From NCBI RefSeq assembly GCF_032854445.1, contig NC_088295.1, forward strand, positions 57,951,249-58,015,248: a DNA stretch of 64,000 nt, given 5' to 3'. Each line of letters opens with the position of its first letter. Positions within the stretch are counted from its first letter, which is position 1. Below, in pieces: positions 1 through 64,000 of the stretch. The DNA is from Liolophura sinensis. Taxonomy: Eukaryota > Mollusca > Polyplacophora > Chitonida > Chitonidae. The position numbers and the translations under genes were made by a program. Under the pieces are notes generated by a model, which was not told the DNA's origin, made no database searches, and saw only the letters and a list, made by a program, of their open reading frames with translations.

Positions 1-530
<530 letters not shown>

Positions 531-561
531 ATCTCACGGAATACCTCCATTCCCTTCCAAC

Positions 562-602
562 GGCCCTTTTCAGGGCCAACCAAAACCTCGAAAGAGTCGT
601 TC
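562..602 (+). terminator. Histone 3' stem-loop and downstream element of H3 (120)
   Basis: The stem-loop GGCCCTTTTCAGGGCC is at 562-577: a 6-bp stem with a UUUC loop, the SLBP site. GAAAGAGTCGTTC at 590-602 is the purine-rich element read by U7 snRNP. Confidence 0.95.
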
Positions 603-1730
603 TATCTAAGCACATTCTCTTCACAGTGCTGTGAAGTTGGCTTCACCCGTTAATTTTTTCCATGATGATCAGCTTAGATTCAACTGAATGAATAATTTTA
701 TCCATGGTGCCACCTGCTATGTCTCCAATCCCCGGAAGAACATTCCCAAACGCGGCCTGTGGATTTAGTAGATTTGTGCAGAAACTTCACTTTGAGTTGC
801 TTTCATCTAGATCCGTAGCAGCATAATTAAACAAGCTTTTGCAGAAATGTTCTCGTTCATTCAAACAATCACTAGCATGACAGAGTTATAGTATATTATG
901 GTCAAATAAAAGCAGGGGTGAAGTTGGTCCCCCGGTCTACTTCACCACAAAAGTGTTGTGAACCTCCCCCCACGAGATGTTCCCGTTTTCATGTGTCATC
1001 AGTTGCTTCTAGTACCATCAAATGCTACATTTTCTTTAGATCGTAACGCTTTAATACCAAATTTTCAGCTATAAAAGCAGTTGATGCGCAATTAACTGTT
1101 TGATCAGATTCTTTAATTTCATGTATGAACAAACTTGAGAACAAATCTTTAATCTAAAATTAAAATATGAAAAAAGGAAAAGTATTCAACTTCACCTCAC
1201 CGGACAACTTCACTCCGCTCTACGGTACAATAAATACGAATGTGATATCTGTCAGAGAATATTTATAGATTATTAATATAAAGAACTTGAAAAATGAATG
1301 TCTTCCTGGTGTGAACGTAGACAACGCAGTCAACTTCTAAAATACTCTTATATTCTAGCATTTGGGTTTGAACCAAACCATATACATGCATTTTAACCTG
1401 GGTAGTATCTAATATATATAGTATATAATAGTCCCAGGTAGTACATGTATCTTATCTCTTACATAAACGTCACTATAGCGTTTAAAACAAATGGTGGGTA
1501 ATTATACATGTATATAGGTTCTTTCTCGTTGAATAGAGTAATTGTTGCCGGAGCAATTCTCATAATTAATTAATTTAGACTTTTCTAGTTTCGGCTAAGA
1601 CATTTAGACTACTTAATAGTCAAACGGTCACATTTGAAGGAACTTTATAAATTAGAATTAAGTTTTTTCGACCAGTTCTTTTGCCCGGAAAACATAATGT
1701 TACCATTTTCAGTAATTACGTTTCACCAAA

Positions 1731-1984
1731 CGGTGAAGTTCCATGCTACGCCCCTGGGCTAAGGTTTGCACATGGGAATACACCCTAATATGGACTTCAG
1801 AGGGAAATGGTATACGTATGCTGGTTTATTATATAAAGGAAGGGCTTTTACAATACACACAGTGTGAGGCATGCGGTCTGTCAGTGTTTTCATTTTTACT
1901 GAGGTGACCATTTCCCTCTGAAGTCCATATTAGGATGTATTCTCTGCAGACCTTAGCCCAGGGGCGTAGCGTGGAACTTCACCG
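1731..1984. mobile_element. Foldback (MITE-like) element with ~80-bp inverted arms
   Basis: The left arm (1731-1810) and right arm (1908-1984) are reverse complements over about 80 bases with few mismatches. They share GGTGAAGTTCCA, CTACGCCCCTGGGCTAAGG and CCTAATATGGACTTCAGAGG. About 97 bases separate them. No transposase is encoded. The structure fits a non-autonomous DNA transposon; no clear target duplication was found. Confidence 0.7.
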
Positions 1985-1996
1985 GGGGGGGGGGGG
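1984..1996 (+). repeat. G homopolymer (13)
   Basis: Thirteen consecutive G directly at the outer end of the right foldback arm. Confidence 0.9.
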
Positions 1997-2683
1997 ATTT
2001 GACAAGAGCGGAACGACTATCACAGCTTATTAGGTGAGGGTCCATGTGCCGCGTAGGCCCCGGAAGCTCCGTGATATTAGATAGCCGGAGAGAGAATCTG
2101 AGTCATTTCGAAGTGTTTAAACTGCAGATTTGTCCAATGTGTACACATTCATTTTCACATTTAAAAAAATCCAAAACTAAACTAAAAACAACTCAAGTTC
2201 AGCTTAGGTGGGGTTATTGTCATGGGTTCCAGAGTTACAAACAGTACAAGTAAAACTGCGGCATCTGTCTTGTCCACCACACAGAAATGGCTACTACTGC
2301 CTGCGCGGTACGATTCACGTGAGGTAATTCTGTAAAACACGCCGTTTTCCACCACGAACAACATGGAATGGTTCACATAACATAACATGTCTAAATAGGC
2401 CTATATACTATTTAGTAAATTGGTACGAAATTGAAATATTGGTATATATAGGCTACAACATATATCTGTGGAATGAATATTTTTCGTCGATTTGAGCGAA
2501 ACATTTTTGCCTCGAGTCCGCACCCTTGCACCCCCACCTCCCTACGCCCCTAGAGTCCCCATGGTGTGTGATCTGGACTAACTGTTTATAGGTATAACCA
2601 CTATGCCAGTCTAAAGCTTTTTCGTGAGGGAAAAACCAACAATGAAAACTGGCACTTGCCGCCAAAGTCTCACATCAGTTTGG

Positions 2684-2885
2684 TTGGCGCCTTTTAACAT
2701 CAAGCCAAAGAAAGGGCCCTTCCTTTTTGGCACCAAGGCCACAGCTGCATTTGTGTATGCACGCCACATGCTGTGACCTCTTACGTCATCGTGGGATCAA
2801 GTGTTTGACAAGACTTCGCAGGGTGGCCTGGGCTGAGGGGTGGGTGTATGATAGTTTGCGTGTGTGGGTAGAGGGGGGTGGAGGA
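2684..2885. other. Conserved H3-to-H1 spacer block, unit A copy
   Basis: It begins with GGCGCCTT, has TTACGTCATC near 2783, then a G-rich stretch (GCAGGGTGG, GAGGGGTGGGTG). Related blocks with the same order are at 9707-9870 (B) and 15123-15300 (C). Function unknown; the TTACGTCA word resembles a CRE half-site context. Confidence 0.5.
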
Positions 2886-3977
2886 CAATTGGGATTAGCA
2901 TGCATAGTCCGTCTTAGGCGGCAAGTAAGTCCAATTTTGTCACCTTTTACTTGGAAAAACAAGCCACTGTTCTAAATCTGTTATCATCATGTTCTATAAA
3001 AGCATATGGTGATAACCCTGGCCATGTATAATGGATAATGCCTGATTTTAGTTTTTTGAGAGTATTATGAAGAAACCTTGTGCTGTGAATTACTTTTACA
3101 AAAATATTAAAACACATCGATAGATAGCCACAAGGTTTAAACAAAAACATAGAATGTAGAATGTATGGATGTCGTACCTTAAGCGCTTACAATGTATGTG
3201 TCGGGGCCAGCCATTAACTAACATTCATGCTTAAAATGCCAATTTAGTCTGTGAGCATAATAATGGAACATCCAGAATGTCAAATTGTATGATGCAATTT
3301 TAAGTTTTCAACGAATGAAAACAAATTTTGTCACTTAACTGTCATCTATTATGCACCCGTCTTGCTAAAGAAAAAGCCTTTAAAAATGCCTCTAATGAGT
3401 TTCGAGTTGAACTATTTTAGGTTTAATTGTATCATGTGACCTGTCAAAAATGTTAGACAGCTATCTGTGATTACATTTACTATAACATGGTCGCCTGAAA
3501 AAAGCTAAATAAAAAGTAACTTAGAGGATACGAATAATGGCAAAAATTGAGAATCTGAACGTTTGTAAGCTTGAGAAGTTCATAATGGAAAATGTGTTAT
3601 CCGTGCCTCTGGAAAACGGTGAGACAGGCAAAAAAATCTGTAAGCATAATATTGTTTGTTTCCAGGTAAACGCCAAATGATATGACATAGAATTTGTTAT
3701 TGTATTCAGCGTGTTTGTGCATCAGACCATCAAATAACTTAACTATGACTTTACACTTATAGGCCTACTCCTAATCCATGCAAACATCCCTGAAAGACCC
3801 TTTGTGACTCGATGAGAAATCGTGCCCCTGTCATTCATGTCGTTTGTAACTCTGCTCACAGTGACAGATCGTCTGCGAAATGATGCAAGGGATTCCCCGG
3901 TAAGAGGTTGACGTTGTTATGTAACAGGTGTAGCCGATGAATTAGCTCCACTATCTCATTTTTAAAGCAGGAATGAA

Positions 3978-4075
3978 AAAAAACCCCGCAATAATGGGAA
4001 TCGAACTCGTTATCCTATTCGACACAACGGTTTCAAGAGACGCATGTTACCACTGAACCTATGAGGACAATGCGC
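3978..4075 (-). repeat. tRNA-like sequence, probably a SINE head
   Basis: Read on the minus strand it has an A-box-like TAGGTTCAGTGGT and a B-box-like GAGTTCGATTCCC at tRNA-like spacing. The expected acceptor and anticodon stems do not pair, so a working tRNA is unlikely. Confidence 0.45.
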
Positions 4076-4798
4076 TGACAGCCATGAAATATTAAGGTGA
4101 ATGTAGAGTTCCTGTGAAATTATAAAAATTTATTTAAAAAATTTATAAAAATATGAGTGTGTAAAGCACTAAGATACTTCCTTATAACATACTAATCCCT
4201 AAATAGACACCAAATATGTGGAAATGATTTTGGTTGACGTAATCATATTTTTATTATGAAGGGAATTCCTGCAGGAAAACTCCTTAAAATAACAAAATCT
4301 GCTTTTGACACTACTTTTGATAAAATAAAGTATAAATCGCATCTCTCCAATTTTTCGCACACATCTTCTTCAGTAATTGTATTTCATATTCAAGTAAGTT
4401 TTACTTGTTTTTCTCCATGACAAAACACAACTCACTGCTGTAGCGAAGTGAGACGATTTCCTATCTCGTTGCAAGGGGTCCTTTCTTCACGGTGTCTCTT
4501 TACCCGCTAAACGTAATAACTTTCTTCCATATTTGTTTCCACTTATGCGGCTAACGTAAACCCAAGACCATTTCCAGGTCTAGTTCATAATTACATAGAG
4601 GCAAAAGCGGGAAAACGGCAACGGTGCTTCTCAAGCAACCAAACGGTACTTTATTCCAAATTCGACAAAGACAAATTCGAATTATCGTCACGAAACACGA
4701 ACTACACAATAACCAATAACACACTCTTCAATCTGTCCAAATTCTATATAGATTTATAGATAGTTTAAAGACATATATTGCTTTAAATTCGTTTCAAG

Positions 4799-4961
4799 AA
4801 ACACAAATTACAGCTTGTACAGTTCGCAGCTGGATTTGTCTCATGTGCTTTCTACGCGGTCCGCGCTCGGGGTATGTACAACGGGCGGCCGAAGGCTCAA
4901 GCCATTCGTACTGTCTACTCCCAGACAGAACGTAAAACCCACTGCATCAAGATAATTCATC
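4799..4961 (+). promoter_or_regulatory. H1 promoter, unit A
   Basis: H1 box AAACACAAATT at 4799-4809. The dyad CGCGGTCCGCG is at 4855-4865, 107 bases before the ATG, inside the conserved TCTACGCGGTCCGCGCTCG. No TATA box is visible. Confidence 0.8.
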
Positions 4962-5552
4962 ATGACTGACACGGCTCCAGCTCCTGTCGTCCAGAAGGTG
5001 AAGAAGGCCACCAAACCCAAGAAGCCAGCTGAGCACCCGAAATACAGCGAGATGGTGATAGCCGCTCTCAAGGACCTGAAAGAGAGAGGAGGATCATCTA
5101 GGAGCAAGATCTTGAAGTACATCGTCACAAACTACAAAGTTGGAGACGAGAAGACCGTTAACACACACCTGAAGCTTGCCCTGAAAAGTGGCGTCCAGTC
5201 CGGTATGTTGAAACAGACTAAGGGTACTGGGGCCACGGGATCTTTTAAGCTCGGAGAAGCCGCCAAGAAAGCCCCAGCCAAGCCAAAGAAACCTGCCGTC
5301 AAGAAACCAGCAGCCAAAAAGCCAGCTGCTAAGAAGACAAAATCACCAAAGAAAGTCACAAAGAAATCAACTGCAAAGAAACTGAAATCTCCGGCCAAGG
5401 AAGTCACGAAGAAGGCGAAATCTCCAAAGAAAGTTGCGAAAAAACCGGCGTCTAAGAAACCCACCAAATCTCCAAAGAAAGCAGCATCCAAGAAACCGGC
5501 AACCAAGAAGCCCGCAGCTAAGAAGCCAACAGTCAAAAAGATAAAGGCTTAA
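4962..5552 (+). CDS. H1: Linker histone H1, unit A (196 aa)
   Basis: Linker histone that binds the nucleosome dyad and linker DNA and helps compact chromatin. Residues 1-24 form a short tail (MTDTAPAPVV then Lys/Pro), residues 25-98 the winged-helix globular domain (EHPKYSEM to [11 protein letters not shown]), and residues 99-196 a Lys/Ala/Pro tail with three SPKK motifs and one SPAK, which are CDK-site and DNA minor-groove-type repeats. Copy-specific residues include Ile33 in the globular domain and a tail ending VKKIKA instead of TKKTKA. The ATG follows TTCATC as in all H1 copies. The spacers around this unit are the most diverged of the nine. It is intronless, with a stem-loop 30 bases after the stop. 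Confidence 0.95.
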   Translation: MTDTAPAPVVQKVKKATKPKKPAEHPKYSEMVIAALKDLKERGGSSRSKILKYIVTNYKVGDEKTVNTHLKLALKSGVQSGMLKQTKGTGATGSFKLGEAAKKAPAKPKKPAVKKPAAKKPAAKKTKSPKKVTKKSTAKKLKSPAKEVTKKAKSPKKVAKKPASKKPTKSPKKAASKKPATKKPAAKKPTVKKIKA

Positions 5553-5582
5553 ACTCTAATGCCGGTGCATTTCTTATCCAAT

Positions 5583-5625
5583 GGCCCTTTTCAGGGCCAC
5601 CCAAACCTTCTGAAAGAGATCTTTC
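5583..5625 (+). terminator. Histone 3' stem-loop and downstream element, H1 unit A
   Basis: Stem-loop at 5583-5598. GAAAGAGATCTTTC at 5612-5625 is itself an inverted repeat. Confidence 0.95.
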
Positions 5626-5914
5626 CATCTAAGCAAGTCATGATTTGTCTCTTAACTTTTAGAAAATTAATAACCAAAGAAACAATGCACGCAAAATGCA
5701 TTTTGAAGGTATGCTGCAGTGTATACATTGGTCAGTCATTGGTAATAAAACATGTTCATCTTTGTATTAATGGGTTAAATAATGCGGTTGGAATGTCAAT
5801 TCAAAGGCTACAATGAACAGTGGTTAGTCAGTGATATGTACAGTTAATGTGATATAACATTTCAAACGGACTGTTTCAAATTCAGCTACTGCAACCAGCA
5901 TTTCCTCATTGGTT

Positions 5915-5933
5915 GGGGGGGGGGGGGGGGGGG
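5915..5933 (+). repeat. G homopolymer (19)
   Basis: Nineteen consecutive G, preceded by GCAACCAGC as is the G tract at 21095. Such tracts are length-unstable and can form quadruplexes. Confidence 0.9.
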
Positions 5934-6315
5934 TCACCAGCCAACGTTTTGGAAAGTAATGTACTATTTAGGGAATCAGATAAGTTGCGGAAAACTATTG
6001 TCTTTCTTAAACCAACACTATTCGCGTCCTTTTGAATTGTCGGTTTATCATGTGCAGTGTGACAACTTCATCCATGTGTAAATTTCTGTTTGGCAAATAT
6101 TATACCCTACAACGTTAATCAGAACATGAAGGTATCTCCATGCCCAGTCAGACGATATGTCGTCATGTAAATTCTGCACTATTTTCACACACATTTTCCC
6201 AGCCTACACGCCCATTACCCACGGGCTCTTATCCGCCCCCAGGAAAATGAGTTAATGTATCTATGTGTATCGATGGCATTTGTTGAGATAATCGACTTCA
6301 CTAAACTACACTAAA

Positions 6316-6507
6316 GGATCACGGCATCCAGCTGTTACTACAATACTTCCAGCTCATGCTGTTCTGATTGCCGTGTTATTAACACAGTGGTATATGTGTA
6401 TGAGGTCATTTATTAGGATGACTGATTACACTTAACTCAAGCGACCGTGACATCCGCCTGTTACTGCATCATTTTTAACTCAGGCTGATCCAGTTGACAT
6501 GTGACAC
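6316..6507. repeat. Conserved H1-to-H3 spacer element, two copies in unit A
   Basis: Two related blocks (6316-6372 and 6441-6507) share the pattern CATCC-CTGTTACT, then CAGGCTG or CATGCTGTTC; the second ends in TTGACATGTGACA. They match single blocks at 13085 (B), 18529 (C), 26761 (D) and 22952 (gene-less unit). Confidence 0.5.
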
Positions 6508-7194
6508 TCAGTGCTATCTGACTGGCAGTTAGAAGTACATGTACATATGTAAAATCAACACATAGTGTCTAACGGGTCAAGTCCAACACTCGTATACCAC
6601 TCGCTCCAAGTTGATAATAAAGCAATTAAGGCCCATCTTTTTTTAACAACCCCCCCCCTTCTTAATTTATGAGGCCATGAACATGAATATTGCTTACTTG
6701 CGTATAACCCTTAAACCGTTCGTTTTCAAAACAGTCAAACAAAATTTCCTGGTATTTTAAGAAAATGTAAACCAAAGGCAGATTATTTCACAACTATGTC
6801 TGTCAGCTCCTTTAATCCATTTTTTGCATGTAACTGATGTTGTGAAATGTTCAATAGTTCCATGATCAAAGAACAGAGGATTACTAACGCCCTCCAGTCA
6901 GTTGAACTTATGTTGTGCAAATATTATAAAATGAATGTAATATGCAAAAAGTGTTGAGCACACACCATCTATGTTTACTTTATCGTTTCTTTCTTTGTTT
7001 ATTCACCAACAGTCAGAATACAGATGTATGCCAAAACATAATGAAGTTATTAGTATAAACATGTGTAATTATAAACAAATGTTTATACCAGTGTCTTCTT
7101 TATAAAGTTCGGATGGACTTGTTCTATCCTGTTGGGGTTAAATGTGCATACAGTATGTATAATTAGGGAAAGAAAAAACTAGACATGCATATAT

Positions 7195-7557
7195 TTAGCA
7201 ATATGACAAGATACAAGGCTGACTGATGGTAAAAGGATATACGTTAGCTTGTTGCCAGAGGTCTGATTCCATAACATTCATGAGGTGTTCCTTTAATTGA
7301 TTTTTAAACAGAGAAAAGCCGTTGATAGTTTTGAGAGAGTGTGAAAGATTGTTCCCTTCTCGAGGGCTTTTCGAATGGATGGAATATGGGGAGAGGTTAG
7401 TTCCTGAAAATGGTCTATGGAGATTTATGTTTTTGATTTCGTGTAGGATGAAGGTGTACATCACACTGCACTTTGAAAATGACTTGAAACGTTGTTGAAA
7501 GGTTGAAGGGACTATATATTTATATATGAATTTTTGGACAGTTTGGGAGCATGCCAA
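7195..7557 (-). pseudogene. Non-LTR retrotransposon ORF2 C-terminal relic
   Basis: A minus-strand frame of about 120 codons holds, near residues 63-93, an NNLSHSLKTINGFSLFKNQL-like stretch. That resembles the WNSLP-SLK-SL-FK-LK signature found just before the C terminus of many LINE reverse transcriptases. The expected Trp is missing and no catalytic core is present. Assignment is by pattern memory only. Confidence 0.4.
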
Positions 7558-7853
7558 TATGTTGAGTTGAAATATATCAAGGAACTTTAATTGATGGAAT
7601 AAGGGCAGGGTGTGTTTAAGTCCGATGAAGTGATAATGCCGATTGCTGGCTTTCGTTTACCCACGCTCTACTTTCCAATGTACTTGTGCACAGATAATAC
7701 TTCAACGTTGGCCGTATGTTTAAGGTAGTGTGCCATCAAATTCTTCAGTGTGGGGGTCATAGACTATGAGGCTGCCATTCCATTATCATTTAATAACCAT
7801 CTCATTTAGCCACTCTTAGCACGAATTAAAAGTCCAGCCTGGTCTTCTTTGAA

Positions 7854-8495
<642 letters not shown>

Positions 8496-8526
8496 ATCTC
8501 CCGGAATAACTCCGTTCTCTTCCAAC

Positions 8527-8563
8527 GGCCCTTTTCAGGGCCAACCAAAACCTCGAAAGAATC
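8527..8563 (+). terminator. Histone 3' stem-loop and downstream element, H3 unit A
   Basis: Stem-loop at 8527-8542; GAAAGAATC at 8555-8563. Confidence 0.95.
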
Positions 8564-8940
8564 CTGTCTAAGCACATTTTCTGCATGCTATGTAACATTG
8601 ATAATGTAATAACATTAACCATCCAAGAATTATGGTGGATATACGATTACCAGTACTGAAGGTATCAACATCACAACAACGATATGAACGGCTTCATCAG
8701 TTACGAAGTTGGTCTTTTGTTGAGTATGGGTACACAATAACTTCAGTATAAAGGTAAAACTAACTCATAGTGGCTAAAACGACAAAAACACCTGGTTTAT
8801 ATTAATCTTTACTCTGGACGCTCCGGCAGTGCACTGGGTGCTACCTTGGCAGCGATATACGTGTTCGGATTGTCAAGATTTCTCCAAAATTTACATTATA
8901 CGGAGATAAGCTTCTTGATATTCATACGTTACAGAACGTT

Positions 8941-9018
8941 AACATATTAACTATCCATTAATAATGTGAACATATTAACTATCCATTAATAATGTGAACA
9001 TATTAACTATCCATTAAT
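8941..9018. repeat. 28-bp tandem repeat, 2.8 copies
   Basis: The unit AACATATTAACTATCCATTA plus ATAATGTG occurs at 8941-8968 and 8969-8996 and partly at 8997-9018, with no mismatches in the shared part. Confidence 0.9.
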
Positions 9019-9706
9019 GAGGTTTAGATAGACAGTTAACGGTAAACGTATAATCCAGACAAATACGATTACGAATGACTTGAACAATTACAAATTTCAT
9101 AATTTGTTGGGTATAGACACAACAACTTCGGTAGAAAGGCAGAAACCCCATAGTGGCTTAAAACGAGTCTAACCCTAATATCAGTTTTCACGTTAAACGC
9201 TTTAGGTGTGCGTTAGTTGCTCGGCCAACTATCAATAACGCCCTCAGGCTGTCACATTCCACTAACAGTCACGTTTTGTCCACATAGGCTTCTTGATTTT
9301 CAAATTCACCATGCTTGTCTACTTAAAAGATTAATCACACCAACCCAACACAGAAAATATTACGTGTATGTTAACATTTGTCGTGAAAAGATATTATACA
9401 TAACAGGTATAATGGTTTATTATATAAGAAAACCCTTCCACAATTCATATAATGAATGTGGTATGCGGTAAGACATTTCATTTTCAAGTCCCTTGGAATT
9501 CTAAATTAGAGTGAATTCTCATGTACAAACCCCAGAGCTTGAGAATTTGGAAAATTGCTCTAACTGCACTGACTTCCTGAACAACCTTTCGCTTTATCTT
9601 GGGAAACACCACACACTGAAAATTCGCACTAGGCGTGCTGAAGTCTCATCATTCTGTTTGAAGCCTTTCAATGGCAAGACCAAAAAACGGTACGGTAATT
9701 ATCTTT

Positions 9707-9870
9707 AGGCGCCTTGACCTATACACTGTGCACCTGTCTACGTCGCCTGCTTTGAGGTGTTATGTCATCGTAACAATTTTTTCAGCAGAACTTCACAGGG
9801 TGACATGGGGTCCGTGGGGTGAGGCGTAGTTGTGAGTGGGGTGAAAGCTGAGAGGGGTGGCTTAAGGTGT
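9707..9870. other. Conserved H3-to-H1 spacer block, unit B copy
   Basis: TAGGCGCCTTGACCT, then GTGTTATGTCATC, then CACAGGGTGACATGGGGTCC and a G-rich run. Same order as at 2684 and 15123. Confidence 0.55.
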
Positions 9871-10162
9871 TAACAGGAATTGTAAGTGTTTGTGTGATCG
9901 GTACGTCATCTATGGTGACACCATGGAGGTACATCCATGGTGACACTAAATTCTTGTCATCTTTTTCTTCGTAGGTCATGCAGACGATTGTATATTCAGT
10001 AAAAATATATATGAGAAATATATGAGAAAAAGGTAGTATTGAGTTATTTCAAGTAAGATCTGTTATGATTACTCCCCATAATGTTAGGGGATAAAGGTAT
10101 ATAATGACACCTTAATGCACAAAGTACAGTTTTAGAAGTCGTTGAGTTCATTGTTAATATGT

Positions 10163-10234
10163 TGAAGTCCAGCCCATGCCGTACGTGGAAAGGCCTTCAA
10201 GCAACTTGCGGACAGTCGTGGGTTTTCTCCCAAT
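10163..10234 (+). repeat. Truncated SINE, unit B copy
   Basis: Keeps GCCGTACGTGGAAAG and the TGCGGACAGTCGTGGGTTT body of the full SINEs at 15503 and 23780, in the same flanking sequence, but has lost the tRNA head and the tail. Confidence 0.65.
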
Positions 10235-11239
10235 AAAATAACTCTAATACATTATGAGATAAAATGGGTACTTTTAGGCACACCGATCTTTACACCAATC
10301 GAATACAACATACGAGGTTTCAGTATGCAAAATACTTCATTTATGATCAGGTAGAACACATGGAGTGCTTACCATGTTGGTGTAGAGATTCGTCTATTAT
10401 CTAACGGCCAGTCTTAAAAACATACACCGTATATTGCATGCAGAATTGTACATCTAAGGTCCACACACTGACAAAATATATGACACAAAAGTTAGCCAGA
10501 TTTTCAAATATTAGTATTCACCGATAATCATCAGTAAAAGAAATTGTAAGGGATTGAATATTTGAGGAAAACTTGTATTCAAACCTACCTCCAGAACAGT
10601 TTTACGACAGAACATGGCCAACAATAACCACAACAGATTCAACTATAAACGTCTAAAGGAACCTTCTCGGAATGACTTCACGATATCTGTAAACGATGCA
10701 AGTAGTAACTTTTTATACACAATAGATACAACATAGAATTACATTCTTAGGAAGAAATTGTTTGGTTCAAATTTTCTAAAGATTGCAGTTGCTAAAGAAA
10801 ATATATAGGTTTTATAACGGTTTTTATTGGAATTACCACGTAGAGGAAATTGACATTAATTAATGGTTTTGGGGTGGCAGTAAAACACCTGCCATACAAT
10901 GGCGTATTCAACACTTTGACGTTTAATATTTAGATTGAGCTTGAATTTATAAGCAAGTCAGATACAAATAAAGCAAATGAGAATTAAGAATAAAAACCCA
11001 TTTCCTTGTTTATTACACAGGTATAAAGAGTAGTCGCAAAAAACGTAAAATTCAACAGATATACCCGATTATACGCAATGAAACGGTACATTATTCCAAG
11101 TTTGAGGAGGACCTATTCAAATTATCGTCGTAAGAAAACAATCTACACAATGACCAATAACTCACTCTACCATCTGTACAAGTTATATGCCGATTTATAT
11201 CAAGCTTAAAGAGATATTCCACTTTAAACTCGTTTCAAG

Positions 11240-11401
11240 AAACACAAATTACAGCTTGTACAACTCAGAGCTCAATTTGTCCCAGTTGCTTTCTACACGG
11301 TCCGCGCTCGCGGTATGTACAACGGGCGTCCTAATCCTCTCGTCATTCGCATGTCTACTACCAGAGAGAGCATACGAACCACTGCATCAAGGCTATTCAT
11401 C
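11240..11401 (+). promoter_or_regulatory. H1 promoter, unit B
   Basis: H1 box at 11240-11250; dyad at 11296-11306 with one mismatch (CACGG for CGCGG). In-frame upstream ATGs at 11315 and 11351 open a 29-codon extension of the H1 frame. Confidence 0.8.
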
Positions 11402-11977
11402 ATGACTGACACAGCTCCAGCTCCCGTCGTCCAGAAGGTAAAGAAGACCACCAAACCCAAGAAGCCAGCTGAGCACCCAAAATACAGCGAGATGGTGGTA
11501 GCCGCTCTCAAGGACCTGAAAGAGAGAGGAGGATCATCCAGGAGCAAGATCTTGAAGTACATCGTCACCAACTACAAAGTGGGAGACGAGAAGACCGTTA
11601 ACACACACCTGAAGCTTGCTCTGAAAAGTGGCGTCCAGTCCGGTATGTTGAAACAGACTAAGGGTACCGGGGCCACGGGATCTTTCAAACTTGGAGAAGC
11701 CGCCAAGAAAGCCCCGACCAAGCCAAAGAAACCAGCAACCAAAAAGCCAGCCACTAAAAAGACAAAATCACCAAAGAAAGTCACAAAGAAACCAGCTGCT
11801 AAGAAACTCCAATCTCCTGTCAAAAAAGTTACTAAGAAGGCGAAATCTCCGAAAAAGGTGGCAAAGAAACCGGCGTCTAAGAAACCAGCCAAGTCCCCGA
11901 AGAAACCAGCAGTCAAAAAACCAGCCGCTAAAAAACCTGCTGCTAAGAAGCCAGCAACCAAGAAAACAAAGGCTTAA
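11402..11977 (+). CDS. H1: Linker histone H1, unit B (191 aa)
   Basis: Tail to about residue 24, winged helix at 25-98, then a Lys-rich tail shorter than in A, with three SPKK motifs and one SPVKK. The globular domain matches the majority sequence (Val33). The start is set at MTDTAPAP, shared by all copies. The frame is open 29 codons further up, with ATGs at 11315 and 11351, but the same stretch is closed by a TAG in unit D, so a longer protein is unlikely. The sequence is very close to units C and D in gene and spacer. Confidence 0.95.
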   Translation: MTDTAPAPVVQKVKKTTKPKKPAEHPKYSEMVVAALKDLKERGGSSRSKILKYIVTNYKVGDEKTVNTHLKLALKSGVQSGMLKQTKGTGATGSFKLGEAAKKAPTKPKKPATKKPATKKTKSPKKVTKKPAAKKLQSPVKKVTKKAKSPKKVAKKPASKKPAKSPKKPAVKKPAAKKPAAKKPATKKTKA

Positions 11978-12002
11978 CCAGTTTGACCCTGTCTTCTCCA
12001 AC

Positions 12003-12045
12003 GGCCCTTTTCAGGGCCATCCAATCCTCCTGAAAGAGATCTTTC
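12003..12045 (+). terminator. Histone 3' stem-loop and downstream element, H1 unit B
   Basis: Stem-loop at 12003-12018; palindromic GAAAGAGATCTTTC at 12032-12045. Confidence 0.95.
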
Positions 12046-13873
12046 AATTTAAGCACTCCATCATTTATTTATATTTTATGTACTGTTTATTTGCGGAATA
12101 TGCCTACCACGCCCCTCTCAATGTTACATATACAAATTACAATTACATAAAAGATTACTTAATAACATGGTTTGAGCCCACAGTTAAACAACTCAGTGTT
12201 CCAGCTTCAATACTCTGAGCTCTAGGTGACAAGACTTGCCGTATGTAATTACCCAACCTTAATACACTGCTTTTCAGATTAAATTAATCAATGATAGAAA
12301 CTTTCTCAATGTAGTCTAGGACGAGTAGGTCTTTTATGATATTTCTTTCTTAAACTGGAATATAGCCTGCAACAAAGAAGAACATGAAATTAAACATTAC
12401 CTAATTTGCTCATTGACATAGACGTTCAATTTTAAGTACGTTTGCGTATCTTGCAGTTTCAGTGTTCAGGCTGTGTTACCGGTATCTGAACCGTAGAACA
12501 GCTAAAAAAACTGGAAGAGTTACTTTTATAAAAAACATTATACCATTTTTCGGGATATTTAAAAGAGGCGTCTGTAGAGGCAAATAATGTGTATAAAAAC
12601 GTCTTTTATAGTTCGCTTAACACTGCAAACAGTAAATATTTCCTTTTGAGCCTAATAACAATTTTCATGTAAAACAAAATACACATTTCTTATCCTCAAC
12701 CATACATACTATTCTTAATCTTATATTTTCTCACAGTTCCATATAAGTTAGTTATTAGTTATTACTCACAACCTCAGAAATTCATTGCAAAATACAAGAA
12801 TAACAATCAGTTTGAAGATTAAATATGCTGGTCAATTAATAACTAGACAATGTGCACTGATATACATGTTCTTTTCAAATTTTCTCTAATTAATCATAAT
12901 AGGCATAGAACACAATATAGCCCTAGTTGCTTGTCTCTCCGACCTCCACGTAATGAGTTTCGTTGTGTGCCCCTGAGAAGGTGTCTGTATACACACTAAC
13001 AGGCCCTAAGGCGGCGTGGACAACACAGTCTGGACCATGACATCAATACAAAGGCTGACTTATTACACCGATTCTGCGAGACAACGTGATACAGCCCACT
13101 GTTACCACAACACTTTTACTCAAGCTGTTCCATTTGACATGTGGCATAAACAATTCATATCAATTGTCTAGCAAAGAGAGATATATACATAAAATCCACA
13201 CGCAAACGTCTTCCCATTTAACAAATCCTACAGTTTCTTCAGGCCAGGTTTCTTATCAAGGAATAGTTGGTGTTACTTTGAATTAAGTTAAATGGCAAAT
13301 ATAGTAAATCAAAATATATGTGTAAATATTTCATACAATTCAATTGTGCATAATTTTTTTTAGAATTCGTTTGGCTCCTGAACCTATGTAAACAATTAAT
13401 TTTGACAGGTTCATGTATAAGATTGATCTAAGCTGGCTAGAGATGAAGGGACCGACAACTACTTAGTTTATCCATAGCATTCAATAACTGAAAATGTCTT
13501 CAATACATTTTTATTCAACGTCAAAGTTCAGTCAGTTTGAGGCATTCTCATATTAAGATCCTGCATGACTGGAGATCTAAAGAAACTCGTCTGATCGCAT
13601 AGACGGACATCAAACCTCGATTAATATCCTATAAATGTATCTTACTACGACAAAAGCTGTCAAAGATTCTGGTGTGATATTTTGAGAGCTATAAAACGAC
13701 TTATGCAGGACTTTTCCTGCGCCAAACTTTTACCCTAGCCTAGCTAGTCCTTTCGTGACACCACACTGGTAAAACTAAACCGCGTTATAGCAGTGTAAAA
13801 ATCCTGACTATGGCTTTAAAGAACAATGAAATAAATGAAAGCATACTGCAAAACTACAATCCCAAAACCAGGA
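12046..13873. other. H1-to-H3 spacer, unit B
   Basis: No supported gene. Over most of its length it matches the spacers at 17487-19025 (C) and 25729-27257 (D). Includes the conserved element at 13085-13146 and a SINE-like tail (TATGGCTTTAAAGAACAATG) near 13809. Confidence 0.65.
13085..13146. repeat. Conserved H1-to-H3 spacer element, unit B
   Basis: GTGATACAGCCCACTGTTAC, then CTCAAGCTGTTCCATTTGAC and ATGTGGCAT. Same block in C, D, the gene-less unit and, diverged, unit A. Function unknown. Confidence 0.6.
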
Positions 13874-14515
<642 letters not shown>

Positions 14516-14547
14516 ATTCTCACGGAATACCTCAATTCCCTTCCAAC

Positions 14548-14588
14548 GGCCCTTTTCAGGGCCAACCAAAACCTCGAAAGAATCTTTT
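14548..14588 (+). terminator. Histone 3' stem-loop and downstream element, H3 unit B
   Basis: Stem-loop at 14548-14563; GAAAGAATCTTTT at 14576-14588. Confidence 0.95.
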
Positions 14589-15122
14589 TATCTAAGCACA
14601 TTTTTACACATTTTCCTCATATACTTTTGATAATAGGGATATATTAACAATCGTTTTGTGATGTGAGCAGCTTTCCTCACACAATAATAGTGTCTGAATA
14701 TAATGTTAATTAAGTCATGTATAATGTTCCATTTGCTAACAATACAACATATGCAGATAGTTGACTACTCATGACATACCTAATACGGATATACATGCTA
14801 TACACTTTGGGTTAAAAAAAAAAACATGTTTTATCCTGCATCACACAAACTACCCCGCTTTGATTGGACAACAGCGGTCACGTGGGGTAGAGGTATGTTC
14901 TCGAATTCTCCAGACGACGTCAAATTTGTCTGCTGAGTAGGTTATCTCCCTTCGTTGGGGTCCAACGATGGCCACATCGCTGAAGCAATTTACGTAAGCG
15001 TCGGTCTTTTGCACTGAATTGATGGGTCTTTACAGGTCAATGCAAAATTGTTACAAGGTGTGTTTAAATCTCATCATTTTTTGGAAGCCCTCAATGGCAA
15101 GACAACAAAACGGTAATTGTCT

Positions 15123-15300
15123 TTAGGCGCATTGACCTGGACACCGTGCACCTGTCTACGTAGCCAGCTTTGAGGTGTTATGTCATCCTTACTATTTTTT
15201 TCAGCAGAACTTCTCAGGGTGGCATGGGGTCCGTGGGGTGAGGCGTAATTGTCGGTGGGATGGGGTCTGGTAAAGGGGGTGGGGTGTTTTAAGGTGTTAA
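15123..15300. other. Conserved H3-to-H1 spacer block, unit C copy
   Basis: TAGGCGCATTGACCTGG, GTGTTATGTCATCC, then CTCAGGGTGGCATGGGGTCC and a G-rich run, as in units A and B. Confidence 0.55.
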
Positions 15301-15502
15301 CAGGTATGGTGACACCATGGAGGTACATCCATGTTGACACTCAAATCCTGCCACCATTTTCGATTTAGCGAGTTATTTCAATTACGACCTGTTATTATTT
15401 TTTTCGGTTATGTAGGGGATAAAGGTATATAATGATAGCTTAATGCACAAAGAGCAGTTTTAGAAGGCGTTGAGTTCATTGTTATTATGTAACAAATTTG
15501 TG

Positions 15503-15720
15503 ATGAACTGACCGAGGTGGTTAGCGTACAAACGCAGAACAATGACTCAGAAGCCTCTCACCAATGTGGTCGCTGTGAGTTCAAGTCGAACCCGTGCCGT
15601 ACGTGGAAAGTTCTTCAAGCTACCTGCGGACGGTCGTGGGTTTCCTCCCAGAATAGTGCTGGCCGTCGTATAAGTGAAATACTTTTGAGTGCAGCATAAA
15701 TCACCAGTCAAAAAAAAAAA
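15503..15720 (+). mobile_element. tRNA-derived SINE, full copy
   Basis: Head with A-box-like ACCGAGGTGGTTAG (15511) and B-box-like GAGTTCAAGTCGAAC (15577). The body has TGCGGACGGTCGTGGGTTTC and the tail TAAGTGAAATACTTTTGAGT, ending in an A run at 15710-15720. The open frame inside it (15517-15699) is not a gene. The same insertion is in units B (truncated) and D, so it predates their duplication. Confidence 0.75.
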
Positions 15721-16680
15721 TAACTGTAACACATTATAAAATAAAATGGGTACTTTTAGACACATCGATTTATACAGCAATCAAACACAACATACAAGGT
15801 TTCAGTATGTAAAAAACTTCATTTATGATCAGGATCACTGAGTGCTTACAATGTTGGTGTAGAGGTTCGTCTATTATCTAACGGTCAGTCTTAAAAACAT
15901 AAACCTTATATTACAAGCAGTATTGTACATGTGAGGTCTACACACTGACAAAATATATGACACAAAAGTTAGCCAGTTTTTTTCAAATATTAGCATTCAC
16001 CGATAATCATCAGTAAAAGAAATTGTAAGGGATTGAATATTTGAGGAATACTTGTATTCATAGGGTTTGTGAAGTCAATCAACATGACAATATCTCATAA
16101 GGTCTTTCCACGATATAGTGCCTTGACGTGTGCATCCATCTCACCTACCTCCAGAATGGTTTTACGCCAGAACATGGCCACCAAAAACCACAATAGTTTC
16201 AACTATATACGTCTAAAGCAACCATCTCAGAATGTCTTCACGATATCAGTACATGATGAAAGTAGTAACTTTTTATATACAATGGATACAACATAAAATT
16301 ACATTCTTAGGAAGAAACTGTTTGGTTCAAATTTTCAAATTACCACAAAGTTATGCAGATTGCAGTTGCTAAAGAAAATATATAGGTTTTATATATTTAA
16401 TGGTTTTGGGGTGGCAGTAAAACACCTGCCATGCAATGGTGTATTCAACACTTTGATGTTTTGATAAAAAGTAGTTGCAAAAAAACGTAAAATTCAACGG
16501 AGATCCCAGGTTATACGCAACCAAACGGTACATTATTCCAAGATTGAGAAAGACCTATTCAAATTATCGTCGTAAGACACAAACTACACAATGACCAATA
16601 ACTCACTCTACCATCTGTGCAAGTTATATGCCGATTTATATCAAGCTTAAAGAGATATTCCACGTTAAACTCGTTTCAAG

Positions 16681-16842
16681 AAACACAAATTAGAGCTTGT
16701 ACAACTCAGAGCTCAATTTGTCCCAGTTGCTTTCTACGCGGTCCGCGCTCGCGGTATGTACAACGGGCGTCCTAATCCTCTTGCCATTCGCATGTCTACT
16801 ACCAGAGAGAGCATACGAACCACTGCATCAAGACTATTCATC
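16681..16842 (+). promoter_or_regulatory. H1 promoter, unit C
   Basis: H1 box at 16681-16691; dyad at 16737-16747, 56 bases on and 106 before the ATG. As in B, the H1 frame is open from an ATG at 16756. Confidence 0.8.
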
Positions 16843-17418
16843 ATGACTGACACAGCTCCAGCTCCCGTCGTCCAGAAGGTAAAGAGGACCACCAAACCCA
16901 AGAAGCCAGCTGAGCACCCGAAATACAGCGAGATGCTGATAGCCGCTCTCAAGGACCTGAAAGAGAGAGGAGGATCATCTAGGAGCAAGATCTTGAAGTA
17001 CATCGTCACAAACTACAAAGTGGGAGACGAGAAGACCGTTAACACACACCTGAAGCTTGCTCTGAAAAGTGGCGTCCAGTCCGGTATGTTGAAACAGACT
17101 AAGGGTACCGGGGCCACGGGATCTTTCAAACTTGGAGAAGCCGCCAAGAAAGCCCCGGCCAAGCCGAAGAAACCAGCAACCAAAAAGCCAGCCACTAAAA
17201 AGACAAAATCACCGAAGAAAGTCACAAAGAAACCAGCTGCTAAGAAACTCCAATCTCCTGTCAAAAAAGTTACTAAGAAGGCGAAATCTCCGAAAAAGGT
17301 GGCAAAGAAACCGGCGTCTAAGAAACCAGCCAAGTCCCCGAAGAAACCAGCAGTCAAGAAACCAACCGCTGAAAAACCTGCTGCTAAGAAGCCAGCAACC
17401 AAGAAAACAAAGGCTTAA
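16843..17418 (+). CDS. H1: Linker histone H1, unit C (191 aa)
   Basis: Nearly the same as unit B H1: tail, winged helix at 25-98, tail with three SPKK and one SPVKK. Distinctive are Arg15 for Lys, Leu32-Ile33 for Val-Val at the start of helix 1, and an acidic TAEKPAAKK near the C terminus where B has Lys (AAG/AAA to GAA). A glutamate in the basic tail is unusual and may be a tolerated or recent change. Start chosen at MTDT by comparison with the other copies. Confidence 0.95.
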   Translation: MTDTAPAPVVQKVKRTTKPKKPAEHPKYSEMLIAALKDLKERGGSSRSKILKYIVTNYKVGDEKTVNTHLKLALKSGVQSGMLKQTKGTGATGSFKLGEAAKKAPAKPKKPATKKPATKKTKSPKKVTKKPAAKKLQSPVKKVTKKAKSPKKVAKKPASKKPAKSPKKPAVKKPTAEKPAAKKPATKKTKA

Positions 17419-17443
17419 CCAGTTTGACCCTGTCTTCTCCAAC

Positions 17444-17486
17444 GGCCCTTTTCAGGGCCATCCAATCCTCCTGAAAGAGATCTTTC
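17444..17486 (+). terminator. Histone 3' stem-loop and downstream element, H1 unit C
   Basis: Stem-loop at 17444-17459; GAAAGAGATCTTTC at 17473-17486. Confidence 0.95.
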
Positions 17487-19025
17487 AATTTAAGCACTCC
17501 ATCATTTATTTATATTTTATGTACTGTTTATTTGCGGAATATGCCTACCGCGCCCCTCTCCATGTTACATATACAAATTGCAATTACATAAAAGATTACT
17601 TAATAACATGGTTTGAGCCCACAGTTAAACAACTCAGTGTTCCAGCTTCAACACTCTGAGCTCTAGGTGACAAGACTTGCCGTATGTAATTACCCAAGCT
17701 TAATACACTGCTTTTCAGATTTAAATTAATCAGTGATAGAAACGTTCTCATTGGAGTCCAGGACGAGTAGGTCTTTTTAAGATATTTCTTTGTTAAACTG
17801 GAATATAGCCTGCAACAAAGAAGAACATGAAATTAAACATTACCTAATTTGGCCATCGTACATCGACCTTCAGTTTTAAGTACGCTTGCGTACCTTCCAG
17901 TTTCAGTCTTCAGGTGATGTTACCGGCATCTGAAACGTAGAACAGCTAAAAAAAACTGGAAGAGTAACTATTATAAAAAGCATTATACTATTATTCGGGA
18001 TGTTTAAAGGAGACCCCTGTAGAGGCAAATAATTTGTATAAAAAGGTCTTTTATAGTTCGCATAACACTGCAAAAATAACTATTTCTTTTTGAGCCTAAT
18101 AACAATTTTCAAGTAAAACAAAATGCACATTTCTTAGCCCTAACCATACATTCTATTCTTAATCTTATATTTTCTCACAGTTCCATATAAATTAGTTATT
18201 TGTTATTACTCACAACCTCAAAAAATCATTGCAAAATACAATAAAATCAACCAGTTTGAAGATTAAATATGCTGGTCAATTAATAACTAGACAATGTGCA
18301 CTGATATACATGTTCTTTTCAAATTTTCTCTAATTAATCATAATAGGCATAGAACATAATATAGCCCTAGTTGCTTGTCTCCCCGACCTCCACGTAATGA
18401 GTTTCGTTGTGTGCCCCTCAGAAGGTGTTTGTATACACAATAATAGGCACTAAGGCGGCGTGGACAACACTGTCTGGGCCATGACATCAATACAAAGGCT
18501 GACTTATTACACCGATTCTGCGAGGCAACGTGATACAGCCCACTGTTACCACAACACTTTTACTCAAGCTGTTCCATTTGACATTTGGCATAAACAACTC
18601 ATATCAATTGTTCAGCAAAGAGAGACATATACGTAAAATCCACACGCAAACGTCTTCCCATTTTAACAAATCCTACAGTTTCTTAAGGCCGTGTTTTTAT
18701 TTAAGAATAGTTGGTGTTACTTTGAATTAAGTTAAATGGCAAATATAATGAATCGAAATATATGTGTACATGTTTCATACAATTTGAAACGTTATATCTC
18801 CAGAGCTATGAAACGACTTATCAAAAACTTTTCCTGCTGTTTTGTGTTTTCATGTAAACACCAACTTTTACCCTATCCTGTCCTGTCCTTTTATGATACT
18901 CCACTGGTAAAACTGACTTGCATTGTATCAGTGTAAAAACCTTGAGTATGGCGTTAAATAACAATGAAATAAATGAAAGCATACTGTTCAGGGAGAGTTT
19001 AAAATTACATTTCTCAAAACTAGGA
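17487..19025. other. H1-to-H3 spacer, unit C
   Basis: No supported gene. Near-copy of the unit B and D spacers. Holds the conserved element at 18529-18590 and the SINE-like tail GAGTATGGCGTTAAATAACA near 18945. Confidence 0.65.
18529..18590. repeat. Conserved H1-to-H3 spacer element, unit C
   Basis: Same block as at 13085, with TTTGGCAT for TGTGGCAT at its end. Confidence 0.6.
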
Positions 19026-19667
<642 letters not shown>

Positions 19668-19698
19668 ATTTCACGGAATACCTCCATTACCTTCCAAC

Positions 19699-19739
19699 GG
19701 CCCTTTTCAGGGCCAACCAAAACCTCGAGAGAATCTTTC
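19699..19739 (+). terminator. Histone 3' stem-loop and downstream element, H3 unit C
   Basis: Stem-loop at 19699-19714; downstream element GAGAGAATCTTTC at 19727-19739, with one A-to-G change. Confidence 0.95.
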
Positions 19740-20950
19740 TATCTATGCGCATTTTTACATTTTCTACACGTACTTTTGATAATAGGGATATATTTTCTAT
19801 CCTTTTGTGGTATGCGCAGTATTCCTGACACATTACCAGTTCCTGAGTATAATCTTGAGAAAACCATGTATAATGTTTCCTTTACTGACAACATAAGATG
19901 TGGAGAAAGTCTAATGCCCCCAATTTCTTGATCATATGGCTACTAAAGACTTAAACAATGTTTATTAGGGTTATATTGCATCAAGACCTCAAAACAAGTT
20001 TAAAATATGGCAGTGTGAGGACTTGAAGTCGATCACATGTTAGGTGTTCCACACCGTCAAGATATACTAGACATTTGCCCATTATCCAGCATGCCATTTG
20101 GTTTTGAGTTATTGTGAGAGTATGCCATACAATGAAGTCTTCGACTCGAAATTACACTAGTGTGGAGTACAACACCATGAATTATAAAAAGAATTCTAAC
20201 AGCAGTTTCTTTACAATAATACCGATTTGCACAGTTTATTGTGATACGTGTCACAAACGTTTGATGTTTAACACGAGGAATTTTACAGAGATTTTAAAGT
20301 TAACAGAAACAGGCTGTAGTATAAGCTCTTGTAGAAACGCTAATTTCCCAAACACCAGTTACATGTATGTGTACACCGAATGCAGATTTGTGATCTTCCG
20401 TGCCGCTATAAGTAACACTCTTCCCAGACTCAGATTCACATAAAAGTAAATAAACTTAATCACTTCGAAGAACTGCTGAATATTTCGACTTTCACCTGAA
20501 GTGTGTAGTGTTGTATTACGTTATACACTGCGTCGCACAATAATACATGCGTCATTGTAATACGTATACTGCCAAATCTACATTACTGATATTAAAACTG
20601 GTTGAGGAAATTTCGCAGACCTCAATCTCAAGAGTATCAGACTTACGGTAATACCAGAATACCCTTTTTTGCGCAGTTTACCTAGCGAATAGATGAAATA
20701 ATTTTGAGGATTATTTAAGTAAACAAGCATCTTCACCATATAATCTTTATTTTAATTTATGAGACTGCAGTTACGCTTTAAGGTCCAGGTTATCATGTTT
20801 GCATCCATGACAGTTTGCAGTCATGTTTGCACGTGGGTGAAATCCAGCATAACCGAGTGTTTACGCCTGTAGAATATACTTTCCTATGACCTTCACCTTG
20901 TCGTGGGAAAGCTCACTCGCGATATAATCCCCACTTAGTCTGGCTAGTGG

Positions 20951-20968
20951 GTTTCAAGGAACACAAAG
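20951..20968 (+). promoter_or_regulatory. Possible relic of an H1 box
   Basis: GTTTCAAGGAACACAAAG resembles GTTTCAAGAAACACAAAT of units A-D, but no dyad or H1 gene follows. Confidence 0.25.
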
Positions 20969-21094
20969 AAAGAGTGCATCCATTTTGGCGCCCTTTCCTG
21001 AAAACAAAGCTACTTGTGCCCAGCGCCTGATGTGAAAAATTACGTCATCATGAAATTAGTTCTGCAACCAGCGTTCACTGGATGAACGAACTCC

Positions 21095-21111
21095 GGGGGG
21101 GGGGGGGGGGG
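21095..21111 (+). repeat. G homopolymer (17)
   Basis: Seventeen consecutive G, with CTGCAACCAGC shortly upstream as at 5915. Confidence 0.9.
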
Positions 21112-22951
21112 AGGCGTCGTAAAAGTTTTGGGGATTAACCCCATACCATAACCATAACAATACGGGAACCCCCGGTGGATCAGTATTCAGTGTCTCTAAC
21201 TGACATGACACATTTGCCACAGTTTACTTTATCAGTTTTCCTTTTAAAATGCATTAATTCACTCAACATACGGACTTGAGCGGTAATAAATGTAGACCTA
21301 TACGTCAATAACAATTGACATTGACATTATTATGTTTTCCATCCACTATACAGATTATGCCATGTTTCTTCAGTTATTATCAAGCAAAAGTTTAATACTT
21401 TCACAATATTACATATTTATAAACCTTACGTACCTGAAAACTTGACATTCATATATATAAATAATTACTAACCAAAAGAAACATCATGACGAATGAACAC
21501 GCCAAACGTGCACAAAATTAATTCTGTGACTATCTGTCTATATTATGGTACTGTTATCTAACAGAATAAAGACATGCAAGTATGTAAGATGGCCAAGGTG
21601 ACATCTTTAGGATCTAAATATATCCAAAAACACTGCTTTCCCTTCTTGACCCACTGTATATATTTTACAAGCAATAAACCAACGCTTCGGGGTGAAACCT
21701 ATTCCAAGGCGGCTGAATCCATTTACAATTAGCAGAGTTTCTTTACCATAATTAAAACACAGATTCTTCTGGATGTCGTCTTTGCCAAAGTACATTACTT
21801 AAGGTTTTGAGATCTCAACTTTTCAGCTTCATTAGTGACATAACATTACGTCATCATGTAATTAGTTCTGTCACTGGGCTTTACTTAATGGAGCGTAGTC
21901 CAAGCGGTCAGGCATAATGGCCATTAGGATTAACGAGCCATATGCAGTAACACTGCAGGAATTTCCGGTAGTTCTGTACTCATTCAACTAACTGACATCT
22001 CATATTCTTCTCCTTCTTTCGGAGTACTTTATCTTGCAGTATTCTTAAATAAAAGTATTATTCTAGTATTTCTAAAGTTACATTCAATGATTGCTCTAAA
22101 CAGAAAAAAAAACATACAATACTGCCGGGATGAACTTTTAAAATTTTGTTTCACATCGGCCAGTCATATGAGGGAAAAAACACTAACCAACAGAAACACT
22201 GACAAGGACACAGCATTCAGAAAGCTTACCGTGAATATGAGTACTGGCGGTGAAACATCTAAACCAAGAAGACATGGGAGTAACTGAACTGAGCAATGTG
22301 ACATCTATCTCATCCAAATATATTCAGCAAAGCTTGGTCACATGTTCAAATCTTCGCTTAAGGATTAATTTTAAAGGGAACACACACATTCCCCGGACCT
22401 CCACAGCAGACATTTCACATTAAATACAATCATGAATTATTGATCCATCAAATCTGTATATGTTGCTATATACCTCTTGGTGTAAATACATCCAAATAAA
22501 CCATCCGTCTCAGAACGGCCTCAATGCTTTTGCATGAAAGTACATGTAATTTAATTTCACTGTAACCTGTGAGGAATTATAAGAGGAACAAATCAAAATC
22601 TATATCTTCCTAACTATGTACAATGAATCAACTATCCAACTATTCTATTGTATTTTTGTATATGTGTGACATGATTATATAATTTTCCTGTCGTAAATCA
22701 TGAAACATACAACGTTAATAATACAAACGTTTACAACCGATGCTCACTCCATTAGATCTCTGCATGTACCCCAGACATATAGTCCAGACACCTCCCCCTC
22801 ACCCCTACAACATAATTAATTATCTCCCCAGAACTCAATGAGCCCCGTTGTGTGCTCGTGACAGGTGTCTGTGTGTGCAAGTTCAATAAGTATGTGTGCA
22901 TAATTAAATGCAGACGATGGCGCCATTAAAAGGATGGCTGATTACACAACA

Positions 22952-23017
22952 CGTCGTGTGACATCAAGCCGTTAACATCACTCTTCTCAATCAAGCTGTT
23001 CCACTTGACATATGACA
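22952..23017. repeat. Conserved H1-to-H3 spacer element in a gene-less unit
   Basis: ACGTCGTGTGACATCAAGCC, then CAATCAAGCTGTTCCACTTG and ACATATGACA. Preceded by GGCTGATTACAC, as in units B-D. No H1 lies before it and no H3 after it. Confidence 0.5.
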
Positions 23018-23050
23018 TTGTCACTGCATGCTGTCTGTTGACAAGGAGAA

Positions 23051-23067
23051 ATATATATATATATATA
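23051..23067. repeat. AT microsatellite
   Basis: (AT)8 plus A. Confidence 0.9.
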
Positions 23068-23779
23068 CGGTCAACGGTCAATTCATAGAAATTTTTTTCT
23101 ACTGTTAGCACTAGTTATCTGTGGCTAGGTCGATCTTATTATCACAGTTATTCTTGTTCGAATCCAGCTCTAATAAAGTGAAAAATTATTAGGCTCGGCC
23201 TGAAAAAAAAATCAATGAATACATTTCAACATATTTTCCATTCTAACTTAATAAGGGCTTCTTCAAAATATCACTGTGATTATACTAATGTAAGAGCCAT
23301 GTCCATTCATTTTTGTACCAGTCAAACAAACATAGGTATTGTATGGGCCCCAACAACATTTTAGTGTTCTTCAATTGTTGAAAATGAATCTATCATTACT
23401 GAACTGGACATACGTTTATGCAGATTACACGTAAGCGGTAGCCTGCAACTGTTACGGTAATTATTAGACTACAAAACTTTAGAGACCCCAAAGGACTAGA
23501 TCAACAAATACAGATGCTATTTAAAGCAAACTTAGAATTCCATTAAGGAACCCAGCTCATCGTTGTGTAAGCGCACAAAACTAAGTTTCATATCCTATAA
23601 ATGTATCTAAATGTTATTATTAATAATAACAGATGTCATAGTGACTGAGTTATTTCATTTACGACCTGTTATTATTTTTTTCGGTAATGTAGGGGATAAA
23701 GGTATATAATGATAGCTTAATGCACAAAGAGCAGTTTTAGAAGGTGATGAGTTCATTGTTATTATGTAACAAACTTGTG

Positions 23780-23998
23780 ATGAACTGGCCAAGGTGGTTA
23801 GCGTACAAACGCAGAACAATGACTCAGAAGCCTCTCACCAATGTGGTCGCTGTGAGTTCAAGTCGAACCCGTGCCGTACGTGGAAAGTTCTTCAAGCGAC
23901 CTGCGGACGGTCATGGGTTTCCTCCCAGAATAGTGCTGGCCGTCGTATAAGTGAAACACTTTTGAGTGCAGCATAAATCACCAGGCAAAAAAAAAAAA
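23780..23998 (+). mobile_element. tRNA-derived SINE, copy upstream of unit D
   Basis: Nearly identical to the SINE at 15503, with the same flanks and an A run at 23987-23998. It is a duplicate by descent, not a fresh insertion. Confidence 0.75.
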
Positions 23999-24907
23999 TA
24001 ACTGTAACACATTATAAAATAAAATGGGTACATTTAGACACATCGATTTATACAGCAATCAAACACAACATACAAGGTTTCAGTATGTAAAAAACTTCAT
24101 TTATGATCAGGATCACTGAGTGCTTACCATGTTGGTGTAGAGGTTCGTCTGTTATCTAACGGTCAGTCTTAAAAACACACACCGTATATTACAAGCAGTA
24201 TTGTACATGTGAGGTCTACACAGTTCCAAAATACATGACACAAAAGTTAGCCAGTTTTTTTCACATATTAGCATTCACCGATAATCATCAGTAAAAGAAA
24301 TTGTAAGGGATTGAATATTTGAGGAATATTTGAGGAAAACTTTTTATTCATAGGGTATGTGAAGTTAGTCAACATGACAATATCTCATAAGGTCTTTCCA
24401 CAATATAGTGCCTTGACGAATACATCCATCTCACCTACCTCCAGAATGGTTTTACGCCAGAACATGGCCACCAAAAACCACAATAGCTTCAACTATATAC
24501 GTCTAAAGCAACCATCTCAGAATGTCTTCACGATATCAGTGCATGATGAAAGTAGTAACTTTTAGTACGTAGGTTTTATAACGGTTTTTATTGGTTTTAC
24601 CACGTAGAAGAAACTGACATTAATTAATGGTTTTGGGGTGGCAATAAAACACCTGCCATGCAATGGTGTATTCAACACTTTGATGTTTTGATAAAAAGTA
24701 GTTGCAAAAAAACGTTAAATTCAACGGAGATCCCAGGTTATACGCAACCAAACGGTACATTATTCCAAGATTGAGAAAGACCTATTCAAATTATCGTCGT
24801 AAGACACAAACTACACAATGACCAATAACTCACTCTACGATCTGTACAAGTTATATGCCGATTTATATCAAGCTTAAAGAGATATTCCACGTTAAACTCG
24901 TTTCAAG

Positions 24908-25069
24908 AAACACAAATTAGAGCTTGTACAACTCAGAGCTCAATTTGTCCCAGTTGCTTTCTACGCGGTCCGCGCTCGCCGTATGTACAACGGGCGTCCT
25001 AATCCTCTCGTCATTCGCATGTCTACTACCAGATAGAGCATACGAACCACTGCATCAAAGCTATTCATC
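24908..25069 (+). promoter_or_regulatory. H1 promoter, unit D
   Basis: H1 box at 24908-24918; dyad at 24964-24974. The upstream frame is closed by a TAG in ACCAGATAGAGC near 25033. Confidence 0.8.
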
Positions 25070-25660
25070 ATGACTGACACAGCTCCAGCTCCCGTCGTCC
25101 AGAAGGTAAAGAAGACCACCAAACCCAAGAAGCCAGCTGAGCACCCGAAATACAGCGAGATGGTGGTAGCCGCTCTCAAGGACCTGAAAGAGAGAGGAGG
25201 ATCATCTAGGAGCAAGATCTTGAAGTACATCGTCACCAACTACAAAGTAGGAGACGAGAAGACCGTCAACACACACCTGAAGCTTGCTCTGAAAAGTGGC
25301 GTCCAGTCCGGTATGTTGAAACAGACTAAGGGTACCGGGGCCACGGGATCTTTTAAGCTCGGAGAAACTGCCAAGAAAGCCTCGGTCAACCCAAAGAAAG
25401 CCGCTGTCAAAAAAGCAGCTGCCAAAAAGCCAGCCACTAAAAAGACAAAATCACCGAAGAAAGTCACAAAGAAACCAGCTGCTAAGAAACTCCAATCTCC
25501 TGCCAAAGAAGTTACTAAGAAGGCGAAATCTCCGAAAAAGGTGGCAAAGAAACCGGCGTCTAAGAAACCAGCCAAGTCCCCGAAGAAACCAGCAGTCAAG
25601 AAACCAACCGCTAAAAAAGCTGCTGCTAAGAAGCCAGCAACCAAGAAAACAAAGGCTTAA
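25070..25660 (+). CDS. H1: Linker histone H1, unit D (196 aa)
   Basis: The globular domain at 25-98 is as in unit B. The tail differs: GETAKKASVNPKKAAVKKAAAKK opens it (given here in two parts: residues 98-110 and 111-120), with Ala for Pro at several points, then SPKK, SPAKE, SPKK and SPKK. The SPAKEV piece is shared with unit A, while the rest resembles B and C, so the tail looks like a mosaic of two copies. It ends ATKKTKA. The start ATG follows ATTCATC. Confidence 0.95.
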   Translation: MTDTAPAPVVQKVKKTTKPKKPAEHPKYSEMVVAALKDLKERGGSSRSKILKYIVTNYKVGDEKTVNTHLKLALKSGVQSGMLKQTKGTGATGSFKLGETAKKASVNPKKAAVKKAAAKKPATKKTKSPKKVTKKPAAKKLQSPAKEVTKKAKSPKKVAKKPASKKPAKSPKKPAVKKPTAKKAAAKKPATKKTKA

Positions 25661-25685
25661 CCAGTTTCACCCTGTCTTCTCCAAC

Positions 25686-25728
25686 GGCCCTTTTCAGGGC
25701 CATCCAATCCTCCTGAAAGAGATCTTTC
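25686..25728 (+). terminator. Histone 3' stem-loop and downstream element, H1 unit D
   Basis: Stem-loop at 25686-25701; GAAAGAGATCTTTC at 25715-25728. Confidence 0.95.
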
Positions 25729-27257
25729 AATTTAAGCACTCCATCATTTATTTATATTTTATGTACTGTTTATTTCCGGAATACGCCTACCACGCCCCTC
25801 TCCATGTTACATATACAAATTACAATTACATAAAAGATTACTTAATAACATGGTTTGAGCCCACAGTTAAACAATTCAGTGTTCCAGCTTCAACACTCAG
25901 AGCTCTAGGTGACAAGACTTGCTCGTATGTAATTACCCAAGCTTAATACACTGCTTTTCGGATTTAAATTAATCAATGATCGAAACGTTCTCAATGTAGT
26001 CCAGAACGAGTAGGTCTTTTTAAGATATTTTTTTTCTTAAACTGGAATATAGCCTGCAACACAGAAGAAAATGAAATTTATCAGTACCCAATTTGCTCAT
26101 CGTACATCGATGTTCAGTTTTAAGTACGCTTGCGTATCTTCCAGTTTCAGTGTTCAGGCGATGTTACCGGTATCTGAACCGTACAACAGATTAAAAAAAC
26201 TGGAAGAGTTACTTTTATAAAAAGCATTATACTATTATCCGGGATATCAAAAGGAGACGTCTGTAAAAGCAAATAATTTGTATAAAAACGCCTTTTATAG
26301 TTCACATAATACTACAAACAGTAAATATTTCCTTTTGGGCCAAAAAACAATTTTCATGTAAAAAAAATATACATTTCTTAGCCTCAGCCATACGTTCTGT
26401 TCTTGGTCGTGTATTTTCTCACAGTTCCATACAAATGATATTCTAGTTATTATTTATTAGTAACAGCCTTAGGCCAGCATTTCAAAATACAAGAAAAACA
26501 ATCAGTTTGAAGATTAAATCTGCTGGTCAATTAATAACTAGACAATGTGCACTGATATACATGTTCTTTTCAAATTTTCTCTAATTAATCATAATAGGCA
26601 TAGAACACAATATAGCCCTAGTTGCTTGTCTCCCCGACCTTCACGTAATGAGTTTCGTTGTGTGCCCCTGAGAAGGTGTCTGTATACACACTAACAGGCC
26701 CTAAGGCGGCGTGGACAACACATGCAAAGGATGACTTATTACGCCGGTTCTGCGAGACAACGTGATACAGCCCACTGTTACCACAACACTTTTACTCAAG
26801 CTGTTCCATTTGACATGTGGCATAAACAATTCATATCACTTGTTCAGCAAAGAGAGACATATATGTAAAATCCACACGCAAACGTCTTCCCATTTTAACA
26901 AATCCCACAGTTTCTTAAGGCCGTGTTTTTATTTGAGAATAGTTGGTGTTACTTTGAATTAAGTTAAATAGGAAATATAATGAATCGAAGTATATGTGTA
27001 CATGTTTCATACAATTTGAAACGTTATATCTCCAGAGCTATGAAACGACTTATCAAAAACTTTTCCTGCTGTTTTGTGTTTTCATGTAAACACCAACTTT
27101 TACCCTATCCTGTCCTGTCCTTTTATGATACTCCACTGGTAAAACTGACTTGCATTGTATCAGTGTAAAAACCTTGACTATGGCGTTAAATAACAATGAA
27201 ATAAATGAAAGCATACTGTTCAGGGAGAGTTTAAAAGTACATTTCTCAAAACTAGGA
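25729..27257. other. H1-to-H3 spacer, unit D
   Basis: No supported gene. Near-copy of the unit C spacer. Conserved element at 26761-26822; SINE-like tail near 27178. Confidence 0.65.
26761..26822. repeat. Conserved H1-to-H3 spacer element, unit D
   Basis: Same block as at 13085, with TGTGGCAT at the end. Confidence 0.6.
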
Positions 27258-27899
<642 letters not shown>

Positions 27900-27930
27900 A
27901 TCTCACAGAATACCTTCATTCCCTTCCAAC

Positions 27931-27973
27931 GGCCCTTTTCAGGGCCAACCAAAACATCGAAAGGGGATTTCTG
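27931..27973 (+). terminator. Histone 3' stem-loop and altered downstream element, H3 unit D
   Basis: Stem-loop at 27931-27946. The downstream element is changed to GAAAGGGGATTTC (27959), breaking the usual GAAAGA-TCTTTC symmetry. Confidence 0.9.
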
Positions 27974-28100
27974 TTTAAGCACTGTTTATGATGTATTTAC
28001 TATAACAATATACTTACACGCGCGCATTTATATATTCCGAAAATAGCTGTGGTGCCTATACGGGGGGTGGTATAAAAAGATATAGCAGTACTATCCATAC

Positions 28101-28117
28101 ATATATATATATATATA
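28101..28117. repeat. AT microsatellite
   Basis: (AT)8 plus A. Confidence 0.9.
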
Positions 28118-29104
28118 CAACTATTTTTGGTCAAGCACGATTTTTGTAGATGTGCTCGCAGCTTTGTATGCTGAAAATGGTGTTACATACGTATACACAT
28201 GTAAATATATTTTTTTAAATGGCCTCCATACTTAGAATCATTATCAGCGGGAATAGTTTTCCATTTGTGTTTGGATTGTAAAGCTAATGAGGAAGAAATA
28301 AGGTTTTTGTTACAAAAAAAATGCATGGGGTGGGGGAAATGTGGACTATGACCAACGAACTCCAACTTTGGGGGATGGCATCGTAACACATGAAACAAAA
28401 TGCACTTAACAAAAATCCACATCGAGAGGTCCGCATCGAAAGTTAAGAAGTCTGTGATGTAAAACACCAGTCAACAACAATAGAAAATAAATCTTAAATA
28501 AATCATATTTTTTTTAAAGATTTCTTCCAATTGGTAGTTGTCTCATGCCTGAGCGACTGTTCCAAGGCGAATGGATTGTTTTATTGGGTTAGTTAGGCGA
28601 GTGTGTTTTTGAAGTAGAGACTACGTGTTGAACCTAAAATATATACTCCTCCGCGTCAATGTGGTGTATTTGGCATGGAATTTATAGACACCCCTCCCCA
28701 CTTTCTCTACATACGGAGACTTGATGACAATGAGCGGGCAACGACGCCCGTGGAACAATTCACGCGGCAGAGCGTTCTTTGATGATCACTTCCACCAATG
28801 TATGTAAATCATATGTGGCAAAGGTCGTCAGTACCTTGCCAAAGGTTGTTGGTTTTACTTAGGCACTCATCAACTCACAATACTGACCGTCATCGTCTAA
28901 GACAAAGATAGACCAATATAACAACAGAATAATTTAATAATTTCAATGTTTTCAATGGAAAACTTGTGATTTGCGAGGCCTGTATGACGAACAGTTTAAA
29001 AAAAATAATCGTCAGAATATATTTGAGCATTGTTTGAGAGTAACTTCAGCAGTAAGTGCTTTTGCATTTTATTCTGGAGAATTTTGTTTCGCTTTTGTTT
29101 TACG

Positions 29105-29395
29105 GACTCAATGGTAGCTCAGTGGAGGAAAACCGGGGTAAACCACCAACATTTGGCAAGTTACTGACGAACTCTCCCACGAGTGACGTTCAGATATGCA
29201 CACCATATTGGTGAAAGTCAACGAACATGCAAAGACTAATGCAGACTGTCGTCGGAGAGCCGTCGACCACGTACTGACACTGGGGTTCTGTAATGGAGGG
29301 GTAGGGGGTGGGGCTATCTGGCCGTGGCCGGTTTTGAACCCACACCACGTGCGTCGTAGCGATTTAAAGACAAGCACCTTATGACTCATTTAATT
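29105..29395 (-). mobile_element. SINE, minus strand
   Basis: On the minus strand: a B-box-like GTGTGGGTTCAAAACC, then a body with GAGAGTTCGTCAGTAACTTG and CCAAATGTTGGTGGTTTACC. The same body occurs on the + strand at 34234 and in the minus-strand pieces at 45945, 51925 and 58205. Confidence 0.6.
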
Positions 29396-29810
29396 GATCA
29401 GTCAGTCAGACGGTGTAAATCTTGTCAACCAAGGTGCTAGTGCACATATGATTGTAGTTATCTGTGAAGAGAATAAAGAGTAAAGAAATGATGACAGCCC
29501 TCAGTCAGTACACCACCTATGTTTCACATTTATTGGGCGGCGTCATTTATTGGGCCATATAAGCTACACACTGATGACGCATACGACATGTACTGAGACT
29601 TGTCACAAACCCTATGCATGCATTAACCCAGATTTAAGAAAGAACATTGACTACACATGTTAGCGGAGCTTTGATGGTATGAGCTGAGTTCGACTATTGA
29701 GTCAGATCTGGTGGTATGTTATAGGCTGTGTATCGCTTTGGCAATTTTACATACCTGGATATACTTTATAATAATTTTTGTTCAGCACAAATAAATCATC
29801 ACCAGACAAC

Positions 29811-30227
29811 ATGGTCCGCACAAAACAGACTGCCCGTAAATGTACAGGAAAGGCTCCCTGAAAACAGCTGGCCACCAAGGCAGCCGGGAAGAACGCCCCA
29901 GCCACCGGTGGTGTCAAGAAACCTCACAAATACAGGCCTGGAATAGCGCTGGAACTTTTCCATAAATTTCGTCGTTATCTAAGAGGCACCGGGCTTGTCT
30001 TCTGCAAATTGCCCTTCCAGCGTCTGGTGCGTGAAATTGCTCAGGATTTCAAGACGGATCTGCGTTTCCAGAGCTCTGCCTTAATGGCTCTACAAGAGGC
30101 CAGCGAATCTTACCTGGTGGGTTTGTTTAAAGACGCTGGGTTGTTCGCTGGTCAAACCAAACGTGTCACCATCATGCCCAAGGATATCCAATTGATCAGG
30201 CGTATCCGAGGAGAGATAACTTTATAA
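29811..30227 (+). pseudogene. Histone H3 pseudogene, frame kept, nonsense at codon 17
   Basis: The frame runs with H3 to the end but carries TGA at 29859 (Arg17, CGA to TGA), loss of Gly13, a 2-codon insertion before the FRRY helix start, and many replacements. These include Ser10 to Cys, loss of Cys110 and His113 ([14 protein letters not shown]), and a changed C terminus (EITL). The block [18 protein letters not shown] and Ser98 are kept. The leader CATCACCAGACAACATGG recalls the normal H3 leader, but no CCAAT cluster and no stem-loop follow. It was probably a cluster copy that died long ago. A working H3 variant is unlikely given the stop. Confidence 0.88.
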
Positions 30228-32490
30228 CCAGGCACCAGGGATTATTTCGTCATCAGAGAATGTAATCTCTCATTGGGGCAGATGTTTTGTGAATATAACA
30301 CGTATATTCTATTAATTCAACATCAAGACTTTATTAGACTATTAAGATATCATGTTGAATATGACAGAATATTATCTGTTTATTTACATAATACATTCTA
30401 GCATCAATGAGATAACAGGCTCTCTGTTAAAATTTATTTTTTGGAGCGTAACAATACGCGCTTAATTGACTACGATCGTATTGCCGTTTGTCTTCCACCA
30501 GCATAATGTGCATATCTGCCTGCCACACGCGGGAAAGCCCGTGAGGTTTATGCAGGGCAGCTATAACACTTTATACCATTCTATAAATGATAAATATTTG
30601 AGTATGGCGTTAAACAACAATCAAATAAAAACATATTATTGGGGATTGTGGTTTTGTCTTTTCGATTGTTGTTGTTACAGAACAAACTGATGTTTTCACT
30701 ATACATGAATACATTTCACTTAAACTGGAGGTCAATCTCCATCATTGTTAAGTGAACTAAGCTCACCTAGCAGGTCGTCTATAGTCGTTAAACCGTTATC
30801 AATAGTTACTGACCAAGCAGATCCTTATATAGGCCATCGTGAATAGAAACCGTGGTGAAAGTAAACACCGTATGCGCCATACTGAAACGCGTATTTGTTT
30901 ACGAAGATTGACATATTCGTGTGACATCTAGGCGTATACATAAAAGATCTAGGTTCGCCGCACGGCTCAAAGGGGAATGTTTTGGGTTGTATCCAAGTGG
31001 ATTAGTGCAATGCCTCCTTTAATACGGTGCTTAGTAAAAATTAATGACTAATCGATTCTTTACCGCGATCCAGACAACATAAAGACATGTCTGACCCAAA
31101 AGCTTTTTTTTTTAATGAAAGCAACCATGGTCCGACAACATTACCGGCTGTGCCACATATCTGAGTGGTAAAGTTTTCTGCCTGGGTAACTTAGGACTGT
31201 TCTTTCGTATGGTGATCTTTATGTCCCCTGAACGTGCCAACGTGGGCAACTTCATGTCCTCAAGGGTGGGTTTAAGCTGTAAGAAGTTTATCGTACTCCA
31301 TAGATTTAAGACGAACGTAATGCACATATGTGTATATATCTACAGACAGAGAAAAGTTGAACGAGGACAGTTTTGTTGGTAATCGAATGGTTGCTAGTAA
31401 AAGCTGAATCTGTTGACCATTGCGAAATCGACAAACTGTAAATGAGATACATTCCGAGGATCAGATCCGGTCGGAATTCAACACGTGGATTGTCCACAGC
31501 GATGAAAATCCTGGGATTATAGTTTAACATCATTGGTGAGTTCGCTTCAGACACAAAAATACTTTGTCAAATCCCACTTGTGGTAAGGGTAGCACAGAAT
31601 GTGACATGTACATAAGACAGTTATCCTGAATTCAGAGTTATTCAAACCTATATATGTTTACTTGATTGTTGTTTTACGCCATATGCTCGAGGACTTTTAT
31701 GAGAGAAATGGTTAATAATTGCAGAAATAATTTGTCACCTAGGAGTAATTTCACATTCTCTATGGAATATTTAATTTGAGATGTCTGTCTTGAATAACTT
31801 AATCGTTTATAGCCGATACATTTCGTAATAGCTAAAAAGGCTCATGCAGAGTTCGAATCCAGCTCATATCAATCTTTATTCCACCTGTTACATATATTCT
31901 TATGTTTTCAAATTTCGTGAAATGATCTAAAAGTTAGTTTTCAAATGCGGCATTAGCCACAAATATGTCAATACTTGTAGGCCTACGTTATAAGTAGTTA
32001 GTTTTAGTCAGTGAAGTCTTTGGGAATAACAATCGATCCAACCAGCATGTTTCACAGTCATAAACAAATGTTGCATACAAAAGTAACGTAAAACAGAAAA
32101 TACCTGTGCTATTTTTGCATAAATTTCAGGAGAGATAATTAGTGCATGTATCATCTTAATTGCTTAGAATTTTGTATATCAACTAAGAGCAATTTACTCA
32201 AAAAACTAACTAAAAAGTTCCACTAATTATAATATAGCGTTAACTTCTTGGCTGAGAGGAATAGAAGATTCTGTCGTTCGAATCCAGACCTCGCTCGTTA
32301 GTTCGTGCGGCTTTAACTCAGTAGGTACCTGGCGAGGTGCTGGTATTTTCCTCGAGCTCTATCAATTTTCCTACCCACCCATAACCTGGCCACCCTCTTA
32401 TAAGTGAGATATCCTTCAGTACGGCTTACAGACCCTATATCATTCAGATAAAATAATAAACAAGACGAATAAATACTCACTTATATTAAA
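30228..32490. other. Non-histone intergenic DNA with SINE pieces
   Basis: No supported gene. A SINE tail (TTTGAGTATGGCGTTAAACA, ending near 30632), a B-box-like GAGTTCGAATCCAGCTC at 31848, and a SINE at 32245-32465. Open frames of 70-82 codons on the minus strand around 31112-31554 show no family features. Confidence 0.5.
32245..32465 (+). mobile_element. SINE copy just upstream of the non-histone gene
   Basis: B-box-like TCGTTCGAATCCAG at 32274, body GTGCTGGTATTTTCC, tail TAAGTGAGATATCCTTCAGT. Confidence 0.55.
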
Positions 32491-32543
32491 TATAAAAGGC
32501 AGCTCGTTTTCGTCTGAATTCAGGTCTGATCCATGAATGACAC
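32491..32543 (+). promoter_or_regulatory. TATA box and short 5' UTR of the non-histone gene
   Basis: TATAAAAGG at 32491-32499 puts the start of transcription near 32520. Two earlier ATGs (32533 and 32537) open frames of 12 and 18 codons that stop inside exon 1, so they could act as upstream ORFs. Confidence 0.6.
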
Positions 32544-34022
32544 ATGGATACGCGGGATCCTTACCACGTGACTGGCCTGATGGGCGGAAATGAGGCAGAC
32601 GTCTGGGTGAATTCAAATCCGGAATCTGATACGGAACCGAGTCTTTATACAGAGGGTGTTATGACGGTACCTTATGGCTCTAGACATTCTCAGAATGGTA
32701 TAGACTACCACAGAAACAACTCTCCGGTCTTTTCAGCGTCTGGAAGGAGAATACCAAGTGCATTAAAACGCTGCGGTGGCTCCCCTCCTACACCACGAAA
32801 GAGGGTGTCTTTCACATTTCCAGACACGAGTTCTGGGTCAGTTGACAGTGATGAAGACCTCAACGAAGTTGAAATCATTCCTTTGCCGAAAACAGTAACA
32901 CCTGTCCCGATGCTCAGCATGAAAGACACCACCTCAAACCAGACGACCATATCCCGTGATCTGATATTCCAGAATGACGTCACGGCGGAAAAAGATCGAC
33001 TGCCGAGTATCGGAAAGTAAGTTTGGTTGGCCTTATGAAAGCAGAGAGATGCACGGTTAAATTGCTCTACGTCGGATGATGGGTGATCACTGCGAAACTA
33101 GGAGTACATTTAGTGGTATAAATGACAAGGCAGACAGAACATCCCTGTCTCCGTTTCACTGATAGTTTATGGAAAATACTAGATCTGTATTCGTGTTTGA
33201 ACGATGGACCAAGGGTCAATGTTTTCAATTTATTGAAAGTCAGTCTATTACTTTCTTAATTGCTATAGGGGTTAACATTGGCTCGGTAATCTGAAAACGT
33301 TCTATAGTTGCAGCCGTTGGGCCACTCGCAATTGTAGTCACAGGTTCGAATCCAGCTCTTGCTGATTCGGCTTCGGCTTTACATCAGGAGGTTTGCCATG
33401 GACCTCGACTTCGTGCACTTCAGTTTCCTTCAGCCATAAACCTGACTATCGCATGAGAAGTTATGAAGTCTGTGATGCGGCGTTAAGCACAAATGAAGTA
33501 AATGAGTAAATAAATGATGTATTTAACCCTATTCCTATAATCTTTTTTTTAAGGGAAAACTACGAAGACAATTCTAACCTCACAGAGACAAGTTCTCCGG
33601 CAACGTTTAAAAGTTTGAGGTCAAAGCTAAGGGGACTGCCGCCTATGAGGGTTCGGAAGTCTCCGCCAGCTTCGGATCCTTTTAAGATTTGTCTACACTG
33701 CAAAGGTTCGCTAGTTTCACACGCGGAGCTGAAGAAGATCGTCGACTCATCCATACATTATTTCAAGGATGCTCAGGTCACGTGCCTTCAGTACGACCCC
33801 CTTGCCATCTGGTGTGGCGACCCCGGAGCTGTCAACAGGTGGATTATCTCCCTTTCAGACACAGACGCCTGCCATTATCTCACTGGCACGGGAGTGAACA
33901 TTCACGGCCAGCATTTTGACGTGATCAGCTATGACGATATTCTCAAAGAAGAGTACCGTGTGTACAAGATGAAACAGGAAATTCTACAAGAATCCAAAAG
34001 AAAAGCACCTAAAACTGTATGA
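32544..34022 (+). CDS. Two-exon gene, 313-aa protein of unknown function with an RVSF motif
   Basis: Exon 1 is 32544-33016 and exon 2 is 33554-34022. Donor GTAAGT at 33017 and acceptor TTTTTTTTAAG at 33553 join in phase 2, rebuilding a Lys codon and giving one 942-base frame. Residues 1-200 are polar and Ser/Thr/Pro-rich, probably disordered, with SPPTPRK followed by RVSF (87-90), which fits the RVxF docking motif for protein phosphatase 1, then an acidic SDEDLNEVE run. Residues 200-300 look folded: a CLHC pair (204-207), a Tyr/Trp-rich middle (LQYDPLAIWCGDPG) and a C-terminal ISYDDILKEEY helix. No signal peptide or membrane segment is seen. I do not recognise the family. The gene is spliced and polyadenylated, unlike its histone neighbours, and lies on the same strand between units D and E. 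Confidence 0.8.
33017..33553 (+). other. Intron of the non-histone gene
   Basis: 537 bases, GTAAGT to TTTTAAG, with a SINE in its second half. Confidence 0.8.
33300..33518 (+). mobile_element. tRNA-derived SINE inside the intron
   Basis: B-box-like CAGGTTCGAATCCAGCTC at 33341; tail GATGCGGCGTTAAGCACAAA, then a run of AAATGAGTAAATAAATG. Confidence 0.6.
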
Positions 34023-34077
34023 CTACTGACAATGACATTCCAGGCATCTTTAGGCCGACACACAAATAATGTTTCCA

Positions 34078-34222
34078 ATTAAAAAGAAATATTTCGTCCT
34101 AACATTTTCTTTATTAGACACAATTCACATTATAAGTTTTTTTTTGCTATATTTTGATTTTACAATTTAATTTAAATTAATTTAAAATTGTTTTATCGTA
34201 ATGAAATATTCAACCAAATAAA
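34078..34222 (+). terminator. Polyadenylation signals of the non-histone gene
   Basis: ATTAAA at 34078-34083 and AATAAA at 34217-34222, 56 and 195 bases after the stop. No histone stem-loop is present. Confidence 0.55.
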
Positions 34223-34233
34223 AAACGGCAGCG

Positions 34234-34530
34234 GGCCATGATCAAATGTTTAAGGTTTCAAATCCAGCCTTGGGTAGAGCTTGGAGATTAACCTGTTCTC
34301 ATTGCTTGTGGCGCCCTGGCTACGATATGAAGTCCACGACGCTCATTTAGCCATTTGCACAGCCCAAAGATGTCAGCTTGTGCGCATCTCCGTGTATACG
34401 GTATATATGGGAAAGTTCATCAGTAACTTGCCAAAGTGCGGTATTTTTCTCCGGTTTCCTTCGCCCATAAAACTGACCGGTGTTTTAAAAGTGTAATATT
34501 ATTGAATATGGCGCATCAAACAAATATAAT
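34234..34530 (+). mobile_element. SINE, diverged
   Basis: B-box-like AAGGTTTCAAATCCAGCC at 34252. Body GGGAAAGTTCATCAGTAACT and TGCCAAAGTGCGGTATTTTT; tail GAATATGGCGCATCAAACAA. Overlaps the AATAAA signal region by chance or design. Confidence 0.55.
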
Positions 34531-34533
34531 CTT

Positions 34534-34616
34534 ACCGATGGTCGTCGGTTTTTTCCCACCATAACGTATAAGTGAAATATTCTTGAGTACGGTGTAAAAC
34601 ACCAATCAAATAAAAA
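34534..34616 (+). repeat. SINE tail fragment
   Basis: ACCGATGGTCGTCGGTTTTT, then TAAGTGAAATATTCTTGAGT and ACGGTGTAAAACACCAATCA, a 3' tail pattern I associate with molluscan SINEs. Confidence 0.65.
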
Positions 34617-36441
34617 TTACAAACTTGAAAAAAAAAAATACACAAATCAAATATGATGTGCATAGCAAAAAAAAATTTTAAGAAAAAAATTGATCCAAAT
34701 TTTAAAAATGTATCGGTGGAAGAAAATCATATTTTTTCTCTACATTGCCCATTGTTTATCTGTTTTCGTTGAAACATTTGGCGAATTCAGTGGCTATGTC
34801 TACACTGGAACAGTTGAAAGATAGCACGACAAATCCACACATAAGTGTTTATGGTATGGTACAGTCATAAAGTTTGAACTTATCGCATCAGTTGCGACTA
34901 GGAAAAACAACACCACACTTCACCATATATTTCATAGTTCACCTAACGCCTCGTATTTCTAAACAATCCCTGGTTGGTGAAATGAGGAGATTATCACTTC
35001 AGAGAAGAGATTGGAAGCTATACTGGCATTATTTACTTCAAAGCTTAATATGTACAAGGACTTTCTCATAAAAACACCTTAATAGGGAAAGATAGCATAT
35101 TAAATAAATTATCCGCTAGTCAACACAAAGTCGCAGCACAAAGAAGGCAAAGTGGGGAACGGACGCACCGCAAACGTTTCTGCATCGCATTCGCTCCTAC
35201 AACATTGCTTGCGTCTTTCTAACATCACTGAAAACTGTTGACTGCTGCTCTTTGTATAATTTTGTCCTAAATTCGTACTTCATTTACTTTTTTAGTTCTT
35301 TGCTGGTTTGTGTTTAACATTGTTTTGAGAATTGACTCGGAACGTCCATTTCCGTTGACGGCTGGTATCTGAATTCGACGCATAGCTCCGTGGTTTAGTG
35401 CGTCCGTTGTAACTCTTATATCCGGCTCTACTTGCAAACCACCATTTAACTGATCTTATATGGCGTCTCTAGAATAGAAACACTTGTCAACAGATCAATG
35501 GTCCGTCTTAGATATACTCTGATTATAGAGGATAAGTCTGTAAAATCTTTCTTAAACGCCTTTGTCCTTGTCTCTCTTCCGCTGAAGGACGCTAGATTTA
35601 ACCAGGCAATCCTATATAGCACTAATACATATTGAGTATCAGATCCTTCAGTACAATAACCCTTAATTAAACACCAATAAATCATCTAAACCTGTCTATC
35701 ACTAATTCAGTTGACTTCATTTGTCCCATTCAATGAATGCCTATAAATGCCGGGCAACAAAAAAGAGTATTTTGAAGACGTTATATCCTATTCTCCCTTC
35801 AATATACAAGTTCGTCAAGGGACTTGATTTTTCTTATTTTAGAACTAAATAAAACAGTCCAGAAAATTAAAGTGTTCCAACCAACCACGTGAAACGGAAT
35901 TCACATTAGCTATGAAGGAGGTTTTGTCCACAAACAAAATAGGAGTAATGGTGATTAGATAAAACATCCGTGCATTTCATAATACAGACCGAAAAGGCTT
36001 TGATTCCCTCTTCATATTTATTTTCAAATTGCAACTGGTTAGAATAATTCAGGTACCACATAATAATACCTGAAGCAAAGAATACACAAGCTGTAAAGAA
36101 CAATACATGTTTAATACCCTACCTTACACTAGATCTTTGAGGCAGTGTCAGTCAGTGAACAATGGATTCAAGACTATAGCATTGTTTCGATCATGGTGGA
36201 AAAGTAACTTGTAGCCACAATAAAAGGACAAAATAATGTAAAGCGAAGACCAAAGTATATTTTTCATTATTTCGTATCACCAATACGTCTATTCAATCCT
36301 ATTTTTTATGACATCAGTGATAAAATACTCCAATTTACCTGTCTTAATATTTAACACGAAGTATACCATATCAAACTTTGTTAACATTTTATAATTTAAG
36401 ATAATATTTCCACAATAAAATTAGCTTTTGCCACCAACAAG

Positions 36442-36611
36442 AAAAACAAATTTCCTTTACTTTTGCTCGTTGAGCCCTAGTTCCCGCCGTTGCTCTCTAC
36501 GCGGTCCGCGCTCGAGTTATGTACACCAGCTGCTCAGGACACACCGGCATAAACCAGATAAGTCTGAGATAGCCAACGTAACACTATTCCACATTTCATC
36601 GCCGATTCATC
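36442..36611 (+). promoter_or_regulatory. H1 promoter, unit E, with a mutated H1 box
   Basis: H1 box reads AAAAACAAATT (36442-36452; C to A). An E2F-like TTCCCGCC at 36481-36488 and the dyad at 36500-36510, 112 before the ATG. Confidence 0.78.
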
Positions 36612-37178
36612 ATGACTGACACAGCTCCAGCCACAGTCGTCCAGAAGGCCACCAAGCCCAAAAAACCAGTCGAACACCCAAAGTATAGCGAGATGGTGGT
36701 AGCCGCTCTCAAGGACCTGAAAGAGAGAGGGGGATCTTCCAAAATCAAGATCTTGAAATACATCGTCACCAACTACAAAGTGGGAGACGAGAAGACCGTC
36801 AACACACACCTGAAGCTTACCCTGAAAAATGGCGTCCAGTCCGGAATGTTAAAACAGTCTAAGGGTACCGGGGCCTCAGGATCTTTCAAGCTGGGAGAAG
36901 CAGCCAAGAAAGCCCCAGCCAAGCCAAAGAAACCCGTCGTTAAAAAGCCAGCTGCCAGAAAGCCAGCCACGAAGAAAACAAAATCACCGAAGAAAGTCGC
37001 AAAGAAACCAGCTGCCAAGAAACCCAAATCTCCGACCAAGAAAGTCACAAAGAAGACAAAATCTCCAAAGAAGGGTGTAAAGAAACCAGCATCGAAGAAG
37101 TCAGCGAAGTCCCCAAAGAAACCAGCAACTAAAAAGCCAGCAGCCAAAAAGCCAGCAGCAAAGAAAACAACTGTTTAA
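36612..37178 (+). CDS. H1: Linker histone H1, unit E (188 aa)
   Basis: The shortest H1 here. It lacks the three residues Val-Lys-Lys at 13-15, so the winged helix lies at about 22-95. Within it are Ser-Lys-Ile for Ser-Arg-Ser after GGS, Thr and Asn in LKLTLKNGV, and QSKGTGAS for QTKGTGAT. The first two residues of that loop pair and QSKGTGAS are shared with unit F. The tail has SPKK, SPTKK, SPKKG and SPKK and ends KKTTV. The gene is intact, although its H1 box has one base changed. Its sister is the broken H1 of unit F. Confidence 0.94.
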
Positions 37179-37209
37179 AACTTCCCATAGTGAAACTATC
37201 CTGTTTAAC

Positions 37210-37252
37210 GGCCCTTTTCAGGGCCAGCCAAGTCCCCCGGAAGTGGACTCTC
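37210..37252 (+). terminator. Histone 3' stem-loop and downstream element, H1 unit E
   Basis: Stem-loop at 37210-37225. The downstream element is diverged, GGAAGTGGACTCTC (37239-37252). Confidence 0.92.
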
Positions 37253-38870
37253 TATCTAAGCGTATTTCTTGATTGTGCACTGCGTACAGAATTTTTTCAC
37301 AAGACTTTAATATTGACATACTATATCTAACATCATCCCCATTCATATTAATCATCTGTTTCCAGTCTTCTGTAATACACATTGATAAGATGCGGGCGGA
37401 CAGTATAACTGCTATCGTTTTTTACTTCATGGATTAAACTCTAGACATTTGTGATGCACATTACACCATAAGCAATGGGTTGTATAACGAACGGGCTTCA
37501 AATTTTACTTCTAAGTGCGCCTAATCAGTCTATTAGAGTGCATGACGTGACAAAGTTTACACAGCTGGGAGATGGAACAAAGAAACGTCATAAACCTTTA
37601 TCACAGTATATCTACTATACTAAAAGCTTCCGTTTGGGATATTTTGTCGTTCCGTTGTCTTACACTTGACAAATAGACTTTCAACCTTGCATCTCAGCGG
37701 GTATAAGTACACAGACCGGATGTTACAGTCTACACCATCAGCTTATCGCAGCATGACCCTGGCTAATGTCAGACACTTAGTGGGCTCCAACAAACCCGCC
37801 CTCCCCCCTAAACCCCTTAATCTATACAGAATACTTGTTATTAGGGGCACAGATGCCTTGTCCTGCATGGGGTGTTAAAAAACGTTACATTTGGGTCACT
37901 TTAGTGAGACATTTTTGAAAGGCTATATCGATTAATGGCGTAATAGAACGACTTGGAACACGACTTGGGCAAAAACAACACGACTTAGATCTAGACCTAA
38001 AACTGTAAACTGCCCTTGTTACCACACAAATGGTCTAGCAGATCTTTACAACATGGTATTAGCGTGTATCTACGGGAGTGAATAATTAAAGTGCTGTTTT
38101 AGATAACATAATCCAGAAGATTAAAATTAGTTTTTATGATTGATTAAATGTCAGAATTTTAAGCAGAACATTCTAGATTGCCTAGAACATTTCTTCCGTC
38201 TTTCCTTCATGATTGAAAGATGTTCAGTGCGTCTCTTTGTCTGAATATATCCTATTTTCGTGCATTGTATGCTTTCTTACTTCGGTTGTAGTTTATGTTA
38301 ATCGTCGTTTTGGGAATTGGCCTTGCGATTATTGACGGGGAACGTAAATCTTTCTTGACGCCTGTCATACAAACATAGATTAGAAACAGTATCACATGAA
38401 GTTACATTTACACAAATACAAAATGAAACGAAAGATTATAGTCTGACTTTGCTTCATATGCTGTAATGGAGATACAAACGGTTCCGATATGAATGTGCTG
38501 TGTTGGCATAACTCATGGTACATATTATTTATAAATCTATTCATTTATTCATTATCTATAAATTCATACCCTATTTATTCCTATTTACCTGACTGACGTA
38601 ATACACCGAGAAAATAAAACGGAATGATCCTTCCCATATCCTTGCAGAACATTGAAAACATATATAGCTAACTTAAATTTGAAGCCTGTCATATTGTCGA
38701 AAACCAATGAAAACTTATATAGCTATCTTAATTTTGCTTCAGGCATATCCATATGATTTCTGTCAGCATCGATGATAATTGAAATGGTCTGAATAAAGGA
38801 TAAAGCATTTTATATGTTTTAATCTTGCTGTGTGTTAAAGTTCCTAGCTCAAGAATAACCCAAGCTAAGA
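37253..38870. other. H1-to-H3 spacer, unit E
   Basis: No supported gene. Matches the unit F spacer almost throughout but lacks the 180-bp insertion. A stretch GGTATAAGTACACAGACCGG near 37700 has related text in units F, H and I. Confidence 0.6.
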
Positions 38871-39487
<617 letters not shown>

Positions 39488-39518
39488 ACCTCACGGAATA
39501 CCTCCATTCCCTTGCAAC

Positions 39519-39561
39519 GGCCCTTTTCAGGGCCAACCAATACTTCCAAAAGTGAACTTTC
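39519..39561 (+). terminator. Histone 3' stem-loop and downstream element, H3 unit E
   Basis: Stem-loop at 39519-39534. The downstream element is AAAGTGAACTTT (39549-39560), different from other H3 copies but still symmetric. Confidence 0.92.
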
Positions 39562-41756
39562 AAATCCAAGCACTCCTTAAACTATACGTTATATACGGTA
39601 TAACCACTAGTCCTTAGATATGACGTAGACAGGATCATAATCTGGATTCTTGTACAACACAAGTTTTATTGACCACTGAACCATATTTCTCAAGTGCTAG
39701 TCTGAACATTTCTGCAAAAAGGCCATCGTAACCCTTTCATTACTACCAAGTTACACAAGAAACTCAACTTCTATGATTTTGCCCGTTAAAATCTAACCGC
39801 AGCAGTTGTTCAATACGTGGTCTCACTGCAGTTATATATGCATAGATAATTTGTCCAGCTTCACGTAGACGTCTAGATACATTACGTAAGAGAGATATCT
39901 GTCTAAACATCAGACATACATCACATTATAGTGCCAGATGTCCTGAGATTAGTCACTATAAAGGACGACGCGACAAGGGCGTGGGTTTAGTAGGATGAGC
40001 AGTGTGAAATGACGAGTCAAACAAGGATCGTCCAGAACATGTTATTCACTGAGATATGTTACAGGGCACGTGACGACTTGTATCACAGACAGTCTACAGG
40101 TAAAACACGGAAACAATTTGGAAAATAAATTGTCATCTATACCGCCATGATCAAACACAAAGCTGCATTAGTAATTGCACATCTGTACGGAATGTAACAA
40201 ACATCTTGCCTTTCACAAATACATGTAGTATGTTGAACACGTGCCACTCATCACACAACTTTTACTTTTTCTCGTGTTATTAGATTACATGTTTGACTTG
40301 AGGTATCCGATGTTTTTATGCTGTTTTGTTGCCCTGTGACAAACAAAATATCACCAACATAGCCTATTAAGAACTGAATAGTCCATCTCTTACAAGAGAT
40401 AATGGCGTCCATGTATTGACTTGACAGTCGTGTTTGTTGCTTCAGCTATTAAGGCCGTGTCAGTCCAAACTGACAACCTTCTGTTCTCCACTCTAACATG
40501 AGATTAATGTACGAAGATCACACCCTCGTCTAACGCCATACGTCAAACTTGAGGTCGTTAAATCAAAATTGTACGGAACAAGCTTAACCCCTGATATATC
40601 ACTTGTCACTCATATGTCAAACTCATATTGTCATATCATGGTGCCAGAGAACAATCGTTGAAAACAAATTGAGAAGTGACGTTTCAATGTATAAGTGAAA
40701 TATCCTTGAGTACCAGTGAAGTTTCCATGAAGTAAATAAATAAATGGATTGTACAGATCTATTGTCCGTCTTCGATATTTTAACCCTAGGAGTGATAGGT
40801 GTGGAAAATGCTTCTCAAACGTCTTTCTCCTTGTCTCTCTTCCACTGAGGACAGCTACATTTGCGCAGGCAATCCTCTATTGCACTTATAGACACTGAGT
40901 ATGAGATTCTTCAGGACAGTATCCCTTGATTAAACACCAATAAATCATATAAACATTTTCATTACTACCTAATGCATTTGGCTGCATTTCTCTCATTCAG
41001 TGGAAGGCTCAAACTGCAAAATCCTACAAATACTAGGCAAAAATGGTGACTATTATATACTATTCTTCATTCAATATACATGTACATGTACGCCAAGGGA
41101 CGTGGTTTTTTTTAATATAGAGCGAAATAAAACAGTCCAGAAAAGTCAAAGTGTTCAAGCCAACCATGTGACACGGAATACACATTACCTACGAAGGAGA
41201 ATTTGTCCGTAAATACTCAATGAACACAGCACCACATCCCACACCCAAACAAAAACACAAACAAAATAGGAATACTGGCGATTAGATCATACATCCTCAT
41301 ATTTCATAATATATATGGAAATGGTTTTCATTCCTTCTGTGTATTTATTTTCAAATGACAACTGGTTAAGGGTATTCACGACCTGAAGCAAAGAATACAC
41401 AAGCTGTGAAGAACATAATACATGTTTCATATCATATCATACCCTCGATATTTGAGACAGTGTCAGTCAGTGAACAATGTATTTAAGAGTATAGCATTCT
41501 TTCGATCATGGTTGAAAAGTCACTTGTAGTCACAATAAAAGGAAAAAGTAATGTAAAGTAAATGCTAAAGTATACATTTCTTCATTTCGTATCATCATTG
41601 CGCCTCTTTATTCCTGATTTTTATGACATCAGTGTTAAAATGCTCCAACTTACCTGTCCTAATATTTAACACGAAGTATACCATATCAAACTTTGCTAAC
41701 ATTTTGTAATTTAAGACAATATTTCCACAATACAATTAGCTTTTGCCACCAACAAG
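39561..41756. other. H3-to-H1 spacer, unit E to F
   Basis: No supported gene. The second half, from about 40745, parallels 35450-36441. A SINE-like tail TAAGTGAAATATCCTTGAGT lies near 40692. Confidence 0.6.
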
Positions 41757-41926
41757 AAACACAAATTTCCTTTACTTTTGCTCGTTGAGCCCTAGTTCCC
41801 GCCGTTGCTCTCTACGCGGTCCGCGCTGGAGTTATGTAGACCAGCTGCTCAGGACACACCGGCATAAACCAGATAAGTCTGAGATAGCCAACGTAACACT
41901 ATTCCACATTTCATCGCCGATTCATC
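41757..41926 (+). promoter_or_regulatory. H1 promoter, unit F
   Basis: H1 box at 41757-41767; TTCCCGCC at 41796-41803; dyad at 41815-41825, followed by CTGGA where unit E has CTCGA. Confidence 0.75.
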
Positions 41927-42518
41927 ATGACTGACACAGCCCCAGCCCCCGTCGTCCAGAAGGTGAAGAAGGCCACCAAGCCCAAAAAACCAGCCGAACA
42001 CCCAAAGTATAGCGAGATGGTGGTAGCCGCTCTCAAGGACCTGAAAGAGAGAGGGGGATCTTCCAAAATCAAGATCTTGAAATACATCGTCACCAACTAC
42101 AAAGTGGGAGACGAGAAGGCGGTCAACACACACCTCAAGCTTGCCCTGAAAAGTGGCGTCCAGTCTGGTCTGTTAAAACAGTCTAAGGGTACCGGGGCCT
42201 CAGGATCTTTCAAGCTGGGAGAAGCAGCCCAAGAAAGCCCCAGCCAAGCCAAAGAAACCCACCGTTAAAAAGCCAGCTGCCAGAAAGCCAGCCACGAAGA
42301 AGACAAAATCACCAAAGAAGATCACAAAGAAACCAGCTGCCAAGAAACCCAAATCTCCGGCCAAGAAAGTCACCAAGAAGACAAAATCTCCGAATAAGGT
42401 TGTTAAGAAACCAGCATCTAAGAAGCCAGCGAAGTCCCCAAAGAAACCAGCAACTAAAAAGCCAGCAGCCAAAAAACCAACAGCTAAAAAGCCAGCAGGC
42501 AAGAAAACAACTGCTTAA
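41927..42518 (+). pseudogene. Linker histone H1, unit F, broken by a 1-base insertion
   Basis: The reading frame matches H1 through the winged helix. An extra C in GCAGCCCAAG (42228-42230) then shifts the frame and stops translation at 42268, giving a 113-residue protein with the globular domain but almost no basic tail. After the insertion the original frame is clean to TAA at 42516. The kinship is to unit E (SKIK loop, QSKGTGAS). The stem-loop has a C-to-T change and the H3 in the same unit is also frameshifted, which favours real decay. A sequencing error cannot be excluded. Confidence 0.88.
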
Positions 42519-42549
42519 AATTTCCCATCGTGAAATTATCCTGTTTAAC

Positions 42550-42592
42550 GGTCCTTTTCAGGGCCAACAAAGTATGCCGGAAGTGGACTCTC
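42550..42592 (+). terminator. Variant histone 3' stem-loop, H1 unit F
   Basis: GGTCCTTTTCAGGGCC at 42550-42565: the third stem pair is G:U instead of C:G, the only altered stem in the array. Downstream element GGAAGTGGACTCTC at 42579-42592. Confidence 0.88.
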
Positions 42593-44381
42593 TATCTAAG
42601 CATATTTCTTGATTATGCACTGTATACAGAATTTTTTCACAAGGCTTTAATATTGACATTCCATGTTTAACATCAGCCCATTTCATATTAACCATCTGTT
42701 TCCCGTTTTCTATAAAAAAAATACATATTGTTACGACCCAAACTGTCTGTATTACAAAGAGATGGCTTGTTCGAAATACAAAACAGTTTAGCCGCACAAA
42801 AAAAGTAACCAAAACCAGCAGATTGTATTTTTCAACAATTTATTAGATTTAACAAGAACAAATTTACCAAGCTAAATTTAGAAGCCAGCGGCAGTCGTTC
42901 ACATAACAACATTGATAAGATGGAGGCACACAGCATTACTGCTATCATTTTTACTTCATGGATTAAACTTCAGACATTTATTATGCACATTACACCTTAA
43001 GAAAGGGGTGTGTAACGAATGGGTTTCACATTTTACTTCTAAGGGCGCCTAATCAGTCTAATAAAGAGCATGACGTGACAAAGTTTACACAGCTGGGAGA
43101 TGGAACAAAGAAACGTCATAAACCTGTATCACAGTATATCTACTACACTAAAAAGTTTGGAATATTTTGTCGTTCCTTTGTCTTACACTTGACAAATAGA
43201 CTTTCAACCCTGCATCTCAGCGGGTATAAGTACACAGACCGGATGTTACAGTCTACACCATCAGCTTATCGCTGCATGACCTTGGCTAATGTCAGACACT
43301 CAGTGGGCTTCAACAAACCCGCCCTTCCCCTATACCCCTTAATCTATTCAGAGTTCTTGTCATTGAGGGGCACAGATGCCTTGTCCTGCATGAGGTGATA
43401 ACAAACTTTACATTTGAGTCACTTCAGTGAGACGTTTTCGAAAGGCTATATCGATTAATGGCGTAATAGAACGACTTGGAACACGACTTGGGCAAAGTCA
43501 CCTAGACTTATCTAGACCTAAAACTGTACGCTGGCTTCTTACCACACAAATAGTCTAGCAGATCTCTACAACATGGTATTAGCGTGTCTCTACGGGAATG
43601 AATAATTAAAGTGCTGTTTTAGATAACATAATCCAGGAGATCAAATTTAGTTTTTTGATTGATTAAATGTCAGAAGTGTCAGAGAAACATTTCTAGATTG
43701 CCAAGAGCATTCCTTCCATCTATCCATCATGATTGAAAGATGTTCAGTGCGTTTCTTTGTCTGAATATGTCCTATTTTCGTGCATTGTATACTTCGGTTG
43801 TAGTTTATGTTAATCGTCGTTTTGGGAATTGGCCTTGCGACTATTGACGGGGAACGTAAATCTTTCTTGACGCCTGTCATACAAACATAGATTAGAAACA
43901 GAATCACATGAAGTTACATTTACACAAATACAAAATGAAACGAAAGATTATAGTCTGACTTTGCTTCTTATGCTGTAATAGAGATACCAACGGTTCCGAT
44001 ATGAATGAGCTGTGTTGGCATAACTCATGGTACATATTATTTATAAATCTATTCATTTATTCATTATCTATAAATTCTACCCTATTTATTCCTATTTACC
44101 TGACTGACGTAATACACCAAGAAAATAAAACGGAATGATCCTTCTCACATCGTTGCAGAACATTAAAGACATATATAGCTAACTTAAATTTGAAGCCTGT
44201 CATAGTGTCGAAAACCAATGAAAACTTATATAGCTAACTTAATTTTGCTTCAGGCATGTCCACATGATTTCTGTCAGCATCCATGATAATTGAAATGGTC
44301 TGAACAAAGGATAAAGCATTTTATATGTTTTAATCTTGCTGTGTGTTAAAGTTCCTAGCCCAAGAATAACCCAAGCTAGGA
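42593..44381. other. H1-to-H3 spacer, unit F
   Basis: No supported gene. Parallel to unit E apart from a 180-bp insertion at 42729-42908. Confidence 0.6.
42729..42908. mobile_element. 180-bp insertion with solo-LTR-like ends
   Basis: Absent from the matching site in unit E (GTAATACACATTGATAAG). It begins TGTTACGACC and ends CATAACA, so it has TG...CA ends and a 5-base TGTTA/TAACA inverted repeat. Flanks are ACATA-T and ACATT, an imperfect duplication. Short for a solo LTR but the ends fit. Confidence 0.5.
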
Positions 44382-44591
44382 GGATTCTAATTTTCTGGCA
44401 ACAGCTAAAAGTATGTGTAAACTGACCAATGAATGTGCTCGCTTTCCAGCCAATGAAACACAAGGCGCGCGATTAATACAGCCAATGAGGCACATTCACG
44501 CAAGAGTGGTGATGGGGTTTAAAAAGCTCAGGTATTCCCGGGTGAAGTCACACTCGATCCACTCTTGCAGCAGATCACATCATTAGACGCC
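44382..44591 (+). promoter_or_regulatory. H3 promoter, unit F
   Basis: GGATTCTAATTTT at 44382-44394, 210 before the ATG. CCAAT at 44426, 44450 and 44482; AAGGCGCGCG near 44462 with an extra G; TTTAAAAAG from 44518. Confidence 0.75.
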
Positions 44592-45001
<410 letters not shown>

Positions 45002-45032
45002 ATCTCACGGAAGACCTCAATTCCTTTCCAAC

Positions 45033-45073
45033 GGCCCTTTTCAGGGCCAACCAAAACCTCGAAAGAATCTTTC
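45033..45073 (+). terminator. Histone 3' stem-loop and downstream element, H3 unit F
   Basis: Stem-loop at 45033-45048; GAAAGAATCTTTC at 45061-45073. Confidence 0.93.
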
Positions 45074-45944
45074 CTGTCTGAGCACCATCCAGATTTATAC
45101 CCATACAGTGTCTACACTTATTTCATTTTCTCTGAATTTAGAAAGGCGACATTAAATGTTAACATTTACTTTTTTCTATAGTCTTACGTACACAGACACA
45201 CAGTTCACGGAAATACATCCACCCGCAAGCTGATTTTAAAGATAACTACAAGTACATATTTTAAGTATTAATAAACACAGGCATGGGATTCCGGTAGTTC
45301 TGTATAATGTACATAACTAATATGAATTATCCTAAGGCTGAACGTAGTGTATAGGCTGCAAAATCTGTTTAATTCAGCAAAGTAACAAGTGAAATGCACT
45401 CTACAGTTAAGCCATGTATGTAGTTGTTGAAAACAGTAAGGAAGAACTGGTTAGATATATATTTGTGGTGTAGCGTATTTCCCACATCCTTATACGGCCT
45501 GAGCATGGCTAGTCAACAAAGGGACAGAGAGGCAAAAGGAATAAGAAGTTATTGGTACGAGTTGCTAGATTTCTAGTGCATGTATGGCATAAATGAAATA
45601 AACCTGGTCAACACATATAGGTCCTATACTTTCACATTAGGAAATAATGCATAGACTTGCTACAGGGGGCAAAAATCTCAATAGAATTCCCCACCAGCGA
45701 TGCATGTTTGTAGATGAACAAATAGCCCAAATAACAAACATGTGCAAATTATAGAAAGAATGTGGAATAGAAAGGAAGTAGTTCAGAACCAGGCATGGTT
45801 GTCACACATTTAGAAAACGATTAAAATAATGTTACACAAAATTAGAAAAAAATTACTCAGGAACAATTATCCACGCAAGACAACAATTTGACTTGATCAG
45901 TTAGGTCATAGTTGTCCATGTCAGTTAGTCACTTTTACCAGTTA

Positions 45945-46045
45945 TGTGAGCAAGAGTGCTGGGGGTGATCCACAGACCTTTAGCAAGTTACTGACCCACC
46001 TTTGCACCAGTTACGTTTGAACTGGCGCATTGTGTGTACGATAAA
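45945..46045 (-). repeat. SINE piece, minus strand
   Basis: AGCAAGTTACTGACCCACC and AGTTACGTTTGAACTGGCGC match the minus-strand SINE body at 29105. The same piece stands at the same place in units H (51925) and I (58205). Confidence 0.5.
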
Positions 46046-46541
46046 AGTGAACAAGAATGATTGCAAATGGTACAAACAGTGTGGAGTACACACGATGAAA
46101 TCCAGAAGCCACATCCGCCATGTGTCTTTCTATACGAGAGACAAATAAATTCATCCACAAATAAAATTACAAGGATGGCTTCTCTTCATAAACAATTATG
46201 CACAAGCCCAGGCTAGAAACGTTTAATGGGAAAGAGAAATAAGTATCAGCGATGAGAGCATGGTTGGTCGGTGTATATTTGTTAGATGAAAATCCATTTA
46301 AGCATTGGAGGCATTCATGCATATTCTTTATCAGTTACCTATTAAAAAAGAACCATTTGCCGATATTCAGTTTAAAAGTATAAACTTGCTATGTTTCTTG
46401 AATCTTTGTATTCCATGTTATTACACCTTATGTTAAATGGTCTTCATTTTTATATTTAAACACTAGGTTTGTAAAAAGACGTTGCACACTTTATTACACA
46501 CGGTATGGCACAATTATCAAAATATATTACCTGAAGCATGG

Positions 46542-46948
46542 GTGGGGTAGTGCTAGTTTGTTTAATGGCGTTTCCATTCTAACGAATGATGCACGCCGCG
46601 ATCAGTGCTGAAACCAAGTAGCGTTCACATTAATGCATTATAACATAGAGATGAGAATGAACTATACTCTAGATTTTCTTATAGCACATGGAAGCAGGAA
46701 CCTTACTGTAGCTTCGAAGACTCCACCAGACCTCTTGCCAGGCCTTAAAACATAGTCTGTGCAGAGGCCTGTAATGCCAGCACAGAGCAGTTCCGCATAA
46801 TAGCGATGTTTCTGGAGAGTATATAGTGGGCATTGGAACAACATATATATGCTCATTTGCTTCCTCAACCTGGCAATGATCACAAACACCCGTGTCATGT
46901 AAACGAAACCTGTTTAAATAAGAATTCATCTGAATACCTGAAGCATGG
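46542..46948 (-). mobile_element. 5'-truncated LINE insertion with a 14-bp target duplication
   Basis: TACCTGAAGCATGG stands at 46528-46541 and again at 46935-46948. Units H and I have a single TACCTCAAACATGG at this place. The insert encodes, on the minus strand, the C-terminal end of a LINE ORF2: MNSYLNRFRLHDTGVCDHC, then after a frameshift a FQCP, giving the CxxC...H...C pattern typical of that region. The 3' side has GGAAACGCCATTAAACAAAC. It is dead and frameshifted. Confidence 0.75.
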
Positions 46949-47302
46949 ATTAGAAACAAGCTAAAAAAACACATCAAACATTCATAAAAAATGTGTCAGT
47001 TTTCCCCTAAAATTGTACTCTATATTTTGACAATTGATATCTGAATCTTTGCATATAAGTAACCTGCTGAATAAGGAAATAAAAAAGAGGGAAATAAAAG
47101 AAGATAAATATTTTGCTTTTGTTGTTTCTAAAAATTGTCGCTGCAATCTCCCTTTAACACAGATTTCCAAACCCGCAGATCTTACAATACTCATTCTACC
47201 GATATGAAGGTCTGGCAGGTTATCTAAGAAAACAAGTGCTGATTACCTTTTGTAATATGGGTTAACAGTTACGGAAAAATTTTAGATTTTGTAATCGACA
47301 AC

Positions 47303-47468
47303 AAACACAAATTTCCATTACATTTGGCCGATAATCCCTTGTTCCCGCCATTGCTCTCTACGCGGTCCGCGCTCGGGTTATGTAGACCAGCTGCTCAGCG
47401 AACACAACACAAATTACCCAAGTGTGAGACAGCTAACACTACAGTGCATCGCCTACTGCCTATTCATC
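47303..47468 (+). promoter_or_regulatory. H1 promoter, unit G
   Basis: H1 box at 47303-47313; E2F-like TTCCCGCC at 47342-47349; dyad at 47361-47371, 108 before the ATG. Confidence 0.8.
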
Positions 47469-48059
47469 ATGACTGACACAGTGCCAGCCCCCGTCGTTCA
47501 GAAAGTGAACAAGGCCACCAAGCCCAAGAAGCCAGCCGAACACCCGAAATACAGCGAAATGGTGGTAGCTGCTCTCAAGGACATGAAAGAGAGAGGTGGA
47601 TCATCCAGGAGCAAGATCTTGAAGTACATCGTCACCAACTACAAAGTGGGAGACGAGAAGACCGTAAACACACACCTGAAGCTTGCTTTGAAAAGTGGCG
47701 TTAAGTCCGGTATGTTGAAACAGACTAAGGGTACCGGGGCCACAGGATCTTTCAAGCTGGGTGAAGTCGCCAAGAAAGCCCCGGCTAATCCAAAGAAACC
47801 TGCCGTCAAGAAACCAGCTGCCAAAAAGCCAGCAACTAAGAAGACAAAATCACCAAAGAAAGTCACAAAGAAACCAGCGGCCAAGAAAACAAAATCTCCG
47901 ACCAAGAAAGTCACGAAGAAGACGAAATCTCCCAAGAAGGTTGCCAAAAAGCCGGCCTCTAAAAAACCAACAAAGTCTCCGAAGAAAGCAGCGACTAAAA
48001 AGCCTGAAGCGAAGAAACCAGCAGCGAAAAAGCCAGCAGCCAAGAAGACAAAGGCTTGA
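47469..48059 (+). CDS. H1: Linker histone H1, unit G (196 aa)
   Basis: Winged helix at 25-98 with GVKSG where A-F have GVQSG, a mark of units G-I, and Met for Leu in LKDMKER. Asn14 replaces Lys. The tail holds SPKK, SPTKK, SPKK and SPKK, has one acidic residue ([12 protein letters not shown]) and ends KKTKA. The stop is TGA, as in H and I, against TAA in A-F. The upstream frame is open for 15 codons without an ATG; MTDT is the start. Confidence 0.95.
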   Translation: MTDTVPAPVVQKVNKATKPKKPAEHPKYSEMVVAALKDMKERGGSSRSKILKYIVTNYKVGDEKTVNTHLKLALKSGVKSGMLKQTKGTGATGSFKLGEVAKKAPANPKKPAVKKPAAKKPATKKTKSPKKVTKKPAAKKTKSPTKKVTKKTKSPKKVAKKPASKKPTKSPKKAATKKPEAKKPAAKKPAAKKTKA

Positions 48060-48091
48060 ACAGTTCCATTTGTTGACATCTTCTCCTTAAC

Positions 48092-48134
48092 GGCCCTTTT
48101 CAGGGCCAACCAAACCTCCCGAAAGTGGTCTTTC
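48092..48134 (+). terminator. Histone 3' stem-loop and downstream element, H1 unit G
   Basis: Stem-loop at 48092-48107; symmetric GAAAGTGGTCTTTC at 48121-48134. Confidence 0.94.
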
Positions 48135-50134
48135 ATTCTAATATAGCACTTATCTTATTTGTATACAAAGTTTCTTGGCAAGAAACGTTTAATGTTGAAG
48201 TAAGATCTGTAACAGGAGCTATCCATGATCGTCACAAGTAACCAGTGAAATACGGCTCATGTAAACCTACCTCAGTTAACGTTTTATCCTAACTGTTCAT
48301 GCAAACATGTAAACAGGAAGTTACACAGCCCTATAGGACCATGGCTTAGGTAAAAAGCAGAATTAAGTAAAAAAAAAAAATGCAATGATATTAACTGCAA
48401 TAATTTGGGCGTCAGTAATCTGGAATTTATCAGATAACCGTGCACTTCTTTCATGGGTTTATCAGATTAACGGAAATGTCAGTTATTTCTCGCTCTACTT
48501 GTAGGCGTTGTTAATAATGCTATGACGGCTTTCCTACAGGTCTGTGGCTAATCTGTGATGGGACAAAGATTTACTTCGTATATCAACATGGAGACGCTAA
48601 CTCAGTACTAGCACTGAGTTAGCAACTAGTAGGTTGTATACTAAAAGGATAATTCATACAATTTTAAAGTTCCAGGGGAGCCTTTTCTGGTTAACTAAAA
48701 AATATTTAAATGAATAAATGGTAAGTAAATAATTTACACATCATGAAATGAAACACCTTTAGAGCTGAATGTACTCTCTATAGATTAAGAGACATTTCAC
48801 GCGGCTTTATTTCCCCTTATAACTGCCAAAACCGATTTACTTTTGGCATATTTGACTGTGGTTGTAAGGTTGATGTCGTGTACAGCAATGATTATCCGTT
48901 AAGGAGAATATTGTATGGACTGGATGTCATCATTTGTATCACCAGCTTATCACACTATGACCCTGACTTTAGCGTTTGGCACTCGTGCCCACCCACCCCC
49001 ACCCGTCACCTCTACCCAAATACACACACAAACCATTAATCCTTCAACTCTTTACTCAAACCTCAAGTCACTCACATTCCTTCCCATCGAATGGTATGAA
49101 AAGCTGTCACCCAGCGAAGGCAGTACGAACCTTTGTCAATTCATTACATAATAGCCGGTCAAAGGACGTAAAAATCCAATAGGCAAATATCTTATTTCAA
49201 CGGATTCCTAAAATAGTAAGTGTCTAGTGAACAAGGAAGGAAAACTACGATATTGGTGGTAATTAGATCTCTACAGGGGTCGATTAGTATTTGTCTCTAC
49301 TTCTCAGTGACAATGAGCTCAAATTGTGTCTGCCGAATGAGCTTCAATTGCCATCTTGGTCATTAGTGGCACAATACTCACGACAGCGAGGAATAGTAGA
49401 AAGAGGACACACACGTATTATACAAATACTTAAATACACCATACTATATTTCTAAATGCATGATAGTCTCTTGCAAAATCCCCATTAATATCAAAACCAC
49501 AATCCCATGGTGTAATAACTTGGTATTAACTTCAGAAAAGTGCTTTCCACGTCTTGATACACCCATGAGACAAGTGACTGGAGACATCTTTTGTCTCACA
49601 AGCTATGTCAGCGTTTTATAGAGGAACATCATGCATTGATATAGCTGATCACTTTGATTACTCTATCATTATTCTAACCTTGTTAATCGCTTTAAGCTTT
49701 CACCATTACGTGTATTTCATCAGAGAGTAGATATTTATCTTTTTTTTTTTTGGAAAAAGATGGAGTGGGGATTTTTCAAATCATTGCTAAATGTTACCTA
49801 ATAAAAGTCCATATGGCTGAACATCATTAGAACCTTCGGAAATTATTGTTAATCTAACGGGATTTCTTAAAATATCCTGGATAAAAGACTATGATGTACG
49901 GGTTGTAAGTTAGATGTCTGACCACCTGTAAAATGTTCCATCGCATTCATAATTTCATATATCTATATATTAGAAAAGGTTATAGCAAACCCTCAATAGC
50001 ATTATTTCCGCTGTTGTAAAGATGGTGTTAAATAACACATATTTTTACGTCAGTGATAGTTTTCAAACGGGCATTGAGTCTTTTTTCCTGGATTTGAATT
50101 CCGTAAAGTTGGTTGAGGTTTACAAGCTATGGGA
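48135..50134. other. H1-to-H3 spacer, unit G
   Basis: No supported gene. Related to, but clearly diverged from, the spacers of H and I. Contains a perfect hairpin (48596-48623). Open frames at 48915-49182 look accidental. Confidence 0.55.
48596..48623. repeat. Perfect 11-bp inverted repeat
   Basis: GCTAACTCAGT, a 6-base loop, then ACTGAGTTAGC. Not found in the H or I spacer. Confidence 0.85.
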
Positions 50135-50774
<640 letters not shown>

Positions 50775-50805
50775 ATCTCACGGACTACTCCCATTCCCTT
50801 GCAAC

Positions 50806-50846
50806 GGCCCTTTTCAGGGCCAACCAAAACCTCGAAAGAGTCTTTC
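50806..50846 (+). terminator. Histone 3' stem-loop and downstream element, H3 unit G
   Basis: Stem-loop at 50806-50821; symmetric GAAAGAGTCTTTC at 50834-50846. Confidence 0.95.
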
Positions 50847-51924
50847 TGGTCTAAGCATAATCTAGATCTTCTTTCCCTGTAAACAATACAAGTAAAACCT
50901 TTACTGCCGGGAACCCACGTCGAATATTAGCTATGGCTGATTGGAGACCACAGGAAGTTCTCTAAGTGCACGTGACTAATGTGGGACGCAATTGAATATG
51001 ATTAAAATGCAGGTTTTAAAGTTATTTCAACCATTAGGTGGAAAGTGGTGGGTTATTAATACCCAGTCTACTTTAATCTAAAACAATATAGCAGAGCAAC
51101 AATTTTTTCCTGCACGAACTGACTATGTACCATAAGTGTAAAGTAGGGGGCGTGGGTATGAAGTTCCGCCTGTTTATTGCCACTATAGGTTTATCTGTAC
51201 AAAAAATAAGAAGTGTTTACATGGTTAACTCGGTATTTACTCCGTGTATGTGGAAATGTGTCCAGTAATGCTGGCTTTCTGGAACTTATTACTGGACACC
51301 TTCTTGGGTGCTCTTCAACTCCTAAACTGCAGTCCTGAATTATGAGTCCACAAAATATCTTTTGCGAGTTTTAGTACCAAAGCAAAACCTATAGAATTTT
51401 TCTATTACAGACGACCATACAAGTCGTATAAAAATGGGACCGAGTTATTCTACTGATGTCGCTATTAGCTATGTTAATACCTTACAAAATCTGTGTAAAA
51501 CATAGTTTTTCTTGGATCCCTATTGATTGGCAACGGTATATTTGTTCTGCTCTATTGCTTGGCGAGAACGTCACTGCCATATAAACTGTGACAAATTTTA
51601 CTAAGGAGAAAAAAATGTTTAGTTTTACACAGGCTTCATAATCTCGATAGAGTTCCCTGAGAGAAATGTACGATTTTTTTTTTAAATCTAGAAATCACCT
51701 AAGTAACAGCGGATGCAAATTGAAGAGACAGCGTGGAATAGAACGAATGCAGTACACAACCAGACATTGTGAACATATATTTACAAAATGACTGTTGTCG
51801 AAATAAAAACAGACAAAAAACATGACTGAAAATTAAAAAAAAATCATTTTTATTGAGAGACATTTTTATATGTAATCCAGCACTATAACTTGTTCATTTA
51901 CTTCATAGTTTCCGTCAGAACTGG

Positions 51925-52030
51925 AGGGCTCAGGGTAAACCACAGAATTTTGGCCACTTAGTCAGAAACTTTCTTACATGTGACTTTTGAACTAGCATCT
52001 TGTGTGTACAAATGAGCTGAATAAGAACAA
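51925..52030 (-). repeat. SINE piece, minus strand
   Basis: GGGTAAACCACAGAATTTTG and CTTACATGTGACTTTTGAAC, the same element as at 45945 and 58205. Confidence 0.5.
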
Positions 52031-52228
52031 CCGAGAACAGTAGAAACACTGAATACCAGAAACACTGTGAAATGGATATAATGTAATTCAGAAGCCACTA
52101 ACGTCATATGTCTTCCATATAAGACAGTTGTTCCAAGACAAATACATACATGCAAAATAAAATTAAAGGAGAAGGGAAACTTAAAAACATGACACTATAG
52201 GCTGAAAAGAGCACATTTTTTCTATCTG

Positions 52229-52645
52229 GTGGTGCCCGTTGCATACTTTTGTGATTTTTCCTCGCCATACACGTAAAGCCTGAAAACGGCAAAGCTGGCA
52301 CAAATCGCCGAGTCCATCGCGTCCTCCATCTTTAACACCCTGTAATTTAAGCTGTTGGTGTTTTGCCTCTCAGCCAATGACAGTCGTTAAAACTGCCGGC
52401 TTGTTCGTGTAAACTCGGAACCTACGTCCAACATTCCGGCTTCCGATCGTCAAGTGGAAAATGAACTGTACTGTTCGCTACCTTCTGGAGGAGGAGTTCT
52501 ACCGGAAATGTACGAACTATACTTCGGCGATTTCCGACAGCAATTCTCGTCCTAATACAGAACACAGGACTAGTTCTTAGGCAAAATGGAGTCGCTCACA
52601 GCGAATTTTGGCGCTGACTCTATTTATAATTTATCAACTTGAGGT
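52229..52645. other. 417-bp segment present only in unit H
   Basis: Unit I reads straight from CTATCTG into ACATATTAGAC. In unit H this segment lies between them. It is richer in CpG than its surroundings and has an AGCCAATGA box (around 52372). No terminal repeats or coding frame are seen. Insertion in H or deletion in I. Confidence 0.6.
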
Positions 52646-53546
52646 ACATATTAGACTTTTTTTTATGGCAAGCACCTGCGAGGAAATACATACTCTTTTT
52701 TTGCGTTTTCTTCTTTCAAACAATTGCTCAGAAACATATATCCACATGCACAAGCTAGAAGCTTTCAATGAAAAGCAAAGCAGTTAAGAGAGAAATAAAA
52801 ATAAATTTGAACAAAGAGGCCATGAGTGATCTGTTCAGTAAAAAAAATTACAACTGTAAGTTGAAACACAAAATAATTCAGCATATTGTTTCAGGAATTA
52901 CAATAACATTTGCTACACGTAAATCCATTTAAGCATTGGATGCATTGGGGCATATGCTACATCCGTTATCTATTATATAAAGAAGGGCTGATTTCTTGAT
53001 ATTCAGAAACAATTTTAAAACTTGTTGTTTCATTCATGTTTGCGTTATATCTTAATTCAGTTTGATGTTCAATAGTCTTTGTTTTTATATTTAAACGGTA
53101 AATTTGTCCAAAAGACATCATTCACTTTATTACACACGGGTATGGTACAATTATCAAAGGCTGTTACCTCAAACATGGGTCATAGACCAGCTAAAAAGAT
53201 ACACAATTTTTGAGACACGTCAAAAACTTATCAACACTGTGTCAATTTTTGCGGAAAATTGCTCTCTATATTTTGGCAATTGTCACCTGAATCCTTGTGA
53301 ACAAGAAACCTGTTTTATAAAGAAGTAAAAATGATGGGAAATGAAAGAAGATTGATATTTTGTTTTGCTGTTTGTAAAAATGGTCAGTCTAGTCTCTCTT
53401 CAATACAGATTTCCAGCCCCACAACTCTCAATTACTCAATAATCTGCAAAGATATGTGGCAGGGCTTTTAAAAAAACAGCTCCTGATACAGTTTTGTAAT
53501 TCTGGGCAACAACTACGGAAAAATTTGAGAATTTGTTATCGACAAC

Positions 53547-53713
53547 AAACACAAATTTCCATTACATGAGGCCCTGTAAGCCCACGTTCCCGCTATTGCT
53601 CTCTACGCGGTCCGCGCTCGGCTTATGTACACCAGCTGCTCAGCGAACACATCACAAATTACCCCAAGTGTGAGATAGCTAACACTACAGTGCATCGATA
53701 CTGCCGATTCATC
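53547..53713 (+). promoter_or_regulatory. H1 promoter, unit H
   Basis: H1 box at 53547-53557; TTCCCGCT at 53587-53594, one base off the E2F-like site; dyad at 53606-53616, 59 from the H1 box. Confidence 0.75.
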
Positions 53714-54303
53714 ATGACTGACACAACTCCAGCTCCCGTTGTCCAGAAGGTAAAGAAGGCCACCAAGCCTAAGAAGCCAGCCGAACACCCGAAATACAGC
53801 GAAATGGTGGGTAGCCGCTCTCAAGGATCTGAAAGAGAGAGGTGGATCATCTAGGAGCAAGATCTTGAAGTACATCGTCACCAACTACAAAGTGGGAGAC
53901 GAGAAGACCGTCAACACACACCTGAAGCTTGCCCTGAAAAGTGGCGTCAAGTCTGGTATGTTGAAACAGACTAAGGGCACCGGTGCCACGGGATCTTTCA
54001 AGCTGGGTGAAGTCGCCAAGAAGCCCCGGCTAAGCCAAAGAAACTGCCGTCAAGAAACCCAGCTGCCAAAAAGCCAGCTACTAAGAAGACAAAATCGCCA
54101 AAGAAAGTCACAAAGAAACCAGCGGCAAGAAAACAAAATCTCCGGACCAAGAAAGTCACGAAGAATACGAAATCTCCCAAGAAGGTTGCCAAAAAGCCGG
54201 CCTCTAAAAGCCAACAAAGTCTCCGAAGAAAGCAGCGACTAAAAAGCCTGCAGCCAAGAAACCAGCAGCGAAAAAGCCAGCAGCCAAGAAGACAAAGGCT
54301 TGA
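53714..54303 (+). pseudogene. Linker histone H1, unit H, with seven 1-base indels
   Basis: Aligned by eye with units G and I, it has an extra G at 53809-53811, a lost A near 54021, a lost C near 54044, an extra C at 54058-54060, a lost C near 54126, an extra G at 54144-54145 and a lost A near 54206. The net change is minus one. The first shift comes 33 codons in, so no working H1 is made. Base substitutions against unit I are few. Most indels lengthen or shorten a run of identical bases, a common long-read error, so an assembly fault is a serious alternative. The promoter and stem-loop are normal. Confidence 0.85.
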
Positions 54304-54335
54304 ACAGTTCCATTTTTTGATATCTTCTCCTTAAC

Positions 54336-54377
54336 GGCCCTTTTCAGGGCCAACCAAACCTCCGAAAGTGGTCTTTC
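54336..54377 (+). terminator. Histone 3' stem-loop and downstream element, H1 unit H
   Basis: Stem-loop at 54336-54351; GAAAGTGGTCTTTC at 54364-54377. Confidence 0.93.
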
Positions 54378-56423
54378 ATTCTATTATAGCACTTTTCTTA
54401 TTCGATGCAATGTTTCTTGGCAAAAAACATTTAAGGTTGGAAGTAAGACCTGTTGCAAGAGCTCTTCATGACGGTGCACCTTTTTTATGAATTTACCAAA
54501 TCATCATGACTGTTAGCTACCGTTATCGCTCATATTCTGCTGATACTTAGGATAGTATAACTACGTTTTCCGTATCTCTCGCTAACTGCTGATACAGTAT
54601 ACACCTACTTTATACGTTAAAATTAAGGCGCTGAATCGGTACATTATAAGAAATGGGCCGTCTACTAAAGTATGGGCTCATATATACTTCAACTTCCAGA
54701 ACAGCATTTTCTGGTTAACTTCAAACGAATAAAGCTTTAAACGAATAAACGATTTAAAATGAGTTACACATTATAAAATTGTTAACATTTGTCTCTGATT
54801 AAGCTCTCTATACAGACATTTCAAGTTGTTTACTTTTCCTACCAGTCAAGGAACAAACTATTGTCCCGCTAGATATAGTTTGGGCATGTTTCGGTAGGCT
54901 TTTCAAGCTGATGTCGTGTACATCACTCATTACAATTTATGGAAGGTAGTTCACTCAGATGGTATAAGGGCGGACTGGATGTCAACGTCTATATCAGCAG
55001 CACGACTTGAGTGTCAGACATTCAATTAGCCCGTAAACCGCCCCTTCGCCCCCAACACCTCACACATAGTGTCACCACTTCCCCGACACTTCAGCCCACC
55101 CGCACCACGGTCCTCAATATTTTTATTCAGCCCACAGGTTACCCACATTTCTGCCCAGCGGGTCGTATCACAATGAAAAGCTGGGTCACCCTGCCGCTGC
55201 GGGCAGTAAGAAGTTTTGAATAAATTTTCAATGAATTACATAATAGCCAGTCAAAGGACAAGAATGTCCAATAGGCAAACATTTGCATCATACACGTAAA
55301 CTAGTACAGTACTAAAATATTATGTGTCTAATAAACAAAAAGGGAAACCTACGACATGGGTAACTAGATCTCTACAAAATTGCTTCGTATTAAATTGTGT
55401 CTACTTTGTGGTTACAATGAACTCAATGCTGTGTCTGCGTAGTTGGGCTTGGCTTCAAAGCTTGGTCAGTAAATTGTCACAATACTGACTATAGCAAGGT
55501 ATAAGTACACGAAAAAACACAAGAAATACTCAAAATATGGCAAACTAAATTTCCCATTGTATAAGTAAATGGCTACAAATTGGCATCACCTTCTGTACCG
55601 GAAAGGGCATTTCATGTTTTAATATAACTTGTAAGCTGCTGTCAATTCTTTGGTTAACTCCAGTGGATTTGGTATATGCTCTCTTATCCCTATTTAAATT
55701 AAGAAAAACATAGTCAAATAAATACACCATAACAACGTAATAAACATAAATACACACAAAACATGACGAAGATAGGAACAAAAATGGATGGAAATATTAA
55801 GAAGAGTGTAACACAGTAAGGTTTAAGATAAGAAACTAACAGAAAAGTCTCATACACGTACATGAGCGTGCAGGACAAATTGTGGATCGACTGGACGCAA
55901 ACATTTACATACACGCACGAGCAAAACGATTAAAGAAACCTTTGGTCTAAAAAAAAAATGCCATTTAACTAGATGAACATCATACATTGCTATTCCTGAT
56001 GGCTTTTATTGGTCTACTCATTATTTTAAGCTTATTCCATATGCATACTTTCTTTAAAACTCTATATAAAAGGCCTCATTAGATGAATAATAATGGAATC
56101 TTCAAAATTTTTTACTAATGTATCTGCAGTTCCTTAACATTCTGGATATCTGTCTAAGTTGTATGAGTTACAAGTAATTTGTACTATCCCTTGACAACCT
56201 CATACATGTATATGCATACATGGGATATAAGATCCCTCAAGAACCTCATCACTGATATGGTAAACCTGGTTTTAATAACACATCATTTCACCTCAATTTG
56301 AAGAATATTCAGCCAGCAATCAAACTGACTAACTTAACCAAAGCTGTGGTAGTGAACTAACCGACATCCCTTTTTGCTAGTCTTGCTTTCTTCAATCCCA
56401 AGTTGGGTTTACAAGCTATAGGA
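54378..56423. other. H1-to-H3 spacer, unit H
   Basis: No supported gene. Near-copy of the unit I spacer. A 70-codon open frame at 55011-55223 has a counterpart at 61091-61294 only because the DNA is duplicated. Confidence 0.6.
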
Positions 56424-57065
<642 letters not shown>

Positions 57066-57096
57066 ATCTCACGGAACACCTCCATTCCCTTCCAAC

Positions 57097-57137
57097 GGCC
57101 CTTTTCAGGGCCAACCAAAACCTCGAAAGAGACTTTC
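57097..57137 (+). terminator. Histone 3' stem-loop and downstream element, H3 unit H
   Basis: Stem-loop at 57097-57112; GAAAGAGACTTTC at 57125-57137. Confidence 0.95.
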
Positions 57138-59405
57138 TGGTCTGAGCATAATCTAGATCTTCTTTCCCTGTAAACAATACAAGGAAAACCTTTACTGCCG
57201 GGAATTCACGTCGAACATTAGCTATGACTGATGGGAGACCGCAGGCAGTTCTCTGATTGTACGTGACTAATGTGGGACACAATGGAAAATGGTTAAAATG
57301 CAGGTTTTATGGTTATTTCAACCATTACGTGGAAGACGGTGAATTATTATTACCCAGTCTACTTCAATCGGAAAAAATATAGCAGAGCAACAATTTTTTC
57401 TGTACGAGCAGACTATGTACTATAAGTAAAGTAGGGGGCGTGGACGTGGGTCCGCCTGTTAATTGCCACTATAGGTTAAGATTTATCTGTACAATTATAA
57501 GAACTGTTACATAGTTAACTCAGTATTTACTCCGTGTATGTGGAAATGTGTCCAGCAATGCTGGCTTTCTGGACAGTTATTACTGCACACCTTCATGGGT
57601 GCTATTTAACTCGTAAACTGCAATCCTTAATTATGAGTCTACAAAATATCTTTTGCGAGTTTTAGTACCAAAGCAAAACCCAGAGAATTATTGTATTCAG
57701 ACCACCATACAAGGCATATAAAACTGGAACCGAGTTATTCTACTGATGTCGCTATTCGCTGTGTTAATACTTTACAAAATCTGTGTAAAACCCTATTGAT
57801 TGGCAACGGTATATTTGTTCTACATTGTTGCTTGGCGAGAACGTCACTGCCATATAAACTGTGACAAATTTTACTAAGAAGAAAAGAATGTTTAGTTTTT
57901 CATAGGCTTCATAATCTCGATGGAGGTCCCTGCAAGAAATGTATGTTTTTTAAATCTACAAATAACCTGAGTAACGGCGAATGCAAATTGAAGGCAGAGT
58001 GTGGGCTAGAACGAATGCAGTTCACAACCAGACATTGTTGCCATATATTTACAAACTGACTGTTGTCGAAATAAAAACAGACAAAAAAAATGACTGAAAA
58101 TTACAACGAAAAAATCATTTTTATTGAGACACAAATATATACGCATGCCAGCAATATGACTTTGTCATTTACTTCATAGTTTTCCGTCAGTTAGTCAGAA
58201 GAGGAGAGCTCAGGGTAAACCACACAATTTTGGCAACTTACTCAGAAACTTTCTTACATGTGACTTTTGAACTAGCATCTTGTGTGTACAAATGAGCTGA
58301 ATAAGAACAACCTAGAACAGTAGAAACACAGAATAGTAGAAACACTGTGAAATGGACATGATGAAATTCACAAGTCACTAACGTAATATGTCTTCCATAT
58401 AAGACAGTTGTTCCAAGACAAATACATACATGCATAATAAAATTAAAGGAGAAGGAAACTTAAAAACATGACACTATAGGCTGAAAAGAGCACATTTTTC
58501 CTATCTGACATATTAGACTTTTTAATGGCAAGCACCTGCGAGGAAATACATACTCTGTTTTGCGTTTTCTTCTTTCAAACAATTGCTCAGAAACAAATAT
58601 CCACATGCACAAGCTAGAAGCTTTTAATTGAAAAGAGAAGCAGTTAAGAGAGAAATAAGAAATACATTTGAGCAATCAGGCCATTATTAATCCGTTCACT
58701 ACAAAAAATTACAACTGTAAGTTGAAACACAAAATAATTCAGCAAATTGTTTCAGGAATTAGGACAACATTTGCTACACGTAAATCCATTTAAGCATTGG
58801 ATGCATTGGGGCATATGCTACATCCGTTACCTATTATATAAAGAAGGCTGATTTCTTGATATTCAGAAACAATTTCAAAAACTTGCTGTTTCATTCAGGT
58901 TGGTGTTATGTGTTATTTCAGTTGATGTTCAATAGTCTTTGTTTTTATATTTAAACGGTAAATTTGTCAAAAGACATCGTTCACTTTATTACACACGCTA
59001 TGGTAAAATTATCAAAGGCTATTACCTCAAACATGGGTCATAGACCAGCTAAAAAGACAAAAAATTTTTAAGACACATCAAAAACTTATCAACACTGTGT
59101 AAATTTTTGCGTAAAATTGCTCTCTATATTTTGGCAATTGTTACCTGAATGCTTGTGAACAAGAAATCTGTTTTATAAAGAAGTAAAAATGATGGGAAAT
59201 AAAAAAGATTGATATTTTGTTTTGCTGTTTGTAAAAATGGTCAGTCTAGTCTCTCTTTAATACAGATTTCCAGCCCCACAACTCTCAAATTACTCAAATA
59301 ATCTGCGAAGATATGTGGCAGGGCTTGTCAAAAAACAGCTTCTCATACAGTTTTGTAATTCTGGGCAACAACTACGGAAAAATTTGAGAATTTGTTATCG
59401 GCAAC
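57138..59405. other. H3-to-H1 spacer, unit H to I
   Basis: No supported gene. Contains the minus-strand SINE piece at 58205-58275 and the empty site of the unit G LINE insertion near 59026. Confidence 0.6.
58205..58275 (-). repeat. SINE piece, minus strand
   Basis: GAGCTCAGGGTAAACCACAC and TTACATGTGACTTTTGAACT, as at 51925. Confidence 0.5.
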
Positions 59406-59571
59406 AAACACAAATTTCCATTACATGTGGCTTGTAAGCCCTCCTTCCCGCCGATGCTCTCTACGCGGTCCGCGCTCGGGTTATGTAGACCAGCTGGCCA
59501 GCGGGCACTGCACAAATCATTCAAGTGTGGGATAGCTAACAATACAGTGTATCTTCTACTGCCGATTCATC
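59406..59571 (+). promoter_or_regulatory. H1 promoter, unit I
   Basis: H1 box at 59406-59416; TTCCCGCC at 59445-59452; dyad at 59464-59474, 108 before the ATG. Confidence 0.8.
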
Positions 59572-60147
59572 ATGACTGACACAACTCCCGCCCCCGTCGT
59601 CCAGAAGGTAAAGAAGGCCACCAAGCCTAAGAAGCCAGCCGAACACCCGAAATACAGCGAAATGGTGGTAGCCGCTCTCAAGGATCTGAAAGAGAGAGGT
59701 GGATCATCTAGGAGCAAGATCTTGAAGTACATCGTCACCAACTACAAAGTGGGAGACGAGAAGACCGTCAACACACACCTGAAGCTTGCCCTGAAAAGTG
59801 GCGTCAAGTCTGGTATGTTGAAACAGACTAAGGGTACCGGGGCCACGGGATCTTTTAAGCTGGGTGAAGTTGCCAAGAAAGCCCCGGCTAAGCCAAAGAA
59901 ACCTGCCGTCAAGAAACCAGCTGCCAAAAAGCCAGCTACTAAGAAGACAAAATCGCCAAAGAAAGTCACAAAGAAACCAGCGGCCAAGAAAACAAAATCT
60001 CCGACCAAGAAAGTCACGAAGAAGACGAAATCTCCCAAGAAGGCTGCCAAAAAGCCGGCCTCTAAAAAGCCAACGAAGTCTCCGAAGAAAGCAGCGACTA
60101 AAAAGCCTGCAGCCAAGAAACCAGCAGCCAAGAAGACAAAGGCTTGA
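59572..60147 (+). CDS. H1: Linker histone H1, unit I (191 aa)
   Basis: Closest to units G and H (GVKSG, GEVAKK, TGA stop). It starts MTDTTPAP. The winged helix is at 25-98. The tail has SPKK, SPTKK, SPKK and SPKK and is five residues shorter than in G, having lost one KKPAA-type repeat. Differences from G include Lys for Asn14, Leu for Met in LKDLKER and Ala for Glu near the end. Confidence 0.95.
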
Positions 60148-60179
60148 ACAGTTCCATTTTTTGATATCTTCTCCTTAAC

Positions 60180-60222
60180 GGCCCTTTTCAGGGCCAACCA
60201 AACCTCCCGAAAGTGGTCTTTC
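60180..60222 (+). terminator. Histone 3' stem-loop and downstream element, H1 unit I
   Basis: Stem-loop at 60180-60195; GAAAGTGGTCTTTC at 60209-60222. Confidence 0.95.
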
Positions 60223-62475
60223 ATTCTATTATAGCACTTTTCTTATTCCATACAAAGTTTCTTGGCAAGAAACGTTTATTGTTGAAGTAAGACCTGTAGC
60301 AAGAGCCCTTTATGACGGTGCACCTTTTTTATGAATTTAGGAAATCATCATGACTGTTAGCTACCGTTATCTCTCATATTCTGCTGATACTTCTTAGGAT
60401 AGTATAACTACGTTTTCAATATCTCTCGCTAACTGCTGATACAGTATACACTTACTTTATTTGCACTTTTCTTATTTGCACATTGTATATGAAGTTTCCT
60501 GGCGACAAACATTTATGTGGGGTATGATCTGTAACAAGAACCCTTTATGACGGTGCATCTTTTTATGGATTTACCAAATCATCATGACTGTTAGCTACCG
60601 TTATCTCTCATATTATACTGATACTTAGAATAGTATAACTACTTTTTCCATTTCTCTCCCTCACTGCTGATATAGTATACACTTACTTTATATGTTAAAA
60701 TTAAGGCGCTGACTCGGTAAATTACAAGAAATGGGCCGTGTACTAAAATATGGGCTCATATCTAATTCAACTTCCAGAACAGCCTTTTCTGATTAACATT
60801 AAATGAATAAAGCTTTAAACGAAAAAACGATTTAAAAATGAGTTACACATTATAAAATTATTAACATTTGTCTCCGATTAAGCTGTCTATAGAGACATTT
60901 CAAGGTGTTTACTTTCCCTACCAATCAATGAAACAACTATTTTAACTCTAGCTATACTTTGGGCATATTTCAGTGGGATTTTAAAGCTGATGTCGTGTAC
61001 ATCACTCATTACAATTTTATGGAAGGTTTTTCACTCAGCGGGTATAAGCGCGGACTGGATGTCAACATCTATATCAGCACCATGACTTGAGTGCCAGACA
61101 TTCAAATGGCCGGTAAACCGCCCCTTCGCCCCTCACAAAGTGTCGCCACTTACCCGACAATTCAGCCCACCTGCAACCCTGTCCTCACTATATTCATTCA
61201 GCCCACAAGTTACCCACATTTCTGCCCAGCGGGTCGTATCACAATGAAAAGCTGGATCACCCTGCCGCTGCGGGCAGTAAGAAGTTTTGAATAAATTTTC
61301 ATGAATTACATAATAGCCAGTCAAAGGAGAGAATGTCCAATAAGCAAACATTTGTATCATACACGTAGACTAGTACAGTACTAAAATATTATGTGTCTAA
61401 TAAACAAAAAGGGAAACATACGACATGGGTAACTAGACCTCTACAACATCGACTCGTATTAAATTGTGTCTACTTTGTGGTTACAACAAACTCAATGCTG
61501 TGTCTGTGTAGGGGCTTCGTTTCAAAGCTTGGTCAGTAAATGTCACAATACTGACTATAGCAAGGTATAAGTACACGAAAAAACACAAGAAATACTCAAA
61601 AATATGGCATACAAAATTTCCCATTGTATAACTAAATGGCTACAATTGGCATCACCTTCTGTACCGGAAAGGGCATTTCATGTTTTAATATAACTTGTAA
61701 GCTGCTCTGTCAATTCTTTGGTTAACTCCAGTGGATTTGGTATATGCTCTCTTATCCCTTATTTTAATTAAGAAAAACATAGTCAAATAAATACACCATA
61801 ACAACGTAATTAACATAAATACACACAAAACATGACGAAGATAGGAACATTAATGGATGGAAATATTAAGAAGAGTGTAACACAGTAAGTTTAAGATAAG
61901 TAACTAACAGAAAAGTCTCTTACACGTACATGAGCGTGCAGGACAAAATTGTGGATCGACTCGACGCAAACATTTACATACACGCACGAGAAAAAACGAT
62001 TAAAGACACTTTTTGTCTCAAAAAAGTGCGATTTTAACTAGATGAACATTATACATTGCTATTGCTGATGACTTTTATTAACCTACTCATTATTCTAAGC
62101 CCTTTGCATATTCAGACTTTCTTTAAAACTCTATATAAAAGGCCTCAGTAGGTGAAATTAATGAAATCTTCAAAATTTTTACTAATATATCTGCAGTTCA
62201 TGACTTTATGGATATTTTTCTAAGTTGTATGAGTTACAAGTAATTTGTACTATCCCTTGACAACGTCATACATGTATATGCATACATGGGATATAAGATC
62301 CCTCAAGAACCTCATCACTGATATGGTAAACCTGGTTTTAATAAACCATCATTTCACCTCAATTTGAAGAATATTCAGCCAGCAATCAACCAAAGCTGTG
62401 GTAGTCTACTAACAGACATCCCTTTTTGCTAATCTTGCTTTCCTTAATCCAAGTTTGAGTTTACAAGCTATAGGA
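60223..62475. other. H1-to-H3 spacer, unit I
   Basis: No supported gene. As unit H, plus a 229-bp tandem duplication. Confidence 0.6.
60234..60691. repeat. 229-bp tandem duplication
   Basis: Copies at 60234-60462 and 60463-60691 both run from GCACTTTTCTTATT to TATACACTTACTTTAT and share TCATCATGACTGTTAGCTAC. They differ at many sites. Units G and H have one copy. Confidence 0.8.
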
Positions 62476-63116
<641 letters not shown>

Positions 63117-63147
63117 ATCTCACGGAATACTCCCATTCTCTTCCAAC

Positions 63148-63188
63148 GGCCCTTTTCAGGGCCAACCAAAACCTCGAAAGAGTCTTTC
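63148..63188 (+). terminator. Histone 3' stem-loop and downstream element, H3 unit I
   Basis: Stem-loop at 63148-63163; symmetric GAAAGAGTCTTTC at 63176-63188. Confidence 0.95.
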
Positions 63189-64000
63189 TGGTCTGAGCAT
63201 AATCTAGATCTTATTTCCCTGTAACAATACAAGTAAAACCTTTACTGCCGGGAACTCACGTCGAATATTAGCTATGACTGATGGGAGACCTCAGGAGGTG
63301 TACGTGACTAATGTGGGACACAACTGAACATGGTTAAAATGCAGGTTTTAAGGTTATTTCAACCATTAGGTGGAAGGCGGTGGATTATTATTACCCAGAT
63401 TACTTCAATCGAAAACAGACTAGCAGAGCACAAACAGGTTATGTACCATAAGTAAAGTAGGAGCCGTGGGTATGAAGTTCCACCTGTTTACTGCCACTAT
63501 GGATAAAGTTTTATCTATACAAATATAAGAATTGTTACATGGTTAACTCGGTATTTACTCCGTGTATGTGGAGATGTGCCCAGCAATGCTGGCTTTCTAG
63601 ACAATTATTACTGCACACCTTTATGGGTGCTCCTAAACTGCACTCCTGAATTATGAGTCCGCAAAATATCTTGTGCGAGTTTTAGTGCCAAAGCAAAACC
63701 TGTAGAATTTTTGTATTCAGGCCACTGTACAAGGTGTATAAAAATGGAACCGAGTTATTCTACTGATGTCGCTATTCGCTGTGTTAATACCTTACAAAAT
63801 CTGTGTAAAACATAGTTTTTGTTGGTTTCTTATTGATTGGCTACGGTATATTTGTTCTGCTCTATTGCTTAGCGAGAACTATATTGTGGACATATATTTA
63901 CAAAATGAGTGTTGTGGAAATAAAAACATGACTGAAAATTGAAACAAAAATCATTTTTATTGAGAGACACATATATACGCATGCCAGCAATATGACTTTG
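63189..64000. other. H3-to-H1 spacer, start of the next unit
   Basis: Parallels the starts of the spacers after 50846 and 57137, so another H1 of the G-H-I type probably follows about 2 kb past the window end. No gene seen. Confidence 0.6.

Follow-up and report, generated by a model that had tools for sequence, protein, structure and literature searches.

A probable single-copy two-exon gene for a DUF4732 protein, possibly a PP1 adaptor, in a mostly non-array insert of a Liolophura sinensis H1/H3 histone array

Within the 64-kb stretch of Liolophura sinensis DNA analysed here (referred to as the window), a tandem H1/H3 histone gene array holds an insert of mostly non-array DNA, and in this insert lies what is very probably a real, protein-coding gene of two exons. 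By its profile match, the 313-residue predicted product is a member of DUF4732 (PF15876), a family that has a Pfam model without an assigned function. Our best guess from the sequence is that the protein acts as an adaptor recruiting PP1. To the reading as a whole, namely that this is a genuine RNA polymerase II gene with two exons and a single copy, lying in a mostly non-array insert and encoding a DUF4732 protein that recruits PP1, we give a probability of about 0.4, and we consider it almost equally likely that the gene is real and its PP1-docking motif is unused.

Gene structure and copy number

The preliminary description proposed a two-exon gene for a 313-residue protein, and this model was borne out, as the two coding parts on the forward strand join in frame with GT-AG splice sites and a phase-2 junction in the translation of the joined exons (Table 1). 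The splice sites are clean, as described: the donor is A/GTAAGT at 33017, and the acceptor, a T-tract and then AAG, ends at 33553. Alternative joins in the region were considered and rejected. Moving both ends by one base (33015/33553) preserves the frame and would use non-GT-AG sites; all the others disrupt the frame. A tRNA-SINE-like stretch, recognized by eye, is present inside the intron around 33300-33520. Transcription and splicing of this model are predicted from these sequence features.

Table 1. Predicted features of the DUF4732 gene and its surroundings (positions in the window)
Feature	Positions	Strand	Description and basis
Mostly non-array stretch containing the gene	27991..35489		about 7.5 kb, bounded by an H3 unit (its 3' end) and the H1 unit that comes next (its 5' flank); blastn
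TATA-like box TATAAAAGG	32491..32499	+	about 30 bases before TTCAGG, a possible transcription start; sequence
Two short upstream frames overlapping the main start	32533..32593	+	ATG at 32533 (12 aa) and ATG at 32537 (18 aa); translation
Exon 1, coding part	32544..33016	+	residues 1-157 and two bases of codon 158; open frame, codon score
Intron	33017..33553	+	537 bases, GTAAGT...TTTTTTTTAAG, phase 2; sequence
Exon 2, coding part with stop	33554..34022	+	residues 158-313; joined translation, codon score
DUF4732 domain (PF15876)	33633..33968	+	residues 184-295; hmmscan 43-45 bits, cut-off 27
3' region	34078..34222	+	poly(A)-type hexamers ATTAAA at 34078 and AATAAA at 34217; sequence

Upstream of the coding region, the box that had been called a textbook TATA box is indeed present at a promoter-like position; as evidence for a promoter it is weak and suggestive only, as the window contains 10 occurrences of TATAAAAG over its two strands. 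The two upstream ATGs of the leader were found as described, and so were the poly(A) signals, in the form of two poly(A)-type hexamers downstream of the stop.

A whole-genome search located the gene and its DUF4732 domain in one place only in the 609-Mb genome, and in view of this single copy a duplicated or repeat-derived gene was dropped as a reading. In a DUF4732 search of 14 control genomes none had a match (0/14), and no relatives were found in a scan of viral contigs.

The DUF4732 domain

The preliminary description could not name the family of the protein. The HMM search does so, placing it in DUF4732 with 43 bits for the full protein and 44.9 bits for exon 2 (E 1.8e-11), above the curated gathering cut-off of 27. 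The C-terminal 112 residues match positions 41-154 of the 159-position profile, i.e., most of it, while the first 40 profile positions are unmatched and the N half of the protein, including its RVSF motif, falls outside the family model. An NCBIfam search of the protein returned nothing, and no relative with a solved structure was found by sequence.

The profile match was read residue by residue through in silico single-residue alanine replacement, with each variant rescored against PF15876. The largest costs were at W254 (-6.2 bits), C204 (-4.5 bits), Y292 (-4.2 bits), and C245 (-3.5 bits), all of which are residues favoured by the profile and present in the protein, followed by P187 (-2.9 bits), G271 (-2.8 bits), and H214 (-2.6 bits); replacement of C207, C235, or C264 cost nothing. 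In view of the zero cost at C207, the CLHC at 204-207 does not appear to be a conserved CxxC pair of the family. The CxxC that had been pointed out in this region is thus a weak candidate for a zinc motif and probably not a defining one, with C204 and C245 favoured by the profile whereas C207 is not. A zinc ribbon was also rejected as an assignment: the protein shares the CLHC with Zn_ribbon_TFIIB (PF13453) but scores only 12-14 bits against that model, below its cut-off of 22. The C-terminal domain is presumed to be folded from its Pfam match and not from a model; AlphaFold2, run twice from a single sequence of the exon 2 region, returned low-confidence models (mean pLDDT 44 and 45).

A possible PP1-recruiting adaptor

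Several short motifs are encoded in exon 1, namely SALK (residues 72-75), TPRK (83-86), KRVSF (86-90), and an acidic run SDEDLNEVE (102-110), and a KEN tripeptide (158-160) straddles the exon junction. The RVxF motif is the commonest PP1 dock (PMC8786283), and KRVSF conforms to its consensus, in agreement with the suggestion that the RVSF fits PP1 docking. In shuffled sequences KRVSF is rarer than expected by chance: [KR]{2}V[ST]F was found in 0.1% of shuffles, a strict RVxF in 2.5%, and a looser RVxF form in 18%. KRVSF together with an upstream SALK-like motif occurred in 0.015% of shuffles, a combined pattern that was picked after the sequence had been seen; all of these motif statistics come from one sequence on which several patterns were tried. 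KEN was found in 4.6% of shuffles, and TPRK fits a CDK site. The N half had also been described as rich in SP/TP; the number of these sites is unexceptional for the composition (6 seen and 4.4 expected, P 0.26). We treat these motif matches as leads.

A system that may work in a comparable way is that of KNL1, which binds PP1 via a SILK plus an RVSF motif, with Aurora B phosphorylation of both motifs blocking the binding (PMC6715587). The DUF4732 protein likewise has RVSF downstream of a SILK-like motif, within an N-terminal region that looks disordered, and likewise a basic kinase site at the RVSF serine (PMC6715587). It differs from KNL1 in having SALK instead of SILK, a short spacing of about ten residues, and no KNL1 domains. 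The likeness is offered as one of possible working, and membership is not claimed. The residues at 72-75 do not form a canonical SILK, which is accessory and not required in RVxF-type PP1 regulatory subunits.

Based on these leads, we infer that the disordered N half would dock PP1 via KRVSF, aided by the SALK about ten residues upstream, and that PP1 would be released or tuned when the basic RKRVS site and SP/TP sites near it are phosphorylated. The partner or site where PP1 is delivered would be bound by the C-terminal DUF4732 domain, and with its KEN tripeptide the protein may be a substrate of the APC/C.

Of nearly the same standing is the reading in which the DUF4732 gene is real as modelled and its product is not a PP1 regulator, the RVSF being a chance match or a mere basophilic kinase site and the domain having another role. 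The loose RVxF frequency in shuffles is in keeping with this, as is the definition of the family by its C-terminal domain, with a profile match that excludes the RVSF region; further, our literature search found no paper naming DUF4732 or PF15876. It accounts less well for the rarity of the strong form KRVSF, the SILK-like neighbour, and the basic, disordered-looking character of the KRVSF segment (with disorder judged by composition only). A bolder extension of the PP1-adaptor reading would make DUF4732 as a whole an undescribed family of cell-cycle PP1 adaptors, combining the SILK-like and RVSF motifs, the CDK-type TPRK, a KEN degron, and a targeting domain, here embedded in an H1/H3 array; we regard this as unlikely.

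Coding evidence for the two exons

Codon usage was scored with a model whose training set comprised some 2,700 codons drawn from eight long ORFs, five from the flanks of the array and three from another contig; the set is small and its ORFs are unannotated. With this model, exon 1 scored +27.9 bits in the claimed frame vs. -8.4 to +9.9 bits in the other five frames, and exon 2 scored +15.3 bits vs. -2.6 to +4.7 bits in the other five; the intron scored between -17 and -19 bits in each of the three forward frames. The frame-specific scores support both exons being coding.

We regard as unlikely a model in which only the DUF4732 exon, exon 2, is real and exon 1 is wrong, such that a different exon or start supplies the true N terminus and both RVSF and KEN lie outside the protein. 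It would fit the lack of homology support for exon 1 (no Pfam match for residues 1-200) and its insignificant length, at 158 aa vs. a mean of 141 aa and a maximum of 208 aa for the longest ATG ORF in random 64-kb Markov-2 sequences with the same trinucleotide make-up. The frame of exon 2 also remains open about 15 codons beyond its coding part (170 aa). Against it are the high codon score of exon 1 in the claimed frame and the strong donor placed where that frame ends, with an in-phase join.

The histone array and its control elements

As described previously, the gene is located within the histone array. This is a tandem H1/H3 array that extends over about 95 kb (roughly 57.935-58.030 Mb of contig C1), and the gene shares its strand with the window's histone genes. 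The bounds of the insert come from a blastn comparison with 27900-36620 as the query and, as subject, the remainder of the window plus about 200 kb of other DNA. Exceptions to its non-array character are a degenerate H3 copy (29797-30222) and short dispersed repeats. The degenerate copy, at about 83% DNA identity, is interrupted by one in-frame stop, has altered residues, and is without a stem-loop or the usual H3 promoter. The dispersed repeats, at 28800-29221, 30576-30638, and 34537-34646, flank the gene and have copies at many of the sampled places in the genome; the last of them ends in a AAACACCAATCAAATAAA tail, which we take to be of the kind seen in molluscan SINEs. Elsewhere in the window, disrupted histone copies are present at 44592-44998, 53714-54023, and 41927-42268, namely one H3 and one H1 with matches split in two and another H1 with a short frame of 113 aa.

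Only H1 and H3 genes make up the array. The window has no H4, H2A, or H2B gene; these three instead form another array, on contig C7 (23.2-23.8 Mb), with a period of about 9.8 kb, and a smaller set is present on contig C4 (19.58-19.59 Mb). This suggests that the replication-dependent histones are split between H1/H3 and H2A/H2B/H4 arrays. A literature search for H1-H3 arrays with mollusc or bivalve found no paper.

A 17-base H1 box, TCTACGCGGTCCGCGCT, is present upstream of 9/9 H1 genes, one copy having one mismatch, and the rest of the window lacks it. It is located about 95-115 bases before the H1 start codons (e.g., 4851-4867 and 36496-36512) and is nearly invariant while the surrounding sequence diverges; we regard it as a candidate H1-specific control element. 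Most H3 genes have CCAAT and GCGCGC elements, and the stem-loop GGCCCTTTTCAGGGCC follows the histone genes. At the DUF4732 gene, the H1 box is absent, neither CCAAT nor GCGCGC occurs in the 250 bases before its TATA-like box, and no histone stem-loop is present between 27946 and 37210. Because these histone control elements are absent and poly(A)-type hexamers are found instead, the S-phase expression that had been suggested from the location of the gene is unsupported, and histone-like regulation was dropped as a candidate. It is highly improbable that the gene has been captured by the regulation of the array and is expressed with the histones in S phase, for which its position and strand within the array would speak, and against which stand its control signals and the fact that most of the DNA surrounding it is not common to the array. 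The place of the gene in the array is probably incidental.

Implications

On this evidence, a single-copy gene unrelated to histones can reside in a histone array and retain control signals of its own. For the family, if the RVSF dock proves to be conserved in DUF4732, PP1 recruitment would be a direct, testable first function.
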